Of a DNA stretch of 64,000 nucleotides, positions 1-64,000 are shown piece after piece. The position numbers and the translations under genes are program-made. The DNA is from Anaerotruncus massiliensis (ex Togo et al. 2026) (GTDB taxonomy: Bacteria; Bacillota; Clostridia; Oscillospirales; Ruminococcaceae). Numbering within the stretch: the first letter of the stretch is position 1; every line of letters starts with the position of its first letter. Location: NCBI RefSeq assembly GCF_900199635.1, contig NZ_LT962687.1:32501-96500 (forward strand), given 5' to 3'. The notes under the pieces were generated by a model. It saw only the letters and a program-made list of their open reading frames with translations, made no database searches and was not told the origin of the DNA.

Positions 1-3
1 CGT

Positions 4-33
4 CGCCGCAAAGCGGCGCTCCGGCGAAGCCGG
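4..33. repeat. Two small triloop hairpins at the window edge
   Basis: CGCCGC-AAA-GCGGCG (4-18) and CCGGC-GAA-GCCGG (21-33) are two adjacent perfect hairpins with 3-nt loops. They lie between the presumed upstream 23S gene (outside the window) and the first 5S gene. The style, a GC-only stem closed by AAA or GAA, matches the hairpins in the large spacer repeats further along. They could equally be rRNA processing stems; the left part is cut off by the window. Confidence 0.4.
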
Positions 34-48
34 GCAGCGAGCCGTATG

Positions 49-164
49 GCTGGTGTATATGACGCTGAGGTCCCACCTGTTCCCATCCCGAACACAGAAG
101 TTAAGCTCAGCGGTGCCGACAATACTTGGAGGGTGACTTCCCGGGAAGATAGGTCTATGCCAGC
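49..164 (+). rRNA. rrf: 5S ribosomal RNA, copy 1
   Basis: The terminal stem GCTGG (49-53) pairs with CCAGC (160-164). Between them lie the invariant 5S blocks: the TCCCATCCCGAACAC region of helix III, the AAGTTAAGC stretch near 100 and the GAAGATAGG segment near the 3' side. Length about 116 nt, normal for 5S. It is followed by a stem-loop and then tRNA-Asn, so this is the tail of an rRNA operon whose 16S and 23S genes lie upstream of the window. Confidence 0.93.
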
Positions 165-168
165 TCCT

Positions 169-197
169 GCCAGCGTACAATTGTTTTGTACGCTGGC
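169..197 (+). terminator. Stem-loop between 5S copy 1 and tRNA-Asn
   Basis: Perfect 12-bp inverted repeat, GCCAGCGTACAA (169-180) with TTGTACGCTGGC (186-197), loop of 5 nt. There is no T tract after it, so it may be a processing or pausing stem rather than a true terminator. Confidence 0.5.
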
Positions 198-215
198 ATC
201 TCAAATTCTTCATAT

Positions 216-291
216 TCCTCCTTAGCTCAGTCGGTAGAGCATGCGGCTGTTAACCGCAGGGTCGTCTGTTCGAGCCAGACAGGGGGAGCCA
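216..291 (+). tRNA. trnN: tRNA-Asn (anticodon GTT)
   Basis: A 76-nt cloverleaf. The acceptor stem is TCCTCCT (216-222) with AGGGGGA (281-287), followed by discriminator G and an encoded CCA (289-291). The D arm contains AGCTCAGTCGGTAGAGC. The anticodon stem TGCGG/CCGCA encloses loop CTGTTAA with anticodon GTT at 249-251. The T arm is GTCTG-TTCGAGC-CAGAC. It sits between two 5S genes. Confidence 0.96.
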
Positions 292-294
292 TTC

Positions 295-410
<116 letters not shown>

Positions 411-418
411 GCAAAAAG

Positions 419-451
419 CAGCAACAGCAATGTTGCTGTTTTTTCTTTTTC
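419..451 (+). terminator. Rho-independent terminator of the rRNA cluster
   Basis: CAGCAACA (419-426) pairs with TGTTGCTG (431-438) around a GCAA tetraloop (GNRA type). It is followed by TTTTTTCTTTTT. This is a textbook intrinsic terminator. Confidence 0.92.
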
Positions 452-465
452 CCGGCCGCGGGCCC

Positions 466-494
466 TTGCACCGGGGGGAGCGGAGTGATAGGAT
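466..494 (+). promoter_or_regulatory. Candidate sigma-A promoter for the GyrI-like gene
   Basis: TTGCAC (466-471) and TAGGAT (489-494) are separated by 17 bases, just downstream of the rRNA terminator and 36 bases before the ATG. Confidence 0.5.
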
Positions 495-529
495 GAAAGA
501 GAACTGAAAAAGAACGGAGCGGATGCGAT

Positions 530-997
530 ATGGCCAACCTGACCGTTACGCTGGAAACGGTGGAAGCGCAAGAAATCCACGGCGTCTGGGGCAAATCGAG
601 CGACCGGACGGTCTCGAAGGATATCCCCAGCCTCTCGGCGGAATATTATCGGGCCATCGGGAAAAAAGAGGGGGAGGTCCTGCCCCTTTATGTCCTCTCC
701 CGGAATTACGACCCGCGGACGGAGGCGTTCGAGCTTTTGATTGCGGGGAATTTTGTGGCCCCGCCGCTCGCCGCCTTCACGCTGGAGGCGGGCCTTTACG
801 CGCGGATCACCGTCCGCCCCAAGCTCGGGTTTCTGTGGGGCCCGGCGGTGGGGGAGGCCAAGCGATATTTCTATACGAAGTGGCTTCCCGGGAGCGGCTA
901 TGCGGCGCGCAACCTGGAATATGAGCTGCACACCGAAAAGAGCGTGGGCAAAGCCCCGTCGATCGACCTGCTCTTCGCGGTCCGCGGCAAGGACTGA
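530..997 (+). CDS. GyrI-like / AraC effector-binding domain protein
   Basis: The 155-residue protein matches the small-molecule effector-binding fold (GyrI-like) found at the C terminus of AraC/Rob-type regulators and as free-standing proteins. The most diagnostic stretch is the C-terminal LEYELHTEKS (129-138) followed by PSIDLLFAV (143-151). There is no helix-turn-helix, signal peptide or membrane segment, so it is a free-standing cytoplasmic binding domain; its ligand is unknown. The ATG at 530 has a GGAG-type site (CGGAGCGG, 515-522). It appears to be a single-gene unit with its own promoter and a shared bidirectional terminator. Family assignment is good; biological role is not inferable. 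Confidence 0.8.
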   Translation: MANLTVTLETVEAQEIHGVWGKSSDRTVSKDIPSLSAEYYRAIGKKEGEVLPLYVLSRNYDPRTEAFELLIAGNFVAPPLAAFTLEAGLYARITVRPKLGFLWGPAVGEAKRYFYTKWLPGSGYAARNLEYELHTEKSVGKAPSIDLLFAVRGKD

Positions 998-1009
998 GAC
1001 CCAACGGCT

Positions 1010-1044
1010 AAAAAGAAGCCCCCCTTGCGGGGGGCTTCTTTTTT
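1010..1044. terminator. Bidirectional terminator
   Basis: A-rich arm with GAAGCCCCCC pairs with GGGGGGCTTC and ends in TTTTTT on both strands (1010-1044, loop TTGC). It serves the GyrI-like gene on the plus strand and the HAD gene on the minus strand, whose stop codon lies at 1043-1045 inside it. Confidence 0.88.
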
Positions 1045-1822
1045 AGATGACGCCGAACCGGCGCAGCGCGTTTTGGATACCGTCGTGGTCGACGTCGTCG
1101 GTGACGTAGTCGGCGGCCTGCCGAACCTCCTCGCCCGCGTTTCCCATCGCGACGCCCACGCCCGCGAAGCGCAGCATCTCGATGTCGTTGCCGCCGTCCC
1201 CGAAGGCCATCGTATCCGAGGCCGGGATGCCGAAGTGGGCGAGCATCTTTTCAATCCCGATGCGTTTGGAGCCGCCGCGCGGGGTGATGTCGGAAAAGTA
1301 GGGGCTCCACCGGGTGGCGGCGCAGCCGGGCATCCGCGAGAGGGGGTAGGACTCCTCCTCGGGGGTGAGGAAAAAGTTAAGCTGGTAGACGTCGTGGTGG
1401 AGCGCGCGGTGGTAGTCCGCCACCTCGGGCAGCGGAAGATTCACCGCCTTGTGGGCCGAACGCATGTTGTCGTCGATCCGGTTGGCGTAGATCCGGTCCT
1501 TCTCCATGAAGAGGCAGGGGAAGGGATCGCGGTCGAGCAGCTCCACGAGTGCGCGGATGTCGGCGGGGGGCACGCAGTTCTGGTGGACCATGCCCTCCCG
1601 CGTATAGCAGTACTGTCCGTTGAGGGTGATGTAGCCGTCGTAGGGGAAGTCGCCGAGGACGTGCCCCTCCTGCATGACGGAGGTGTGCCGCCCGGTGGCG
1701 ATGAAGAGGAGGACCCCCTTCCGGCGCGCCTCGTCAAGCGCGCGCCAGGTGCTTTCGGGGATGCGGTGGGTCGAAAAGCTCACCAGCGTCCCGTCGATGT
1801 CAAAGAAGATTGCCCGAATCAA
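1043..1822 (-). CDS. Cof-type HAD phosphatase
   Basis: A 259-residue HAD-superfamily hydrolase of the Cof/YkrA type, predicted to dephosphorylate small phosphorylated metabolites with Mg2+. Motif I is FFDIDGTL (nucleophile D8, general acid D10). Motif II is IATGR (Thr43). The motif III lysine is K186. Motif IV is GDGGND (208-213). The type IIB cap lies between motifs II and III. I chose the TTG at 1822 because an AAAGGCGGGG site lies 7-9 bases upstream and the conserved N terminus starts there; an ATG at 1858 would add 12 residues. It follows lexA by about 40 bases on the same strand, so the two are probably co-transcribed. Substrate unknown. Confidence 0.87.
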   Translation of the reverse strand: MIRAIFFDIDGTLVSFSTHRIPESTWRALDEARRKGVLLFIATGRHTSVMQEGHVLGDFPYDGYITLNGQYCYTREGMVHQNCVPPADIRALVELLDRDPFPCLFMEKDRIYANRIDDNMRSAHKAVNLPLPEVADYHRALHHDVYQLNFFLTPEEESYPLSRMPGCAATRWSPYFSDITPRGGSKRIGIEKMLAHFGIPASDTMAFGDGGNDIEMLRFAGVGVAMGNAGEEVRQAADYVTDDVDHDGIQNALRRFGVI

Positions 1823-1863
1823 GCAGAAACCCCGCCTTTCCGCCGCCCTCGGCGGCAAAAGTT

Positions 1864-2445
1864 TCAGAACTCCCGGTAGAGGGCGGCCACCCGCCCGAGG
1901 ACGACCACATGGTCGGTATAGATCGGCTCCATCGCGTCGTTCTCCGGCTGGAGGCGGTAGCCGCCGTTCTCCTTGTAAAAGCGCTTGACGGTCGCCTCGT
2001 CGTCCACCAGCGCGACGACGATCTCGCCGTTGCGGGCGGTCTCGCAGCGCCGCGCCACGATCAGGTCGCCGTCGAAGATGCCGACGTTGATCATGCTGTC
2101 CCCCCGCACCCGCAGGGCGAAGAGCTCCTTCGCGTCCCCGTGCAGCGCGACGGGCAGGTAGTCCTCGATGACCTCCTCCGCCAGGATCGGCTGTCCGGCG
2201 GCCACCGTGCCGACGACGGGGACCCGCGTCACCTCGCTGTGGGGCAGGCGGATCGAGCGGTTGAGGTTGTCCTCCCGCAGGATGTACCCCTTCTCCTGGA
2301 GGCTCGTGAGGTAGCGGTGCACGGTCGAGGTCGATTTGATCCCCAGCCGCGCGCAGATCTCCCGGACGCTGGGGACCACGCCGGCGTCAATCGATGTACG
2401 GATAACCTCGAGAATGTCGGCCTCCCGCGGTGACAACTGCTGCAT
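1864..2445 (-). CDS. lexA: LexA repressor (SOS response)
   Basis: A 193-residue LexA. The N-terminal winged helix (about 1-65) contains the segments SVREICARLG and KSTSTVHRYL. The C-terminal S24 peptidase-like dimerisation domain carries the autocleavage bond Ala83-Gly84 in GTVAAGQP, nucleophile Ser117 in RGDSM and general base Lys154. The ATG at 2445 has a GGAGGTG site (2451-2457); upstream in-frame codons lack one. Its promoter carries an SOS box, so it is autoregulated. It is followed by the HAD gene, which should therefore also respond to DNA damage if transcription reads through. No feature departs from functional LexA. Confidence 0.96.
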   Translation of the reverse strand: MQQLSPREADILEVIRTSIDAGVVPSVREICARLGIKSTSTVHRYLTSLQEKGYILREDNLNRSIRLPHSEVTRVPVVGTVAAGQPILAEEVIEDYLPVALHGDAKELFALRVRGDSMINVGIFDGDLIVARRCETARNGEIVVALVDDEATVKRFYKENGGYRLQPENDAMEPIYTDHVVVLGRVAALYREF

Positions 2446-2479
2446 ATGGGCACCTCCCGCATGGTTTGTTTTCGGTTCC

Positions 2480-2519
2480 AGTATAGCAGAAGACGTCCCA
2501 AAATGCAAACGTATGTTCT
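2480..2519 (-). promoter_or_regulatory. lexA promoter with overlapping LexA operator (SOS box)
   Basis: On the minus strand TTGCAT (2508-2503) and TATACT (2485-2480) are spaced by 17 bases. GAACATACGTTT (complement of 2507-2518), extending as AGAAC-N4-GTTTG over 2506-2519, matches the Gram-positive LexA box GAAC-N4-GTTC/T and overlaps the -35 hexamer. Bound LexA would block RNA polymerase at its own promoter. Confidence 0.85.
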
Positions 2520-2610
2520 AAAAACTTTAACAGGATGAAACGGGTGTTACCAATATTCAAATTTCGTTTATAAAAAGAGTGACTTTTCTTTAAAAAGTAG
2601 CCATGAATCC

Positions 2611-2641
2611 TTAACAAACCACCCGGAAAAATGGTTATAAT
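2611..2641 (+). promoter_or_regulatory. Candidate promoter of the small RNA
   Basis: A perfect TATAAT (2636-2641) is preceded by TTAACA (2611-2616) at 19 bases, slightly long; TAACAA gives 18. No open reading frame starts downstream on this strand before the terminator at 2715-2749. Confidence 0.55.
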
Positions 2642-2647
2642 AAAGAT

Positions 2648-2749
2648 GTACTCAAGATTAGCCGCAAACATTTTGAGTATCTCTACCCTCCTCAAAACAC
2701 ACCTCAAACAGCTTGGACCGGATGTTGCAGAGCATCCGGCCCTTTTTTT
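2648..2749 (+). ncRNA. Candidate small regulatory RNA with C-rich single-stranded linker
   Basis: About 100 nt between a TATAAT promoter and a strong intrinsic terminator, with no plausible protein. The 5' hairpin is TACTCAA (2649-2655) with TTGAGTA (2673-2679). The 3' hairpin is CCGGATG (2718-2724) with CATCCGG (2733-2739), followed by T7 (2743-2749). Between them lies an unpaired stretch rich in ACCCTCCTC and ACACCTC, which is complementary to Shine-Dalgarno sequences. This resembles the C-rich seed design of Gram-positive sRNAs such as RsaE/RoxS, but I do not recognise the family. The terminator works only on the plus strand and so cannot belong to the neighbouring minus-strand genes. Confidence 0.55.
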
Positions 2750-2776
2750 GCGCCGCGAGGGGTCCGGGCTGCCGGC

Positions 2777-3565
2777 TCAGATGGGCAGGCCGAGCACGCC
2801 GCGTGCGAGCCAGACGAATGCGCCGAGCAGGAGGACGAGCACCGGCTGGTGCAGCAGGTAGATCCAGAGGCTTTTGCGCCCGACCGTCTGGAGGGCGGGA
2901 AGGCGTCCCCGGTAGCAGAAAGAGGGCAGCCTGCCCGCGCGCGCCCACACCCCAAGATAGGACCCCGCGAAAAAGAGAAGGGTCCAGGGGAGGATGGGGA
3001 AGTAGTCGGCGGATTCAAACCAGGGCTGGGGAAACCCGAGGGGGAAGAGCCAGGGGCTGGCGGTGTACCAGCTTTCGGGCAGCTGCGCGGCGAGGGGCGG
3101 AAAGCCGAAGACGCCGTCCGGCACCCTCCGGCAGAAAAAGAAGAGGGTGAAAAAGAGGAGGAACCCGGCGGCGGTGGGGATCCGGTCGAGCAGGGGGCGC
3201 AACAGCGCGAAGAGGACCATGCTCGCGCCGAGCAGGTGGAGGATGCCAAAGCGGTCGGGCACCATCGGGAGCAGGCCGGTGACGAGGGTGATGAGCAGCC
3301 CGCAGGCAAAGCAGGCGAGCCCGCGCCGCAGGTTGCTGCGGGAGTAACGGGAGACAGCGCCCGAAATGAAGACGAAGAGCCCGGCGAAGAGGGGCTGCAG
3401 GAACTTCTGGAGCAGCGGCGCGTCGAAGATGGGGATCCTGACGCCGTAGACGGCGATCAGGTCGAAGGCGCCGTGGTAGATGACGACCAGCAGGATGGAC
3501 AGGCCCCGCAGCTCGTCGAAGAGCAGGACGCGGCCGGGTTTCCCGGCGGAGTGGGACTGGGGCAT
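2777..3565 (-). CDS. DUF1624/HGSNAT-type membrane acyltransferase
   Basis: A 262-residue multispanning membrane protein of the DUF1624 / heparan-alpha-glucosaminide N-acetyltransferase-like family. The family hallmarks are present: FDELRGLSILLVVIYHGAFD near residues 16-35 with the conserved RG and YH, a FISG motif after the second helix, RFGILHLLG around 105-113, and YFPILPWTLLFFAG near 188-201. About seven hydrophobic segments are visible. It is expected to transfer an acyl group to an envelope or small-molecule acceptor across the membrane; the acceptor is unknown. Start ATG at 3565 has an AAGGAGG site about 7 bases upstream. It appears monocistronic with an extended -10 promoter. Confidence 0.8.
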   Translation of the reverse strand: MPQSHSAGKPGRVLLFDELRGLSILLVVIYHGAFDLIAVYGVRIPIFDAPLLQKFLQPLFAGLFVFISGAVSRYSRSNLRRGLACFACGLLITLVTGLLPMVPDRFGILHLLGASMVLFALLRPLLDRIPTAAGFLLFFTLFFFCRRVPDGVFGFPPLAAQLPESWYTASPWLFPLGFPQPWFESADYFPILPWTLLFFAGSYLGVWARAGRLPSFCYRGRLPALQTVGRKSLWIYLLHQPVLVLLLGAFVWLARGVLGLPI

Positions 3566-3648
3566 GGCGCAAACCTCCTTGGAGAAAATGGAAAGGAACC
3601 ACCGGTTCCGGCGGCGCGGCCGAAAACAGGGAAAAATTCCCTGCCTGC

Positions 3649-3654
3649 ATTATA
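3649..3654 (-). promoter_or_regulatory. Extended -10 promoter of the acyltransferase gene
   Basis: Minus strand reads TGCTATAAT, an extended -10 element with perfect TATAAT (3654-3649). The -35 region is poor, as is usual for TGn-type promoters. Confidence 0.6.
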
Positions 3655-3776
3655 GCACAGCCGCGGGCTTTTGGGGAACTTCCGGCGGCAAAACGGCGGA
3701 AAACCCGCCGAAAGCCGGGGCGGGCGCGGGCCCGTCCTCCGGACAGGATAGCATGTCCGCGCCGCGAAAACGCGGC

Positions 3777-3798
3777 AAAAAAGGGGCCTCGCGGCCCC
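3777..3798 (-). terminator. Terminator of the lipoprotein gene
   Basis: On the minus strand GGGGCC-GCGA-GGCCCC is followed directly by TTTTTT, 7 bases beyond the stop codon of the DUF4358 gene. Confidence 0.88.
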
Positions 3799-3804
3799 TT
3801 TCCC

Positions 3805-4308
3805 TCAAATCTTCGGAATGTACTGGTCGATGACGTCCCGCGCAGCGTCGGTGTCCGCGAGCATGAGCATGATGAGATAGCCGCCCTGCTCATAGATGAC
3901 CGCGTCCTGCGCGATCTGGTGGGCGTCGTAGACGTCGTAGTTTTCAAACTCCTTGGCGCGGTTGAGCTTCACCTGCTCGAGCGCGTCGCGCACCTTGGGC
4001 TCCATCCCCTCGGACGGCTTGAGGATGAAGACGTCGGCCAGCCCGAAATCCCCCGAGGAAAAACGCACCCAGTAGCTGTCGAGCATCGAGACGTCGAGGA
4101 AAAATTTATCGGTCAGGTCGTCGTCCGACGCGTCGGCGAGCCCGCGGACGGTCACGTTCTCGTAGATTTTTTCGATCGCCGTTTCCGGTTCGGCGGTCTC
4201 CACAAGGGGACCGGCGCTTTCGACGGCGGCGTCCTGCCCGGGCCCCTCCGAACGGCAGCCCGTCAGGCAGAGGAGCAGCGCGCAGAGGAGCGCGATGGTT
4301 CTTTTCAA
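3805..4308 (-). CDS. DUF4358-type lipoprotein
   Basis: A 167-residue predicted lipoprotein. The N terminus KRTIALLCALLLCLTGC is a signal peptide with lipobox LTGC; Cys18 would be lipidated and the protein held on the outer face of the membrane. The mature part fits the DUF4358 family common in Clostridia (the pattern of a short DVSMLDSYWVR segment, an EQVKLNRAKEFENYDV helix and the QGGYLIMLML strand). No function is known. I chose TTG at 4308, with GGGAGG about 8 bases upstream, because the signal peptide then starts correctly; an ATG 22 codons earlier would add an unlikely charged extension. Confidence 0.75.
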   Translation of the reverse strand: MKRTIALLCALLLCLTGCRSEGPGQDAAVESAGPLVETAEPETAIEKIYENVTVRGLADASDDDLTDKFFLDVSMLDSYWVRFSSGDFGLADVFILKPSEGMEPKVRDALEQVKLNRAKEFENYDVYDAHQIAQDAVIYEQGGYLIMLMLADTDAARDVIDQYIPKI

Positions 4309-4346
4309 GGCGGAAGCCTCCCTTCCGGCCGTTTCGGCACCTTTTA

Positions 4347-4374
4347 AGTATAACGGATTTCCCCGGTTAGTCAA
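4347..4374 (-). promoter_or_regulatory. Promoter of the DUF4358 lipoprotein gene
   Basis: Minus strand TTGACT (4374-4369) and TATACT (4352-4347), spacer 16. Confidence 0.65.
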
Positions 4375-4400
4375 GCGGGCCGCCCGGGGCGCCCGCGTTC

Positions 4401-4429
4401 TTGCAAAAACCGCCGCGATTTGCTATCAT
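4401..4429 (+). promoter_or_regulatory. Promoter of the NERD-like / ABC operon
   Basis: TTGCAA (4401-4406) and TATCAT (4424-4429), spacer 17, with TGC in front of the -10. It diverges from the lipoprotein promoter about 30 bases away. Confidence 0.6.
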
Positions 4430-4465
4430 TAGCAAAGGCGATTCTATAGGGAAAGGGCGTTTGAC

Positions 4466-5059
4466 ATGGATACGTTTTGGGGACTTTTGATCTTTTTCGG
4501 CGTGGCGGTGCTGGCCGCCGGCGCCGCGCTGGTGCTCTACAAAAAACTGCACCCCCGCACGGAGGATTCGGAGCGCAGGAAGGTTTCGCGCGCGCTGCGC
4601 AGTTTTGCCGCGCCGCGCGGCTACAAGGTGATCGACAGCCCCGTGCTCGTCTCGAACGGGCTTTCCGGCTGGGCGGACCACATCCTTGTGGGTTATTTCG
4701 GCGTTCTGCTCGTCTATGACCTCTGCTACGCCGGGGAATACTTCGGCGGGCCCGACGAGGAGCAGTGGGTCATCGCGGACGAAGGCAAGCGGTATTCGGT
4801 GCCCAACCCGCGCAGGGCGGCGGCCCAGTGCTCCGGCCGGGTGCTCACCCTCTGCCGGGACGCGGGGCACCGGGTGCCGGTCGAGCAGGTGGCGGTCATC
4901 ACCTTTAACGGCAAGAAGACGATCAGCTATATCAAATCTCCGGAGGTCATCAAGATGGGCAAGCTGCGCGGCTACCTGAACCGCGCGCGGTTCGACGAGG
5001 ACCGCGGGGTCAACGTCGAGGCGGTGACGGCGGTGCTGGAAGCCGCCCGGAAGAATTGA
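4466..5059 (+). CDS. Membrane-anchored NERD-like domain protein
   Basis: A 197-residue protein with one N-terminal transmembrane helix (about 4-25) and a cytoplasmic domain. The segment from ADHILVGYFGVLLVYDL through QWVIADEG, the NPRRAAAQCSGRV helix and the VPVEQVAVITFN strand resembles the nuclease-related NERD domain. The canonical catalytic residues cannot be confirmed by eye. It shares a promoter with the downstream ABC ATPase (11-base gap), suggesting a joint membrane function, though none can be named. The assignment is moderate; DUF of unknown role is the alternative. Confidence 0.55.
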   Translation: MDTFWGLLIFFGVAVLAAGAALVLYKKLHPRTEDSERRKVSRALRSFAAPRGYKVIDSPVLVSNGLSGWADHILVGYFGVLLVYDLCYAGEYFGGPDEEQWVIADEGKRYSVPNPRRAAAQCSGRVLTLCRDAGHRVPVEQVAVITFNGKKTISYIKSPEVIKMGKLRGYLNRARFDEDRGVNVEAVTAVLEAARKN

Positions 5060-5070
5060 GGGGAGTAGGG

Positions 5071-6546
5071 ATGGAAGAACGGTATCTGCTGGAACTGCGC
5101 GGCGTCAGCCGCCGCATCAGCAGCGAATTTTATCTGCGGGGGATCAACCTCGCGCTGCGCCCCGGCGAGGTGCACGCGCTGGTGGGGCGCAACGCCTCGG
5201 GCAAAAGCACCCTCTTTTCCACGATCATGGGCGTTTTTACGCCCGACAGAGGGCAGGTGCTGATCGACGGGCAGCCCGCCGAGATCCGAAACACCTCCGA
5301 CGCGGTCAAAAACGGGCTGATCCTTGTGGCGCAGCACCAGCAGATGTTTGCGAACCTGCCGGTCTATGAGAACCTCTTTTTCGGCAACGAGCTGCGCATG
5401 GGCGGCAAGCTCGGGCTGGTGGACAACAGGCGGATGCTCCACCGGTGCGAGGAGGTCTTCCGCCAGATGAACGTCCAGATCGACCCGCGCGCGCCGATGG
5501 GCAACCTCACCGACGCGGAACGCCAGCTCACGGCGATCGCCCGCGCGATCGTCACCGACGGGCGGATCATCCTGCTGGACGAGCCCTCCACCCACCTCAA
5601 CGAGAGCGAAAAGCAGCGGCTTTACGACGCGATTGCCGGGCTCAAGCAGGAGGGCCGCGCCTTCCTGATCATTTCCCACGACCTGAACGAGGTGCTCGCG
5701 GTCGCGGACACGATCTCGGTCATGGAGGACGGGGAGATCGTGCGCAGCGCGCCCGCCGGTGAATTCGACGAGAAGGCGCTGATTGAGGCGGTCTACGGCA
5801 TCAAGTCGGAAAACATCTATTACCGCGAGCGTCCGGAGGCCGGGAAGGAGGTCCTGCGCCTCGAGGACTTCTCGGGGCCGAACTTCTCCGGCGTGAGCCT
5901 TTCGCTGCGCGCCGGGCAGGTGACCGCGTTCATGGGCGGCGCCCAGTCGGGCAAGCTCAGCGTCGCGCGCAGCCTCGCGGGACTCGGAAAGACGACGGGG
6001 AAAATCTTCTTAAACGGCGCCCCGCTGGAGATTCCCTCGCCGATCACGGCGGTGCGGGCGGGCATCGTGCTCGCCTCCAGCCAGGAGGACGAGGAGGAGA
6101 TCCGCGAAAGCGAGATCGCGGTCAACGCGGGCAAGCAGGACACCTCCGCCAGCCGCATGGCAATCTCCGCCAAACGGCTGATGGCCAGCGTGGGCAAGGC
6201 CCTCGGCAACTACGTCATGCTCCGGCCGCAGCAGGAGTACATCACGGGCGGCAACCGCCAACGGGAGCTGGTGGAACGCGCGATGCGCAAGCAGGCGTTC
6301 GTCTACCTGCTCTGCGAGCCGACCGCCGGCGTGGACATCCCCGCGAAAATGCGGCTCTATTTTGAGATGAACAAGCTCCTCCAGAAGGGCGCGGCCGTCC
6401 TCTGGCTCACCGCCGACATCGACGAGGCGTTCGGCCTCTGCGACAACATCGCCGTCATGCGGGATGGCGGGCTCGCGCTGAGCGGCTCCGCCGCCGAGCT
6501 TTCCCGCGGGGCGGTGCAGGAGGCGATCGGGGCAGCCGCTCAGTGA
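5071..6546 (+). CDS. Sugar-type ABC transporter ATPase (two NBDs), orphan
   Basis: A 491-residue tandem ATPase of the RbsA/MglA type. NBD1: Walker A GRNASGKST (39-47), Q-loop near VAQHQQ, signature LTDAERQ (146-152), Walker B ILLDEPS (167-173), H-loop ISHD (201-204). NBD2 is degenerate: Walker A is GGAQSGKLS (289-297), with Leu in place of Ser/Thr after the Lys, signature TGGNRQR (392-398), Walker B LLCEP (413-417). One degenerate site is known in this family. No permease or solute-binding gene is adjacent. ATG 5071 has GGGGAGTAGGG upstream; an in-frame codon at 5056 lacks a site. The stop codon TGA lies inside the palindrome CCGCTCAGTGAGCGG that opens the following repeat region. Confidence 0.85.
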   Translation: MEERYLLELRGVSRRISSEFYLRGINLALRPGEVHALVGRNASGKSTLFSTIMGVFTPDRGQVLIDGQPAEIRNTSDAVKNGLILVAQHQQMFANLPVYENLFFGNELRMGGKLGLVDNRRMLHRCEEVFRQMNVQIDPRAPMGNLTDAERQLTAIARAIVTDGRIILLDEPSTHLNESEKQRLYDAIAGLKQEGRAFLIISHDLNEVLAVADTISVMEDGEIVRSAPAGEFDEKALIEAVYGIKSENIYYRERPEAGKEVLRLEDFSGPNFSGVSLSLRAGQVTAFMGGAQSGKLSVARSLAGLGKTTGKIFLNGAPLEIPSPITAVRAGIVLASSQEDEEEIRESEIAVNAGKQDTSASRMAISAKRLMASVGKALGNYVMLRPQQEYITGGNRQRELVERAMRKQAFVYLLCEPTAGVDIPAKMRLYFEMNKLLQKGAAVLWLTADIDEAFGLCDNIAVMRDGGLALSGSAAELSRGAVQEAIGAAAQ

Positions 6547-7557
6547 GCGGAGGAAGTTGTCGGTAGTCGACCGACAGCGAGTTCCTTTCTTGCTTGCCCA
6601 AGAAAGGAACCAAAGAAGGGCACGAGGGGCTTAGGCGGCCTGCCCGGGCTGCGCCCGGAGCGCGCTACGCGCGACGGCCGATCTCCGGCCTAAGAGCCGC
6701 CTTCGGCGGTTGGCCTCCGAAACGCGGTCTGCGGACCGCAGTCGCGGGCGCTCCGCCCCGCGACCCCGGCTTGAGTCCGCTTCGCGGACCCGGCCCTGCG
6801 GGCCGGATTCTCTACAAGGATGGCCTGCGGCCAAATCCCTGCGACCCCAACGCCGCCTCCGGTTGGCCTGCGGCCAAAGTCGGCGGCGCCCGGTTCACGG
6901 ATCAATAGGCAAGTTTACCGCATCCCGCCCGCCGCCGCGCCGCGGGCGCAATGCCTCTGCCCGAGAGTCTCCGGAACCGTACCGGGAGTGCTTCCGGGGA
7001 GACACGCGTAGCACACCATGCGCATGTTAGGAGCGCCGCCCACGGGCGGCGCTCCTTTTTGGCAGCTCTCCTGTTCCTGTGTTGGGAGCGCCCGCAACCT
7101 GAATTGAGCCCTCAGCTGGTGTACCTGTGGGGAGTGACGGTAGTCTGCGGGTACTGGCAAGGTACTCCCGGGGGTTTCTCAAGGGGACTGGCGGAAGTCC
7201 CCTTGAGCGCCCTTCTTCCGCCGACTTCTTGGGCGCGCAAGAAGTCGGCCCGCCCGCCGGGGCGGGTCCCGGCAATCTCCGCTGCCGAAGGCGGCACATC
7301 TGGAGCGCCCCGGAGGGGCGCGTAAAAAGGCGCTCTGCCCGCAGGGCGGAAAATTGAAAACCGCCGTGCGATGAGCGGCAAATCCAAAACATGGCCCCGG
7401 GGCGGGACCCGGCAATCCCCGCCGCCGAAGGCGGCACAACCAGAGCACCCCGCCCGCAGGGCGGCAGATCCATTGGGAAGAACCACCGAAATCTGCATGT
7501 CCGGAAGGCTCATCCTGCAAAAAAACGGCGAATTTGCCTCCCAAAGGGAGAATAAGA
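6534..7557. repeat. Spacer repeat region A (modular hairpin element)
   Basis: About 1 kb without a credible gene. From left to right it contains: the two-hairpin repeat (CCGCTCAGTGAGCGG then GTCGGTAGTCGACCGAC, 6534-6574); a long stem GTTCCTTTCTTG/CAAGAAAGGAAC (6580-6610); the hairpin-cluster element shared with regions B and C (about 6630-6995); a terminator (7030-7059); a block of about 60 bp (7081-7142) shared almost exactly with region C; and two inverted copies of the approximately 110-bp repeat (about 7240-7350 and 7360-7480). Six-frame reading frames here are all overprinted on palindromes. Confidence 0.75.
7030..7059 (+). terminator. Strong terminator inside spacer A
   Basis: AGGAGCGCCGCCC pairs with GGCGGCGCTCCT and is followed by TTTTT. 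It lies about 480 bases after the end of the ABC gene, so it would end a long untranslated tail or an RNA from the repeat element. Confidence 0.7.
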
Positions 7558-7586
7558 TTGACTGGGGCGGCGGTTTGAAATATAAT
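7558..7586 (+). promoter_or_regulatory. serC-serA promoter
   Basis: TTGACT (7558-7563) and a perfect TATAAT (7581-7586) with a 17-base spacer, just downstream of repeat region A. Confidence 0.85.
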
Positions 7587-7645
7587 GGTATCAATATTTT
7601 CATTACGCTGCCCAAGTAAATTGGGTGGAAGGGGAGGTTTTACAA

Positions 7646-8731
7646 TTGGCAAGGGCATACAATTTTTCGGCGGGCCCGTCGATGCTGCCCGAGAGCGTGC
7701 TGGCGAAAGCGGCCTCGGAGATGCTCGACTACCAGGGCACCGGCGAATCGGTCATGGAGATGAGCCACCGCTCGAAGGAGTACCAGGCGATCATCGACGG
7801 CTGCGAGGCGCTGCTGCGCGAGGTCATGGGAATCCCGGACAACTATAAGGTGCTCTTTTTGCAGGGCGGCGCGTCCAGCCAGTTCGCGATGGTCCCGATG
7901 AACCTGATGACGGGTTCCGGCAAGGCCGACTTCGTGATCACCGGCCAGTGGGCCACCAAGGCGTACAAGGAGGCGTCCCGGTACGGAGACTGCAAGGCGG
8001 TCGCCTCCTCCAAGGACAAGACGTTCTCCTACATCCCCAAGCTCGATCCGGCCGAGTTCCGGCCCGACGCGGATTATTTCCACATCTGCCTCAACAACAC
8101 GATCTACGGCACCGTCTGGCATGAGCTGCCCGACACCGGCAGCGTTCCGCTCGTGGCGGACGTCTCCTCCTGCATCCTCTCCGAGCCGATCGACGTGAGC
8201 CGCTTCGGCCTGCTCTACGCGGGCGCGCAGAAAAACATGGGCCCCGCGGGGCTGACCGTCGTCATCGTGCGGGAGGACCTCGTCGGGAAGGCGATGGAGA
8301 GCACGCCGACCATGTTCAACTACCAGACCCATGTGGATAACGGCTCGATGTTCAACACCCCGCCGACCTATGCGATCTACATCTGCAAGCTCGTGCTCGA
8401 GTGGCTCAAAAACGAGGTCGGCGGCCTTGCCGGGATGAAGAAGATCAACGAGAAGAAGGCGGGCCTCCTCTACGATTTCCTCGACCGGTCGAAGCTCTTC
8501 AAGGGCACCGTCGCCAAAGAGGACCGCTCCCTCATGAACATCCCCTTTGTCACCGGCAGCGACGAGCTCGACGCGAAGTTCGTGTCCGAGGCGAAGGCCG
8601 CCGGGTTCCTCAACCTCAAGGGCCACCGTTCGGTGGGCGGCATGCGCGCCTCGATCTACAACGCGATGCCGGTCGAGGGCGTGGAAAAACTGGTTGCGCT
8701 GATGGCAAAGTTTGAGGAGGTGAACGGCTGA
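7646..8731 (+). CDS. serC: Phosphoserine aminotransferase
   Basis: A 361-residue class-V PLP aminotransferase converting 3-phosphohydroxypyruvate plus glutamate to phosphoserine plus 2-oxoglutarate, the second step of serine synthesis. The N terminus YNFSAGPSMLPESVL and the helix GTGESVMEMSHRS are SerC signatures; the Schiff-base lysine is K196 in AGAQKN. I chose TTG at 7646, 8 bases after GGGGAGG (7631-7637), since it gives the usual N terminus; a GTG at 7625 would overlap this site. The stop codon overlaps the serA start (TGATG), indicating translational coupling. Phosphoserine phosphatase is not in the window. Confidence 0.96.
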   Translation: MARAYNFSAGPSMLPESVLAKAASEMLDYQGTGESVMEMSHRSKEYQAIIDGCEALLREVMGIPDNYKVLFLQGGASSQFAMVPMNLMTGSGKADFVITGQWATKAYKEASRYGDCKAVASSKDKTFSYIPKLDPAEFRPDADYFHICLNNTIYGTVWHELPDTGSVPLVADVSSCILSEPIDVSRFGLLYAGAQKNMGPAGLTVVIVREDLVGKAMESTPTMFNYQTHVDNGSMFNTPPTYAIYICKLVLEWLKNEVGGLAGMKKINEKKAGLLYDFLDRSKLFKGTVAKEDRSLMNIPFVTGSDELDAKFVSEAKAAGFLNLKGHRSVGGMRASIYNAMPVEGVEKLVALMAKFEEVNG

Positions 8732-9897
8732 TGTACAACATTAAAACGCTCAATAAGATCAGCCCCAACGGGCTGGACGTCTTTGACCGCAACAAATACC
8801 GCATCGGCGACGACGTGGAGGACCCCAACGGCATCCTCGTGCGCTCGGCCGCGATGCATGAGATGGAGCTGCCCGAATCCCTGCTCGCGGTCGCGCGGGC
8901 AGGCGCGGGAGTCAACAACATCCCCATCGACCGGTGCAGCGAACAGGGCATCGTCGTCTTCAACACCCCGGGCGCGAACGCGAACGCGGTCAAGGAGCTG
9001 GTCGTCTGCGCGCTGCTCATGTCCGCGCGCAAGATTTACCCCTCGATGGTGTGGACGCAGTCCCTCAAGGGCCAGGGCGGCGAGGTCGGCAAGCTCGTCG
9101 AAAAGGGCAAGAGCCAGTTCGTCGGCCCCGAGCTCGCCGGCAAGAGCCTCGGCGTGATCGGCCTGGGCGCGATCGGCACCCGCATCGCCAACTTCGCCCG
9201 CCACCTCGACATGGAGGTGTGGGGCTACGACCCCTACCTGTCGGTCGAGAACGCGTGGAACGTCTCCCGCAGCATCAAGCACGCTAACAGCCTCAAGGAG
9301 ATCTATGAGAACTGCGACTTCATCACCCTGCACATCCCCTCCACGCCCGAGACCAAGGGGATGATCAACTCCGAGTCGATCCAGATGATGAAGCACGGCG
9401 TCAGGCTCTTAAACTTTGCGCGCGGCGATCTGGTGGTCAATGAGGACCTGCTCGCGGGACTGGAGGAGAAGCAGGTCCGCTGCTACTTCACCGACTTCCC
9501 CAGCGAGGACCTGCTCGGCCATCCGGGCGTGCTGGTGATCCCCCACCTCGGCGCGTCCACGCCCGAGAGCGAGGACAACTGCGCGCGCATGGCCGCCGAA
9601 GAGCTCGTCGACTACCTCGAGAACGGCAACATCCGCAACTCGGTCAACCTGCCGTCCGTCTCGATGCCGCGCAGCGGGGACAGCCGCATCACCCTCATCC
9701 ACCGGAACATCCCCGCGATGCTCACCCAGTTTGCCCCCGTCCTCTCGGACAGCGGACTCAACATCGAAAACCTCACCAACAAATCCAAGAAGGACTACGC
9801 CTACACGATGGTCGACGTCAAGGGCTGCATCAGCGATGAGATCATCGCCAAGCTCCGCGACATCGAAGGCGTCATCCGCGTCAACATCTACCGGTAA
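8731..9897 (+). CDS. serA: D-3-phosphoglycerate dehydrogenase
   Basis: A 388-residue NAD-dependent 2-hydroxyacid dehydrogenase for the first step of serine synthesis. The Rossmann motif is GLGAIG (144-149), the substrate arginine is R231 in NFARGD and the catalytic histidine is H272 in PHLGAST. A C-terminal ACT domain (about 319-388) with NIPAMLTQFAPVLSD suggests feedback control by an amino acid, classically serine. The protein is shorter than the 520-residue long forms and lacks the intervening domain, a form common in Clostridia and Bacteroidetes. It overlaps serC by one base and is followed by a terminator. Confidence 0.95.
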   Translation: MYNIKTLNKISPNGLDVFDRNKYRIGDDVEDPNGILVRSAAMHEMELPESLLAVARAGAGVNNIPIDRCSEQGIVVFNTPGANANAVKELVVCALLMSARKIYPSMVWTQSLKGQGGEVGKLVEKGKSQFVGPELAGKSLGVIGLGAIGTRIANFARHLDMEVWGYDPYLSVENAWNVSRSIKHANSLKEIYENCDFITLHIPSTPETKGMINSESIQMMKHGVRLLNFARGDLVVNEDLLAGLEEKQVRCYFTDFPSEDLLGHPGVLVIPHLGASTPESEDNCARMAAEELVDYLENGNIRNSVNLPSVSMPRSGDSRITLIHRNIPAMLTQFAPVLSDSGLNIENLTNKSKKDYAYTMVDVKGCISDEIIAKLRDIEGVIRVNIYR

Positions 9898-9907
9898 CCG
9901 CGATTTC

Positions 9908-9945
9908 AAAACGCCCCCTGCGCCGCAGGGGGCGTTTCTTTTCCC
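9908..9945 (+). terminator. Terminator of serC-serA
   Basis: AAACGCCCCCTGC pairs with GCAGGGGGCGTTT, followed by CTTTTCC. Confidence 0.88.
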
Positions 9946-10079
9946 CGGTGCGCAAAAACAAAAGGCGAGGATGAGGGAGCCTGAGAGAGCATGGAGGCGT
10001 GCGGATAAGATCAGGGGATCAGCCAGGGCGGACGGATGCCGGGGGATGCGGGGGGAACGGAAAAGAGATTCTTTAGCGG

Positions 10080-10109
10080 TTGTGGAATCCGTGCGGAATG
10101 TGGTACAAT
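10080..10109 (+). promoter_or_regulatory. Candidate promoter of nfeD-SPFH
   Basis: TTGTGG (10080-10085) and TACAAT (10104-10109), spacer 18. The bases from 9946 to 10079 hold no other recognisable feature. Confidence 0.55.
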
Positions 10110-10174
10110 ATGTTCAAGCGGAATCCGGATTACAAAAGCCGCTCAGATAAAAGATGAAAGTGAGGGTTGCCGGC

Positions 10175-10648
10175 ATGAATATGCTTTCCTGGTGGCAGCA
10201 GTACGCGCCGATCGTCTGGCTGCTGCTGGCCATTGCGTTCGCGGTGTCCGAGGGCCTGACCGTCCAGCTCGTATCGATCTGGTTCGCGGTGGGCGCGGCG
10301 GTTACCGCGGCGGAAGCGGCGCTGCTCGACGTGTCGTGGGTGGTCCAGCTTTGGACGTTCGTGATCGTCTCGGCCGTCCTGCTGATCGGCACCCGGCCGA
10401 TCGCCAAAAACCTGCTCCATGTCAAAAAGGAGAGCACCAACGCCGACCGGTTCATCGGGCAGGTGGGGGTCGTCACCGATCCGATCGACAACGACCTCTC
10501 CGCGGGACGCGCGCGGGTCGGCGGGCTCGATTGGTCGGCGCGCTCCAGCGACGGGGCCGACATCCCCGCCGGAGAAAAGATCAGGGTGCTCGCCATCGAC
10601 GGCGTCAAGCTGATCGTCGAGCCTTACAGCAAACAAACCGAATCATAA
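10175..10648 (+). CDS. NfeD-like membrane protein
   Basis: A 157-residue short NfeD protein. Two to three hydrophobic segments occupy the first 80 residues (IVWLLLAIAFAVSEGL, LVSIWFAVGAAVTAAEAALL, LWTFVIVSAVLLIG), followed by the soluble OB-fold NfeD domain (FIGQVGVVTDPIDND through GEKIRVLAIDGVKLIVEP). Such proteins partner with SPFH/flotillin proteins in membrane microdomain assembly; the SPFH gene follows after 14 bases. ATG 10175 is chosen because GTGAGGG lies 8 bases upstream; an ATG at 10154 would add 7 residues. Confidence 0.88.
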   Translation: MNMLSWWQQYAPIVWLLLAIAFAVSEGLTVQLVSIWFAVGAAVTAAEAALLDVSWVVQLWTFVIVSAVLLIGTRPIAKNLLHVKKESTNADRFIGQVGVVTDPIDNDLSAGRARVGGLDWSARSSDGADIPAGEKIRVLAIDGVKLIVEPYSKQTES

Positions 10649-10662
10649 GGAGGACACGCAAC

Positions 10663-11586
10663 ATGTTGGGAATCATTCTGGGCATCCTGGTATTGATCGT
10701 CCTGATCGTCGTGATCACAAACATCAAGATCGTCCCGCAGGCGTCGGTCTACGTCGTCGAGCGCCTGGGCGCCTACTACGCGACCTGGGAGACCGGCCTG
10801 CACTTCAAGATGCCGTTCTTCGACCGGATCGCCAAGCGCGTCTCCCTCAAGGAGCAGGTCGCGGACTTCGCGCCCCAGCCGGTCATCACCCGCGACAACG
10901 TCACCATGCAGATTGACACGGTCGTCTTTTACCAGGTGACCGACGCCAAGCTCTACACCTACGGCGTCGAGCGCCCGCTCTCCGCCATCGAGAACCTGAC
11001 CGCTACCACCCTGCGTAACATCATCGGCGAGATGGAGCTCGACAGCACCCTCTCCTCGCGCGACGTCATCAACACCAAGATCACCGCGATCCTCGACGAG
11101 GCGACGGACAAATGGGGCATCAAGGTCAATCGCGTCGAGCTCAAGAACATCCTGCCGCCGCGCGAGATCCAGGACGCGATGGAGAAGCAGATGAAGGCGG
11201 AGCGCGAGCGCCGCGAATCGATTCTGCGCGCCGAGGGCGAAAAGCGCAGCCAGATCCTCGTGGCCGAGGGTGAAAAGGAGTCCGCCATCCTGCGCGCCGA
11301 GGCGGAAAAACAGTCCGCCATCCTGCGCGCCGAAGGCGTCAAGGAGCAGAAGATCCGCGAGGCGCAGGGCGAGGCGGAGGCCATCGCGCTGGTGCAGAAG
11401 GCGAACGCCGACGCGCTGCGCGTCCTGACCGAGGCCAACGCGAGCGACAAGGTCGTCCAGCTCAAGAGTCTCGAGGCGTTCGCCAAGGCCGCCGACGGCA
11501 AGGCCACCAAGATCATCATCCCCAGCGAAATCCAGTCGCTGGCCGGCATGGCCTCCTCCCTCAAGGAGCTCGTCTCCGACAGGTGA
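10663..11586 (+). CDS. SPFH/Band 7 stomatin-like protein (QmcA type)
   Basis: A 307-residue membrane scaffold protein. It has an N-terminal hydrophobic anchor (about 1-21), then an SPFH/Band 7 domain (IVPQASVYVVERLG through LKNILPPREIQDAM). A long charged coiled coil (about 175-250) is built on a repeated ILRAEGEK-type unit. The C terminus has an oligomerisation segment with IIIPSEIQSLAG. It is expected to form ring-like oligomers at the membrane with the adjacent NfeD protein. ATG 10663 has an AAGGAGG site 10 bases upstream. Confidence 0.93.
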   Translation: MLGIILGILVLIVLIVVITNIKIVPQASVYVVERLGAYYATWETGLHFKMPFFDRIAKRVSLKEQVADFAPQPVITRDNVTMQIDTVVFYQVTDAKLYTYGVERPLSAIENLTATTLRNIIGEMELDSTLSSRDVINTKITAILDEATDKWGIKVNRVELKNILPPREIQDAMEKQMKAERERRESILRAEGEKRSQILVAEGEKESAILRAEAEKQSAILRAEGVKEQKIREAQGEAEAIALVQKANADALRVLTEANASDKVVQLKSLEAFAKAADGKATKIIIPSEIQSLAGMASSLKELVSDR

Positions 11587-11607
11587 GAAATTCCCGTAAA
11601 GGCAACA

Positions 11608-11635
11608 AAAGGGACGGGCGCGAGCCCGTCCCTTT
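11608..11635. terminator. Hairpin between convergent genes
   Basis: AAAGGGACGGGC pairs with GCCCGTCCCTTT around GCGA. There is no long T tract on either strand, so it is a weak terminator candidate for SPFH and the DUF1638 gene. Confidence 0.55.
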
Positions 11636-11653
11636 GCGGCTGATGTATAAAAA

Positions 11654-12256
11654 TCACTCGGCGCGGAAAAGCTCCTGCGTGTAGGTGGGGACCACCCGGC
11701 CGCCCGCCGGGACTGTGACGAAATCGTCCCCCTCCCAGCCGCCCGCGAGCAGCCGCGCGAGCAGCGCGGGGTCGATCTCCTCCGCGAAGTAATCCCAGCC
11801 GTTTTTCCGGGCCGCGGCGCGCGCCTCGATGCTCTCGTCGGGAAGCCCGAGGGTGGTGTCCGCGAGATAGCAGAGAGCGGAGCAGTCGGCGCGCGGGGTG
11901 AAGAAGAGCTCCTCCGCGCAGAGCGGGGCCCGCCAGCAGAGCTCGCCGCCGTGCAGGCCGAAGAGGCCGCGGTAGCGGGGCGCGCCGCCGAGCAGCAGGG
12001 AAACGCAGTTATGTACGCGCGGCAGAACGAGCGGGACGGTTCCCGCCGCGAGGCCCTCCCCGTCCAGCAGCTCCGCGCCGTCCGCGAGCAGCAGCGCGTC
12101 AAAGCCCTCCGCGCGTGCGATCCGCTCACGCAGGAATGCGGGCCGGTCGGCGCGGGCCGCGGGCAGATAGACCGGCTCCAGCCGATGGGGAGAGGCGGAG
12201 AGCATGCGTTCGATGACGGGGCGCAGGGGGATGCTGGCGATCAGGTTGAGCTTCAT
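11654..12256 (-). CDS. DUF1638 domain protein
   Basis: A 200-residue cytoplasmic protein. The central segment VLPRVHNCVSLLLGGAP, followed by YRGLFGLHGGELCW, resembles the DUF1638 family, which recurs near corrinoid/methyltransferase systems in anaerobes. No corrinoid gene lies nearby here. The start at 12256 has only a weak upstream site. No function can be given; assignment is moderate. Confidence 0.6.
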   Translation of the reverse strand: MKLNLIASIPLRPVIERMLSASPHRLEPVYLPAARADRPAFLRERIARAEGFDALLLADGAELLDGEGLAAGTVPLVLPRVHNCVSLLLGGAPRYRGLFGLHGGELCWRAPLCAEELFFTPRADCSALCYLADTTLGLPDESIEARAAARKNGWDYFAEEIDPALLARLLAGGWEGDDFVTVPAGGRVVPTYTQELFRAE

Positions 12257-12399
12257 CGGTTGTTCACATCCAATTCATGATTTCTAGTTTGAGTTTAGCC
12301 CATAAACGCCCCGGGTTCAATGCAAAGAATCTGGAAAAAAGATTGCCGCCCCCGCAGGGGCGCGGAAAGCCCCGGACAAAGGGGGAAGGGAGCAGGCGG

Positions 12400-13650
12400 A
12401 TGATCGAAAACAATGTGGAAAAAAAGCAGCGCGCGGTGCTCGTCGCGGTGGACACGGGGGAGTATGACGCGCGGGTGTCCCTCGACGAGCTTGAGGAGCT
12501 TGCCGTAACCGCCGGCGCGGAGACCGCCGCCAAGGTGCTCCAGAAGCGGAGTGGCTTCGACCCGGCCACGGTGATCGGTAGCGGGCGGCTTTCGGAGATC
12601 GCGGAATTCTGCAGGGGGGACGGCGCGGACCTCGTCGTCTTCGACTGCGAGCTCTCCCCGGCGCAGATGCGCAACATCGAGGACGCGTGCGGCGTGCCGG
12701 TCATCGACCGCACCACCCTCATCCTCGACATCTTCGCCCAGCGCGCCGTCACCGCCGAGGGAAAATTGCAGGTCGAGCTGGCGCAGCTGCGCTACCGGCT
12801 GCCCCGGCTCACGGGGCTGGGGGGCGCGCTCTCCCGGCTGGGCGGCGGCATCGGCACGCGCGGCCCGGGCGAAAGCCAGCTCGAAACCGACCGCCGGCAC
12901 ATCCGGCGGCGGATCGCCGCGCTGCAGGACCAGCTCGCCGAGCTGGAAAAGCGGCGGGGACTCCTGCGCGCCCGCCGCAAAAAGGAGGGGATCACGACCG
13001 TTGCGATCGTCGGCTACACCAACGTCGGCAAATCGACCCTCCTGAACGCCCTGACCAACGCGGGAGTGCTCGTCGAGGACAAGCTCTTCGCAACCCTCGA
13101 CCCGACCTCGCGCGCGCTCTCCCTGCCGGACGGGCGGGAGGTCCTGCTGATCGACACGGTCGGGCTGGTGCGGCGGCTGCCCCACCAGCTTGTCGAGGCG
13201 TTCAAATCCACCCTCGAGGAGGCGGCGAACGCCGACCTGCTCTGGTGCGTGTGCGACGCCTCCTCCGACGAGACGGACGAGCAGGTGGCCGTCACCCGCC
13301 GTCTGATGGAGGAGCTCGGCGTGGGCGACAAGCCGATGCTCGTGCTGCTCAACAAATGCGACCTCATCTCCGAGGCGCCGCTCCTCTTTGGGGAGCGCAC
13401 CGTCCTGCTCTCGGCGAAAACCGGCTTTGGCTTCGACGACCTGCTCCAGAAGACCGCCGCCGCCCTTGCGCCCACCCATCGGCGGCTGCGCCTGCTCATC
13501 CCCTACGACCGCTCGGGACTGGTCAATGAGATCATGGCGGGCGGCAAGGTCTTTTCGCAGGAGTACACGCCCGAAGGAACCAGTCTCGACGCGCTCGTCG
13601 ACGTGAGGATTCTGCACAAGGTGGCGGAGTTTGCCCTGCACGGGGAGTGA
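12400..13650 (+). CDS. hflX: Ribosome-associated GTPase HflX
   Basis: A 416-residue HflX, the GTPase that splits stalled or hibernating 70S ribosomes. The N-terminal HflX domain includes the glycine-rich GGALSRLGGGIGTRGPGESQ segment near 141-160 and a coiled linker (about 165-195). The G domain has G1 GYTNVGKS (205-212), G3 DTVG (252-255) and G4 NKCD (318-321). ATG 12400 follows GGGAAGGGAG; an in-frame codon at 12277 would add 41 residues without homology. The TGA stop is immediately followed by TTTTTTGCCGC, the start of spacer repeat region B. Confidence 0.94.
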   Translation: MIENNVEKKQRAVLVAVDTGEYDARVSLDELEELAVTAGAETAAKVLQKRSGFDPATVIGSGRLSEIAEFCRGDGADLVVFDCELSPAQMRNIEDACGVPVIDRTTLILDIFAQRAVTAEGKLQVELAQLRYRLPRLTGLGGALSRLGGGIGTRGPGESQLETDRRHIRRRIAALQDQLAELEKRRGLLRARRKKEGITTVAIVGYTNVGKSTLLNALTNAGVLVEDKLFATLDPTSRALSLPDGREVLLIDTVGLVRRLPHQLVEAFKSTLEEAANADLLWCVCDASSDETDEQVAVTRRLMEELGVGDKPMLVLLNKCDLISEAPLLFGERTVLLSAKTGFGFDDLLQKTAAALAPTHRRLRLLIPYDRSGLVNEIMAGGKVFSQEYTPEGTSLDALVDVRILHKVAEFALHGE

Positions 13651-14248
13651 TTTTTTGCCGCCCGGGGAGCGGCGGAGTTCCTCCTGGGGGTTTCCGCCCG
13701 AGGGGCGGAGGGTTTTTTCGCGTCTCGTAGAGACGCTCTGAATGAGCCGCCTTTGGCGGCGGGGATTGCCGGGTCCCACCGGCAGGGGGCCTCCATGGGC
13801 TTGCCGCTCAGTGAGCGGCAGAGTTGCCGGGTCCCGCCCCGGCGGGCGGCCCCATTTCTTGTGCGGACAAGAAATGGGGGAAAGAAGCCGCAGGGGGCTT
13901 GGGCGGCCTGCCCGGGCTGCGCCTGGAGCGCGCTACGCGCGACGGCCGCTCGCGGGCGCTCCGCCCCGCGACCCCGGCTTGAGTCCGCTTCGCGGACCCG
14001 GCCCTGTGGGCCGGATTCTCTATAAGGATGGCCTGCGGCCAAATCTCCTTGACCCCCGCGCCGCCTCCAGTTGGCCTTCGGCCAAAGTCGGCGGCACCCT
14101 GCCACGGATGAACGGACGGGTGTACAGCAACCCGCCCGCCGCCGCGCCACGGGCGCAATGCCTCTGCCGGCGAGTCTCCGGAACCGTATCGGTAGTTCCC
14201 ATAGGGGAGGCACGTCCGCTTTTGCGTGGCGCGCAGCGCCCGCGGGGA

Positions 14249-14323
14249 GGCGGAAAACTGCGCGGCTTCGCCGCGCACGCGCGCAAGGCGCGCGAACGCC
14301 CGGAACGGGCGTTGTTTTCCGCC
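14249..14323 (+). repeat. 75-nt perfect four-way-junction element, copy 1
   Basis: Every base is accounted for. The outer stem is GGCGGAAAAC (14249-14258) with GTTTTCCGCC (14314-14323). Hairpin 1 is TGCGCGGC-TTC-GCCGCGCA, 8 bp (14259-14277). Hairpin 2 is CGCGCGC-AAG-GCGCGCG, 7 bp (14278-14294). Hairpin 3 is AACGCCCG-GAA-CGGGCGTT, 8 bp (14295-14313). There are no unpaired bases at the junction. Two more copies exist at 28463-28537 (reverse) and 31450-31524. Confidence 0.85.
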
Positions 14324-14390
14324 GGGCGGTTTTGCCGAGCCTTCCGGCAGCCGTTGTTGGGAGAACGGAATCTGCCATATCAAAAGAGGC

Positions 14391-14416
14391 CGTCCAGTCG
14401 GACGGCCTCTTTTTTA
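14391..14416 (+). terminator. Terminator at the end of spacer B
   Basis: AAAAGAGGCCGTCC pairs with GGACGGCCTCTTTTTT around AGTC. It is well formed and points with the element, suggesting the repeat region is transcribed left to right. Confidence 0.8.
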
Positions 14417-14490
14417 TGAGGGTTGACGGAAAGACGGCGAGTGCACCGCCGCGTTGCCGCACGGGCGGAGCTGGCGGCGGCGCACCACGC

Positions 14491-14547
14491 CCGGCCTGCA
14501 TCAAAAGTTTCGGGGGTCCAGGGGGAACTCTTCAAAGTTCCCCCTGG
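14491..14547 (+). repeat. Spacer repeat with stable hairpin, copy 1
   Basis: The phrase GGCCTGCATCAAAAGTTTC, then GGGGTCC, leads into the hairpin CCAGGGGGAACT (14518-14529) / AGTTCCCCCTGG (14536-14547). Related copies occur at 21416-21466 (reverse) and 31606-31658. The loop contains the minus-strand TGA stop of the next gene (14532-14534). Confidence 0.7.
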
Positions 14548-15035
14548 TAGGCGCCCAGGATTTCGGAGACGTACATGATATGGTAATCCTTTTCGGGATA
14601 CCAGCGGGTATCGGGCTCGTGGTCGAGGAAGCAGGCGGGGTCCATCGGCTGGCGGTAGAGCTTGCGGCAGGTGAGCGCGAGTTCCGACTGCGCGAGCACC
14701 GGCGCGCCGTCGAGTGCGACGGCCTCGAAGCCGCAGACGGCGAGCTTCTCCTCCGCACGGCCCGAGTGGGACCCGCAGTAGTTCATCTGCTGGCGGTACT
14801 GCTCGGGCAAAAAGCAGACGGAAAACCGTTCGCTCCGGTCGAGCAGCTCGCGGGTGAACCGCTGGGGCCTCAAAAAGACCCAGGTGACCGGGCGGTTCCA
14901 CATAATGCCCACGCCGCCCCAGCTCGCGACCATAGTGTTGACCTTTTCGCCCGACTGGGTGGTGATCATCGCCCATTTGTGGTGGATCGCTTCAAATGGG
15001 TTGACGGCCAGTTCGTAGGGGGATATTTTCTGCAT
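14532..15035 (-). CDS. Flavin reductase-like / flavoredoxin protein
   Basis: A 167-residue FMN-binding split-barrel protein of the flavin reductase-like/flavoredoxin group. Typical segments are the N-terminal KWAMITTQSGEKVNTMVASWGG (FMN-contacting loop) and PVTWVFLRPQRFTRELLDRSERF, then the C-terminal YPEKDYHIMYVSEILGAY. It probably shuttles electrons or reduces flavin; partner unknown. Its stop codon lies in the loop of a repeated hairpin, so the final residues QGEL are encoded by repeat sequence. Start ATG 15035 follows a GGAAGGAATG-type site. Confidence 0.85.
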   Translation of the reverse strand: MQKISPYELAVNPFEAIHHKWAMITTQSGEKVNTMVASWGGVGIMWNRPVTWVFLRPQRFTRELLDRSERFSVCFLPEQYRQQMNYCGSHSGRAEEKLAVCGFEAVALDGAPVLAQSELALTCRKLYRQPMDPACFLDHEPDTRWYPEKDYHIMYVSEILGAYQGEL

Positions 15036-15077
15036 ATTCTATCATTCCTTCCGTATGTATTCTTCCATGTAATCCCT

Positions 15078-15083
15078 ATTATA
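15078..15083 (-). promoter_or_regulatory. Extended -10 promoter of the flavoredoxin-like gene
   Basis: Minus strand TGCTATAAT with a perfect TATAAT (15083-15078); the -35 region is weak. Confidence 0.6.
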
Positions 15084-15171
15084 GCACGCCCTTTCCGCGA
15101 AAAGAACCTCTTTTTGTGCAACTTTACCCAATTAAATTTTTATGATGCTGAATATTTATACGTAAAAATGC

Positions 15172-15199
15172 TTGCATTTGCATAAATATAATGTATAAT
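15172..15199 (+). promoter_or_regulatory. argG promoter and possible ArgR site
   Basis: TTGCAT (15172-15177) and TATAAT (15194-15199), spacer 16. The AT-rich stretch just upstream (TGAATATTTATACGTA, from about 15149) has the half-site TGAAT and loosely resembles an arginine-repressor box, but the second half is poor. The operator call is tentative, the promoter call good. Confidence 0.7.
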
Positions 15200-15240
15200 A
15201 GGGGTATCGAATGAATGATTAACCAACGGAGGAATGAAAT

Positions 15241-16461
15241 ATGGAACAGAAATTCAATAAAGTCGTTTTGGCGTATTCCGGCGGTCTGGATACCTCGGTC
15301 ATCATCCCCTGGCTCAAGGAGCATTACGGCTGCGAGGTGATCGCGGTCGCGGCCAACGTCGGGCAGGGCATGGGCGAGCTCGAGGGGCTTGAGGAGAAGG
15401 CGATCAAGACGGGCGCCTCCAAATGCTACATCGAGGACCTCACCGAGGAATTCGTCAACGATTTTATCGTCCCGACCGTCAAGGCGGGCGCGGTCTACGA
15501 GGGCAAATACCTGCTGGGCACCTCCTTTGCGCGGCCGGTCATCGCGAAACGGCTGGTTGAGATCGCCAAGAAGGAGGGCGCCGACGCGATCGTCCACGGC
15601 TGCACCGGCAAGGGCAACGACCAGGTGCGGTTCGAGCTGACAATCAAGGCGTTCGCCCCCAACATGCCGATCATCGCCCCGTGGCGGTTCTGGGAGCTCA
15701 ACTCGCGGGAAAAGGAGATCGCCTACGCGGAGGAGCACAATGTCCCGCTCAAGATTAACCGGGAGACCAACTACTCCAAGGACAAGAACCTCTGGCATCT
15801 GTCGCACGAGGGCCTCGACCTCGAGGACCCCGCGAATGAGCCGGACTACGATAAAATCCTCGAGATGGGCGTTTCGCCCGAGAAGGCCCCCGACAAGCCC
15901 ACCTATGTGACGCTGAGCTTTGAAAAGGGCGTGCCGGTCGCGGTCGACGGCCAGAAGATGAAGCCGGTCGACATCATCTATAAGCTCAATGAGCTGGGCG
16001 GCAAAAACGGCATCGGCATCATCGACATGGTCGAAAACCGGCTGGTCGGCATGAAGAGCCGGGGCGTCTACGAGACCCCGGGCGGCACCATCCTCTATGC
16101 GGCCCACCAGTCGCTCGAGGAGATCACCCTCGACAAGGAGACCCAGCACTACAAGATGCAGATGGGCATCAAGTACAGCGAGCTCGTCTACAACGGCCAG
16201 TGGTACACGCCGCTGATGGAGGCGCTCAACGCCTTTGTCGACAAGACGCAGGAGACGGTGACCGGCGACGTGAAGCTCAAGCTCTACAAGGGCAACATCA
16301 TGAACGCCGGCATGACCTCCCCGCACTCCCTCTATTCGGAGGAGATCGCCACCTTCGGCGAGGACCACGTCTACGACCAGGCGGATTCCGCAGGCTTCAT
16401 CAACCTCTTCGGCCTGCCGATCAAGGTCAAGGCGCTGCTCGACGAAAAGAAGATCAAATAA
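15241..16461 (+). CDS. argG: Argininosuccinate synthase
   Basis: A 406-residue ATP-dependent ligase joining citrulline and aspartate to argininosuccinate (AMP plus PPi released). The N-type PPi loop is AYSGGLDTS (11-19). The citrulline/aspartate-binding segment [14 protein letters not shown] near residues 121-134 is intact, and the length is standard. It has an ATG with an AACGGAGGAATG site. It begins a run of arginine genes argG-H-C-J-B-D-F on the plus strand. Confidence 0.97.
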
Positions 16462-16551
16462 AGAAACTGCACAGAGTTTTTAGCCGTAACGCGGGGACGT
16501 CTGCCTTCCGCGTTACAGGCATTTCACAACGCGTAAAGGAGAAGCCGGTAT

Positions 16552-17934
16552 ATGAAGATGTGGGCGGGACGGTTTTCCAAAGAGGTCGACGACCGGGTAA
16601 ACGACTTCAATTCCTCCATCCGGTTCGACTGCCGGATGTATGAGCAGGATATCAAGGGCTCGCTGGCGCACGCCGCGATGCTCGCGGCGCAGGGGATCAT
16701 CCCGCAGGAGGACGCGGACGCGATCGCGCAGGGGCTCGAGGGCATCCTCGCGGATCTAAAAAGCGGCGCGCTCGTCTTCGACCCCGGCGCGGAGGACATC
16801 CACATGTTCGTCGAGGCGGAGCTCACAAAGCGGATCGGCGGCGCGGGAAAGCGCCTGCACACCGCGCGCAGCCGCAACGACCAGGTCGCGCTCGACCTGC
16901 GGCTGACGCTGCGGGAGGAGGCAAAGGAGATCAAAGCCCTGCTGCTCGCGCTCATTTCGGAGCTGCGTGACCGGGCGGCGGAGCACCTCGACACGGTCAT
17001 GCCCGGCTACACCCATTTGCAGCGGGCGCAGCCGGTGACCTTCGCCCACCACCTGGCGGCCTACGCCAGCATGTTTTCGCGCGACGTGGGGCGGGTGTCC
17101 GACGCGGCGGGGCGGATGGAATTCTGTCCGCTCGGCTCGGGTGCGCTCGCCGGGACGACCTACCCGATCGACCGGCAGCGGACGGCGGCGGCGCTCGGCT
17201 TTACGGCCCCGACGGCCAACTCGCTCGACGGGGTGTCCGACCGGGACTTCTGCATCGAGCTGGCGAATGCGATCGCGGTCATCATGATGCACCTGTCGCG
17301 CTTTTCGGAGGAGATCGTGGCGTGGTGCTCGTGGGAATTCAAGTTCATCGAGCTTGACGACGCCTTTGCGACCGGGTCGTCGATCATGCCGCAGAAGAAA
17401 AACCCCGACGTGGCCGAGCTGGTGCGCGGCAAGACGGGGCGGGTCTACGGCGATCTGATGACGCTGCTCACGATGATGAAGGGGCTTCCGCTCGCCTATA
17501 ACAAGGATATGCAGGAGGACAAGGAGGCCGTCTTCGACGCGGTGGACACGGTGAAGCTCTGCCTCAAGACCTTCACGCCGATGCTCCACACGATGACGGT
17601 GTTAAAGGAAAACATGCGCGCGGCGGCGGCGAAGGGGTTCATCAACGCGACCGACTGCGCCGACTACCTGACCAAGAAGGGGGTTCCCTTCCGCGACGCA
17701 TACAAGATCACCGGCGGGCTGGTGGCGGAGTGCATCCGCCGGGGACTGACGCTGGAAACCCTGCCGCTGGAGGACTACCGGGCGGCGAGCGGGGTCTTCG
17801 CGGAGGACGTGTACGGCGCGATCAACCTGGAAACCTGCGTGAAGGGCCGGCTCAGCGAGGGCGGGCCGTCGCCCGACGCGGTGAAAAAACAGCTTGCGCT
17901 GATCGCAAAGTTTTTGGAAGAGAACCAAAACTAA
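16552..17934 (+). CDS. argH: Argininosuccinate lyase
   Basis: A 460-residue fumarase-superfamily lyase splitting argininosuccinate into arginine and fumarate. Family blocks are all present: the N-terminal WAGRFSK, SRNDQVA (107-113), TH-LQRAQP around H155, and the signature loop GSSIMPQKKNP (275-285) carrying the catalytic Ser. It lies 90 bases after argG. The last codons and stop sit in a palindrome, CCAAAAC-TAAA-GTTTTGG (17925-17942), that opens the next spacer repeat, so the TAA is in the loop. Confidence 0.97.
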   Translation: MKMWAGRFSKEVDDRVNDFNSSIRFDCRMYEQDIKGSLAHAAMLAAQGIIPQEDADAIAQGLEGILADLKSGALVFDPGAEDIHMFVEAELTKRIGGAGKRLHTARSRNDQVALDLRLTLREEAKEIKALLLALISELRDRAAEHLDTVMPGYTHLQRAQPVTFAHHLAAYASMFSRDVGRVSDAAGRMEFCPLGSGALAGTTYPIDRQRTAAALGFTAPTANSLDGVSDRDFCIELANAIAVIMMHLSRFSEEIVAWCSWEFKFIELDDAFATGSSIMPQKKNPDVAELVRGKTGRVYGDLMTLLTMMKGLPLAYNKDMQEDKEAVFDAVDTVKLCLKTFTPMLHTMTVLKENMRAAAAKGFINATDCADYLTKKGVPFRDAYKITGGLVAECIRRGLTLETLPLEDYRAASGVFAEDVYGAINLETCVKGRLSEGGPSPDAVKKQLALIAKFLEENQN

Positions 17935-18046
17935 AGTTTTGGTCAAGCTTTTTCAAAAGCTTGCGGGTTGTCAGGGCGGGGCCCTGACACGCGGCGCGCA
18001 CGCCGCAAGATGCTTTGCCCCCGGACCCCACGGCCTTTGAAAAGGC
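17925..18046 (+). repeat. Chain of hairpins between argH and argC
   Basis: Consecutive hairpins: CCAAAAC/GTTTTGG around the argH stop (17925-17942); CAAGCTTTT/AAAAGCTTG (17944-17963); TCAGGGC-GGG-GCCCTGA (17971-17987); GCGGCG-CGCA-CGCCGC (17991-18006); and GGCCTTT/AAAGGCC (about 18030-18046). The central part recurs between argB and argD (21544-21635) with one hairpin rewritten by paired changes. Confidence 0.75.
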
Positions 18047-18078
18047 CGGCGAAATGTTTGATGATTTGAGGTGTTCCC

Positions 18079-19119
18079 ATGGAGAAGATCAAAGCGGGCG
18101 TCATCGGCGCCACCGGCTACGCGGGACTTGAGATCGTGCGGCTGCTCCTCTCCCACCCTTTTGTCGAGGTCGCGGCCGTCTCCTCCGTCTCCTTTGAGGG
18201 GCGGGCGATCAGCGAAATCTATCCGCAGCTCACCGGCATCTTCGGCGAGACCCTCGCCAATGACGCCGCCGTCGCCGACCGCTGCGACGTCGTCTTTGGC
18301 TCGCTGCCCGCCGGGCTCTCCGAGCCCATCGCGCGCCGGTGCTTCGACGCGGGCAAGCTCTACATCGATATGGGCGCGGATTTCCGCCTCAAAAACGAGG
18401 CGGATTACAAGCAGTGGTACGGCAAGGACTACGCCGATCCCGCGCTGCATGAGGCCGCCGTCTACTGCATCCCCGAGCTGCACCGGGCGAGGCTCGCGGG
18501 CGCGAAGCTCATCGGCAACCCCGGATGCTATCCCACCTCCATCGCCCTCGGCCTCGCTCCCGCCGTGAAGGCCGGCGCCATCGACCCCGCCACCCTCGTC
18601 ATCGACTCCAAGTCGGGCGCGACCGGCGCGGGCCGCGGCCTCGCCCTCAACACCCACTACACCGAGTGCAACGAGGCGTTCGCGCCCTACAAGGTCGCCT
18701 CCCACCGCCACACCCCCGAGATCGAGCAGACCCTTTCCGAGCTCGCCGGGCGGGAGGTGAGGGTCACCTTCGTGCCGCATTTGCTGGCCGTCAACCGGGG
18801 CATCGTCTCGACGATGTACGCGAATTTCATGCCCGGCTTCGACCTCGCGGCCGTGCGGGTGCTCTATGAGGGATTCTACCGAGGCGAGGAATTTGTCAGG
18901 GTGCTGCCCGACGGGGCGGCCGCGAACCTCAAGAACGTCAAATATTCCAACTACTGCCACATCTCCCTGCACGCCGACGCCCATACCGGCCGCCTGATCG
19001 TCGTCTCGACGATCGACAACATGGTCAAGGGCGCGGCCGGGCAGGCGATCCAGAATATGAATATCGCGCTCGGGCTCGAGGAGGATGCGGGGCTCCGCAT
19101 TATCCCGCCCGCGTTTTGA
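18079..19119 (+). CDS. argC: N-acetyl-gamma-glutamyl-phosphate reductase
   Basis: A 346-residue NADPH-dependent reductase for the third step of ornithine synthesis. The dinucleotide motif is GATGYAG (10-16). The catalytic cysteine is C150 in NPGCYPTS. The late histidine segment ASHRHTPEIEQ is also present. ATG 18079 follows a GAGGTGTTCCC site. It precedes argJ by 20 bases. Confidence 0.97.
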   Translation: MEKIKAGVIGATGYAGLEIVRLLLSHPFVEVAAVSSVSFEGRAISEIYPQLTGIFGETLANDAAVADRCDVVFGSLPAGLSEPIARRCFDAGKLYIDMGADFRLKNEADYKQWYGKDYADPALHEAAVYCIPELHRARLAGAKLIGNPGCYPTSIALGLAPAVKAGAIDPATLVIDSKSGATGAGRGLALNTHYTECNEAFAPYKVASHRHTPEIEQTLSELAGREVRVTFVPHLLAVNRGIVSTMYANFMPGFDLAAVRVLYEGFYRGEEFVRVLPDGAAANLKNVKYSNYCHISLHADAHTGRLIVVSTIDNMVKGAAGQAIQNMNIALGLEEDAGLRIIPPAF

Positions 19120-19139
19120 GCATGAAGGAGTGAACCAGC

Positions 19140-20360
19140 ATGTCCTATACATTCGTCGAGGGCGGCGTCTGCGCCGCCAAAGGCTTTTCGGCGGGCGCCG
19201 TCCACGCCGGCATCCGCAAAAACCGCACCAAAAACGACCTCGCGCTCATCGTGAGCAAGAAATCCTGCGCCGCCGCCGCGATCTATACGCAGAACAAGGT
19301 CAAGGGCGCGCCCATCCTCGTGACGCAGGCGCATTTGAAGGACGGCCGCGCGAGGGCGTTCCTCTGCAACTCCGGCAACGCCAACACCTGCAACGCCGAC
19401 GGCGTCGACATCGCGAACGCCATGTGCGGCAGCGCGGCCGCCGCACTGAAAATCTCCCCCGCCGACGTGATCGTCGCGTCGACCGGGGTCATCGGCCAGC
19501 CGCTGCCGCTTTCCCCGATCACCGCCGCCATGCCCGCGCTGGCCGCTTCCCTCTCGGAGACGGGGAGCGCGGACGCCGCCGAGGCGATCATGACCACCGA
19601 CACCAGGCGCAAGGAGGTCGCGGTGCGGTTCCCGCTCGGCGGAAAAACCTGCACGATCGGCGGCATCGCCAAGGGCTCGGGGATGATCCATCCCAATATG
19701 GCCACCATGCTCTGCTTTGTCACGACCGACGCGGCCATCGCCCCGGCCCTGCTCCAGAAGGCGCTCAAATGCGTCGCGGACGAGACCTTCAACATGGTTT
19801 CGGTCGACGGGGACACCTCCACCAACGACATGCTCTCCATCCTCGCAAACGGCGAGGCGGGCAACCCGGAGATCGCCTCGATGGACGCCGACTATTACCA
19901 CTTCGCGCAGGGGCTCATGATGGTCTGCCGCCAGATCGCCAAGGAGCTGGCCGCCGACGGCGAGGGCGCGTCCAAGCTGCTCGAGTGCACCGTCACCGGA
20001 GCGCCCGACAAGGAAACCGCCAAAAAGGTCGCCAAATCGGTCGTCTGCTCGAGCCTCTTTAAGGCCGCGATGTTCGGCGAGGACGCCAACTGGGGCCGTA
20101 TCCTCTGCGCGATCGGTTACACCGACGCGGAGTTCGAGATCGACCGGGTGGCGGTGACGCTCGCCTCCGACGCGGGCAGCGTCCACGTCTGCGAAAACGG
20201 CGCGGGCGTTCCATTCAGCGAGGAGGAAGCCAAGAAGGTCCTCGGAGAAAAGGAGATCCGCATCGAGGTCGACATGGGGCAGGGCGGGGAATCCGCCACC
20301 GCATGGGGCTGCGATTTGACCTATGACTATGTGAAGATCAACGGCGATTACCGCACCTGA
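19140..20360 (+). CDS. argJ: Bifunctional ornithine acetyltransferase / N-acetylglutamate synthase
   Basis: A 406-residue ArgJ that recycles the acetyl group from acetylornithine to glutamate; the bifunctional form also uses acetyl-CoA. The self-cleavage site is Ala188-Thr189 in GMIHPNMATMLCF, Thr189 becoming the nucleophile of the beta chain. The oxyanion segment STGVIGQ (114-120) is present. No argA is seen in the window, which fits the cyclic pathway. The final codons and TGA stop form one arm, CCTGACCG, of a 125-nt nested palindrome running into the spacer before argB. Confidence 0.96.
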   Translation: MSYTFVEGGVCAAKGFSAGAVHAGIRKNRTKNDLALIVSKKSCAAAAIYTQNKVKGAPILVTQAHLKDGRARAFLCNSGNANTCNADGVDIANAMCGSAAAALKISPADVIVASTGVIGQPLPLSPITAAMPALAASLSETGSADAAEAIMTTDTRRKEVAVRFPLGGKTCTIGGIAKGSGMIHPNMATMLCFVTTDAAIAPALLQKALKCVADETFNMVSVDGDTSTNDMLSILANGEAGNPEIASMDADYYHFAQGLMMVCRQIAKELAADGEGASKLLECTVTGAPDKETAKKVAKSVVCSSLFKAAMFGEDANWGRILCAIGYTDAEFEIDRVAVTLASDAGSVHVCENGAGVPFSEEEAKKVLGEKEIRIEVDMGQGGESATAWGCDLTYDYVKINGDYRT

Positions 20361-20480
20361 CCGGCGGCTAACGGCGCGGGGCGGCGCCCCTTCGGCCGCG
20401 CGCTCCGGTTGCGTACACACGTACGCGGCCCTCGCGCGCTTCCTCGCCGCCTTGCCCCACATCCGTTTTCCGCGGTCAGG
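20356..20480. repeat. 125-nt nested palindrome between argJ and argB
   Basis: Arms pair from outside in: CCTGACCG (20356-20363) with CGGTCAGG (20473-20480); AACGG with CCGTT; GGCGGCG with CGCCGCC; GCGCGC with GCGCGC; GCGTAC-ACAC-GTACGC at the tip. The left arm includes the argJ stop codon. No copy was seen elsewhere in the window. Confidence 0.65.
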
Positions 20481-20542
20481 CGGCGCGGCGGGAGATCCTT
20501 CGGCACGGGCGGACGGCAACCAATTGGGAGGAGAGGGATAGC

Positions 20543-21403
20543 ATGCAGATTACGAATTCCGATAAGGCGCAGGTGCTCGCGGAGGCGCTGCCCTATATCC
20601 AGGACTACGCGGGCAAGGTGGTCGTCGTCAAGTACGGCGGCAACGCGATGGTAGACGGCGCGCTCAAGGCCGCCGTCATGAGCGACATCGTGCTGCTCTC
20701 GCTCGTCGGCATCAAGATCGTATTGGTGCACGGCGGCGGGCCCGAGATCACCGAGACGCTCAAGGCCATCGGCAAGGAGAGCCGGTTCATCGGCGGCCTG
20801 CGCTACACCGACGAGGAGACCCTCAAGGTGGCGCAGATGGTGCTCGCGGGCAAGACCAACAAGGACCTCGTCAACCTGCTCGAGCAGCAGGGGGGCCGGG
20901 CGATCGGTCTCTGCGGCATTGACGGCCGGATGATCTCGGCCAAAAAGATCGAGGGTGAGGCCGACCTCGGCTATGTCGGGGAGGTCACGGGCGTCGACGC
21001 GACCGTGCTGCGCGACGCGCTCGACCGGGGCTACATCCCCGTCATCGCCACCCTCGGCTGCGGGGAGGACGGCACCGTCTACAACATCAACGCCGATTCG
21101 GCGGCCTGCCGTATCGCCGCCGAGCTGCACGCCGAAAACCTCATCTCCATGACCGACGTGCGCGGACTGCTCCGCAACAGGGACGACGAAAACACGCTGA
21201 TCCCCGAGGTCAAGGTCAGCGAGGTGCCCCTGCTCGTGCGGCAGGGGGTCATCGCGGGCGGTATGATCCCCAAGGTGGAGTGCTGCGTCGAGGCGGTGCG
21301 CCGCGGCGTCAAGCGCGCCTTCATTATCGACGGGCGCATCCCCCACTCGATCCTCATCGAGCTCATGACCAACGAAGGCATCGGCACGATGTTCTTAGGA
21401 TAG
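20543..21403 (+). CDS. argB: N-acetylglutamate kinase
   Basis: A 286-residue amino acid kinase phosphorylating N-acetylglutamate. K30 in VVKYGGNA and the glycine loop VHGGGPEI (62-69) bind ATP and substrate. The later blocks GLCGIDG and NINADSAA are intact. Its length, and the N-terminal helix before the kinase core, suggest the arginine-sensitive hexameric form (inference). ATG 20543 follows GGGAGGAGAGG. Confidence 0.96.
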   Translation: MQITNSDKAQVLAEALPYIQDYAGKVVVVKYGGNAMVDGALKAAVMSDIVLLSLVGIKIVLVHGGGPEITETLKAIGKESRFIGGLRYTDEETLKVAQMVLAGKTNKDLVNLLEQQGGRAIGLCGIDGRMISAKKIEGEADLGYVGEVTGVDATVLRDALDRGYIPVIATLGCGEDGTVYNINADSAACRIAAELHAENLISMTDVRGLLRNRDDENTLIPEVKVSEVPLLVRQGVIAGGMIPKVECCVEAVRRGVKRAFIIDGRIPHSILIELMTNEGIGTMFLG

Positions 21404-21415
21404 CGGCTGGGGGAA

Positions 21416-21466
21416 CCAGGGGGACTTTGAAAAGTCCCCCTGGACCCCGAAACTTTTGGTTCAGGC
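21416..21466 (-). repeat. Spacer repeat with stable hairpin, copy 2 (reverse)
   Basis: CCAGGGGGACTT pairs with AAGTCCCCCTGG (21416-21443), followed by GACCCCGAAACTTTTGG and TTCAGGC. Read on the minus strand this is the same phrase as at 14491 and 31606. Confidence 0.65.
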
Positions 21467-21543
21467 GGGACGCGCCGCGACGCCGCGCGCGCGTCCCGTG
21501 AGGATAAAGTTTTCGCCCGCTTTTTCACACACGGCCCGTGAGA

Positions 21544-21694
21544 CTAAAATTTTCGCCCGCCTTTTATAAAAGGCGGCGGGTTGTCAGGGCGGAGCCCTGA
21601 CGCGCGGCGCGCACGCCGCAAGACGCCTTGTCCTTCAAGCGGATTTTGGAAAAGGGTGTGGGGAAACCTTTTACAAGACAAAAGGTTTCCCCAC
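21544..21694 (+). repeat. Chain of hairpins between argB and argD
   Basis: CGCCTTTT/AAAAGGCG, TCAGGGC-GGA-GCCCTGA and GCGGCG-CGCA-CGCCGC repeat the argH-argC chain. A separate hairpin follows: GTGGGGAAACCTTT (21658-21671) with AAAGGTTTCCCCAC (21681-21694), ending 20 bases before the argD start. The last hairpin has no T tract but could affect argD expression. Confidence 0.7.
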
Positions 21695-21714
21695 GAACGG
21701 AAAGGGTGATCGGC

Positions 21715-22899
21715 ATGACCCTCATGGAGGAAGATAAACAGTATATCGCGAACACCTACGGGCGGTTCCCGTTCGAAGCGGCCAGCGGCAAAAACGCGAC
21801 CTGCACGGGCGGGGACGGGAAAACATACATCGACTTTTCCAGCGGCATCGGGGTGAACTCCCTCGGCTTCTGCGACGAGGGGTGGGCCGCGGCGGTCGCG
21901 AAGCAGGCGGCCACCCTCCAGCACATCTCCAACCTCTACTACACCGCGCCGATGGTGAAGGTGGCCAAAACCCTCTGCGAGCGGACGTTTGCCGACAAGG
22001 TGTTCTTCTGCAACTCGGGCGCGGAGGCCAACGAGGGCATGATCAAGACCGCCCGCAAGTACAGCTTCGATAAATACGGCAGGGGCCGCCACAAAATCGT
22101 GGCGCTCGAAAATTCCTTTCACGGGCGCACGGTGACGACCCTCTCCGCCACGGGGCAGGAGGTCTTCCACCGGTATTTTGACCCATTCACCGACGGTTTT
22201 TCGTTTGTGGGGGCGGGGGATATCGCCGCGCTCGAGCGCGCCGCCGACGGGGAAACCTGCGGCATCCTGCTCGAGCTCATCCAGGGGGAGGGCGGCGTTG
22301 TGCCGCTCGACCGGGAATTCGTCGACGCGGCGGCGCGCATCTGTAAGGAGCGCGACATCCTGCTGATGGTCGACGAGGTGCAGACGGGAATCGGCCGCAC
22401 CGGAAAGCTGCTCTGCTGCGAGCACTACGGGATCACGCCCGACCTCGTCTCGCTCGCCAAGGGGCTCGGCGGCGGACTGCCGCTCGGCGCGGTGCTCTTC
22501 GGCGAAAAATGCGCCCATACGCTCGGCGCGGGCGACCACGCCACCACCTTCGGCGGCAACCCGGTGGCCTGCGCGGGCGCTTTGGAGGTGCTCGGACGCA
22601 TCGGCGAAGGGCTGCTTCAGGAGGTCGCGGAAAAGGGCACGTACATCACAAGGGCGGTCGAAGGGATGCCGCACGTCGTGAGCGTCGAGGGAAAGGGGCT
22701 CATGCTCGGCGTGACGCTCGAGGGGGTCAACAGCCGCGAGGCGGCGGCCGCCTGCCTCGAAAACGGGCTCATCATCCTGACCGCCAAGGCGAAGCTGCGG
22801 ATGCTGCCCCCGCTCACCATCACCTATCCGGAAATCGATGAAGGCTTAAAAAGACTGAAAGAGGTGCTCGAACATGAATCATCTGCTGAAACTGCTTGA
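21715..22899 (+). CDS. argD: Acetylornithine aminotransferase
   Basis: A 394-residue class-III PLP aminotransferase making N-acetylornithine. The PLP-phosphate loop is SGAEANEG (101-108), D220 sits in MVDEVQTGIGRTG and the Schiff-base lysine is K249 in SLAKGLGGG. ATG 21715 (MTLMEED) is preferred over an in-frame codon at 21628, since the extra 29 residues are encoded by the repeat hairpin. It overlaps argF by 26 bases, indicating coupling. Confidence 0.95.
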   Translation: MTLMEEDKQYIANTYGRFPFEAASGKNATCTGGDGKTYIDFSSGIGVNSLGFCDEGWAAAVAKQAATLQHISNLYYTAPMVKVAKTLCERTFADKVFFCNSGAEANEGMIKTARKYSFDKYGRGRHKIVALENSFHGRTVTTLSATGQEVFHRYFDPFTDGFSFVGAGDIAALERAADGETCGILLELIQGEGGVVPLDREFVDAAARICKERDILLMVDEVQTGIGRTGKLLCCEHYGITPDLVSLAKGLGGGLPLGAVLFGEKCAHTLGAGDHATTFGGNPVACAGALEVLGRIGEGLLQEVAEKGTYITRAVEGMPHVVSVEGKGLMLGVTLEGVNSREAAAACLENGLIILTAKAKLRMLPPLTITYPEIDEGLKRLKEVLEHESSAETA

Positions 22900-23785
22900 C
22901 CTTTCCAACGAGGAGATCATCGAACTGCTGAACCTCGGCGACCAGCTCAAATACGAGCTCAAACACGGCATCCGCCACCAGCACCTGAAGGGGAAAACGA
23001 TGGGGATGATCTTCCAGAAATCCTCCACCCGGACCCGCGTCTCCTTTGAAGTCGGCATGGCGCAGCTCGGCGGTTCGGCGCTCTTCCTGTCGGCGCGCGA
23101 TTTGCAGATCGGCCGCGGCGAGCCGGTGCAGGACACCGCCCGCGTGCTCTCGCGGTATCTCGACGGCATCATGATCCGCACCTTCGCCCAGCAGGAGGTC
23201 GAGGACCTCGCCAAATACGGCTCGATCCCCATCATCAACGGCCTGACCGACTTCTGCCACCCCTGCCAGGTGCTCGCCGACCTCATGACCATCCGCGAAT
23301 ACAAGGGCGGTCTTGAGGGGCTCAAAATGTGCTACATCGGCGACGGCAACAACATGGCCAACTCCCTCATCGTCGGCGGCCTCAAGACGGGGATGTCCGT
23401 CGCGGCCGCGACCCCCGCCGGCTACCGGCCCGACCCGGTGGTGCTCGACTTCGCGAAGCCCTACGGCGGCAAGTTCCTGCTCACCTCCGACATCCGCGCC
23501 GCCGCCGAAAAGGCCGACGTCGTCTTTACCGACGTGTGGGCGTCGATGGGCATGGAGGAGGAGGCGGAGAAGCGCCGCGCCGCCTTCAGGGGCTACCAGG
23601 TGAACGAGGAGCTTCTGGGGCTCTGCGCCCCCGACGTGATGGTGCAGCACTGCCTGCCCGCCCACCGCGGCGAGGAGATCACCGACGAGACGTTTGAAAA
23701 GCACTCAAACGAGATTTTCGACGAGGCGGAAAACCGCCTGCACGCCCAGAAGGCCGTCATGGTCAAGCTGATGGCGGGCAAATAG
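22874..23785 (+). CDS. argF: Ornithine carbamoyltransferase
   Basis: A 303-residue transferase making citrulline from ornithine and carbamoyl phosphate. The carbamoyl-phosphate motif is STRTR (51-55), HPCQ (129-132) follows GLTDFC, and the ornithine loop is HCLPAHRG (259-266). The HCLP motif distinguishes it from catabolic putrescine or aspartate transferases. It starts inside the argD 3' end and closes the arginine cluster before a strong terminator. Confidence 0.96.
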   Translation: MNHLLKLLDLSNEEIIELLNLGDQLKYELKHGIRHQHLKGKTMGMIFQKSSTRTRVSFEVGMAQLGGSALFLSARDLQIGRGEPVQDTARVLSRYLDGIMIRTFAQQEVEDLAKYGSIPIINGLTDFCHPCQVLADLMTIREYKGGLEGLKMCYIGDGNNMANSLIVGGLKTGMSVAAATPAGYRPDPVVLDFAKPYGGKFLLTSDIRAAAEKADVVFTDVWASMGMEEEAEKRRAAFRGYQVNEELLGLCAPDVMVQHCLPAHRGEEITDETFEKHSNEIFDEAENRLHAQKAVMVKLMAGK

Positions 23786-23789
23786 GATG

Positions 23790-23828
23790 AAAAAACAGGA
23801 GGCCCCATGAGGGGCCTCCTGTTTTTTT
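23790..23828 (+). terminator. Terminator of the arginine cluster
   Basis: AAAAAACAGGAGGCCCC pairs with GGGGCCTCCTGTTTTTTT around ATGA. Confidence 0.93.
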
Positions 23829-23854
23829 GGAGCGCGCAGCAAACGGGCGCGCGA

Positions 23855-23883
23855 TTGACACTGCTTCCACGATGGGCTAAAAT
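23855..23883 (+). promoter_or_regulatory. Promoter of the solute-binding lipoprotein gene
   Basis: Consensus TTGACA (23855-23860) and TAAAAT (23878-23883) with a 17-base spacer. Confidence 0.82.
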
Positions 23884-23922
23884 AGACACAAACCCGGGCG
23901 GCAACGCCGAAAGGATGGACCG

Positions 23923-24963
23923 ATGAACGTGAAAAAGCTGCTGGCGCTTCTGCTGGCGATGATGCTGCTCGTCTCCCTCGCCGCCTGCGGGGAGAAGGAA
24001 CGCGGCGGGGAAAGCTCCTCCTCCGCGCCCGAGGAGGAGCCCGATCCCAACTGGCCGGTCGCGATCGGCGACATCCGCATCCCTGAAAAGCCGCGCGCGG
24101 CCGTCTCCCTTTCGCCCGCGCTGACCGAGGTGATCTTCGAGCTCGGCGCGGAAAACCAGCTCGCCGGGGTCAGCGACTTCTGCGACTACCCCGCCGGCGC
24201 GGACGGGCTGCCCCGCTGCGGCACCGCCGCGCTGCCCGATTTCGAGGCGCTTTCGGACATCCGGCCCGACGTGGTCTTTTCCTCCGCCGCCCTCTCCGAG
24301 GCGGACACGGTGAAGCTCCAGCAGATGGGCGCCGAGGTGGTCGTGCTGCCCCGCGCGCATTCGATGGACGAGCTGCGCGCGATCTACCTGAATACGGCGA
24401 TCGTGCTGGGCGGGCTGGAGGACGGCGACCAGAACGGCTACGACACCTTCCGGGCGCTTGAAAACCGTTGGGACGCGCTGACCGCCGCCGCCTCGCGGGT
24501 GACCGAACGGCTGGGCGGCGTCTACCTGCGCGCAGCGCCGCTCATGATGGCGACGGGGGACGCCTTCGAGGGGGAGCTGCTCGCCGCGATCGGCGTCGAG
24601 AACGACGCGGCGGCCTACACCGGCTGGGAATACCCCGCCGACCAGGCGGTCAACCTCTATCCCGATATCATCTTCTACGACGAGGGGATCGATCCCGAAT
24701 ACTTTAAGGGCACCCAGGTCTACAACACGACCGACGCCTATAAGCAGGGGCGCATCTACCCGGTGAACGGCACGGCCCTCGAGCGGCAGAGCGGCAGGAT
24801 GTTTGCCGAGCTGGAAAAAATGTTCGCCGAGGCGTACCCCGAGCTGGCCTCCCTGCTTGACGCGCCGCCCGAGGAGGAACCGGCGGCGGAATCCTCCTCG
24901 GGAGAGGAGAGCGGCGGGGATGACGGGATGCTCGACATCAGCGATATGACGCAGGTCGGATAG
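23923..24963 (+). CDS. Iron/B12-type ABC substrate-binding lipoprotein, orphan
   Basis: A 346-residue lipoprotein of the helical-backbone (TroA/BtuF/FhuD) binding-protein class. The signal peptide ends in SLAAC with lipidated Cys22, followed by a Ser/Glu-rich linker. The binding fold starts at PRAAVSLSPALTEVIFELGA, and SDFCDYP, DIRPDVVF and GAEVVVLP are typical of the group. The C-terminal tail (about 310-346) is acidic and Ser-rich. Ligand unknown (siderophore, haem or cobamide are family options). No permease or ATPase is adjacent, and it has its own promoter and terminator. Confidence 0.82.
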   Translation: MNVKKLLALLLAMMLLVSLAACGEKERGGESSSSAPEEEPDPNWPVAIGDIRIPEKPRAAVSLSPALTEVIFELGAENQLAGVSDFCDYPAGADGLPRCGTAALPDFEALSDIRPDVVFSSAALSEADTVKLQQMGAEVVVLPRAHSMDELRAIYLNTAIVLGGLEDGDQNGYDTFRALENRWDALTAAASRVTERLGGVYLRAAPLMMATGDAFEGELLAAIGVENDAAAYTGWEYPADQAVNLYPDIIFYDEGIDPEYFKGTQVYNTTDAYKQGRIYPVNGTALERQSGRMFAELEKMFAEAYPELASLLDAPPEEEPAAESSSGEESGGDDGMLDISDMTQVG

Positions 24964-24969
24964 AGTGAC

Positions 24970-25007
24970 AAACGGGACCGGGGCGGAGCCCCGGTCCCGT
25001 TTTTCTT
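24970..25007 (+). terminator. Terminator after the solute-binding gene
   Basis: AACGGGACCGGGGC pairs with GCCCCGGTCCCGTT, followed by TTTTCTTT. It is close to the convergent trmO stop at 25022. Confidence 0.88.
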
Positions 25008-25021
25008 TGCGGGCGGCCGTG

Positions 25022-25501
25022 TCAGAAGTTGAACTCGTCCTCCCAGGGGAAATCGCCGCCGGATTCCACATCCCCCGGCCAGTGGGCGCACCACGCCGGC
25101 AGCGGCGGGTCCTCCACCCGGTCGAGGCTGGGGGTGTAGGGCTTGAGGTCGAGGAGGGGGCTGCCGTCCTCCGCGTCGATGTAGCTTAGTCCGATCACGC
25201 CCGCCTTGGGGTCGAGACGGGTCACGGCCGCGCAGGAGAGGGCGAGGGGGTTGGGGCGCATGGGCGAGCGGGTGGCAAAGACCCCCAGGCGCTCCGGTCC
25301 CCTGACATAGGGGGACCGTTCGACCAGGTTTTCGCGGGAGCGGGCGTCGTCGCAGCCGGAAAACCACCAGAGGATATTGAGATAGCCGAAGCCCTCCAGC
25401 CCGGCCATCGCCGGGCGGTAGGCCGGGTCGAGCTCCAGGCGGAAGCCGCCGCCGTCCGAACGGATGCGGCCGATCGGTTTTACTGAGTAGCTGATGTCCA
25501 T
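25022..25501 (-). CDS. trmO: TrmO/TsaA-type tRNA methyltransferase
   Basis: A 159-residue beta-barrel SAM methyltransferase of the TsaA/YaeB (TrmO) family, which N6-methylates threonylcarbamoyladenosine at tRNA position 37. Diagnostic stretches are VKPIGRIRSD at the start, LGVFATRSPMRPNPLALSCA in the middle and LLDLKPYTPSLD towards the end. It acts downstream of TsaD, encoded at 34790. Start ATG 25501 has an AGGAGGTTTTTT site. Some family members have other targets, so the exact substrate is inferred. Confidence 0.86.
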   Translation of the reverse strand: MDISYSVKPIGRIRSDGGGFRLELDPAYRPAMAGLEGFGYLNILWWFSGCDDARSRENLVERSPYVRGPERLGVFATRSPMRPNPLALSCAAVTRLDPKAGVIGLSYIDAEDGSPLLDLKPYTPSLDRVEDPPLPAWCAHWPGDVESGGDFPWEDEFNF

Positions 25502-25525
25502 AAAAAACCTCCTGTTTGATTTTTT

Positions 25526-25570
25526 ACGGTACCGTTGCTACCAGTATAACAGCAAGCCTTGATACTACAA
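25526..25570 (-). promoter_or_regulatory. trmO promoter with 10-bp palindrome
   Basis: Minus strand TTGTAG (25570-25565) and TATACT (25548-25543), spacer 16. Between the -10 and the gene lies the perfect palindrome ACGGTACCGT (25526-25535), at the expected transcription start, a possible operator. Confidence 0.55.
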
Positions 25571-25608
25571 GCCCCAATTTTGAAAACCCGCAAATCCGTC
25601 TCCACGCA

Positions 25609-25638
25609 TTGACGGAGGAGGGCGCGAGCGCGTATAAT
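25609..25638 (+). promoter_or_regulatory. ilvB-ilvN promoter
   Basis: TTGACG (25609-25614) and perfect TATAAT (25633-25638), spacer 18. The 33 bases to the start codon leave no room for a T-box or leader-peptide attenuator. Confidence 0.8.
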
Positions 25639-25671
25639 AGCCAAAAGGGACAACTCCGACAGGAAGGGTGG

Positions 25672-27300
25672 ATGCAGATGATCAGCGGCGCGCAGGCGAT
25701 GGTGAAATGTCTTGAGGCGGAGGGAATTTCCGTGGTATTCGGGTATCCCGGCGCGGCGATCTGCCCGTTTTACGACTGCCTCGGACAGTCGTCCATCCGG
25801 CACATCCTCACCCGCAATGAACAGAACGCCGGCCACGCCGCGAGCGGCTACGCCCGCGTCACCGGGAAGCCCGCCGTCTGCGTCGCCACCTCCGGCCCCG
25901 GCGCGACCAACCTCTTCACTGCGATCGCCACGGCCTATGCCGACAGCATCCCGCTCGTCGCGATCACCGGGCAGGTGGAGACGGGACTTCTGGGCCGCGA
26001 CGTCTTCCAGGAGGTCGACACCACGGGCGCGGCGGAGCCGTTCACCAAATACAGCTATCTCGTCAAGGACGCTTCCGACATCCCGCGCGTCTTCAAGGAG
26101 GCGTTTTACATCGCGTCAACCGGGCGGCGCGGGCCGGTGCTGATCGACATGCCCGTCGACGTCCAGCGGCAGCTGATCAATTTCCGCTACCCGCAGGAGG
26201 CCTCGATCCGGGGCTATAAGCCCCGCTTCCGGGGTCATGCCGTGCAGGTGAAGCGGGTCGCGGAGGCAATCCGCGCCGCCAAGCGCCCGCTGCTCTGCGT
26301 GGGCGGCGGCGCGATCGCGGCGGGCGCGCAAAAGCAGGTGCGCGCCCTCTGCGAGGCGGTCTCGCTGCCCGCGGTGAGCACCCTCATGGGCATCGGCGCG
26401 CTGCCCGCCGGGCATCCGCTCTATTTCGGGATGCTCGGACAGAGCGGCGGCTGCGCCGCAAACGAGGCGGTCGCCGAAAGCGACCTGCTCATCATCCTCG
26501 GCGCGCGCGCCGACAACCGCGCGATGGCCAAGCCCGACCAGATCGAGGCGGCGACCGCCGTCGTGCACATCGACATCGACGCGGCGGAGATCGGCAAAAA
26601 CCTCGGCACCACCATCCCCCTCGTGGGGGACGCGGCCGCCGTGCTCGAACAGCTTCTCGAGCAGTCCCCGCGCGGCGAGTGGGGCAAGTGGCTCGAATGG
26701 CTGCGCGCCCGCCGCGCGCGGGAGGCGGCGCCCGCAGCGGCGCCGCCCAGGGCGGGCTGCGTCGATCCGGAGGCGTTCGTGCGTCTGCTCTCCGCCAAAA
26801 TGGAGCCCGACGCGATCTATGTCTCCGACGTGGGGCAGAACCAGATCTGGTCGGCGAAAAACTGCGCGGTCAGGGACGGGCTCTTCCTCACGACGGGCGG
26901 CATGGGCACGATGGGCTACGCGCTGCCCGCCGCCCTCGGCGCGAAGCTGGCCTGCCCCGGGCGGCAGGTCGTCGCCGTCTGCGGCGACGGGGCGTTCCAG
27001 ATGGCCATGATGGAGCTTGCCACCGCCAACCAGCACGGGGTGCCGGTCAAGCTCGTCGTGATGCGCAACGATATGCTCGGCATGGTGCGCGAAATCCAGC
27101 AGAGGGAATACCGGGGCCGGGAAACCGCGGTCGCCCTTGCGGGCGGTCCGGAGATCGGCGGGATCGCCGGGGCGTACGGCGTCCCCTTCGACCGGATCGA
27201 TTCCATGGAGGAGGCCGGGGCCGCGGTGGAACGGTTCCTTGCGGCGGACGGTTCGTATATCCTCGAATGTGTCGTCGACCCGCGGGAGGAAACCCGCTGA
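25672..27300 (+). CDS. ilvB: Acetolactate synthase, large (catalytic) subunit
   Basis: A 542-residue ThDP enzyme condensing pyruvate to acetolactate (or acetohydroxybutyrate) for valine, leucine and isoleucine. The activating glutamate is E50 in RNEQNAGH, and the ThDP-Mg motif starts GDGAFQM (438-444) and ends near VVMRND. Between 161 and 320 lies the FAD-binding-like middle domain with LMGIGALPAG. The start may be ATG 25672 or ATG 25678; AGGAAGGG lies close to the first and 9 bases from the second. It is paired with ilvN, the regulatory subunit, 15 bases downstream, which argues for the biosynthetic form. Confidence 0.93.
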   Translation: MQMISGAQAMVKCLEAEGISVVFGYPGAAICPFYDCLGQSSIRHILTRNEQNAGHAASGYARVTGKPAVCVATSGPGATNLFTAIATAYADSIPLVAITGQVETGLLGRDVFQEVDTTGAAEPFTKYSYLVKDASDIPRVFKEAFYIASTGRRGPVLIDMPVDVQRQLINFRYPQEASIRGYKPRFRGHAVQVKRVAEAIRAAKRPLLCVGGGAIAAGAQKQVRALCEAVSLPAVSTLMGIGALPAGHPLYFGMLGQSGGCAANEAVAESDLLIILGARADNRAMAKPDQIEAATAVVHIDIDAAEIGKNLGTTIPLVGDAAAVLEQLLEQSPRGEWGKWLEWLRARRAREAAPAAAPPRAGCVDPEAFVRLLSAKMEPDAIYVSDVGQNQIWSAKNCAVRDGLFLTTGGMGTMGYALPAALGAKLACPGRQVVAVCGDGAFQMAMMELATANQHGVPVKLVVMRNDMLGMVREIQQREYRGRETAVALAGGPEIGGIAGAYGVPFDRIDSMEEAGAAVERFLAADGSYILECVVDPREETR

Positions 27301-27315
27301 CAGGAGGGAAAGCGT

Positions 27316-27807
27316 ATGAAACAGATCATGTCGGTGCTGGTGGAAAATAAGGCGGGCGTGCTCTCCCGCACGGCGGGGCTTTTCGCGCGCCGGGGCTTCA
27401 ACATCGAAAGCCTCGCGGTAGGCGAGACCGAGGACCCCACCGTCTCCCGCATGACGATCGTCGTCGAGGGGGACGAGCGCACGATCGAACAGGTCGAAAA
27501 GCAGCTTAATAAACAGATTGACGTCATCAAGGTCAAGCTCCTTGAGACCGACGCGGCCACCCGCCGCGAGCTCATCCTTATCAAGACGAACGCCACCCAG
27601 CAGAACCGCGGGGAAGTCATCGACATCGCCACGATCATGAACGCCAAGATCGTCGACCTCTCCCGCGCCACCCTCACGGTCGAGATGTGCGACCGCCCCG
27701 AGCGGGTCGACCTGCTGATCGATATGCTCACCCCCTACGGCATCGCCGAGATCGCCCGCACGGGGATGATCGCCCTTCAGAAGGGCGCCGACGCCATTCG
27801 GAAGTGA
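27316..27807 (+). CDS. ilvN: Acetolactate synthase, small (regulatory) subunit
   Basis: A 163-residue regulatory subunit that activates IlvB and gives valine feedback. The N-terminal ACT domain (about 3-77) has the motif VLVENKAGVLSRTAGLFARRGFNI with the conserved Gly and Asn at the ligand site. A C-terminal ALS_ss domain (about 85-160) follows. The TGA stop runs directly into TTTGCCGC, the first module of spacer repeat region C. Confidence 0.95.
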   Translation: MKQIMSVLVENKAGVLSRTAGLFARRGFNIESLAVGETEDPTVSRMTIVVEGDERTIEQVEKQLNKQIDVIKVKLLETDAATRRELILIKTNATQQNRGEVIDIATIMNAKIVDLSRATLTVEMCDRPERVDLLIDMLTPYGIAEIARTGMIALQKGADAIRK

Positions 27808-28462
27808 TTTGCCGCTCAGGGGCTTGTCGGCTGCCCGCCGGCAGGGGCCTTCTTAGGTTTGCCGCTCGGAGAGCGGTGGAGCTTGTCGGGTCCCGCCCCG
27901 GCGGCGGTTTTGGATTTGCCGCGCTGCGCCCGGCGGGACTTTTTATCGCGCCCCTTCGGGGCGCTCCAGATGTGCCGCCTTCGGCGGCGGAGATTGCCGG
28001 GTCCCGCCCCGGCGGGCGGTTTTAGATTTGCCGCGTTGCGCCCGGCAAGCCTTTTACGCGCCCCTCCGGGGCGCTTTAGGGGAGCCGCCTTTGGCGGCGG
28101 GGATTGCCGGGACCCGCCCCGGCGGTGGTTTTGGATTTGCCGCGCTGCGACGGCCCGCAGGCCTAGTGCCGGAGGCGTGTCCCGCCGACGGCCGCCCGGC
28201 GAGGCTATCACGGGAATTGCCGCCCGTGGGCGGCAAGAAATACGAGCGCGTTCCGCCGCGCGGCACGGGTTCCTTTTCGGACGGACGAAAAGGAACGAAA
28301 AGTCCGCCTAAGGGGGGCTCCACCGCCCCCTTAGATATCCCCTGGAGAACCTTGCCATAACCCGCAGGTTACCGCCGCTCCCCACAGGTACACCAGCTGA
28401 GGGCTCAATTCAGGTTGCGGGCGCTCCCAACGACCGAAGCCGGATAGCTCGCCATAATCCAC

Positions 28463-28537
28463 AGCGGAAAACAACGCCCGTTTCGGGCGTTCGCGCGCTC
28501 CGCGCGCGTGCGCGGCGAAGCCGCGCAGTTTTCCGCC
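28463..28537 (-). repeat. 75-nt perfect four-way-junction element, copy 2
   Basis: On the minus strand: outer stem GGCGGAAAAC / GTTTTCCGCT (last pair G-T), hairpins TGCGCGGC-TTC-GCCGCGCA, CGCGCGC-GGA-GCGCGCG and AACGCCCG-AAA-CGGGCGTT. Stem lengths 10/8/7/8 and 3-nt loops are identical to the other copies; only loops and one terminal base differ from copy 1. Confidence 0.85.
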
Positions 28538-28974
28538 TCCGCGTGGGCGCTGCGCGCCATGCAAAAGCGGCCGTGCCTCCCCACAAGCACCCCCGGTACG
28601 GTTCCGGGGGCTCGCCGGCAGAGGCATTGCGCCTGCGGCGCGGCGGCGGGCGGGATGCTGTAGGCTTGCTCGCTGATCCGTGACAGGGTGCCGCCGACTT
28701 TGGCCGAAGGCCAACCGGAGGCGGCGTTGGGGTCGCAGGGATTTGGCCGCAGGCCATCCTTGTAGAGAATCCGGCCCGCAGGGCCGGGTCTGCGAAGCGG
28801 ACTCAAGCCGGGGGCGCGGGGCGGAGCGCCCGCGAGCGGCCGTCGCGCGTAGCGCGCTCCGGGCGCAGCCCGGGCAGGCCGCCCAAGCCCCCTGCGGCTT
28901 CTTTCCCCCATTTCTTGTCCGTATAAGAAATGGGGCCGCCCGCCGTGGCGGGACCCGGCAAACTATACCGCTCA

Positions 28975-29154
28975 CTGAGCGGTGAACCTAAGGTCCGCCG
29001 TCGGTCGACTACCGACAGGCCCTCCGCCCCCGGGGCGGAATATCTAAAACGGCCGTCGGTCGACTACCGACAAACTCCGCCGATCACTGAGCGGATAATC
29101 TAAACCCGCCGTCGGCCGGCCACCGACAAGCTCCGCCGCTCCCCGAGCGGCAAA
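28975..29154 (-). repeat. Tandem array of two-hairpin repeats
   Basis: The hairpin GTCGGTCGACTACCGAC occurs at 29000-29016 and 29055-29071, and a variant GTCGGCCGGCCACCGAC at 29111-29127 (periods 55 and 56). Each alternates with a second hairpin of variable arms (CCGCTCACTGAGCGG, CCGCCCCCGGGGCGG, CCGATCACTGAGCGG, CCGCTCCCCGAGCGG) and a linker like ATCTAAA. The arms change together and stay complementary. Confidence 0.78.
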
Positions 29155-29195
29155 GAAAAACCCGCCGGTGACGATCACTCGTCATCGGCGGGTTT
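29155..29195 (-). terminator. Terminator overlapping the trmB stop
   Basis: On the minus strand AAACCCGCCGATGAC pairs with GTCACCGGCGGGTTT, then TTCTTT. The left arm is the end of trmB and the stop codon lies in the loop region. Confidence 0.85.
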
Positions 29196-29876
29196 GCGCT
29201 CCGCGGAAGAAAGATCCGGGACCAGAGCACAATCGGGATTCCTCCGCGCTCGGATGGAATAGATCGGCTGGCCGAGATTGGAAAAATACCGCTCGTATTC
29301 GGTCATGATGTTGCCCTCCGCGTATTCACTGCGGTGCAGGTCGGTGGTGGAAAAATACCGCTCCATGCAGGCGTCGAATTCAAAGGTGGAAAAGTGGTAG
29401 AGCATATAGTTGTCCGTCTTGAACCACACCTCGCCCCCGTCGGCGAGCAGGGCGTTGTAGACGGCGAGACGGCCCCGGTAGGTGAGGCGGCGCTTAAACT
29501 GCCGGTGCTTGTGCCAGGGATCACAGAAGTTGATATAGATGCGCCCGACCTCGCCGGGCAGGAAGATTTCCGGCAAATGGTCGGCGTCGCCGAGAATGAA
29601 GCGCAGGTTGGGCAGCCGGGCCTCCATAGCGCGCTCGGTGGCGATGACGGCGACGTTTGCCTCCTTCTCCATCGCGACGAAGTTGATTTCGGGATGCAGG
29701 GAGGCAAGCGCGCAGATAAACGCGCCCTTGCCGCAGCCGAGTTCCAGGTACAGCGGCGCGCCGGGGTTGGGAAACTCCTCGCGGATGCGGCCCTTCTTTT
29801 CCTCCGGGCTTTGGATGACGACCGGCGCGCAGGCCGCGAGCCGGGGGGCGAGATTCGGTTTTTTTCTCGGTCTCAT
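29175..29876 (-). CDS. trmB: tRNA (guanine-N7-)-methyltransferase
   Basis: A 233-residue SAM-dependent enzyme forming m7G46 in tRNA. The SAM motif is ELGCGKG (45-51), the acidic loop follows in VAMEKE, and the catalytic block is INFCDPWHKHRQFKRRL (INFSDPWPK-type in relatives, here with Cys and His substitutions). The C-terminal TEYERYFSNLGQPIY is typical. Its ATG overlaps the dusB stop by 4 bases (ATGA), so the two tRNA-modification genes form one operon. Confidence 0.94.
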   Translation of the reverse strand: MRPRKKPNLAPRLAACAPVVIQSPEEKKGRIREEFPNPGAPLYLELGCGKGAFICALASLHPEINFVAMEKEANVAVIATERAMEARLPNLRFILGDADHLPEIFLPGEVGRIYINFCDPWHKHRQFKRRLTYRGRLAVYNALLADGGEVWFKTDNYMLYHFSTFEFDACMERYFSTTDLHRSEYAEGNIMTEYERYFSNLGQPIYSIRARRNPDCALVPDLSSAERKPADDE

Positions 29877-30859
29877 AGCATTTCCTCCCTGATGTCCGGA
29901 TTGGCGGCGAGTACGTCGGAAGCCAGCCGCACCGCGTCCTCGTAGGTGCAGAGCTCGCCCGAACGCTTGCGGAAGGCGGCCGCGCCGCGCATCCCCTTCA
30001 TATACCAGGCGGCGTGCTTGCGCGCCTCGCGCATCCCCTGGCGCTCCCCCTTGTTTTCGCAGATGAGCCTCAGATGGCGGAGCATGACCTCCATGCGCTC
30101 CGCGAGCGGCGGCGCGGGCAAAACGCTGCCGTCGTCAAAATAGCGGTCGACCTGCCGGAAAAGCCAGGGACTCCCGAGCGCTCCGCGGCCGATCATGACA
30201 AGGTCACATTTTGTATAATCATACATGTGCAATACTGATTGCATATCAACGCAGTCCCCATTTCCGATCACGGGGATCGAAACGGCGGCCTTTACCGCGG
30301 CGATGACGTCCAGATCGACGGGCGGGGAATAGAACTGCTGGCGGGTGCGGCCGTGCACGGTGAGCGCGGCCGCGCCGCTCTCCTCCATGATGCGCGCAAA
30401 TTCCACCGCGTTGACATGCTCGTCGTCCCAGCCCTTGCGGAACTTGACGGTGACCGGCAGGGGAACCGCCTTGACGACCGCCTCGGCGATCCTGCCCGCG
30501 AGGGCGGGATTTTTCATGAGCGCGCTGCCGCCCCCGTTGCCCGCGATCTTGGGCGCGGGACAGCCCATGTTGATGTCAATCACGTCGGGACGGTAATCGA
30601 GCGCCTTTTTTGCCGCCTCCGCCAGGATGTCCGGCTCGTCCCCGAAGAGCTGCACCGCGACCGGCCGTTCGGCATCCTGTACGCCGAGCAGCTTGGCGGT
30701 CTTCTTATCGGAGTAGTGCATCCCCTTGGCGCTCGCCATCTCGCCGACCATATAGGCCGCGCCGAACTCCTTGCAGACCTGGCGGAAGGCGCTGTCCGCC
30801 ACGCCCGCCATCGGAGCGAGCGCCGCCGTCCGTTTGATTTCGATGTCCCCGATCTTCAT
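29873..30859 (-). CDS. dusB: tRNA-dihydrouridine synthase
   Basis: A 328-residue FMN enzyme reducing uridines in tRNA to dihydrouridine. The TIM barrel starts with LAPMAGVADSAFR; the catalytic cysteine is C100 in DINMGCPAPK; VKFRKGWDDEHVN and TVHGRTRQQFY are further FMN/tRNA-contacting blocks; IGRGALGSPWLF closes the barrel before the helical RNA-binding domain. ATG 30859 has a GGGGAGGCTCCC site; the long upstream extension in frame is spurious. It is co-transcribed with trmB. Confidence 0.95.
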   Translation of the reverse strand: MKIGDIEIKRTAALAPMAGVADSAFRQVCKEFGAAYMVGEMASAKGMHYSDKKTAKLLGVQDAERPVAVQLFGDEPDILAEAAKKALDYRPDVIDINMGCPAPKIAGNGGGSALMKNPALAGRIAEAVVKAVPLPVTVKFRKGWDDEHVNAVEFARIMEESGAAALTVHGRTRQQFYSPPVDLDVIAAVKAAVSIPVIGNGDCVDMQSVLHMYDYTKCDLVMIGRGALGSPWLFRQVDRYFDDGSVLPAPPLAERMEVMLRHLRLICENKGERQGMREARKHAAWYMKGMRGAAAFRKRSGELCTYEDAVRLASDVLAANPDIREEML

Positions 30860-30900
30860 GGGAGCCTCCCCGTGCAAAACTTTTTCAAATTCCACATGAT

Positions 30901-30945
30901 ATCTTAACAGAAATTTGACTGTCAGGCAATGTTTTATGCTATAAT
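30901..30945. promoter_or_regulatory. Overlapping divergent promoters of dusB-trmB and the GNAT gene
   Basis: Minus strand: TTGCCT (30929-30924) and TAAGAT (30906-30901), spacer 17. Plus strand: TTGACT (30915-30920) and extended TGC-TATAAT (30940-30945), spacer 19. The two promoters interlock, so their use may be mutually exclusive. Confidence 0.65.
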
Positions 30946-30979
30946 ATCCAGTATGTAAGCGGGAAGGGAAGAGACGCAT

Positions 30980-31441
30980 ATGGAGATTCGGACCGCCGTG
31001 GAGGCGGATATTCCGCGAATCGTGGAGATTTACAAGCAGCTCTTCGCGCTTTCGGCGCGGATGCAGCCGGAACGCTTTCGCGATACCCCGCAGGACGAGA
31101 CGTTTTTGCGGGAGGTTGTCGCAGCCGGGGATCAGGAGCTTTTTGTGGCGGACGACGCGGGGGAGGTCTGCGGGTTCGCGCTGGCGCAGGACCTTGCGAC
31201 GCCGCCCTACGACTGTGTCATCCCCTACCGCTACGCCTACCTGATGGACCTCTGCGTCGACGAGCGGCACCGAAACGGCGGCGTCGGCGCGCTGCTGATG
31301 GAGAGCGTCAAATCGTGGGCGCGCGGCCGCGGGCTCCGGTATGTCGAGCTCTGCGCGCTGGCCCAGAACGAGGGCGCCGTCCGCTTTTACCGCAGGAACG
31401 GGTTCGCCGAGGCGCGGCGGATCATGCAGTTCGACCTCTAG
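30980..31441 (+). CDS. GNAT-family N-acetyltransferase
   Basis: A 153-residue GNAT acetyltransferase. Motif A, the acetyl-CoA pyrophosphate loop, is in YAYLMDLCVDERHRNGGVGALLM (Q/RxxGxG-type RNGGVG); the C-terminal ALAQNEGAVRFYRRNGF is motif B. Acceptor substrate unknown. The start ATG 30980 follows GGGAAGGGAAGAG. The stop codon is only 8 bases before the third copy of the 75-nt four-way junction. Confidence 0.88.
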   Translation: MEIRTAVEADIPRIVEIYKQLFALSARMQPERFRDTPQDETFLREVVAAGDQELFVADDAGEVCGFALAQDLATPPYDCVIPYRYAYLMDLCVDERHRNGGVGALLMESVKSWARGRGLRYVELCALAQNEGAVRFYRRNGFAEARRIMQFDL

Positions 31442-31449
31442 CGCGGCTG

Positions 31450-31524
31450 GGCGGAAAACCGGGCGGCGGAGCCGCCCGCGCGCGCTTCGCGCGCGGACGC
31501 GCCTGCGGCGCGTCGTTTTCCGCC
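31450..31524 (+). repeat. 75-nt perfect four-way-junction element, copy 3 (solitary)
   Basis: Outer stem GGCGGAAAAC (31450-31459) / GTTTTCCGCC (31515-31524). Hairpins are CGGGCGGC-GGA-GCCGCCCG (31460-31478), CGCGCGC-TTC-GCGCGCG (31479-31495) and GACGCGCC-TGC-GGCGCGTC (31496-31514). The lengths match the other copies exactly, but hairpins 1 and 3 have different arms that remain fully paired. It lies outside the large spacer elements. Confidence 0.85.
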
Positions 31525-31605
31525 GCCCTGTTTTGCGGGGCGCACTGTCCGGCGGCGGGGAGACCGCCCCGCCTCACGTCTCGCGCCCGCGGTGATGGGA
31601 CGAGG

Positions 31606-31658
31606 CCGGCCTGATCAAAGTTTTCGGGGTCCGGGGGACTTTTTCAAAAGCCCCCCGG
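31606..31658 (+). repeat. Spacer repeat with stable hairpin, copy 3
   Basis: GGCCTGATCAAAGTTTTC, then GGGGTCC, leads into CCGGGGGACTTTT (31631-31643) / AAAAGCCCCCCGG (31646-31658). It ends just before the polA ribosome binding site (GAAAGGA, about 31660), so it may shield the 5' end of the polA message. Confidence 0.68.
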
Positions 31659-31675
31659 AGAAAGGATTGTTGCTT

Positions 31676-34276
31676 ATGAAGCTGCTTGCGATCGACGGCA
31701 ACAGCATTTTAAACCGCGCCTACTATGGCATCAAGGCGCTGACGACCAAGAACGGAGAGTTCACCAACGGCATCTACGGGTTCCTGAGCATCCTGCTCAA
31801 GGTGCTCGACGAGGTGCAGCCGGAGGCGGTGGCGTGCGCGTTCGATCTGCACGGACCGACCTTCCGGCATGAGATGTACGACGGCTACAAGGCTCAGCGC
31901 AAGGGGATGCCCGACGAGCTGGCCTCCCAGATGGAGCCGCTCAAGGAGCTGCTGGGCGCGCTCGGTTTCACGATCGTCACCTGCCAGGGCTACGAGGCGG
32001 ACGATATCCTCGGCACGCTCGCGAAGGCGTGCTCCGACGGCGGGAACGACTGCGTCATCGCGACCGGCGACCGGGACAGCCTCCAGCTTGTGGGGGGGCA
32101 TGTGTCGGTGCGGCTGGCGACTACCAAGATGGGCCAGCCCGCCTCCACCCTCTACGACCGCGCGGCGGTGATGGAGAAATACGGCGTCGAGCCGCCCCAG
32201 CTCATCGACGTGAAGGCGCTGATGGGAGACGCCTCGGACAACATCCCGGGCGTGGCGGGCATCGGCGAAAAGACGGCGCTGGCGCTCGTCTCTCAGTTCC
32301 ACGACCTCGACGCGGTCTACGAGCACCTCGACGACCCGTCCATCAAGCCGGGCGTGCGCAAAAAGCTCGCGGAGGGCCGCGAGATGGCCTACACCAGCCG
32401 TAAGCTGGGGGAGATCTGCTGCGACGCGCCGATCGACGCGGAGCCGGGGCATTACCTCCGGGGGGCGGTCGATCAGAAAAAGGCGGCCGCTCTCTTCGCG
32501 CGGCTGGAGATGTTCAAAATGATGGAACGCTGGGGCGTCGACCCGCAGGCCGCCGCCGGGGAGGGCGGCGACGCGCCGCCTGCGGCGGCGCGCGAGCCGT
32601 CCAGGCCGCTTACCGTCTCGGCGGGCCCTGCGGACTTTGCCGGGCGCGTGGCCGCGGCGGGCGGGGCGGATGTGATCGCCGGCCTGGACGGCAGCGGCGA
32701 CATTGTCGCCGTCGCCGCCGTTCTTCCGGACGCGCTGCTGCTCGCGGGCAAGGACGCGGCGGCGGAGCTGCTCCGTTCGGACGCGCCGCTGCGGGTGTGG
32801 AGCAGCAAGCCGTTCCACCGAATTGCGTATAAAGAAAACAAGTATATACAGAATGTAAAGTTCGATGCCGAGCTGGCAGCCTATCTGCTCAGTCCGACGA
32901 GCGCCGTCTACGACCCGCTGCAACTGGCGGCCCAGTACGGCATCGCGCCGCGCGAGCTGGCGGGCGGGGTGCCGGAGGATTTTGCCGCGCTGGCGGGGCA
33001 GGCGGCTGTGCTGGACGAGCTGTGCGGCCAGCTGGCGGCGGAGATCGCGGAGAAGGGGCAGGAGAAGCTGCTCTTCGAGATCGAGATGCCGCTCGCGCGG
33101 GTGCTGGCGGGCATGGAGTGTGAAGGCTTTTCCCTTGACGCCGACGCCCTGCGGGAATACGGCGGTGAGCTCGACGACCGGCTGGAGGAGCTGCACGCGG
33201 GCATCGTGGAGTACGCGGGGTACGACTTCAACCTCAATTCGCCCAAGCAGCTGGGGGACGTCCTCTTCGTGAAGCTCGGCCTGCCCGCCAAAAAGAAGAC
33301 CAAGACGGGCTATTCCACCAACGTGGACGTGCTCGAGGCGCTGCGGCCCCACCACCCGATCATCAACCTGATCCTCGAATACCGCAAGCTCTCCAAGCTC
33401 AAGTCCACCTATGTGGACGGGCTCCTTAAGGTGGTCGGGCCCGACGGGCGGGTGCGCTCCACCTTTCAGCAGACCGAGACGCGCACCGGCCGGATCAGCT
33501 CGACCGAGCCGAACCTCCAGAACATCCCGGTGCGCACCGAGGAGGGCAGCAAGCTGCGCCGGTTCTTCCGCGCGCGGGAGGGCTGGAAGCTGGTCGACGC
33601 CGACTACTCGCAGATCGAGCTGCGGGTGCTGGCCGACCTCGCGGACGATGAAAACATGATCGCCGCCTTCCAGAGCGGCGAGGACATCCACACGACCACC
33701 GCCGCGCAGGTGTTCGGCCTGCCGGAGGAGATGGTCACGCCGGTCATGCGCTCGCGCGCCAAGGCGGTCAACTTCGGGATCGTCTACGGCATCGGGGCGT
33801 TTTCCCTCTCGCAGGATATCGGCGTCTCGATCGCCGAGGCGGACAGCTACATCAAGAATTACCTGGAGCACTACGCGGGCGTCCGGAAGTATATGGAGGA
33901 CACCATCAAATTCGCGCGGAAAAACGGCTATGTGAGAACTCTCTTCGGCCGCCGCCGCTATCTGCCCGAGCTGGCCGCGTCCAACAAGGTGACGCAGGCG
34001 TTCGGGGAGCGGGTCGCGCGCAACACCCCCATCCAGGGGACGGCCGCCGACATCATCAAGATCGCCATGGTGCGGGTGTTTGAACGCCTGCGCCGGGAGG
34101 GGCTGCGCGCCCGGCTCATTTTGCAGGTGCACGACGAGCTGCTCGTCGAGGCGCCCGCGGAGGAGGTCCCGGCCGCGACCGCGATCCTCAAGGAGGAAAT
34201 GGAACATGCCATTACGCTCAAGGTCCCCCTCGTGGCCGACGCCAACGTCGGGGACAACTGGCTCGAAGCCAAATAG
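31676..34276 (+). CDS. polA: DNA polymerase I
   Basis: An 866-residue PolI for Okazaki fragment processing and repair. The 5'-3' exonuclease/FEN domain (1-290) has GDRDSLQLV and the helix-hairpin-helix near GVAGIGEKTAL. The middle domain (about 315-465) is exonuclease-like but the acidic 3'-5' proofreading residues are not evident, as in Bacillus PolI. The polymerase domain has motif A DYSQIE (643-648), motif B RSRAKAVNFGIVYG and motif C HDE (819-821). ATG 31676 follows AAAGGA; the 28-residue in-frame extension is repeat sequence. An AT-rich patch at about 32817-32870 departs from local codon use. Confidence 0.96.
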   Translation: MKLLAIDGNSILNRAYYGIKALTTKNGEFTNGIYGFLSILLKVLDEVQPEAVACAFDLHGPTFRHEMYDGYKAQRKGMPDELASQMEPLKELLGALGFTIVTCQGYEADDILGTLAKACSDGGNDCVIATGDRDSLQLVGGHVSVRLATTKMGQPASTLYDRAAVMEKYGVEPPQLIDVKALMGDASDNIPGVAGIGEKTALALVSQFHDLDAVYEHLDDPSIKPGVRKKLAEGREMAYTSRKLGEICCDAPIDAEPGHYLRGAVDQKKAAALFARLEMFKMMERWGVDPQAAAGEGGDAPPAAAREPSRPLTVSAGPADFAGRVAAAGGADVIAGLDGSGDIVAVAAVLPDALLLAGKDAAAELLRSDAPLRVWSSKPFHRIAYKENKYIQNVKFDAELAAYLLSPTSAVYDPLQLAAQYGIAPRELAGGVPEDFAALAGQAAVLDELCGQLAAEIAEKGQEKLLFEIEMPLARVLAGMECEGFSLDADALREYGGELDDRLEELHAGIVEYAGYDFNLNSPKQLGDVLFVKLGLPAKKKTKTGYSTNVDVLEALRPHHPIINLILEYRKLSKLKSTYVDGLLKVVGPDGRVRSTFQQTETRTGRISSTEPNLQNIPVRTEEGSKLRRFFRAREGWKLVDADYSQIELRVLADLADDENMIAAFQSGEDIHTTTAAQVFGLPEEMVTPVMRSRAKAVNFGIVYGIGAFSLSQDIGVSIAEADSYIKNYLEHYAGVRKYMEDTIKFARKNGYVRTLFGRRRYLPELAASNKVTQAFGERVARNTPIQGTAADIIKIAMVRVFERLRREGLRARLILQVHDELLVEAPAEEVPAATAILKEEMEHAITLKVPLVADANVGDNWLEAK

Positions 34277-34793
34277 ACCGCGCCGCCTCCGGCTGATTTC
34301 CCGCCTCTCGGGAACGCCCCAGTACCTCGTCCGCTTTGGGCGGATGACCGGGGCGGACGTGGCGGGGGTGGCCGAAATCGAGGCGGAGTGCTTCTCCCAG
34401 CCGTGGAGCGGGCGCACCCTCGCGGGGGAACTGGAAAACCCCTGCGCGGTCTTCTTCGTCGCCCGCAGCGGAAGCCGGGTGGTCGGCTACGCCGGGATGC
34501 ACCGGGTGCTGGACGAGGGATACATCGCGAACGTGGCGGTCACGGCGGAATTCCGCCGCCGGGGGATCGCCACCGCGCTCATGCGGCGGATGTTCCTCTA
34601 CGCCCGCCGGGAAAAGCTCGGCTTTCTGACCCTCGAGGTGCGGGAGGGGAACCGCGCGGCCATCGCCTTCTATGAGAAGCTCGGCTTCGGCGCGGTGGGC
34701 CGCCGCCGCAATTTTTACGCCAACCCGGCGGAGGACGCCATCCTGATGACGGCGTTTTTGACGCGGGGGGCGCGGGAGGAAACAGCGACATGA
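34206..34793 (+). CDS. rimI: Ribosomal protein S18-alanine N-acetyltransferase (RimI)
   Basis: A GNAT enzyme acetylating the S18 N terminus. GNAT blocks: IEAECFSQPWSGRT, GYAGMHRVLDEGYIANVAVTAEFRRRGIATALM (acetyl-CoA loop RRRGIA) and EVREGNRAAIAFYEKLGF. The start is uncertain. ATG 34206 lies inside polA but has AAGGAGG 9 bases upstream and includes the first beta strand (YLVRFGRM). ATG 34344 is the first start after polA, but has no site and cuts that strand. The stop overlaps tsaD (ATGA). The polA-rimI-tsaD order supports the family call; many clostridial RimI genes neighbour tsaD. Confidence 0.82.
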   Translation: MPLRSRSPSWPTPTSGTTGSKPNRPRRLRLISRLSGTPQYLVRFGRMTGADVAGVAEIEAECFSQPWSGRTLAGELENPCAVFFVARSGSRVVGYAGMHRVLDEGYIANVAVTAEFRRRGIATALMRRMFLYARREKLGFLTLEVREGNRAAIAFYEKLGFGAVGRRRNFYANPAEDAILMTAFLTRGAREETAT

Positions 34794-35815
34794 AGATTTT
34801 AGCGATCGAAAGCTCCTGCGACGAGACGGCCGCCGCCGTGGTGGAGGACGGGCGCAGGGTCCTTTCCTCGGTCATCAACTCGCAGGTGGCGGAGCACCGC
34901 GTCTACGGCGGCGTGGTGCCGGAGATCGCCTCCCGCCGCCACTGCGAGAACATCGTGCCGGTGGTGCAGGGCGCGCTCGACGAGGCGGGCGTCCCGCTCG
35001 AGGGGATCGACGCCGTCGCGGTGACCGCCGCGCCGGGGCTCATCGGCGCGCTGCTCGTGGGGGTCAACTACGCCAAGGGGCTCGCCCTCGCGGCGGGAAA
35101 GCCCCTCGTGCCCGTCCACCACATCCGCGGGCACATCGCCGCCAACTACCTGGCCCATCCCGAGCTGGAGCCGCCCTTCCTCTGCCTCGTGGTGTCGGGC
35201 GGGCACACCCACATCGTCGAGGTGCGCTCCTACACCGAATTCCGCGTCGTCGGCCGCACGCGGGACGACGCGGCGGGGGAGGCGTTCGACAAGTCCGCCC
35301 GCGCGATGGGGTTCCCCTACCCGGGCGGCGTCTACATCGACGAGGCCGCCGGGCGCGGCGACCCGGGCAGATATAAGCTCCCCAAGCCCCGCGTCGAGGG
35401 CGCGCCCTACGACTTCAGCTTTTCGGGGCTCAAGACGGCGGTCATCAACCTGCTGCACAACGCCGGGCAGAAGGGGGAGGAGGTCGACATCGATTCGCTG
35501 GCCGCGAGCTTCCAGAGGACGGTCTGCGAGGTGCTGACCGGCCACCTCGAGGCCGCGGCGAAGGAGCTCGGATACCGCGTCGTCGCGGCGGCCGGCGGGG
35601 TTTCCGCCAACAGCGGCCTGCGCGCCGCGCTCGGGGAGATGTGCCGGAAAAACGGCTTTACGCTTTACGTGCCGCCCCTCTCCCTCTGCGGGGACAACGC
35701 CGCGATGATCGGCGCGCAGGGCTACTATGAATTCCTTGCAAATCCGCCCGCGGCGCTCTCCCTCAACGCCGCCCCGTCCATGGATATCGCGGCGGCATTT
35801 TCGGCGCGGGACTGA
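34790..35815 (+). CDS. tsaD: tRNA N6-threonylcarbamoyltransferase TsaD
   Basis: A 341-residue ASKHA-fold enzyme that transfers threonylcarbamoyl to A37 of ANN-decoding tRNAs together with TsaB and TsaE (not in this window). Metal ligands H111 and H115 lie in VHHIRGHIAANY; LAIESSCDET, VSGGHTHIV and AGGVSANSGLR are the other fixed blocks. It overlaps rimI by 4 bases. The trmO-type gene at 25022 would act on its product. Confidence 0.97.
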   Translation: MKILAIESSCDETAAAVVEDGRRVLSSVINSQVAEHRVYGGVVPEIASRRHCENIVPVVQGALDEAGVPLEGIDAVAVTAAPGLIGALLVGVNYAKGLALAAGKPLVPVHHIRGHIAANYLAHPELEPPFLCLVVSGGHTHIVEVRSYTEFRVVGRTRDDAAGEAFDKSARAMGFPYPGGVYIDEAAGRGDPGRYKLPKPRVEGAPYDFSFSGLKTAVINLLHNAGQKGEEVDIDSLAASFQRTVCEVLTGHLEAAAKELGYRVVAAAGGVSANSGLRAALGEMCRKNGFTLYVPPLSLCGDNAAMIGAQGYYEFLANPPAALSLNAAPSMDIAAAFSARD

Positions 35816-35820
35816 CAAAA

Positions 35821-35846
35821 TGCAGGAGGGAACTTTGCCCTCCTGC
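35821..35846 (+). terminator. Hairpin after tsaD
   Basis: TGCAGGAGGG pairs with CCCTCCTGCA, followed by AAAACTTT. A stable stem but a poor T tract; a weak terminator. Confidence 0.5.
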
Positions 35847-35887
35847 AAAACTTTGACGAAAAATTAACACAAATTCCAGAAAACCCA

Positions 35888-35916
35888 TTGCAATTTCAAA
35901 AGGTTCGGTCTATAAT
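35888..35916 (+). promoter_or_regulatory. pckG promoter
   Basis: TTGCAA (35888-35893) and perfect TATAAT (35911-35916), spacer 17. The 5' leader of about 110 bases contains GTGGGAG/CTCCAC, a modest hairpin. Confidence 0.82.
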
Positions 35917-36033
35917 GATAAACGTGGGAGATTTCGATTTTCTAGGGAAACTCCACAGAAAACCGACCAAATTCCCCCGCATTCCGGCATGGTTTTTATA
36001 AATTATTCCAAATACACCGAGAGGAGAACAATC

Positions 36034-37803
36034 ATGACAAACAACAAGAATGTCCTCAACTGGATTGAGGAGATGAAGGCGCTTGTAAAACCCGACAAGG
36101 TTGTTTGGATCGACGGCAGCGAGGCCCAGCTCAAAGAGCTGCGCGACCAGGCTCTCGCGACCGGCGAGATGGAAGCTCTCAACCCCGAGAAGCTCCCGGG
36201 CTGCCTGCTCCATCGCACCGCCATCAACGACGTCGCGCGCGTCGAGGGCAGGACCTTTATCTGCTCCCGCAGGAAGGAGGACGCCGGCCCGACCAACAAC
36301 TGGGAGGACCCGCAGGTCATGTACGCCAAGCTGCGCACCCTCTTCGACGGTGCGATGCAGGGCCGCACCATGTATATCCTCCCCTACTGCATGGGCCCGA
36401 TCGGCTCCCCCTTCTCCAAGGTGGGCGTTGAGCTGACCGACTCGATCTACGTCGTGCTCAACATGGACATCATGACCCGCATGGGCCAGCAGGCGTTCGA
36501 CCAGCTCGGCGACACCTCCAACGACTTTGTCCGCGGCCTGCACTCCAAGGCCAAGATGGAGGAGGAGAACCGCTACATCGTCCAGTTCCCCGAGGACAAC
36601 ACCATCTGGTCGGTCAACTCGGGCTACGGCGGCAACGTCCTGCTCGGCAAGAAGTGCTTCGCCCTGCGCATCGCCTCCTACCAGGCGAAGAACGAGGGCT
36701 GGATGGCCGAGCACATGCTCATCCTCGGCCTGGAGAACCCCAAGGGCGAGATCAAATACGTCTGCGCGGCGTTCCCCTCCGCGTGCGGCAAGACCAACCT
36801 GGCCATGCTCATCCCGCCGAAGAAATTCCAGGATGCCGGCTACAAGGTCTGGACGGTCGGCGACGACATCGCCTGGCTGCGCGTCGGCCCGGACGGGCGC
36901 CTCTGGGCGATCAACCCGGAGAACGGCTTCTTCGGCGTCGCTCCCGGCACCAACATGAAGTCCAACCCCAACGCGCTGATCTCCACCCAGAAGAACACGA
37001 TCTTCACCAACGTGGTCCACAACCTCGACGACAACACCGTCTGGTGGGAGGGCCTCGACAAGAACCCGCCCAAGAACGCGCTCAACTGGAAGGGCGAGAA
37101 GTGGGACTGCACCGACGGCTCCAAGGGCGCGCATCCCAACTCCCGGTTCACCGCTCCGGCGGTCAACTGCCCCTGCATCTCCTCCGAGTTCAATAACCCC
37201 AACGGCGTGCCCATCTCCGCGATCATCTTCGGCGGCCGCCGCGCCAAGACCGCTCCGCTGGTCTACCAGGCGAGGGATTGGAAGCACGGCGTCTTCGTCG
37301 GCTCCACCATGGCCTCCGAGACGACTGCCGCCGCCGCCGGCGCCGTGGGCGTCGTCCGCCGCGACCCGATGGCGATGCTGCCCTTCTGCGGCTACAACAT
37401 GGGCGACTACTGGGCGCACTGGCTCGAAATGGGCGAGAAGCTCGGCGACAAGGCCCCCAAGATCTTCAACGTCAACTGGTTCCGCACCGACGACGAAGGC
37501 CACTTTATCTGGCCGGGCTTCGGCGACAACATGCGCGTGCTGAACTGGATCATCGACCGCTGCGAGGGCAGGGCCGAGGCGGTGGAGACCCCGATCGGCT
37601 ACGAGCCGAAGCCGGAGGATATCGACGTGGAGGGTCTCGGCGACGTCACCACCGACACCGTCAAGGACCTGCTGACCGTCGACAAGGCCCTCTGGAAAGA
37701 GGAGGTCAAGGGCATCAAGGAGTTCTATGCGAAGTTTGGCGACAAGCTGCCGAAGGAACTCGAAAGCCAGCTCGCGACCCTCGAAGCCAACCTCGACAAG
37801 TAA
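36034..37803 (+). CDS. pckG: Phosphoenolpyruvate carboxykinase (GTP)
   Basis: A 589-residue GTP-dependent PEPCK interconverting oxaloacetate and PEP. The P-loop with reactive cysteine is FPSACGKTN (247-255), the mark of the GTP class. The Mn and substrate region includes YGGNVLLGKKCFALRIAS, and the nucleotide-binding WFRTDDEGHFIWPGFGDNMRVL lies near the C terminus. In fermenting Clostridia it often fixes CO2 onto PEP. ATG 36034 follows GAGAGGAG; an in-frame codon at 35989 is unlikely. Codon use here is strongly biased, suggesting high expression. Confidence 0.97.
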   Translation: MTNNKNVLNWIEEMKALVKPDKVVWIDGSEAQLKELRDQALATGEMEALNPEKLPGCLLHRTAINDVARVEGRTFICSRRKEDAGPTNNWEDPQVMYAKLRTLFDGAMQGRTMYILPYCMGPIGSPFSKVGVELTDSIYVVLNMDIMTRMGQQAFDQLGDTSNDFVRGLHSKAKMEEENRYIVQFPEDNTIWSVNSGYGGNVLLGKKCFALRIASYQAKNEGWMAEHMLILGLENPKGEIKYVCAAFPSACGKTNLAMLIPPKKFQDAGYKVWTVGDDIAWLRVGPDGRLWAINPENGFFGVAPGTNMKSNPNALISTQKNTIFTNVVHNLDDNTVWWEGLDKNPPKNALNWKGEKWDCTDGSKGAHPNSRFTAPAVNCPCISSEFNNPNGVPISAIIFGGRRAKTAPLVYQARDWKHGVFVGSTMASETTAAAAGAVGVVRRDPMAMLPFCGYNMGDYWAHWLEMGEKLGDKAPKIFNVNWFRTDDEGHFIWPGFGDNMRVLNWIIDRCEGRAEAVETPIGYEPKPEDIDVEGLGDVTTDTVKDLLTVDKALWKEEVKGIKEFYAKFGDKLPKELESQLATLEANLDK

Positions 37804-37812
37804 GGTGCCGTT

Positions 37813-37941
37813 ATGATGAAAGAACTGCGGCTCTTCAACCCCTGGCGCGGGATCGCGGCCACGGCCCTCGTGGGCGCGGCCGCGGCGATCGCCGTGACGT
37901 TCGGCGTCATGGCGGCGCTCATCCTCCGCGACAAAAAATAG
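37813..37941 (+). CDS. Small single-span membrane protein downstream of pckG
   Basis: A 42-residue open frame starting MMKELRLFNPWRG with a central hydrophobic helix (about 14-38) rich in Ala/Val and a basic C terminus LRDKK. ATG 37813 lies 10 bases after the pckG stop, whose TAAGGTG sequence provides a partial ribosome site, and the terminator comes 16 bases after its stop. Position, coupling and a clear transmembrane helix make it a likely real gene, co-expressed with PEPCK. I do not recognise a family. Confidence 0.55.
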   Translation: MMKELRLFNPWRGIAATALVGAAAAIAVTFGVMAALILRDKK

Positions 37942-37956
37942 CTCTTTCAACGATGT

Positions 37957-37993
37957 CAAAAGGCCCCGGACGCAAAGCGTCCGGGGCCTTTTT
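37957..37993 (+). terminator. Terminator of the pckG unit
   Basis: AAAAGGCCCCGGACGC pairs with GCGTCCGGGGCCTTTTT around AAA. Confidence 0.92.
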
Positions 37994-38017
37994 GCGTCCC
38001 TCCGCGGGGGACGACGC

Positions 38018-38053
38018 AAAGAGCGCCGGGCGCATTCGCGCCCGGCGCTCTTC
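38018..38053 (-). terminator. Terminator of the secreted protein gene
   Basis: GAGCGCCGGGCGC (38021-38033) pairs with GCGCCCGGCGCTC (38038-38050); on the minus strand it ends in TTTG. Confidence 0.7.
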
Positions 38054-38068
38054 AGATGCTTGTGGAAG

Positions 38069-38662
38069 TCAGGCGCCCACGGGGATGCGGGTGAACTGGG
38101 AGCCCGGATGCAGGGAGGTATAGGTCTCCACGAACTGGTTGACCGCCGCGAGGATGGCCTTCTGGGCCTCCTGGCTCGCCTTGACCGACTTGTCGTAGCT
38201 GGCCTTGGAGGGGGAGTGGGTCATCGCGGTGAAGCTGTCGTAGTAGGCGGCGGTCTTTTCCGCGGCCGCGGCGAAGAGCTTGTGGGCCTCCTGGTACTCG
38301 GCGGGGGCGGCGACCGAAGCCAGCTCGGAGAGCAGGTCCCGGCTCGCGGCGATCTCGTCGCCGATTTTGCCGAAGGTGCGCTTGTCGCGGTAGTCGTAGC
38401 CCTTGAGCGCGCCGCCGAGGGCGGCGCTCAGCTCGGTGGCCATGTTCACATAGCCGAGCTCGTATTCTGCGGCGGTCAGCGCGACGGTAGGCGCCGCGGC
38501 GGTCGGGACCTGCTCCTCAGGGATGACCGGGGTCTCGTCCTCCACTTCCGCGGCGGCGGGCGCCGCCTCCTCGATGGGCTTGAGCAGGCGCTCGGCGAAG
38601 ACCGGGCAGGAGAGGGAAAGCAGCATTGCAAACGCGATTACCGCGCTAATCCATTTTTTCAC
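38069..38662 (-). CDS. Secreted alpha-helical protein of unknown function
   Basis: A 197-residue exported protein. The signal peptide KKWISAVIAFAMLLSLSCPVFA ends with a signal peptidase I site after VFA. A Pro/Glu/Ala-rich linker (about 24-60) precedes a helical domain rich in Ala (about 60-190), with segments such as ALTAAEYELGYVNMATELSAALGG and EKTAAYYDSFTAM. GTG 38662 is chosen since AAAGGAG lies 8 bases upstream; a GTG at 38683 would add 7 residues. No family recognised; monocistronic. Confidence 0.7.
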   Translation of the reverse strand: MKKWISAVIAFAMLLSLSCPVFAERLLKPIEEAAPAAAEVEDETPVIPEEQVPTAAAPTVALTAAEYELGYVNMATELSAALGGALKGYDYRDKRTFGKIGDEIAASRDLLSELASVAAPAEYQEAHKLFAAAAEKTAAYYDSFTAMTHSPSKASYDKSVKASQEAQKAILAAVNQFVETYTSLHPGSQFTRIPVGA

Positions 38663-38697
38663 AGTCAGCACTCCTTTTGTCACAATTTTCCACGCTT

Positions 38698-38725
38698 ATT
38701 GTACCATTTGTGACCAGAATGTCAA
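38698..38725 (-). promoter_or_regulatory. Promoter of the secreted protein gene
   Basis: Minus strand TTGACA (38725-38720) and TACAAT (38703-38698), spacer 16. Half sites TTGTGAC and GTCACAA flank the -10, a possible operator. Confidence 0.72.
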
Positions 38726-38773
38726 TGAACTGTGAAGAAATTTATAGGGAACCGGCGGAAATTTGAAGACCGC

Positions 38774-40756
38774 TCAGCGGGCGAGCAGCTCGGAGATTTC
38801 GCGGGGAAGACGGCGCTTGACCAGCTCCAGCCAGGATTTCTCGAGGTTTTTGGCGGTGACGACCGCCGGCACGGTGACGATGTGGGGCAGGGGCTGCTTG
38901 CCGAGCAGGCTGCACGCGCAGGCCAGCGCGGCGGCGCGCCCGGTCTCATAGGAGCGGGGGCAGCTGACCGCGGTGATGTTTTTTTCGGCCGCGAGCAGCT
39001 TGGCCACGCCGTAGTCGAGCCCCGCGGCGACGACCGCGACGTCCGGGCGCGAAAGCTCGCGCAGCGCGGCGGCCGCGTCGGCGGCGAGCCGTTCGTCGCT
39101 CGCGTAGAGGCCGTCGATTTCGGGGTGGGCCTCCAGCAGGCCGCGGATGAGGGGGGCGTTCCCGCAGGGGCTGTAGAAGTCCCGCCGCGCCACCGTCTCG
39201 AGCTGGGGGAACTCCTCGGCGATGATGCCGGTGGCGGAGAGGTCGCGCTGCCGGGTACAGAAGGACTGCGCGCTGCCGTAGAGGAAGCCGAGGCAGCTCC
39301 CGCCCCGGCGGAGCACCTCGGCGGCGAGGAGCTTGCCCGCGGCGCGGCCGTTTTCCGACTCGTTGGCCGCGACGCAGGTGTCGTAGGAGAAGGGCGGCAT
39401 CGAGGCGGGCACGTCCCCCGCGAAGACCAGCCGGATGCCGCTCCGGCAGAGCTTGCGGTAGCGGTCGAGCTCCCGCCCCTCCAGCACTGGCAGGCAGACG
39501 ATCGCGTCGGGGTGCATGGCGGCGAGGCTGTCCAGCTGGATCTTCTGGAGCTGCGCGTCCTGTTGGGCGTTGACGGTGCCGAGCACCCCGATGCCGAGCG
39601 CGGCGAAGCCGTCCCGCATCCCCTGCGCGAGCAGGCGGGAGGAGAGGGAGCGCTCGTCGTTGATCGAGATGCAGACCGAATAGCCGCGGTGCTGCACCTC
39701 CTCGATCTCCGCGTCGGTGAGCTCCAGCAGCTCGGCCCGCCCGGCCTGCGCGCCCGACGGGCCGCGCGCCAGCGTGCGGGTCGATTCCCCGAGGATGAAG
39801 TCGGCGGAGATCAGCCGGTGCCGCCGCTCGTTCCCGCCGAGGATGAGCTCGCGGATGCCGGCCACCAGCTCGCGCACCTTCATGTCCACCCGCGTGATGT
39901 TGGGGAAAAAGACCTTTGCGATGTACATGTCGCCGATCGTGATGAGGGAGAGGTCCTGCGGGAACTGCAGGTCGTTGAGGCGGATGTAGTCCATGATGTG
40001 CATGGTGGCGCCCGTCTCGGCGGTGATGACCGCGGTGATTCCCGGATGCGCCTGGAAGCAGGCGCCCAGCTGGCGGACGAGCTCGTCCCGGCTGTAGGTG
40101 TCGTCGATCGTCCAGAAGTGGCCGTCGTCGAAGGCGAGCCCGTACTGGCGGCAGGTCTCATGCGCGGCGGAGAGGACCGACTGGTTGATGAAGGAGCTGC
40201 TCTGGCAGGCGAGGAAAGCGATGTCGGCGTGCCCCCGGTTAAGCAGGTGGCGGAGGGCGAGCCCCACGGCGTGGGGATAGTCGAAGTTGATGTAGTAGCA
40301 GTTTTCCCGCTCGGTGGGGATGTGGTTGATGAAGATCGTCTGCACCGGCGGCGGGGCGCCGCCGTCGTCCCGGATCTCGACCGAGTAGTGCACGATGGCG
40401 GTGTCGAGGTGGTAGAGGCGGACATACTCGAGGAAATCCTTCCACGCCAGGCGCTGCTCGGTGACGATCGCGACGATCCGCACCCGCTTGTCGAGCAGCT
40501 CGGCGGCCAGGCAGTCGGCGAGGTCGGAGGCGTAGCTGCCCCGGATGCTGCTTAAAAAGATGCCGGCCACGCGCATCCCGCAGAGCTTCTGCCGGTGGGA
40601 GACCCGCAGCGGGGTGTAGCCGAGCTCCCCGACGGCGTGCATCACCCGGTCGGCAAGCTCGGGGCGCACATAGCGGGTCTTGTTGATCACGTGGGAAACG
40701 GTGGTGGCGGACACGCCGCTCCGCCGCGCCACGTCCTGGATCGTTATCATCTGCAT
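38774..40756 (-). CDS. LacI-family regulator with two tandem periplasmic-binding-protein sensor domains
   Basis: A 660-residue regulator, about twice the usual LacI length. The N-terminal LacI HTH (about 4-58) starts ITIQDVARRSGVSATTVSHVIN. A first PBP-like sensor (about 60-335) of the LacI/GalR type follows. A second sensor (about 360-645) has the layout of ribose-type binding proteins: GFAALGIGVLGTVNAQQ, PDAIVCLPVLEGRELD, IDGLYASDERLAADA and a C-terminal AVSCPRSYETGRAAAL block. No signal peptide occurs, so both sensors are cytoplasmic. The reading frame is continuous. It faces the codB-codA-tudS operon across a 500-base spacer and probably controls it. ATG 40756 follows a GGGGGATGCAG-type site. 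Confidence 0.85.
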   Translation of the reverse strand: MQMITIQDVARRSGVSATTVSHVINKTRYVRPELADRVMHAVGELGYTPLRVSHRQKLCGMRVAGIFLSSIRGSYASDLADCLAAELLDKRVRIVAIVTEQRLAWKDFLEYVRLYHLDTAIVHYSVEIRDDGGAPPPVQTIFINHIPTERENCYYINFDYPHAVGLALRHLLNRGHADIAFLACQSSSFINQSVLSAAHETCRQYGLAFDDGHFWTIDDTYSRDELVRQLGACFQAHPGITAVITAETGATMHIMDYIRLNDLQFPQDLSLITIGDMYIAKVFFPNITRVDMKVRELVAGIRELILGGNERRHRLISADFILGESTRTLARGPSGAQAGRAELLELTDAEIEEVQHRGYSVCISINDERSLSSRLLAQGMRDGFAALGIGVLGTVNAQQDAQLQKIQLDSLAAMHPDAIVCLPVLEGRELDRYRKLCRSGIRLVFAGDVPASMPPFSYDTCVAANESENGRAAGKLLAAEVLRRGGSCLGFLYGSAQSFCTRQRDLSATGIIAEEFPQLETVARRDFYSPCGNAPLIRGLLEAHPEIDGLYASDERLAADAAAALRELSRPDVAVVAAGLDYGVAKLLAAEKNITAVSCPRSYETGRAAALACACSLLGKQPLPHIVTVPAVVTAKNLEKSWLELVKRRLPREISELLAR

Positions 40757-40900
40757 CCCCCCTTTCCATGATAAACCGGCGGCGGGGCCCCGTCAATTTG
40801 AAAGGGGGCCGCGGTGAAAAATCGGAGCTTTCCAGTAAAGGGCAGGGGGGCGCTTTGTTCACAATGACCATCCGGCGGGTAAGAAATGGAACAAATGAAG

Positions 40901-40917
40901 TTAAATGCGCAAATAAA
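40901..40917. promoter_or_regulatory. Candidate operator 1 upstream of codB
   Basis: TTAAATGCGCAAATAAA occurs here and again at 41070. The core TGCGCA is palindromic with a central CpG, as in LacI-family operators. It lies close to the divergent regulator gene. Confidence 0.5.
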
Positions 40918-41069
40918 GATGTTTCGTTGTGATTCTACGAACCGGTCTCCGGTCTAAAACGCCGGATTTCGGCCGCCGGGCGGGAAAGCGGCCGAATAAA
41001 AAGTGCAATTTCCGATTCCGAATTGTGGTTTTTTCATATCCGTCAGGGCCGGATTGGGGGTATGGAAAA

Positions 41070-41086
41070 TTAAATGCGCAAATAAA
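41070..41086. promoter_or_regulatory. Candidate operator 2 upstream of codB
   Basis: Second exact copy of TTAAATGCGCAAATAAA, 169 bases from the first (about 16 helical turns), and about 70 bases upstream of the codB promoter. ATGGAA precedes both copies. Confidence 0.5.
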
Positions 41087-41152
41087 ATGGGGATTTGAAC
41101 GAAAAACCCATAAAAATCATGGAATATATTGGGAGTATTATACAAGCGTGAT

Positions 41153-41181
41153 TTGACAGGCAAAATTCCTGCTGATACGAT
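41153..41181 (+). promoter_or_regulatory. codB-codA-tudS promoter
   Basis: Consensus TTGACA (41153-41158) and TACGAT (41176-41181), spacer 17. Confidence 0.7.
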
Positions 41182-41257
41182 GGGTTCAAATGCGGGGGAT
41201 CGGCAAAAAAAGAGACAGATTTGGCGATTCACCACAGAACGAATAAGGAGGGTTCCT

Positions 41258-42541
41258 ATGAAACTGGAACGGGAAGGCATCCAAATCATCCCCGAATCGG
41301 AACAGAAAACCGGACTTTGGGACATGGCGTTCGTCTGGTTCTGCGCCAATGTGGCGGTTCCGCGCCTGCTGATGGGCGGCTCGATGGCCGGGCTCGGCTT
41401 CGCGCGCGCGGCCGCCATGCTGCTGTGGGGCAACGTGCTCGTCATCCTTCCGCTGCTCGCGCTCGGCGTCATCGGCTACAAGGTGCGCATCCCGACCATG
41501 GCGGCCGCCCGCATGACCTTCGGCATCAAGGGCTCCTACGTCCCCGCCATCGCCAACGCGGTTCAGCTGATCGGCTGGGGCGCGTCTGTCACCGTCGTCT
41601 GTGGCAGCTCGATCGACGCGGTGGTCTCCGCCATGACCGGCTACAGCAACATCACGCTCTGGATCATCCTGACCGGCATCGTGCAGCTGCTCATCACCGC
41701 CTACGGCTTCCGTTCGATCACCTGGCTTCAGCGGGTGTCGGTGCCGCTGCTGGCGCTGCTGTCGATCTACGCGGCCTACCTCATGATCAAAAACTACGGT
41801 TGGAGCAACCTCACCGCCTTCCGCCCCGAGAGCCCGATGCCCATCATGCTCGGCATCGACGTGCTCGCGGCCAACGCGTTCGCATGGGGGCCGATGGTGT
41901 GCGACTACACCCGCTACGCGAAAAACAAGTCCTCCTCCAGCGTGGGCACGCTGATCGGGTCCCTCGCGGGCGCGGCGGGCTTTATGTTCGTCGGCATGAT
42001 CTCCTCAATCGTGACCGGCGACCCCAACCCCTCCTCGATGCTCGTGTCGCTCGGCCTGGGCGTCCCCGCCCTGCTCATCATCATCCTTTCGAGCGTCACC
42101 ACCAACGTCATGAACCTCTATTCCTCCGCGATCTCCTTCGTCAACGTCTTCCCCAAGATCGAGCCGTGGAAGATCATCGTGGGCGGCGGCGTCGCAATCA
42201 CCGGCGTGGCGGTCATCCCCAACCTGATCGGCCACTTCATCCAGTTCCTCACGATCGTCGGCTCGATCTTCGTGCCGCTGATCGCCATCCTGCTCGTCGA
42301 CTACTTCCTGCTCAAAAAGCAGCAGGTCGACGCGGAACAGCTGCTGGTGGACAACGCCTCCTCCAGCTACTGGTATAAAAACGGCTTCAACGTCCGCGCG
42401 ATCGTGATCTGGCTTGTCGGCGTGGCGATCTTCAACATCCTGCCCCACGTCGCCCCGACCATCGGCGCCACGGTCCCGACCTTCCTGCTGATCGCCGTCG
42501 TCTACTTTGCGGTCGAAAAGCTTTCGCCGCGCAAGGCGTAA
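41258..42541 (+). CDS. codB: Cytosine/purine permease (NCS1 family)
   Basis: A 427-residue, roughly 12-helix nucleobase symporter. The N terminus GLWDMAFVWFCANVAVPRLLMGG matches the family's first helix, and the loop RMTFGIKGSYVPAIANAVQLIGWGA carries substrate-contacting residues. It precedes a cytosine deaminase by 12 bases, which fixes cytosine (or an analogue) as the probable substrate. ATG 41258 has AAGGAGG 7 bases upstream; the in-frame extension to 41129 runs over the promoter. Confidence 0.9.
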   Translation: MKLEREGIQIIPESEQKTGLWDMAFVWFCANVAVPRLLMGGSMAGLGFARAAAMLLWGNVLVILPLLALGVIGYKVRIPTMAAARMTFGIKGSYVPAIANAVQLIGWGASVTVVCGSSIDAVVSAMTGYSNITLWIILTGIVQLLITAYGFRSITWLQRVSVPLLALLSIYAAYLMIKNYGWSNLTAFRPESPMPIMLGIDVLAANAFAWGPMVCDYTRYAKNKSSSSVGTLIGSLAGAAGFMFVGMISSIVTGDPNPSSMLVSLGLGVPALLIIILSSVTTNVMNLYSSAISFVNVFPKIEPWKIIVGGGVAITGVAVIPNLIGHFIQFLTIVGSIFVPLIAILLVDYFLLKKQQVDAEQLLVDNASSSYWYKNGFNVRAIVIWLVGVAIFNILPHVAPTIGATVPTFLLIAVVYFAVEKLSPRKA

Positions 42542-42553
42542 GGAGGAGAGAAG

Positions 42554-43837
42554 ATGCGGGAAGAACTGTTCGTCAAAAACGCCCGTCTGCGCGGCAGGGA
42601 CGCGCTGCATGACATCCACATCCGCGAGGGGAAATTTTACCGCGTCGCGCCCGCCGCCGTGCTGGCCGCGCCCGAGGACGCGCGGGTGATCGATGCGGGC
42701 GGAAGGCTCGTGATTCCGCCCCTCTGCGACCCCCACCAACACCTCGACGCCACGCTGAGCGTGGGAAATCCCCGCTACAATATGAGCGGGACCCTGCTGG
42801 AGGGCATTCAGATCTGGGGGGAGCGCAAGCAGACGCTCACCAAGGAGATTATCAAGGAAAACGCGATCAAGGCGATCAAATGGGAGGTTGCCAACGGCGT
42901 GCTGCGCATGCGCACCCACGCCGACGCGACCGACCGCAGCCTGCTCACCGTGGAGGCGCTCGCCGAGGTGCGCGAGGAGATGAAGGACCTCGTGGACCTG
43001 CAGATCGTCGCCTTCCCACAGGACTGCGTCTTCACCTTCGAGGGCGGGACCGACCTGATGGACCGCGCGATGCGGATGGGCTGCGACGTGGTCGGCGGCC
43101 TGCCCTACATCGAGTTCTCGCGGGAGGACGGGGTCGCGGACGTCAAGTTCGCCTTCGACCTCGCGGAGAAGTACGGGGCGCTCGTGGACATCCACTGCGA
43201 CGAGAACACCGACGACCAGTCGCGGTTCGTCGAGGTGGTGGCGCGCGAGGCGATCGTGCGCGGCATGGAAGGCCGCGCGACCGCCAGCCACACGACCGCC
43301 ATGCACAACTACAACAACGATTACGCCTTCAAGCTGATGGGGGTTTTGCAGCGGGCGAGCCTCAACATCATCACCAACCCCTATCCCAACTCGGTGCTCC
43401 AGAACCGGACCGACGGCTATCCCCGCAGGAGGGGCTGCACGCGGGTGGACGAGCTGCTCGCGGCGGGGGTCAACGTCTGCATCGGGCACGACGACCTGAT
43501 GGACCCCTGGTACCCGATGGGCAAGGGCTCGATGCTCGGCGCGGCCAACCTGCTGATGCACACCGCGCAGCTCAGCGGCTACGACCAGATCGGCCAGCTG
43601 CTGGATATGATCACCGTCAATTCCGCCCGCACGATGTGCCTGGAGGATTACGGCATTGAGGAGGGCAACTCCGCCGACTTCGTGGTGCTCGACGCGGACA
43701 CCCCCTTCGACGCGGTCCGCCTCACCTGCGAATGCCTCTATGTGGTTCGCCGCGGAAAGATCGTCTGCGAGACGGAGCCCGCGCGCCGCGAGCTCCGGTT
43801 CGGCGGGCGGACCGAAACCATCGATTTCAAGCTCTGA
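42554..43837 (+). CDS. codA: Cytosine deaminase
   Basis: A 427-residue amidohydrolase that aligns closely with E. coli CodA. Metal ligands fall at the same numbers: H61 and H63 in HQHLD, H214 in HCDE, D313 in GHDDLMDPWYPMG. E217 and Q156, used for cytosine binding and catalysis in CodA, are also in register, as is the SHTTAM block (245-250). It deaminates cytosine to uracil. It is coupled with codB upstream and the tudS-like gene downstream. Confidence 0.95.
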   Translation: MREELFVKNARLRGRDALHDIHIREGKFYRVAPAAVLAAPEDARVIDAGGRLVIPPLCDPHQHLDATLSVGNPRYNMSGTLLEGIQIWGERKQTLTKEIIKENAIKAIKWEVANGVLRMRTHADATDRSLLTVEALAEVREEMKDLVDLQIVAFPQDCVFTFEGGTDLMDRAMRMGCDVVGGLPYIEFSREDGVADVKFAFDLAEKYGALVDIHCDENTDDQSRFVEVVAREAIVRGMEGRATASHTTAMHNYNNDYAFKLMGVLQRASLNIITNPYPNSVLQNRTDGYPRRRGCTRVDELLAAGVNVCIGHDDLMDPWYPMGKGSMLGAANLLMHTAQLSGYDQIGQLLDMITVNSARTMCLEDYGIEEGNSADFVVLDADTPFDAVRLTCECLYVVRRGKIVCETEPARRELRFGGRTETIDFKL

Positions 43838-43884
43838 CCGCCGGATACGGCGGAGAACCATAACATCTGGAAAGAAGGGTCCGT

Positions 43885-44469
43885 ATGTCACTGCAAAGGG
43901 AGGATTCCCGGAGTAAAAAGATCATCTTCGTATCGAGCTGCCTGCTCAACACCAACAACAAGGTGCGCGACCTCGCGCGGTACGGCGGGTTCAGCCTCGA
44001 CGTGGTCAAGATCCTGCACAAATACGACCTCGGCATGCAGCAGATGGACTGCCCCGAGACGCTCTACCTCGGCATCCAGCGCTGGCAGCACACCAAGAAC
44101 CTCTACGACAACGTCGGCTTCCGCCGCTTCTGCCGCCAGATCGCGGTGCGCAACGTCGACTACATGGAGAGCTACGTGCAGATGGGCTACCAGACGGTGG
44201 CGGTGCTCTCCTGCAACGGCTCCCCGACCTGCGGCGTCACGCTGACCAGCCACAATGACGACTGGGGCGGCCCGCCCAAGGACCTCGACTACGGCGACGC
44301 GCTCGTCGAGGGCACCGGCGTCTTCATCGAGGAACTGCAGAAGGAGATCATGGAGCGGGGCATCCTGATGCCGCCCTTCTACGGCCTCAACCTCGACGAA
44401 CCCGCGAAGCCCTTTGAAAAAATCCTTTCCGAGTTCGAGCAGTTCATCGCCGACCTCATGGAAGCCTGA
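43885..44469 (+). CDS. TudS-related putative desulfidase (DUF523-like)
   Basis: A 194-residue protein related to TudS/DUF523, the [4Fe-4S] enzymes that remove sulfur from thiouracil-type bases. The three cluster-ligand motifs are recognisable: C19 in SSCLLN, C56 in DCPE and C116 in SPTCG; the extra cysteines C83 and C110 are not part of the core set. The RYGG segment near residue 32 replaces the usual RYDG. It is the third gene of codB-codA-tudS, so a role in recovering uracil from thiolated pyrimidines is inferred, not shown. ATG 43885 follows AGAAGGG. Confidence 0.72.
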   Translation: MSLQREDSRSKKIIFVSSCLLNTNNKVRDLARYGGFSLDVVKILHKYDLGMQQMDCPETLYLGIQRWQHTKNLYDNVGFRRFCRQIAVRNVDYMESYVQMGYQTVAVLSCNGSPTCGVTLTSHNDDWGGPPKDLDYGDALVEGTGVFIEELQKEIMERGILMPPFYGLNLDEPAKPFEKILSEFEQFIADLMEA

Positions 44470-44491
44470 ACCGGCGAACCGATCCTCAACG

Positions 44492-44532
44492 AAAGAAGCG
44501 CCCGGCGCGTATGCGCCGGGCGCTTCTTTTTT
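44492..44532. terminator. Bidirectional terminator between tudS-like and aroK
   Basis: AAGAAGCGCCCGGCGC pairs with GCGCCGGGCGCTTCTTTTTT around GTAT; on the minus strand it ends in CTTTC and also follows aroK. Confidence 0.9.
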
Positions 44533-44538
44533 GCAGAA

Positions 44539-45051
44539 TCAGAGGGCCGGCCCCCGCTCCGCGCGGATGCGCGCGACCGCCTCCGCGACCGCTTCGGGCC
44601 CGGCGGACGCGTCCGCGACGGCGTTTGCGGCGGCGAGATAGGCGGGGCGGCGGGCGTCGAAGAGGGCCCGAAGCTCCTCCGGGGAGCTGCGCCGCACGAT
44701 CGGCCGGTCGCTGCCGCGGATGCGCTCCAGGCAGGCGTCGAACGGCGCGTCGAGAAAGACGACGAGGTCGCGCGGGGAGAGGGCCTCCCGGTTGCGCGGG
44801 TAGGTCAGCGCGCCGCCTCCCGTCGAGACGACGCAGTCCGCGCGTCCCGCGAGGGCCCTGACCGCCTCGTGCTCGAGGTCGCGGAAACGCGCCTCGCCGT
44901 ATTCGGCGAAGATGGCGGGGATCGCCATGCCCGCCTCCGCCTCGATTTCGGCGTCGAGGTCGGCGTACTCCATCCCGAGCCGCCGGGCGAGCAGGGTGCC
45001 CACGGTCGTCTTGCCGCAGCCCATGAAGCCGCAGAGGATGATGTTGTTCAT
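44539..45051 (-). CDS. aroK: Shikimate kinase
   Basis: A 170-residue P-loop kinase for the fifth step of the shikimate pathway. The Walker A motif is GFMGCGKT (8-15), the shikimate-binding DLDAEIE and STGGGAL blocks follow, and the lid contains GSDRPIVRR. ATG 45051 overlaps the aroE stop (ATGA). It is the last gene of fabD-aroE-aroK on the minus strand. Confidence 0.95.
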   Translation of the reverse strand: MNNIILCGFMGCGKTTVGTLLARRLGMEYADLDAEIEAEAGMAIPAIFAEYGEARFRDLEHEAVRALAGRADCVVSTGGGALTYPRNREALSPRDLVVFLDAPFDACLERIRGSDRPIVRRSSPEELRALFDARRPAYLAAANAVADASAGPEAVAEAVARIRAERGPAL

Positions 45052-45890
45052 GGCGTTTGCTCCTTCAGCAGCAGGTACGCGGCCATCTCCTCGACGATCC
45101 TTCCCACGGCGCGGTCGGAAAACCGGGTGCCGTGCCAGATCTCGTGGGCGATCGCCGCCTGCCAGACAAGCATCTCCATGCCGCCGACCGCCTTGACGCC
45201 GCGTTCGCGCGCATGGCGCAGGAGCAGCGTCTCGGAGGGGTTGTAGACACAGTCGAAGACGGTGTCCACCCCGTCGAGGAGGGCGGGCGGCACCGGGCAG
45301 GCGTCCGTGTTCGGGTACATGCCCACGGGGGTGCCGTTGATGAGCAGCGAAAAGCGGCCGTCGAGGGCGTCGATGCCGCGCACCGAAAGCTCCGCCCCAA
45401 GCTTTTCCCGCGCCTCGCGCAGGAGCTCGGAGGCCTTTTCGCGCCCGCTCTCCCGCACGGCCACGGTCACCCGCGCGCCCTGCCGCGCGCACTCGAGGGC
45501 GAACATCCGTCCCACCCCGCCCGCGCCGAGCACGCAGATGTCGCCCGCGATGGCGACGCCGTGCGCGCCCAGGGCGCGCAGAAAGCCGCCACAGTCGGTG
45601 TTGTCACCGACCAGGCGGCCGTCCGCATTATGCACGGCGTTGACCGCGCCGAAGAGGCGCGCGGCATCGCCGAGGGAGTCGAGCAGGGGGATGACGGCGC
45701 GCTTGTGGGGGATCGTCACGTTGAAGGCGGCGAGCTCCCGCAGGGTATCCGCCCGGGACGCGAGCTCCTCGGGAGGAATATCGAGAAGCGCGTAGTCCGC
45801 GTCGAGGCCCTCCAGCGCGAAGAGGCGCCGGTGGATCTCGGGGGAGAGCGAATGTCCGAGCGGGTGTCCGATCAAAGCATACCGTTTCAT
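45048..45890 (-). CDS. aroE: Shikimate dehydrogenase
   Basis: A 280-residue NADP-dependent enzyme reducing 3-dehydroshikimate. Substrate-binding HSLSPEIH lies near residue 13, the catalytic Lys in NVTIPHKRAV, the conserved NTDCGGF block mid-protein, and the Rossmann loop is VLGAGGVGR. It is coupled to aroK by a 4-base overlap and lies 33 bases after fabD. Confidence 0.95.
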   Translation of the reverse strand: MKRYALIGHPLGHSLSPEIHRRLFALEGLDADYALLDIPPEELASRADTLRELAAFNVTIPHKRAVIPLLDSLGDAARLFGAVNAVHNADGRLVGDNTDCGGFLRALGAHGVAIAGDICVLGAGGVGRMFALECARQGARVTVAVRESGREKASELLREAREKLGAELSVRGIDALDGRFSLLINGTPVGMYPNTDACPVPPALLDGVDTVFDCVYNPSETLLLRHARERGVKAVGGMEMLVWQAAIAHEIWHGTRFSDRAVGRIVEEMAAYLLLKEQTP

Positions 45891-45923
45891 AGGGCCCGGG
45901 CTCCTTATATCAATTGTCGGGAA

Positions 45924-46841
45924 TTACAGGGTTTCGCGCAGCTTTTCGACCGCGCTGGGCTTCTCGATGTTGCAGGCGCTGACCTGCTTGAAGCCGCGCT
46001 TGATGAGGGAGGTGAGCACCTTGTTGGGGCCGAGCTCGATGAACATGTCGACGCCGTCGGCCACCATGTCGGAGACCTCCTCGTGGAAGTGCACGGGGGA
46101 GACGAGGTGCTGGATGAGGTACTGGCGCAGGTCGGCGTCCGGATGGATCTGCCGGCCGGTGATGTTGGAATAGAAGGGGATCGCCAGCGGGTGGAAGGCG
46201 ACGTCCGCGATCGCCTCGGAGAACTCCTGCGCGGCGGAGGCCATCAGCTTGGAGTGGAAGGCGCTGGACACCGCCAGCTTCTTGGCCTTGTAGCCCATCT
46301 CGGCAAGCGCGTTGGCGGCGGCCTCGGCGGCGGCGTTTTCACCCGCGATGACCGTCTGGGTGGCGTTGTTGTAGTTGACGGGCAGGACGTAGCCGGGGGT
46401 CTCCTTGCAGACGCGGGCGATCGTCCGCTCGTCGCTGCCGAGGATCGCGTACATGCTGCCGGGGTTCTTGTCGGCGGCGCGCTGCATCGCGATTCCGCGC
46501 GCGGCGATCATCCGGAAGCCGTCCTCGAGCGAGAAGGCGCCCGCCGCGGTCAGCGCGGCGTATTCGCCCAGTGAGTGGCCCGCCACGGCGGAGGGCTCGC
46601 ACATCTGGGAGACGACCGAATAGGCGGCCATCGAAACGGCAAAAATAGCGGGTTGGGAAATCTTCGTCTGCGCGAGGGTTTCGGCGTCGCCTTCGAAGGT
46701 GACCTTCGCCAGGTCGAACCCGAGCACGTCGCTGCCGCACTCATAGACGTTGCGGACCGACTCAAAGCTGTCGTACAGCTCCTTGCCCATGCCCGGGTAC
46801 TGGGAGCCCTGGCCGCTGAATACAAAAGCTAACTTCGACAT
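45924..46841 (-). CDS. fabD: Malonyl-CoA:ACP transacylase
   Basis: A 305-residue transacylase loading malonate onto acyl carrier protein. FVFSGQGSQYPGMGKELY opens the fold, the nucleophile is Ser90 in GHSLGEY, and the catalytic His lies in SSAFHSKLM. ATG 46841 has GAGGGG 7 bases upstream; 20 residues further upstream in frame are unlikely. Unusually it is split from the other fab genes, heading a minus-strand operon with aroE and aroK, while fabH-K-G-F-Z run the other way from a shared control region. Confidence 0.95.
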   Translation of the reverse strand: MSKLAFVFSGQGSQYPGMGKELYDSFESVRNVYECGSDVLGFDLAKVTFEGDAETLAQTKISQPAIFAVSMAAYSVVSQMCEPSAVAGHSLGEYAALTAAGAFSLEDGFRMIAARGIAMQRAADKNPGSMYAILGSDERTIARVCKETPGYVLPVNYNNATQTVIAGENAAAEAAANALAEMGYKAKKLAVSSAFHSKLMASAAQEFSEAIADVAFHPLAIPFYSNITGRQIHPDADLRQYLIQHLVSPVHFHEEVSDMVADGVDMFIELGPNKVLTSLIKRGFKQVSACNIEKPSAVEKLRETL

Positions 46842-46911
46842 CAATAACCCCTCATTCCTATAAAAGTTGACCGTGTCCGGGCAAAAAAAGAAAATATTCA
46901 CAAATTAATAG

Positions 46912-47006
46912 TTGACAAATTGGCCCGGTTGACGGTATGATAACAATCGAAATATAACAACTGTTACATTTTTGCCCATTATAGCACAAAGAAATTCATG
47001 ATGCAA
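46912..47006. promoter_or_regulatory. Face-to-face promoters and shared candidate operator for fabD and fabH
   Basis: Plus strand: TTGACA (46912-46917) and TATGAT (46936-46941), spacer 18, for fabH. Minus strand: TTGCAT (47006-47001) and extended TGC-TATAAT (46983-46978), spacer 17, for fabD. The two start sites face each other, and the first roughly 20 bases of each transcript are complementary. Between the -10 boxes lies an inverted repeat, TAACA-AC-TGTTA (46955-46966), and a related TAACAATCG, a plausible single operator for both. It does not match the FapR consensus. Confidence 0.6.
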
Positions 47007-47041
47007 TAGGCAAAATGTAAAAACGATAATGAGGAGACGCC

Positions 47042-48040
47042 ATGACAGGAATCAGATTTTGCGGTACGGGCAGCTATCTGCCGCCCCTGACGGTCGACAA
47101 CGGCGAGTACGCCAAGATCGTGGACACCTCGGACGAATGGATCCGTCCGCGCACGGGCATCGTCACCCGCCACATCGCCAACGGCGAGACCACCTGGCGG
47201 ATGGGCGCGCGGGCGGCCAGGGCCGCGATCGACGACGCGGGCATCGACCCCGCGGAGATCGGGCTGGTGCTGGTCACGACGGTCACCGCCGATTTCGCGA
47301 CCCCCTCGATGAGCTGCTGCATCCAGCAGGAGATCGGCGCGAAAAACGCGATGTGCATCGACGTCAACTGCGCCTGCGCGGCGTTCGTCTACGCGGTGGA
47401 CATGGCGCGGCGCTATCTCGCCACCGGCGACGGCGTCGACACGGTGCTCGTCGTGAGCACGGAGATGCTCTCCCGCCTCACCAACTACGCCGACCGCAGC
47501 ACCTGCGTGCTCTTCGGCGACGGCGCGGGCGCCTGCGTGATCAGGGCGGAGGAAAACGCCATGTACGGCGCGATGGTCGGCGCGGACGGCTCCGGCTACG
47601 GGCTGATGTTCTGCAAGAACCCGCCGCCCGCCTCCCCCTGGACCACCAACCCGCCCGAGCCGGATGAGGTCTACACCCGTCCCGAGCTGCCCGGGCAGAT
47701 GGTCATGGGCGGGCGCGAGATCTACAAGTTCGCGACCAAAATGATGCCGCAGGCGATCAACACCGCCTGCGCGCGGGCGGGGATCACCTCCGGAGAGCTC
47801 GACTGGATCGTGCCGCACCAGGCCAACGTGCGCATCGTCCAGACGGCGATGAAAAACCTCGGCCTGCCGATGGAAAAGGCGTTCATGACGATCGACCACA
47901 CGGGCAACACCTCGTCCGCCTCTGCGGCCATCGCGCTCGACGAGCTGAACCGGAGCGGCAGGCTCCGCCGCGGCGACAAGGTCGGCATCGCGGGCTTCGG
48001 CGCGGGGCTCACCTACGGCGGGGCGGTCTTCACCTGGTAA
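47042..48040 (+). CDS. fabH: 3-oxoacyl-ACP synthase III (KAS III)
   Basis: A 332-residue condensing enzyme starting fatty acid synthesis from acetyl-CoA and malonyl-ACP. The catalytic triad is Cys112 in ACAAF, His in VPHQAN and Asn in HTGNTS. DEWIRPRTGI is the CoA-binding segment. ATG 47042 has an AGGAG site. It is the first gene of fabH-K-G-F-Z. Confidence 0.96.
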   Translation: MTGIRFCGTGSYLPPLTVDNGEYAKIVDTSDEWIRPRTGIVTRHIANGETTWRMGARAARAAIDDAGIDPAEIGLVLVTTVTADFATPSMSCCIQQEIGAKNAMCIDVNCACAAFVYAVDMARRYLATGDGVDTVLVVSTEMLSRLTNYADRSTCVLFGDGAGACVIRAEENAMYGAMVGADGSGYGLMFCKNPPPASPWTTNPPEPDEVYTRPELPGQMVMGGREIYKFATKMMPQAINTACARAGITSGELDWIVPHQANVRIVQTAMKNLGLPMEKAFMTIDHTGNTSSASAAIALDELNRSGRLRRGDKVGIAGFGAGLTYGGAVFTW

Positions 48041-48158
48041 AATGCAAAATCCTGCTGGACGCGCGCGTGAGGCGCGATTATCATAGAGATGAAGCGGCTA
48101 CGCCATGGGCGGCGCCGGAGGGGCGCGGCCCCACAGTCTTACGTGGAGGAGAAAACCA

Positions 48159-49115
48159 ATGCTGAAAACAAGAATTACCGAACTGCTCGGCATCCGCTAT
48201 CCCGTCTTCCAGGGCGGCATGGCGTGGGTGGCCGACGCAAAGCTGGCGGCGGCGGTGTCCAACGCCGGCGGCCTCGGGCTCATCGGCGCGGCGGCCGCGC
48301 CCGGCGAGGTGGTCGAGGCGATGATCCGGGAAGCGAAGTCCCTCACCGACAGGCCCTTCGGCGTGAACGTCATGCTCATGAGCCCCTTCGCGGACGATGT
48401 GGCGCGCATCTGCGCCGAACAGAAGGTCGCGGTCGTCACAACGGGCGCGGGCAACCCCGGCAAGTACATGGAGGCGTGGAAGGCCGCGGGCATCAAGGTG
48501 ATCCCGGTGGTCGCCTCGGCGGGGATGGCCAGACGGATGGAGCGCGCGGGCGCCGACGCGGTCGTCGCGGAGGGCACCGAATCGGGCGGCCACATCGGCG
48601 AGCTGACCACCATGTGCCTCGTGCCGCAGGTCGTGGACGCGGTGAGCGTGCCGGTCGTCGCGGCGGGCGGCATCGCGGACGGGCGCGGCGTGGCCGCGGC
48701 CATCGCGCTCGGCGCGCAGGGGGTGCAGTGCGGCACCATCTTCGTCTGCGCCGACGAGAGCCCGGCCTGCGCCAAGTATAAGGAGCTCGTCGCCGGGGCC
48801 AAGGACACCGACACGATCGTCACCGGACGGGAGGGCGGCGCGCCCATCCGGTCGCTCAAGACCAAGTTTACGCGGAAGCTCGCCAAGCTCGAGCATGAGG
48901 AGGTCAGCCGGGAGGAATTCGAACGGATGGCGGCCGGCAGCCTGCGCAAGGCGGTGCAGGACGGCAACCTCGAGGAGGGCACCTTTATGGCGGGGGAGAT
49001 TTCGGGGCTCGTGAAGGGCGCCGCGCCCGCCAGTGAAATCGTGGAAAACCTGATGGCGCAGGGGGAGCATCTCCTCCGCGACTTGCTTACGGAAAGGGGT
49101 ATCACCATTGAATAA
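48159..49115 (+). CDS. fabK: Enoyl-ACP reductase II (FMN-dependent)
   Basis: A 318-residue flavoprotein reducing trans-2-enoyl-ACP, the last step of each elongation cycle. The nitronate-monooxygenase-like barrel opens with YPVFQGGMAWVADAKLAAAVSNAGGLG; the phosphate loop is AAGGIADGRG and EGTESGGHIG is the family block. No fabI is present in the window. ATG 48159 follows GTGGAGGAG. The 118-base gap after fabH is GC-rich and holds no gene. Confidence 0.95.
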   Translation: MLKTRITELLGIRYPVFQGGMAWVADAKLAAAVSNAGGLGLIGAAAAPGEVVEAMIREAKSLTDRPFGVNVMLMSPFADDVARICAEQKVAVVTTGAGNPGKYMEAWKAAGIKVIPVVASAGMARRMERAGADAVVAEGTESGGHIGELTTMCLVPQVVDAVSVPVVAAGGIADGRGVAAAIALGAQGVQCGTIFVCADESPACAKYKELVAGAKDTDTIVTGREGGAPIRSLKTKFTRKLAKLEHEEVSREEFERMAAGSLRKAVQDGNLEEGTFMAGEISGLVKGAAPASEIVENLMAQGEHLLRDLLTERGITIE

Positions 49116-49845
49116 GACGGCGGTAATCACCGGCGGCGGCACCGGCATCGGCCGGGCGATCTCGCTGAAACTGGCGGAGGACGGCTTCAATATCGCGGTC
49201 AACTGCCTCGAAAGCCTGCTGCCGCAGGCGCAGGCGGTCGCGGAGGAATGCCGCGCAAGGGGAGTCGAGGCGGAGTGCTTCGTCGCGGACGTGTCCAAAT
49301 TTGACGCGTGCGCGGAGATGGTGAAGGCCGTGCAGGAGCGGTTCGGCTCGGTCGACGTGCTCGTCAACAACGCGGGCATCACCCGCGACGGCCTGATCGC
49401 CCGCATGAGCGAGGACCAGTACGACAGCGTCGTGAACGTCAACCAGAAGGGCGTTTTCAATATGATCCGGCACGTCACGCCGGTGATGATGAAGCAGCGT
49501 TCGGGCCGCATCGTCAGCATGGCGTCGGTGTCGGGACTCTACGGCAACGCAGGGCAGCTCAACTATTCCGCCTCCAAGGCGGCGATCGTGGGCATGACCA
49601 AGACGGCGGCCAGGGAGCTCGGCGGGCGCGGCATCACCGTGAACGCGGTGGCCCCCGGCTTTATCCAGACCGACATGACCGCCAAGCTCTCCGACAAGGC
49701 GAAGGAGGCGATCCTCGGCGGCGTGGCGCTCAAGAGGATGGGCCAGCCGGAGGACGTGGCGAACGCGGTGGCGTTTCTGGCAAGCGACGCGGCCGGTTAC
49801 ATCACCGGGCAGGTGCTCGTCGTCGACGGCGGCATGGGCCAGTGA
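49108..49845 (+). CDS. fabG: 3-oxoacyl-ACP reductase
   Basis: A 245-residue short-chain dehydrogenase reducing ketoacyl-ACP with NADPH. The cofactor loop is GGGTGIGR (9-16), NNAG follows in LVNNAGITRDG, and the catalytic Ser and YSASK tetrad residues are in place; APGFIQTDMT is typical FabG. It starts at TTG 49108, inside the last codons of fabK, with GGAAAGGGG upstream. Confidence 0.95.
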   Translation: MNKTAVITGGGTGIGRAISLKLAEDGFNIAVNCLESLLPQAQAVAEECRARGVEAECFVADVSKFDACAEMVKAVQERFGSVDVLVNNAGITRDGLIARMSEDQYDSVVNVNQKGVFNMIRHVTPVMMKQRSGRIVSMASVSGLYGNAGQLNYSASKAAIVGMTKTAARELGGRGITVNAVAPGFIQTDMTAKLSDKAKEAILGGVALKRMGQPEDVANAVAFLASDAAGYITGQVLVVDGGMGQ

Positions 49846-49872
49846 CATTTTGAAAAACAGGAGTATTTGCAT

Positions 49873-51108
49873 ATGAAACGAGTCGTAATCACCTCGACGG
49901 GGGTCGTTTCCCCCGTCGGCATGAACACAGCCGATTTCTGGCGGAACGTGGTGCAGGGCCGCCACGCCTTCAGGCCGATCACCTCCTTCGACACCTCCCG
50001 CATCAAGGTCAAATGCGCGGCCGAGATCGACGGCTGGGACCCCGTCGCGCAGGGGCTCAACAAGAAGGAGGCCCGCCGCATGGACCGCTACACCCAGTTT
50101 GCGATGGCCGCCGCGAAGCAGGTCGTCGAGGGCGCGGGGGACCTGAGCGGTATCGACCCCTTCCGCGCCGGCGTCATCGTGGGCAGCGGCATCGGCGGGT
50201 TCCAGACCACGCTGGCCGAGCACCAGAAGTTCCTCGAAAAGGGCCCCGACCGCGTGAGCGTCTTCATGGTGCCGATGATGATCTCCAACATGGCCGCGGG
50301 CCAGATCGCGATCGAATACGGCTTCAAGGGGGACAACTTCGCGGTGGTCACCGCCTGCGCGACCGGCTCCCATTCGATCGGCGAGGCGTTCCGCAAGATC
50401 AAGTACGGTTATCTCGACCTGGCGATCGCGGGCGGCGCGGAGGCGCCGATCACCGAGGTCGCGGTCGCGGGATTTTCCAACATGAACACCCTGACCGAGT
50501 CGGAGGACTGCGACCGGCTGTCGATCCCCTTCGACAAGGAGCGCAGCGGCTTCGTGATGGGCGAGGGCGCGGGGCTCGTGCTGCTTGAGGAGCTCGAGCA
50601 CGCCCGCCGCCGCGGCGCGAACATCATCGCCGAGGTCGTGGGCTACGGCGCGACCGACGACGCCCACCACATCACCGGGCCCTCCCCCGACGGCGAGGGC
50701 GCGGCGCACGCGATGATGAACGCGATGGCGGACGGCGGCGTTTCCCCCGAGCAGGTCGGCTATATCAACGCCCACGGCACCTCCACCCAGCTCAACGAGA
50801 AGTGCGAGACGCTCGCGATCAAGGCGGCGTTCGGCGAACACGCCTACAAGCTGGGGGTCAGCTCGACCAAGTCGGTGACCGGGCACATGCTCGGCGCGGC
50901 GGGCGGCGTCGAGACGATCGCCACGGCGCTTGCCCTGCGGGACGGCGTCATGCCGCCGACGATCGGCTACAGGGTCCCCGACGAGGACTGCGACCTCGAC
51001 TATGTGACCGAGGGCGCGCGCAGGGCGGACATCCGGTACGCGCTGTCCAATTCGCTGGGCTTCGGCGGGCACAACGCGAGCCTGCTCTTCAAAAAATACG
51101 AGGGGTGA
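49873..51108 (+). CDS. fabF: 3-oxoacyl-ACP synthase II (KAS II)
   Basis: A 411-residue elongating condensing enzyme. The nucleophile is Cys162 in TACATGSHS; the catalytic histidines lie in NAHGTST and [13 protein letters not shown] 49873 follows ACAGGAG; an in-frame TTG at 49867 is less likely. It is followed by fabZ after 4 bases. Confidence 0.96.
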
Positions 51109-51112
51109 TCGA

Positions 51113-51544
51113 ATGGCGCTCTATAATAAGGAACAGATCATGGAGATTATCCCCCACCGCGATCCCTTCCTGCTCATCGACGAGGTCGAGGAGCTGGAGG
51201 TCGGCAAGCGGGTGGTGGCCACAAAGTTCATCAGCCCCGATTCCTTCTGGTTTCAGGGGCACTTCCCCGGGCATCCCGTCACGCCGGGCGTGCTGATCAT
51301 CGAGATGCTCGCGCAGGCGGGCGCGGTGTGCGCGCTGTCGATGCCGGAGAACCAGGGCAAGATCGCCTTCTTCGCGGGCATCGACAAGGCGAAGTTCCGC
51401 CGGCAGGTGCTGCCGGGCGACACGCTCCGCCTCGAGGTGGAGATGCTGCGGGTGCGCGGGAACTTCGGCATGGGCAAGGGGACCGCGACGGTCGGCGGCG
51501 AGCGCGCCGCGAGCGCCGAGATCACCTTCGCGCTCATGAAATAG
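51113..51544 (+). CDS. fabZ: 3-hydroxyacyl-ACP dehydratase
   Basis: A 143-residue hot-dog-fold dehydratase. [10 protein letters not shown] opens the fold; the active-site His50 and Glu64 lie in [16 protein letters not shown]. Last gene of the fabH cluster. The 228-base spacer after it holds nested inverted repeats (TTTTCCAA, 51583-51590, with TTGGAAAA, 51618-51625) and the acpP promoter. Confidence 0.95.
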
Positions 51545-51651
51545 ACGCCTGTGCGCGGGCGGGAAACAGCCGCCGCGGGGGCTTTTCCAAAGTTTGTGTG
51601 GCCTGGCCAAATGCAAATTGGAAAACCCGACAAAATATGTGCAAATACCTA

Positions 51652-51680
51652 TTGCCAAACCGTGGCAAAACGGGTATGAT
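51652..51680 (+). promoter_or_regulatory. acpP promoter with inverted-repeat operator candidate
   Basis: TTGCCA (51652-51657) and TATGAT (51675-51680), spacer 17. The -35 is the left arm of a perfect inverted repeat, TTGCCA-N5-TGGCAA (51652-51668), so a protein bound there would cover the -35 and spacer. Confidence 0.62.
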
Positions 51681-51772
51681 AGTTGTCGTTAGCAAGGCGG
51701 GTCCGCCCACGGCGGCCCCTTCCGTCAGATCATACGAGGTACCGATAGAACGAATTATAGGAGGAAACAATC

Positions 51773-52003
51773 ATGGTATTTGAAAAAGTCAGAGAGCTTC
51801 TCGTGGACCAGCTGGACGTCGAGGAAGACGTCGTCACAATGGAGGCCAACATCCAGAGCGACCTGGGCGCCGACTCGCTGGACATCGTCGACCTGGTCAT
51901 GTCCCTCGAGGAGGAGTTCGACTGCGAGATCCCCGACGAGGAGATCGAGAACATCAAGACCGTCGGCGACATCGTCAAATATATCGAAGACCACGCCAAC
52001 TGA
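51773..52003 (+). CDS. acpP: Acyl carrier protein
   Basis: A 76-residue acidic four-helix carrier. Ser35 in the [10 protein letters not shown] motif takes the phosphopantetheine arm. Unusually for the arrangement it lies downstream of fabZ under its own promoter, allowing separate, higher expression. ATG 51773 follows TATAGGAGGAAAC. A terminator follows. Confidence 0.97.
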
Positions 52004-52013
52004 CGCGTTTCGG

Positions 52014-52048
52014 AATCCCCGCCGGGACGGCGGGGATTTTATTTTTTC
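52014..52048 (+). terminator. acpP terminator
   Basis: AATCCCCGCC pairs with GGCGGGGATT, then TTATTTTTTC. Confidence 0.9.
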
Positions 52049-52074
52049 ACTTCATTAGGAAAGGATGAACCCGG

Positions 52075-52800
52075 ATGAACGAGAACAGCTACGGCGGCTT
52101 CCAGGACGGCACCGACCTCGACGCGGTCCGCCAGCAGGTGCAGACCCCCCTCTACCGGCATGTGGCCAAAACCTACGGCTGGATGTTTTTGGGGCTCCTG
52201 CTCACCTTCGTCACCTCCTTTTTGCTCTACGCGACCCGGATGGTGCTCCTCTTCTTTATCACCCCCTGGCTGCCCTTCGCGCTGCTGATCGGCAAGCTCG
52301 CGCTCGTCTTCTACCTCACCTCCCGCATCCGGAAGTATTCGGTGACCACCGCGCGGGTGATCTTTCTCTGCTATTCGGTGCTCACCGGCATCGCGCTCTC
52401 GCCGCTCCTGCTCCTCTACGACGCGGGCAGCGCGATCTTCGTCTTCGGCGTCGTGTCCGTCTTCTTTGGCGTGATGGCCGCGGCGGGCCTCATCACCAAG
52501 CGCGACGTCTCCGGCTTCGCGCCGCTCATCCTTTTCGGCCTGCTCGCGCTGCTGCTTATGGGGGCCGTCAACCTCTTCCTCGGGCTCGAGGGCTTCGAGA
52601 CGGCGATCTGCTTTATCGGCGTCGCGATCTTCCTCGGCGTCACCACCTACGACTCCAAGAAGGTCAAGGACTACTACCACGCCTTCGAGGGCGACGCGGA
52701 GATGCTGGAAAAGGTTTCGATCTATTCGGCGCTCAACCTCTATCTCGACTTCATCAACCTCTTCCTCTATCTGCTGCGCCTGCTCGGCAAGCGCAAGTGA
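52075..52800 (+). CDS. Bax inhibitor-1 (YccA/YetJ-type) family membrane protein
   Basis: A 241-residue protein with about seven transmembrane helices. Family features are the N-terminal YRHVAKTYGWMFLGLLLTF, the central LCYSVLTGIALSPLL, GVTTYDSKKVK with the paired-acid region, and the C-terminal ALNLYLDFINLFLYLLRL. Bacterial members such as YetJ act as pH-sensitive calcium leak channels; that role here is inference. ATG 52075 follows AGGAAAGGATG. Confidence 0.9.
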   Translation: MNENSYGGFQDGTDLDAVRQQVQTPLYRHVAKTYGWMFLGLLLTFVTSFLLYATRMVLLFFITPWLPFALLIGKLALVFYLTSRIRKYSVTTARVIFLCYSVLTGIALSPLLLLYDAGSAIFVFGVVSVFFGVMAAAGLITKRDVSGFAPLILFGLLALLLMGAVNLFLGLEGFETAICFIGVAIFLGVTTYDSKKVKDYYHAFEGDAEMLEKVSIYSALNLYLDFINLFLYLLRLLGKRK

Positions 52801-52812
52801 CCGGAGCGCGGA

Positions 52813-52844
52813 AGGCCGCCGTCCTGCGGACGGCGGCCTGTTTT
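52813..52844 (+). terminator. Terminator after the BI-1 gene
   Basis: AGGCCGCCGTCC pairs with GGACGGCGGCCT, then GTTTTG. Confidence 0.8.
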
Positions 52845-52897
52845 GCGGTTCCCGGGGAAGCCGGGGCGGGAAACCGGCGGGCGGGGAAGGCCGGGCC

Positions 52898-52926
52898 TTG
52901 CAATTCGCGCGAAAATTCGTTATGAT
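52898..52926 (+). promoter_or_regulatory. proS promoter
   Basis: TTGCAA (52898-52903) and TATGAT (52921-52926), spacer 17. Confidence 0.7.
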
Positions 52927-53007
52927 ACAAGGGTAATGCCGCGGCGGCCCCGGGCCGCCGGTCATATTTTGGGGCGCCCCGCGGGACGCCGAAGGAGAAC
53001 ATGCTTT

Positions 53008-54444
53008 ATGGCGGACAAGAAAAAGATGGTGGAAGCGATCACCTCGATGGAGGAGGACTTCGCGAAATGGTACACCGACATCGTTAAAAAGGCCGACCTG
53101 GCGGACTATTCGTCGGTGCGCGGCTGCACGGTCGTGCGCCCCTACGGCTGCGCGATCTGGGAGAACATCCAGCACGACCTCGACGGCCGCTTCAAGGCGA
53201 CGGGGCATGAAAACGTCATGATGCCGATGTTCATCCCCGAGGGCCTGCTCCAGAAGGAGAAGGACCATGTCGAGGGCTTCGCGCCCGAGGTGGCGTGGGT
53301 GACCCACGGCGGCGAGGAGAAGCTCACCGAGCGCCTCTGCGTGCGCCCGACCTCCGAGACCCTCTTCTGCGAGCACTACGCGAACATCATCCACTCCTAC
53401 CGCGACCTGCCCAAGCTCTACAACCAGTGGTGCTCGGTCGTGCGGTGGGAGAAGACCACCCGCCCCTTCCTGCGCACCTGCGAGTTCTGGTGGCAGGAGG
53501 GCCACACGATGCACGAGACGGCCGAGGAGGCGATGGCGGAGACCGAGCGGATGCTGAACGTCTACGCCGACTTCTGCGAGGAGAGCCTCGCGATCCCCGT
53601 CACCAAGGGCCGCAAGACCAAAAAGGAGCAGTTCGCGGGCGCGGAGGCCACCTATACGATCGAGGCGATGATGCACGACGGCAAGGCGCTCCAGTCGGGC
53701 ACCTCCCACTATTTCGGCGACGGGTTCGCCCGCGCGTTCGACATCACCTTCCAGGGCCGCGACAACAAGCCCCAGTACCCGCACCAGACCTCGTGGGGGA
53801 TGTCGACCCGCATCATCGGCGCGATCATCATGACCCACGGCGACAACGACGGGCTGGTGCTGCCGCCCGCCATCGCGCCGGTGCAGGTGATCGTCGTGCC
53901 GGTCGCCCAGCACAAGGAGGGCGTGCTCGAAAAGGCGGGGGAGATCACCGAAAAGCTGAAGGGCTTCTGCCGCGCGAAGATGGACGATAGCGACAACTCG
54001 GCGGGCTGGAAGTTCGCGGAGTACGAGATGAAGGGCGTGCCGCTCCGGCTGGAGATCGGCCCGCGCGACATCGAGCAGAACCAGTGCGTGCTCGTGCGGC
54101 GCGACAACCGCGAGAAGACGGTCGTCTCCCTCGACGAACTGGAGGCGAAGGTGCCCGAGCTGCTGCGCGCGGTGCACGACGGCCTCTATCAGAAGGCGCT
54201 TGCCAACCGCGAGGCGCGCACCTGGACCGCGCGGACCTTCGACGAGCTCAAGGCGCTGGCGGCGGAAAAGAGCGGCTTCTTCAAGACGATGTGGTGCGGC
54301 GACGAGGCGTGTGAGCTGCGCGTCAAGGAGGAGGCGGGGCTCACCTCCCGCTGCATGCCCTTCGAGCAGGAGCGGATCGGCGACGTCTGCCCGATCTGCG
54401 GCAGGCCCGCCACGACCTCGATCATCTGGGGCCGGGCGTACTGA
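53008..54444 (+). CDS. proS: Prolyl-tRNA synthetase (short, zinc-tail type)
   Basis: A 478-residue class-II synthetase of the archaeal/eukaryotic-like ProRS form, which lacks the INS editing domain. Class II motif 1 lies in [16 protein letters not shown], motif 2 around [16 protein letters not shown] and motif 3 around [16 protein letters not shown]. The C-terminal domain has the zinc-type cysteines WCGDEAC and CPICGRP, and ends in the conserved Tyr. ATG 53008 has GAAGGAG 10 bases upstream; the long in-frame extension to 52843 covers the promoter and terminator. Confidence 0.95.
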
Positions 54445-54500
54445 TCCGGATCCGAATTTCCCGGCGCGCGCCGGAATAAACAGCAAACGGGGGTAAGAAC

Positions 54501-55166
54501 ATGGAAATGACCTATCAGAACACGCTGCTCAAGGTGACGGCGATTTTGATGATCGTCTTCGCGGTGCTCGGGCTGGTGTCCGCGGGCATGATCTCGATGG
54601 ACGTCCAGAAGGAGCTGGGCGGCAGCTCGAGCGGCTTTACGAGCATGATCATGGAGATCGCGATGGAGGACCCCTCCTTCGCGGCGCAGGCGGGCATCGA
54701 CGACCCGGAGCAGTTCTATGAGCTCATGCAGGACGAGGAGTTCCAGTCGGTGATGGGCGGCGTCTTCGCCGTGATCAGCGCGGTCATGATCCTCTTCGCG
54801 GCGATCGCCGCCGTCCCGCGCGCCATCGCGGGCATCATGGGGCTGAGCCGCAGCTCCCGTCCGGAGAAGAGCGGCTTCTTCATGGCGTGGGGAATCGTGC
54901 TGCTCATCCTCGGCGTGATCGGCATGCTCTTCTCGGGCGGCGTCTTCTCGCTGAACGGGCTGGTGAGCCTCGTAGGCGGCGTCGTCCTGCCGATCCTCTA
55001 CCTCGTCGGGTCGAGCCAGCAGAAGAAGGCCTACCTCGCGAGCCTTTCGGCCGCGCAGGGAGCCGGCATCAATTACGCCGCGATGCCCGCGGGCAGCAGC
55101 CCCAAGGCCCCGCCCGCCGCGCCGGAGGCGCCGCAGCAGCCGGAAAACAAGGGCCCGGAGTTTTAA
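54501..55166 (+). CDS. Four-helix membrane protein of unknown function
   Basis: A 221-residue protein with predicted membrane segments at about 10-32, 84-113, 127-147 and 152-170. An acidic loop (about 55-80) lies between the first two, and a Pro/Ala-rich cytoplasmic tail follows (185-221). ATG 54501 follows ACGGGGGTAAG. It sits 56 bases after proS and ends at a strong terminator, so it may be co-transcribed with proS. No family recognised. Confidence 0.72.
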   Translation: MEMTYQNTLLKVTAILMIVFAVLGLVSAGMISMDVQKELGGSSSGFTSMIMEIAMEDPSFAAQAGIDDPEQFYELMQDEEFQSVMGGVFAVISAVMILFAAIAAVPRAIAGIMGLSRSSRPEKSGFFMAWGIVLLILGVIGMLFSGGVFSLNGLVSLVGGVVLPILYLVGSSQQKKAYLASLSAAQGAGINYAAMPAGSSPKAPPAAPEAPQQPENKGPEF

Positions 55167-55176
55167 AGAATCCCTC

Positions 55177-55209
55177 AAAAGAGGGGCGGCGGAGCCGCCC
55201 CTCTTTTTT
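55177..55209 (+). terminator. Terminator before the ribosomal protein operon
   Basis: AAGAGGGGCGGC pairs with GCCGCCCCTCTT around GGA, then TTTT. Confidence 0.92.
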
Positions 55210-55332
55210 CGCCCCGGGCCGCCCGCATAAGCCGCCGGGGGAGCGGGGAAACTTTCCTGAAAAGGGACTTTTGACGGCGGCTGGGAAGCGAAAATTTTTT
55301 GGAGCTTTTTACGAATTTTTATCAGAAAATAC

Positions 55333-55361
55333 TTGCATTGTGACGGGGGTTGTGGTATTAT
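55333..55361 (+). promoter_or_regulatory. Promoter of the S10 operon
   Basis: TTGCAT (55333-55338) and TATTAT (55356-55361), spacer 17, with an alternative TATAAT two bases downstream. It begins a leader of about 300 bases before rpsJ. Confidence 0.72.
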
Positions 55362-55469
55362 AATCGAGCGTGACTGCACAGATATGCGATGATGCGGGAG
55401 GTGGCCGCCCTTTGAGGCGGGGAATTTCCGCGGAGTATGTCCGATTTCAAACCGGGCGACTTTAATACT

Positions 55470-55590
55470 GATGAAAGCGTGCGCAATGCGCCTCCAGAGG
55501 CATTTTGCGCGGCGCGGCGGCTTTTGGCCGCGGGCGGTATGAAGTCCGGCTAAACTGGAAGGTTTACCGGATTTTTTGTATGCCCGCCCG
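55470..55590 (+). promoter_or_regulatory. Structured rpsJ leader with attenuator-like terminator
   Basis: A hairpin pairs GCGCAA...GCCTC with GAGGCA...TTGCGC (about 55480-55510). A terminator hairpin pairs TCCGGCTAAAC (55545-55555) with GGTTTACCGGA (55561-55571), followed by TTTTTT (55572-55577). CGGGCGG (55531-55537) can pair with CCGCCCG (55584-55590), enclosing the terminator. The arrangement suggests premature termination control of the operon. I do not recognise a named r-protein leader. Confidence 0.6.
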
Positions 55591-55666
55591 CGAAACACCC
55601 GGAGGGGTGTACAGAGCGATTCGGTATGTGAAGTGTCGTCAGAAAACATTAAGGAGGCGATCTTCA

Positions 55667-55978
55667 GTGGCAGTCAAGGAGAAAATCAGAATCAGGCTCA
55701 AAGGTTACGATCACCAGCTCGTCGATGCATCGGCGGAGAAGATTGTGGAAACGGCAAAGCGCACCGGCGCCCGCGTTTCCGGTCCGATCCCCCTGCCGAC
55801 CGAGAAGGAAATCGTCACCATCCTGCGCGCCGTCCACAAGTATAAGGACAGCCGCGAGCAGTTCGAGATGAGGACCCACAAACGGCTCATCGACATCCTG
55901 CGTCCCTCGAACAAGACGGTCGAGGCGCTCACGGGACTCGAACTCCCCGCCGGCGTGGAGATTGAAATCAAGCTCTAA
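55667..55978 (+). CDS. rpsJ: 30S ribosomal protein S10
   Basis: A 103-residue S10, 30S head protein and NusG/NusB partner. [22 protein letters not shown] and the loop [12 protein letters not shown] are diagnostic. It starts at GTG 55667 with AAGGAGG 9 bases upstream; the in-frame extension upstream covers the leader terminator and is not coding. First gene of the S10-spc operon. Confidence 0.97.
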
Positions 55979-56061
55979 GCCGCGCGAAACCCCGACGACG
56001 GATCCGCCGTCAGGTCAAGTCGGCGAGAGCCGACCAATAACCTTCAGGAGGTAAGAAAGGT

Positions 56062-56694
56062 ATGCAAAAGTGCATCGTAGGCAAAAAGATCGGCATGACC
56101 CAGCTTTTTGACGAGAACGGAAAAGTGATCCCCGTGACCGTCGTTGAGGCCGGCCCCTGCGTTGTCGTCCAGAAGAAGACAATCGAAAACGACGGCTATG
56201 AAGCCGTGCAGATCGGTTATGGCGACATCTCGGACAAGGCGATCAACAAACCGCTCAAGGGACACTTCGCGAAGGCTGACGTCGCGCAGAAGCGCACCCT
56301 CAAGGAGTTCCGTCTGGAGGACTGCTCGTCCTTAAACGTCGGCGACATCATCAAGGCCGACGCCTTCGCCGCGGGAGACGCGGTGGATGTCGCGGGCACC
56401 TCGAAGGGCAAGGGCTACGCCGGCACCGTCAAGCGGTTCGGCAACCACACCCTCAAAGCGACCCACGGCTCCGGCCCCGTCGGACGCCACGCCGGCTCCA
56501 ACGGCGCCTGCTCGTCCCCGTCCCGCGTCTTTAAGGGCAAGGGCCTCCCGGGCCACATGGGTGACGAACACGTCACCGTCCAGAACCTTGCGGTCGTCAA
56601 GGTGGACGCGGAAAACAATCTCATCGCGATCAGAGGTGCGATCCCCGGCGCCAAGGGCGGCGTGGTCTGCATCACCGATAGCGTCAAGGCGTAA
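56062..56694 (+). CDS. rplC: 50S ribosomal protein L3
   Basis: A 210-residue L3, an early assembly protein near the peptidyl transferase centre. [21 protein letters not shown] opens the barrel. The extension [32 protein letters not shown] is typical, though the usual GSIG.ASS..R motif is partly altered. ATG follows TCAGGAGG. The preceding 83-base gap holds only leader sequence. Confidence 0.96.
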
Positions 56695-56713
56695 GGGAAG
56701 GAGGACACACACA

Positions 56714-57337
56714 ATGCCAAAGGTTCAAGTTTATGATATGGCCGGCAAAGCCGTTTCTGAGATCGAGCTTTCCGACGCCGTCTTCGGCATCACCCCCAAT
56801 CAGGCGGTCGTGCACGCGTGCGTCGTGAATTATCTGGCCAACCAGCGCCAGGGCACCCAGTCGACCCTGACCCGCACCGAGGTTACCGGCGGCGGCAAGA
56901 AGCCCTGGAGGCAGAAGGGCACCGGCCACGCGCGCCAGGGTTCCATCCGCGCTCCCCAGTGGCGCAAGGGCGGCATCGCGCTCGGCCCCAAGCCGCGCGA
57001 TTACAGCTACTCCCTCAACAAGAAGACCCGCCGCCTGGCGATCAAATCGGTCTTCTCCGACAAGGTCCTCACGAACGACCTGATCGTGGTCGACCAGATC
57101 ACCGTGGACGGCTACAAGACCCGCCCGGTGGTCGACATGCTCAAGGCGCTCGGCGCGGAAAAGAAGGCGCTCATCGTCATGGGCGACAAGAACGACCAGT
57201 TCATCAAATCCGCTTCCAACATCCCGGGCGTCAAGACCGCGCTGGTCAACACGCTCAACGTCTACGACATCGTCAACTGCGACAAGTTCATCGTCGCGAA
57301 AGACGCCGTCGCCAAACTCGAGGAGGTGTACGCATAA
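56714..57337 (+). CDS. rplD: 50S ribosomal protein L4
   Basis: A 207-residue L4; its internal loop (about 42-95, including [19 protein letters not shown]) lines the exit tunnel. In some bacteria L4 represses its own operon through the S10 leader. Stop and rplW start overlap by one base (TAATG). Confidence 0.97.
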
Positions 57338-57633
57338 TGAAAGCTCCGCAGGACATTATCCTCCGTCCGGTCATCACCGAGGCTTCGATGGCGAACGTGC
57401 AGCTTCGGAAGTACACCTTCCGGGTCGCCAAGGACGCCAACAAGATTGAAATCGCCAAGGCCGTCGAGGCGCTGTTCCCCGGCGCCAAGGTGTCGTCGGT
57501 CAACACGATCAGCTGCCGCGGCCGCCTGAAACGGATGGGCCGCAACCAGGGCTACACCCCTTCCTTCAAGAAGGCGATCGTGACGTTGACCGAGGGTTCG
57601 AAGACGATCGAGTTCTTCGACACCATGCTCTAA
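57337..57633 (+). CDS. rplW: 50S ribosomal protein L23
   Basis: A 98-residue L23 at the tunnel exit, docking site for trigger factor and SRP. DIILRPVITEASM and the C-terminal KKAIVTLTEGSKTIEFF are typical. Starts within the rplD stop codon. Confidence 0.96.
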   Translation: MKAPQDIILRPVITEASMANVQLRKYTFRVAKDANKIEIAKAVEALFPGAKVSSVNTISCRGRLKRMGRNQGYTPSFKKAIVTLTEGSKTIEFFDTML

Positions 57634-57697
57634 TGGCGCCCTGCGCCGCGTATGGGGTTCTCTGCCCCGCTAACTAAAATGAGGAGAGTGAAACCGA

Positions 57698-58531
<834 letters not shown>

Positions 58532-58556
58532 GACGGGCTGAAAGGAGGAAATATTC

Positions 58557-58832
58557 ATGGGTAGAAGCATTAAAAAGGGACCGTACGTTCAGCCCGTTCT
58601 GCTGGAGAGGGTCCGCAAGATGAACGAGAGCGGCGAGAAAAAGCAGGTCCTCAAGACCTGGAGCCGCGCTTCGACGATATTCCCCGATTTTGTCGGGCAC
58701 ACCTTCGCGGTCCACGACGGCCGCAAGCACGTGCCGGTTTATGTGACCGAGGACATGGTTGGGCACAAGCTCGGCGAGTTTGCCCCCACCAGGACCTACC
58801 GCGGACACGCCGGCGCCAGGAAGAGCAACTAA
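58557..58832 (+). CDS. rpsS: 30S ribosomal protein S19
   Basis: A 91-residue S19 of the 30S head. [18 protein letters not shown] and the [29 protein letters not shown] block are typical. ATG follows AAAGGAGG. Confidence 0.97.
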
Positions 58833-58859
58833 AACGAGGCCGAAAGGAGGAACTCAACC

Positions 58860-59195
58860 ATGGAAGCAAGAGCTTCGCTGAGACATGCCCGCATCGCGCC
58901 TCGCAAGGTGCAGATCGTGCTTGATCTTATCCGCAACAAGCCCGCCGACCAGGCGATGGCGATTCTCCGGCAGACCCCCAAGGCCGCTTGCGAGCCGTTG
59001 GAGAAGCTGCTGAAGTCGGCCGTGGCAAATGCCGAGAACAATTTCAACATGGACAGGAACAACCTGTACGTGTCCGAGTGCTACGTCACCCCCGGCCCGA
59101 CGATGAAACGGATCCGCCCCCGCGCGCAGGGCAGGGCGTTCCGCGTACTCAAGAGGACGTCCCACGTCTTCATCACCGTCAAAGAACAAGAATAA
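58860..59195 (+). CDS. rplV: 50S ribosomal protein L22
   Basis: A 111-residue L22 whose beta hairpin lines the exit tunnel (VTPGPTMKRIRPRAQGRAF region). LRHARIAPRKVQIVLDLIRNKP is the family start. ATG follows AAAGGAGG. Confidence 0.97.
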   Translation: MEARASLRHARIAPRKVQIVLDLIRNKPADQAMAILRQTPKAACEPLEKLLKSAVANAENNFNMDRNNLYVSECYVTPGPTMKRIRPRAQGRAFRVLKRTSHVFITVKEQE

Positions 59196-59216
59196 CGCTG
59201 AAAGAGGAGGTAAACT

Positions 59217-59924
59217 ATGGGCCAAAAAGTGAATCCGCACGGCCTTCGTGTCGGAGTTATTAAGGATTGGGATTCCCGCTGGTTTGCTAAGGACGATGCT
59301 TTCGGCGATATCCTTGTCGAGGATTATAAGCTCCGCAAGTTCTTAAAGAAAACCCTTTACGATGCAGGAATCCCCCGCATTGAAATCGAGCGCGACGCCA
59401 CCAAGGTGCGCATCCACATCCACTGCTCCCGCCCGGGCATCGTCATCGGCAGGGGCGGCGCCGAGATCGAGAAGATCCGCCGCCAGTGCGACGAGATGAT
59501 CAACAAGGGCAAGGCCGCGGCCGACAAGCGCCAGGTCTTCATCAACGTCGTCGAGGTCAAGTCCCCCGACAAGAACGCCCAGCTCGTGGCCGAGTCGATC
59601 GCCGCCCAGCTGGAAGCCCGCGTCTCCTTCCGCCGCGCCATGAAGCAGTCGATCGGACGCGCGATGAAGTTCGGCGCCCGCGGCATCAAGATCCAGGTGT
59701 CCGGCCGTCTGGGCGGCGCCGAGATCGCGAGGACCGAGCACTACCATGAGGGCACCATCCCCCTGCAGACCATCCGCGCCGACATCGACTACGGCTTTGC
59801 CGAGGCGAACACCACCTACGGAAGAATCGGCGTCAAGGTATGGATCTACGCCGGAGAGGTTCTCGGGGATGCCAAGAGGCCCCGCAGGGATGACCGTCCC
59901 CAGAGGGAAGGAGGCAAACAGTAA
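59217..59924 (+). CDS. rpsC: 30S ribosomal protein S3
   Basis: A 235-residue S3 with the KH domain at [22 protein letters not shown] and the C-terminal [12 protein letters not shown] strand; part of the mRNA entry helicase. It overlaps rplP by one base (TAATG). Confidence 0.97.
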
Positions 59925-60355
59925 TGCTGCTGCCAAAACGTGTGAAATACCGCCGTGTTCAGCGCGGCCGCCTCAAGGGCAAGGCCCTGCGCGGCAACAC
60001 CGTCACTTACGGAGATTTCGGCCTGCAGGCGCTTGAGCCGGCGTGGGTCACCTCCAACCAGATCGAGGCCGCCCGTATCGCCATGACCCGCTACATCAAG
60101 CGCGGCGGCCAGGTCTGGATCAAGATTTTCCCGGATAAGCCGATCACCGAAAAACCGGCCGAGACCCGCATGGGTTCCGGTAAAGGAAGCCCCGAGTACT
60201 GGGTCGCAGTCGTCAAGCCCGGCCGCGTGATGTTTGAAATCGGCGGCGTGCCCGAGGACCTGGCCCGTGAGGCAATGCGTCTTGCCGCGCACAAGCTGCC
60301 CATCAAGTGCAAGTTCGTTGCCAAAGAGACTGAGGAAAAGGGGAGTGAAGAGTAA
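59924..60355 (+). CDS. rplP: 50S ribosomal protein L16
   Basis: A 143-residue L16 contacting A-site t[25 protein letters not shown] and [19 protein letters not shown] are diagnostic. Starts inside the rpsC stop and overlaps rpmC by one base. Confidence 0.97.
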
Positions 60356-60555
60356 TGAAGGCAACTGAGATCAGGGAACTGTCTGACAAGGAGCTTCAGG
60401 AGAAGCTCAACGACCTCAAAGCCGAGCTTTTCAACCTTCGTTTCCAGCACGCGATCAACCAGCTCGATAACCCGATGCGCCTGAACATCGTCAAGAAGGA
60501 CATCGCGCGGGTGAAGACCCAGATCCGGGCCAACGAGCTTAAGAGCGCGCAGTAA
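60355..60555 (+). CDS. rpmC: 50S ribosomal protein L29
   Basis: A 66-residue two-helix L29 near the tunnel exit. [29 protein letters not shown] is the family pattern. ATG lies in the rplP stop (TAATG). Confidence 0.96.
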
Positions 60556-60577
60556 GCGGAAGGGAGGACGAAGGTAA

Positions 60578-60835
60578 ATGAGCGAAAGAAATCTCCGCAA
60601 GACCCGTGTCGGCACGGTTGTCAGCGATAAGATGGATAAGACGGTCGTCGTCGCCATCCAGGACAACGTCAAACATCCCCTTTACAAGAAGATCATCAAG
60701 CGCACCGTGAAGTTCAAGGCGCACGACGAAGAGAACGCGTGCGGCGTTGGCGACAAGGTCAAGATCATGGAGACCCGCCCCCTGTCCAAGGATAAACGGT
60801 GGAGGGTCACCGAAATCATTGAGAAGGCGAAATAA
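60578..60835 (+). CDS. rpsQ: 30S ribosomal protein S17
   Basis: An 85-residue OB-fold S17, primary 16S binder. [19 protein letters not shown], then [19 protein letters not shown], are typical. ATG follows AAGGGAGG. Confidence 0.97.
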
Positions 60836-60883
60836 CATCCGGACGGTCTTTTCCGACAGTCCGATTGAAAGGAGGAACGCTCT

Positions 60884-61252
60884 GTGATACAGATGCAGAC
60901 CTATCTCAAAGTAGCCGACAACACCGGTGCGAAGGAACTCATGTGCATCCGCGTGCTCGGCGGCTCCCGCAGGAGATACGCCAACATTGGCGATGTGGTC
61001 GTGGCTTCCGTCAAGAAGGCCGCGCCCGGCGGTCAGGTGAAAAAGGGCGACGTGGTCAAGGCGGTAATCGTTCGTTCCGCTAAGGGGATCCGCCGCGACG
61101 ACGGGACCTATATCCGCTTCGACGAGAACGCTGCGGTCATCATCAGAGAAGATAAAAACCCCAGAGGTACCCGTATCTTTGGACCGGTTGCGAGGGAACT
61201 CCGCGAAAAGGAGTACCTCAAGATTTTAAGCCTCGCTCCCGAGGTGCTGTAA
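60884..61252 (+). CDS. rplN: 50S ribosomal protein L14
   Basis: A 122-residue L14 at the subunit interface. [26 protein letters not shown] and the C-terminal [16 protein letters not shown] are diagnostic. The start follows AAAGGAGG and reads GTG at 60884; the 48 bases before it are plain spacer. Confidence 0.97.
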
Positions 61253-61267
61253 TGGAGGTGCTCAAAA

Positions 61268-61591
61268 GTGAATAAGCTTCACGTCAAAAAGGGCGATACA
61301 GTCATCGTTCTGTCCGGCAAGGACAAGGGCAAGCAGGGCAAGGTTCTTGAGGTCTCCCCCAAGGAGGGCAAGGTCATCGTCGACCACGTCAACATGATGA
61401 CCAAGCACGTCAAGCCCCGCAAAATGGGCGATCCCGGCGGCATCGTGAAGGCGGAGGGCGCCATGTACGCCTCCAAGGTCATGCTCGTCTGCCCCAAATG
61501 CGGCAAGCCCACCCGGATTGCCCACAAGGTTCTCAACGACGGCAAGAAGGAACGTATCTGCAAAAACCCGAAATGTGGCGAAACTTTTTAA
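61268..61591 (+). CDS. rplX: 50S ribosomal protein L24
   Basis: A 107-residue L24 with the KOW motif [20 protein letters not shown] and the NMMTKHVKP segment. The C-terminal tail carries CPKCGKPTR...CKNPKC, a zinc-ribbon-like extension common in Firmicutes L24. GTG start 61268 follows TGGAGG. Confidence 0.97.
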
Positions 61592-61607
61592 GTAAGGAGG
61601 AGAAATC

Positions 61608-62147
61608 ATGGCACGACTCAAGGACCAGTACGTGGGCGAGATCGCTCCCGCGCTGATGAAGAAATTCAGCTATAAATCTGTCATGCAGATCCCCAAGCTT
61701 GATAAGGTCGTCATCAATGTCGGCTGCGGCGAGGCGCGGGACAATCCCAAGATCATCGACGCAATCGTTTCTGACCTTTCCAAGATCACGGGCCAGCGCC
61801 CGGTCATCTGCAAGGCGAAAAAATCCGTGGCGAACTTCAAGCTGCGTGAAGGCATGAACATCGGCGCAAAGGTCACCCTGCGCGGCGACCGGATGTATGA
61901 GTTCGTCGACAGGCTGTTCTCCGTGGCCCTGCCCCGCGTGCGCGACTTCCGTGGGATCAACCCCAACGGCTTCGACGGGCGCGGCAACTACAACATGGGC
62001 CTCAAGGAGCAGCTGATCTTCCCCGAGATCGACTACGACAAGATCGACAAGGTCCGGGGCATGGACATCTGCTTTGTCACCACTGCGAAAACCGACGAGG
62101 AGTCCCGCGAGCTCTTGACGCTCATGGGCGCCCCATTTGCGAAGTAA
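61608..62147 (+). CDS. rplE: 50S ribosomal protein L5
   Basis: A 179-residue L5, 5S rRNA binder of the central protuberance. [41 protein letters not shown] and [20 protein letters not shown] are diagnostic. ATG follows AAGGAGGAG. Confidence 0.97.
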
Positions 62148-62159
62148 GGAGGGAAAACT

Positions 62160-62345
62160 GTGGCAAAAACATCGATGAAGATCAAGCAGAGCCGCCCGGC
62201 GAAGTTCTCCACCAGGGAATACACCCGGTGCAAGATCTGCGGCAGGCCGCACGCTTACCTTCGCAAATTCGGAGTCTGCCGTATTTGTTTCAGGGAACTG
62301 GCGTACAAAGGGCAGATCCCCGGCGTCAGGAAGGCAAGCTGGTAA
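62160..62345 (+). CDS. rpsN: 30S ribosomal protein S14, zinc (type Z) form
   Basis: A 61-residue C+ form of S14 with zinc ligands C24, C27, C40 and C43 (CKICGRP and CRICFRE). GTG 62160 follows AAGGAGG. Bacteria with zinc-limitation control often carry a second, cysteine-less copy elsewhere; none lies in the window. Confidence 0.97.
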
Positions 62346-62378
62346 AACAAAGCTGAGCGAATAAAGGAGGTTGACGGC

Positions 62379-62777
62379 ATGCATATCACCGATACGATCG
62401 CTGACATGCTGACCCGTATCAGAAATGCGAACAGTGCAAAACATGATACGGTCGATATTCCTGCTTCCAACATGAAGAAAGCAATTGCTCAGATTTTGTT
62501 GGATGAAGGATATATAAAGAGCTTCACCGTCGTCGAGGACGGCAAACAGGGCACCATCCGCGTTGTCCTGAAATACGGGCAGGGCAAGACCCCGGTCATC
62601 CAGGGCCTTCGCAGGGTTTCCAAACCCGGCCTGCGCATCTACACCAGCTGTGAGGATATGCCCCGCGTGATGAAGGGACTCGGCGTTGCCATCCTGTCCA
62701 CCAACAAGGGCGTTATGACCGACAGGCAGGCTCGCAAAGAGAATGTCGGCGGCGAAGTCCTCGCGTTCATTTGGTAA
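62379..62777 (+). CDS. rpsH: 30S ribosomal protein S8
   Basis: A 132-residue S8. [21 protein letters not shown] and the C-terminal [26 protein letters not shown] are diagnostic. ATG follows AAAGGAGG. S8 represses the spc operon in E. coli; no equivalent leader is obvious here. Confidence 0.97.
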
Positions 62778-62792
62778 GGGGGGTGCGGTGAA

Positions 62793-63338
62793 ATGAGTCG
62801 AATCGGAAGAAAACCCATCACCGTGCCCGCGGGCGTCGACGTCAAAATCGACGGCAGCACGGTAACCGTCAAGGGCCCCAAGGGCACCCTGACCCAGACC
62901 TTCCGCCCCGAGATGGGCATCAAGCAGGAAGGCAGCGAGATCCTCGTGACCCGCCCCAACGACGAGAAGGAGATGCGCAGCCTGCACGGGCTGACCCGCA
63001 CCCTGGTCGCCAACATGGTGCAGGGCGTCACCGAGGAGTTCAAGAAGGAACTCGAGATCAACGGCGTCGGCTACCGCGCGGCCAAGCAGGGCAAACAGCT
63101 CGTCATGACCCTCGGCTACAGCCACCAGGTCTTCATGGAGGACAACGCCGACATCACGATCGACGTCCCCGCGCCCAACAAGATCATCATCCACGGCCCC
63201 GACAAGCAGAAGGTCGGCCAGTTCGCGGCGGAAGTCCGCGAGAAGCGCCCGCCCGAGCCGTATAAGGGCAAGGGGATCAAGTATATCGACGAAGTGATCA
63301 TCCGCAAGGAAGGCAAAGCGGGCAAGGGCAAGAAGTAA
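62793..63338 (+). CDS. rplF: 50S ribosomal protein L6
   Basis: A 181-residue L6 with two related domains. [16 protein letters not shown] starts it, and [30 protein letters not shown] ends it. ATG follows GGGGGGTGCGG-type sequence. Confidence 0.97.
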
Positions 63339-63352
63339 AGGAGTGAAGTAAC

Positions 63353-63712
63353 ATGGTAACGAAGCCTGACAAGAATGTCGCCAGACTCAAACGGCACAGC
63401 AGGGTCAGGGCGAAGATCAGCGGCACGCCTGGCTGCCCTCGTCTTGATGTCTTCCGCTCCGCCAAACACATCTATGCCCAGATCATCGACGATGAAAACG
63501 GCGTGACGCTGTGCGCGGCGTCCTCGCTGGACAAGGATTTCGAGGGCAACGGCGGCAACAAGGAAGCGGCCAAGAAGGTCGGCGAAGCGATTGCGAAGAA
63601 AGCGGCCGACAAGGGCATCAGCGAAGTGGTGTTCGACCGCGGCGGCTATATCTACCACGGGCGCGTCAAGGAGCTGGCGGAAGCGGCCCGTGAAGGCGGC
63701 CTCAAATTCTAA
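63353..63712 (+). CDS. rplR: 50S ribosomal protein L18
   Basis: A 119-residue 5S rRNA binder. [37 protein letters not shown] is typical, ending [30 protein letters not shown] follows AAGGAG. Confidence 0.97.
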
Positions 63713-63728
63713 AGAAGGAGGGATACTT

Positions 63729-64000
63729 TTGGCTCAGTTTAATGCGAACAACAATGACGAGCTCAAGGAGCGCGTCGTAGCGATTAACCGCGTTTCCAAA
63801 ACGGTGAAAGGCGGACGCATCTTCAAGTTCGCGGCCCTCGTGGTTGTCGGCGACGGCAACGGCACGGTCGGCTTCGGGCTTGGTAAAGCGGGCGAGGTAC
63901 CCGACGCCATCCGCAAGGGTATTGAGGACGCGAAAAAACACCTTCACAAGATCTCCCTCAAGGGAACGACCATCCCCCACGAGGCGATCGGCGTTTACGG
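63729..64000 (+). CDS. rpsE: 30S ribosomal protein S5 (5' part, cut by window end)
   Basis: The first 90 codons of S5 starting at TTG 63729 after AAGGAGG (about 63716). [35 protein letters not shown] is the S5 N-terminal dsRBD-like domain, followed by [25 protein letters not shown]. The remainder lies beyond the window. Confidence 0.95.

Follow-up and report, generated by a model that had tools for sequence, protein, structure and literature searches.

A dispersed intergenic element with the fold of a perfect four-way junction, possibly kept as a DNA shape across genera

Introduction

What kind of element is a sequence of 75 nucleotides that recurs in a single bacterial genome and folds along its entire length into a junction of four stems? 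The question is raised by a stretch of DNA of 64 kb (the window, by which we mean the whole stretch that was analysed), for which a preliminary description had reported three such copies, had taken their pattern as selection on structure, and had offered three readings of them, namely a structured RNA, a DNA cruciform, and a miniature mobile unit. The observation itself, that of 75-nt copies folding into a four-way junction, is confirmed here. Of the readings offered, the DNA cruciform or miniature mobile unit fits the data best and the structured RNA least, and we lean, with a little more confidence than doubt, towards a DNA element that is conserved through its fold, consisting of an outer stem and three hairpins which together make up a perfect four-way junction of ~75–95 nt. 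In the sections below, we discuss the copies in the window, their distribution and variation in the source genome, the recurrence of the architecture in other genera, and the explanations that compete for it.

The three copies and their fold

Copy 1 occupies positions 14249–14323 on the forward strand (loops TTC, AAG, and GAA), copy 2 positions 28463–28537 on the reverse strand (loops TTC, GGA, and AAA), and copy 3 positions 31450–31524 on the forward strand (loops GGA, TTC, and TGC). All three were thus correctly located in the preliminary description, and each is laid out as 10 / 8-3-8 / 7-3-7 / 8-3-8 / 10, that is, as two outer arms enclosing three hairpins. The complete four-way fold that had been claimed for them is borne out: copies 1 and 3, when folded as single-stranded DNA, have all of their bases paired except the three loops, and in copy 2 the outermost pair is G·T, so that the arm measures 9 bp in the DNA fold. 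The DNA-fold z-scores of copies 1, 2, and 3 are −7.4, −6.9, and −6.3, respectively, and were equalled by none of 200 shuffles of each copy. A sequence-blind junction finder run over the 64-kb window returned exactly these three sites, all of them four-way, and found no three-way or five-way junctions there. In its strict form, the finder requires a perfect outer stem of at least 7 pairs and two or more inner hairpins, also perfect, of at least 5 pairs with loops of 3–6 nt, separated by at most one base.

Two of the copies, each located between convergent genes, belong to a larger mosaic intergenic repeat, the relevant parts of which, as defined by the inverted-repeat pairs I1 and I3, lie at 13824–14322 on the forward strand (holding copy 1) and at 28464–28961 on the reverse strand (holding copy 2). 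These parts form an inverted duplicated block, with 13824–14192 matching 28593–28961 at 92% and 14204–14322 matching 28464–28582 at 93%. Since copies 1 and 2 are paralogous members of one duplicated block, the window provides two independent cases instead of three, and the three copies, which had been put forward as evidence, are weak evidence on their own. Copy 3 stands alone; according to the gene calls, its start is 8 nt past the stop codon of a gene for a GNAT acetyltransferase, and the DNA polymerase I gene lies downstream.

A paralogue of the mosaic repeat at 6626–7186 on the forward strand, identified by the pairs I2, I4, I5, and I9 and by alignment, is devoid of the element, and the slot that the element would occupy is taken by a simple hairpin followed by a T-run (7030–7060, forward strand), as is also the case at locus L138. 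The mosaic repeat as a whole, which covers 6536–7500, 13700–14400, and 27930–29090 of the window, is large, comprises many palindromic modules, and is spread across the genome.

Copies across the genome and their surroundings

The source genome, G000, comprises 3.15 Mb in 7 contigs and is 98.75% complete. It contains 44 places in which the arms GCGGAAAAC...GTTTTCCGC occur at the right distance from each other, against none for a reversed control pattern, and 48 distinct places are found by a covariance model (R1), for which 24 copies were used. The union of the two sets amounts to 50 copies, so that a lack of further copies in the rest of the genome, which the preliminary description had named as refuting it, was not observed. 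The majority (37) are embedded, meaning that their flank is common to at least five other copies as part of the mosaic repeat, and 13 are stand-alone, with a flank common to at most four others and, for 7 of the 13, to none. This split, 37/13 by the flank rule, varies slightly with the list used, the lists of gene contexts and of mismatches holding 33/16 and 34/15 embedded and stand-alone copies, respectively, and the diversity analysis 31 embedded ones.

Several observations concern the mosaic repeat itself. The embedded copy at locus L034 is inverted in orientation relative to the repeat module; at locus L111 (C7:679658–682821) the element is truncated, its first arm and first hairpin remaining joined to the right flank; and at L130, L137, and L139, element-less left modules of the repeat adjoin what appear by eye to be putative small helix-turn-helix regulator genes. 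A covariation fold of the left 200 nt of the repeat proved unconvincing. When one 294-nt piece was used as the query against 10 congeners, the repeat was absent except for a 27-nt match in G004. As for the ends of the element, GGCGGAAAAC occurs at 166 sites in the source genome against 27 for its reversed control, which exceeds what the paired copies account for, and some of these sites may be coding.

The element is dispersed between genes. By the calls of a retrained home-made gene caller, from which all gene contexts derive, none of 49 copies lies within a called gene, only 2 of the 48 copies for which both neighbours were called are flanked by divergent genes, and 10 of the 13 stand-alone loci are situated at most 90 nt from the 3' end of a gene. 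Of the 44 copies on the main contig (C7), a single one falls within its middle 37% (1.015–2.125 Mb), and the GC skew of the neighbouring genes has a mean of +0.025 over the 25 loci below 1.1 Mb and of −0.021 over the 17 loci above 2.0 Mb; the change of sign, together with the gap in copies, suggests that the origin is near the contig ends and that the terminus region is poor in copies.

Congeners retain the genes that flank the stand-alone loci L040 and L041, and the unaligned inter-gene stretches of G007 and G010 measure 52 and 49 nt at one of the two loci (208 and 199 nt here) and 49 and 37 nt at the other (235 and 221 nt here); this gap in length is evidence of an insertion or expansion in this lineage and not of a clean empty site, and no clean empty site for the element was found elsewhere. 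The 13 stand-alone copies show no target duplication of 4 nt or longer (one has 3 nt and two have 2 nt), and no inward GGCGGAAAAC pair spaced 0.7–3 kb apart, which could mark an autonomous partner, was seen by eye among the 100 places listed. The Y1 transposase profile PF01797 found nothing in G000 at E ≤ 0.001, and 5 of 14 control genomes were matched by it. With no clean empty site, no target duplication of that length, no partner among the places listed, and no Y1 transposase match in G000, the mobilising step is without a candidate.

Variation among the copies

Pairwise diversity among 31 embedded copies amounts to 0.019 in the outer arms, 0.044–0.062 in the stems, and 0.22–0.42 in the loops, with 0.13 in the left flank and 0.33 in the right. 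Diversity is therefore lower in the stems than in the flanks and high in the loops, which indicates that the stems are better kept and that the loops are free. On identical stems, the loops also flip between reverse complements (TTC/GAA and TGC/GCA).

Over the 1121 pairs of 34 embedded copies, read on the reference strand, there are 13 G·T or T·G mismatches, 14 A·C or C·A mismatches, and one G·G mismatch. The preliminary description had named arms that mutate independently as what would speak against it, and this is half borne out, in that the 27 G·T or A·C pairs and the one G·G of the embedded copies are mostly uncompensated. As G·T is as rare as A·C, there is no preference for a strand that would tolerate G·U. 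The greatest differences in sequence and length are seen among the stand-alone copies, which have a middle stem of 7 to 11 pairs and retain near-complete pairing; four of them (L010, L046, L048, and L049) were poorly split by the stem parser.

Recurrence of the architecture in other genera

The preliminary description had pointed to related genomes as the place to look for further copies, and the same sequence was not found there: R1 gave no match in 40 relatives, including 10 congeners. Wider searches, in which 12 candidates were scored per genome, gave one weak R1 place among 393 further genomes of the order and two among a further 395 of the family. When 84,980 species, each represented by one genome, were scanned for the exact arms, 53 single matches were obtained, which contained 0 four-way junctions and scored at most 31 bits with R1. 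Among viral contigs, the arms of the element gave 2 matches and those of genus g40 (see below) gave 4, the latter not being junctions, and plasmid and phage records held no match to copy 1 or to a copy from G719. The covariance models of Rfam 15 gave no match at the gathering score over the three window copies, nor over four 20-kb junction-bearing stretches of G719 and G297, and one further search gave only weak, chance-like matches. As far as an S10-Clostridia leader in the window can show, the source genome is one of the Clostridia.

The architecture does recur, with unrelated sequence. The weak R1 places in G282 and G719, which belong to genus g40, are perfect four-way junctions that have no arm or stem in common with the window element. 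The strict finder gave 42 junctions in 390,924 bp of G719, 5 in 400 kb of G282, and 8 in 400 kb of G297 (also g40), some of the sampled stretches having been picked for a known match (G282 C19, G719 C26, and G297 C4 and C16). It gave 0 in 400 kb of the congener G004, in 400 kb of G000 picked away from the known copies, in two shuffles each of the G282, G004, G719, and G000 samples, and in 391,524 bp from loci of 53 unrelated genomes. The strict junctions of G719, G297, G282, and the window, 58 in number, are all four-way, with exactly three inner hairpins and 0–1 base between them. Under relaxed limits, four-way junctions number 44 in G719, 5 in G282, 11 in G297, and 1 in the G000 sample, and three-way junctions appear at 4 sites (one in G282, one in G297, and two in G000), the 6-pair arms of which look like chance.

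A second covariance model (R2), built from the finds in G000, G719, and G282, matched 6 of 396 genomes of the family, and two of these, G297 and G160 (the latter of genus g34), were newly found and confirmed as four-way. The R2 matches in G667 and at one of two places in G282 showed no junction when checked. In 60 kb of G160 picked to contain the verified locus, that locus is the sole junction.

The g40 elements were also captured independently. The outer arms GGGCGNAGCCC...GGGCTNCGCCC alone retrieved 49, 6, and 4 stretches in the three g40 samples, and every one of the 59 could be parsed as three hairpins with no more than 3 mismatches (45 of them perfectly); of the 53 chance arm pairs the same parser accepted 1, and of 49 shuffled interiors none. 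The mismatches in the captured stretches comprise 6 G·T and 5 A·C. Compensation between genera is near-strictly Watson–Crick: in a cross-genus alignment of G000, G719, and G282 (A4), 477 cells are altered on both sides, and G·U accounts for 3 of 1539 cells. The covariation score of A4 is 0.806, against 0.172 for shuffles and at most 0.083 for slid structures, a score that leans toward the structure because the alignment was fitted to it and some elements are represented in it by both strands.

With regard to their surroundings, 5 of the 42 G719 junctions lie between divergent genes and 5 between convergent ones, and 8 of 10 neighbours scanned have a Pfam match (ATP synthase a, YpeB, sigma-70, PhoU, and malic enzyme among them), with no transposase. 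In the G719 samples (L252–L271), some junctions are arranged in tandem units ~300–410 bp apart, as in L269 at 1480, 1886, and 2294. Candidate empty sites within the repeats of G719 itself were not clean.

Loop sequences

In genera g40 and g34, the junctions follow a loop rule, according to which their triloops are GNA or TNC closed by C-G. This applies to 42 of 43 distinct triloops in G719, 15 of 15 in G282, 15 of 18 in G297, and 3 of 3 in G160, which for the four genomes combined makes 75 of 79, all closed by C-G. In G000, where copies with mismatches other than wobble pairs were left out of the count, only 22 of the 46 distinct triloops are GNA or TNC, and 19 of the 22 are closed by C-G. Control triloops are GNA or TNC in 10 of 90 cases in G004, 13 of 68 in the unrelated loci, 18 of 127 in the G000 sample, and 11 of 34 in the window, and off the junctions in 32 of 104 cases in G719, 22 of 79 in G297, and 11 of 72 in G282.

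The two loop types are mixed on one strand in 31 of 56 elements, so that no single RNA strand has all of the favoured loops; in a double-stranded cruciform, one member of each pair is always present. The tetraloops frequently have the form GNNA or TNNC; GNRA-like ones, which RNA too would favour, also occur. Minihairpins of the type d(C-GNA-G) are known to be extremely stable as DNA. Hirao 1994 and Yoshizawa 1997 appear in the reference list of PMC11101458, and the second also in that of PMC7432603.

Interpretation and competing explanations

If the element is indeed conserved as folded DNA, strand separation, be it on the lagging strand in replication or through negative supercoiling, would let it fold in vivo, and the folded form would be a cloverleaf or a double cloverleaf cruciform, aided by the very stable GNA minihairpin tips. 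A protein recognising the shape of the junction, and not its letters, could then act on the folded element and mobilise it in trans, by which copies would spread to intergenic sites, somewhat in the manner of REPINs (see below); at a later stage, ordinary recombination would also carry copies within larger mosaic repeats. Beyond this, we propose, with somewhat more doubt than belief, an undescribed class of bacterial repeats that would be inherited and would spread as a DNA shape, a GNA-capped four-way (Holliday-like) junction served by a structure-reading protein, with fast sequence turnover and unrelated families in each genome. Against the reading as a DNA fold count the weakness of the loop rule in G000 (only 22 of 46 triloops), the position of 37 of the 50 copies inside a larger repeat, and the uncompensated mismatches.

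The strongest rival, to which we give a real if minor chance, is neutral palindrome correction, in which template switching during replication (quasipalindrome correction) perfects and flips intergenic hairpins, and a multi-hairpin repeat so formed is copied by recombination. Palindrome correction could keep the arms matched without selection, and it agrees with loops that change and flip on identical stems, with the contrast in diversity between loops on the one hand and stems, outer arms, and flanks on the other, and with the enrichment of triloop hairpins in the window outside the element too (32 intergenic perfect hairpins with a 3-nt loop and a stem of at least 7, the element included, against 1.2 in shuffles). 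What such a process does not account for is the presence of exactly three inner hairpins in all strict junctions and the recurrence in three genera with unrelated stems. That structure is kept over sequence is borne out both in G000 and in other genera; selection on structure, as claimed in the preliminary description, is not yet set apart from neutral palindrome correction. We think it unlikely, more so than the neutral origin, that the element is a structured RNA or a bidirectional terminator at gene ends, formed by hairpin 3 and GTTTT on one strand and by hairpin 1 and GTTTT on the other. The closeness of stand-alone copies to gene 3' ends, the rarity of copies between divergent genes, the simple hairpin with a T-run in the slot of the paralogue, a variant (L048) that ends with nine T, and the GNRA-like tetraloops would all suit such a role; yet the reference strand shows G·T about as often as A·C (13 vs 14 in the embedded copies and 6 vs 5 in g40), a terminator scan asking for 5 T in 8 did not call copies 1 and 3, the element having only GTTTT, divergent and convergent contexts are equal in G719, and Rfam gave no match at gathering. 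The g40 arms (GGGCTTCGCCC), moreover, are without a T-run, which makes a terminator unlikely for the class.

Membership of the REP/REPIN family, with mobilisation by a RAYT, we consider highly improbable, although there is a likeness: as described in PMC3116915, REPINs too are short, extragenic, multi-copy, and species-specific, with conserved ends, a variable paired middle, and compensatory changes. A REPIN, however, consists of a single long hairpin that has REP motifs and goes together with a RAYT, whereas the element is a perfect four-way junction in which neither a single-hairpin nor a REP motif was seen, and its families in separate genera have no sequence in common. By eye, the ends are GGCGGAAAAC in G000 or mostly GGGCGAAGCCC-like in g40, without the GTAG/CGTC tag given in PMC3733652, and the absence of a Y1_Tnp match makes a RAYT unlikely for G000.

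Relation to known repeats and significance

Returning to the element as conserved DNA, its short, non-coding nature, inverted ends, and many copies recall MITEs, from which it differs in that none of its 13 stand-alone copies has a target duplication reaching 4 nt, in being paired over its whole length, and in having no partner among the matches listed. Some MITE families are themselves without a target site duplication. AAV-type hairpin telomeres, which are branched DNA palindromes with tiny loops that are read as folded DNA, share with the element the folded palindrome; they are three-way, located at genome ends, and read by a Rep protein, and no relation to the element is claimed. Like the GTAG/CGTC-tagged REPs and the BIMEs, the element belongs to the dispersed extragenic palindromes that occur partly in mosaics (PMC3733652; for BIMEs, PMC2817692), but the tagged REPs are single stem-loops of 20–40 bp plus a tag, and the element has three hairpins within an outer stem over 75–95 nt. 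The LIMP palindromes of Lobosphaera mitochondria are likewise dispersed, have been proposed to form DNA cruciforms, and carry their loop in either orientation; they differ in being a single hairpin made up of pentanucleotide repeats, the 7-nt loop of which is invariant (PMC4524435). A description of four-way-junction repeats was not found in the literature, in a search that lay largely outside subscription journals.

Dispersed extragenic palindromes are thus known, yet they are sequence-defined, whereas the elements described here differ in sequence and keep a constant topology across three genera. Repeat catalogues based on sequence similarity would miss such elements. Should the DNA reading be true, the families would amount to naturally occurring sets of folded four-way junctions in which compensatory mutations are already built in, and both cruciform formation in living bacteria and the proteins that read it would become directly testable.

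Apart from the element and the mosaic repeat, the window contains a separate 91-nt direct repeat at 17930–18020 and 21543–21633, the two units of which have 82% identity.
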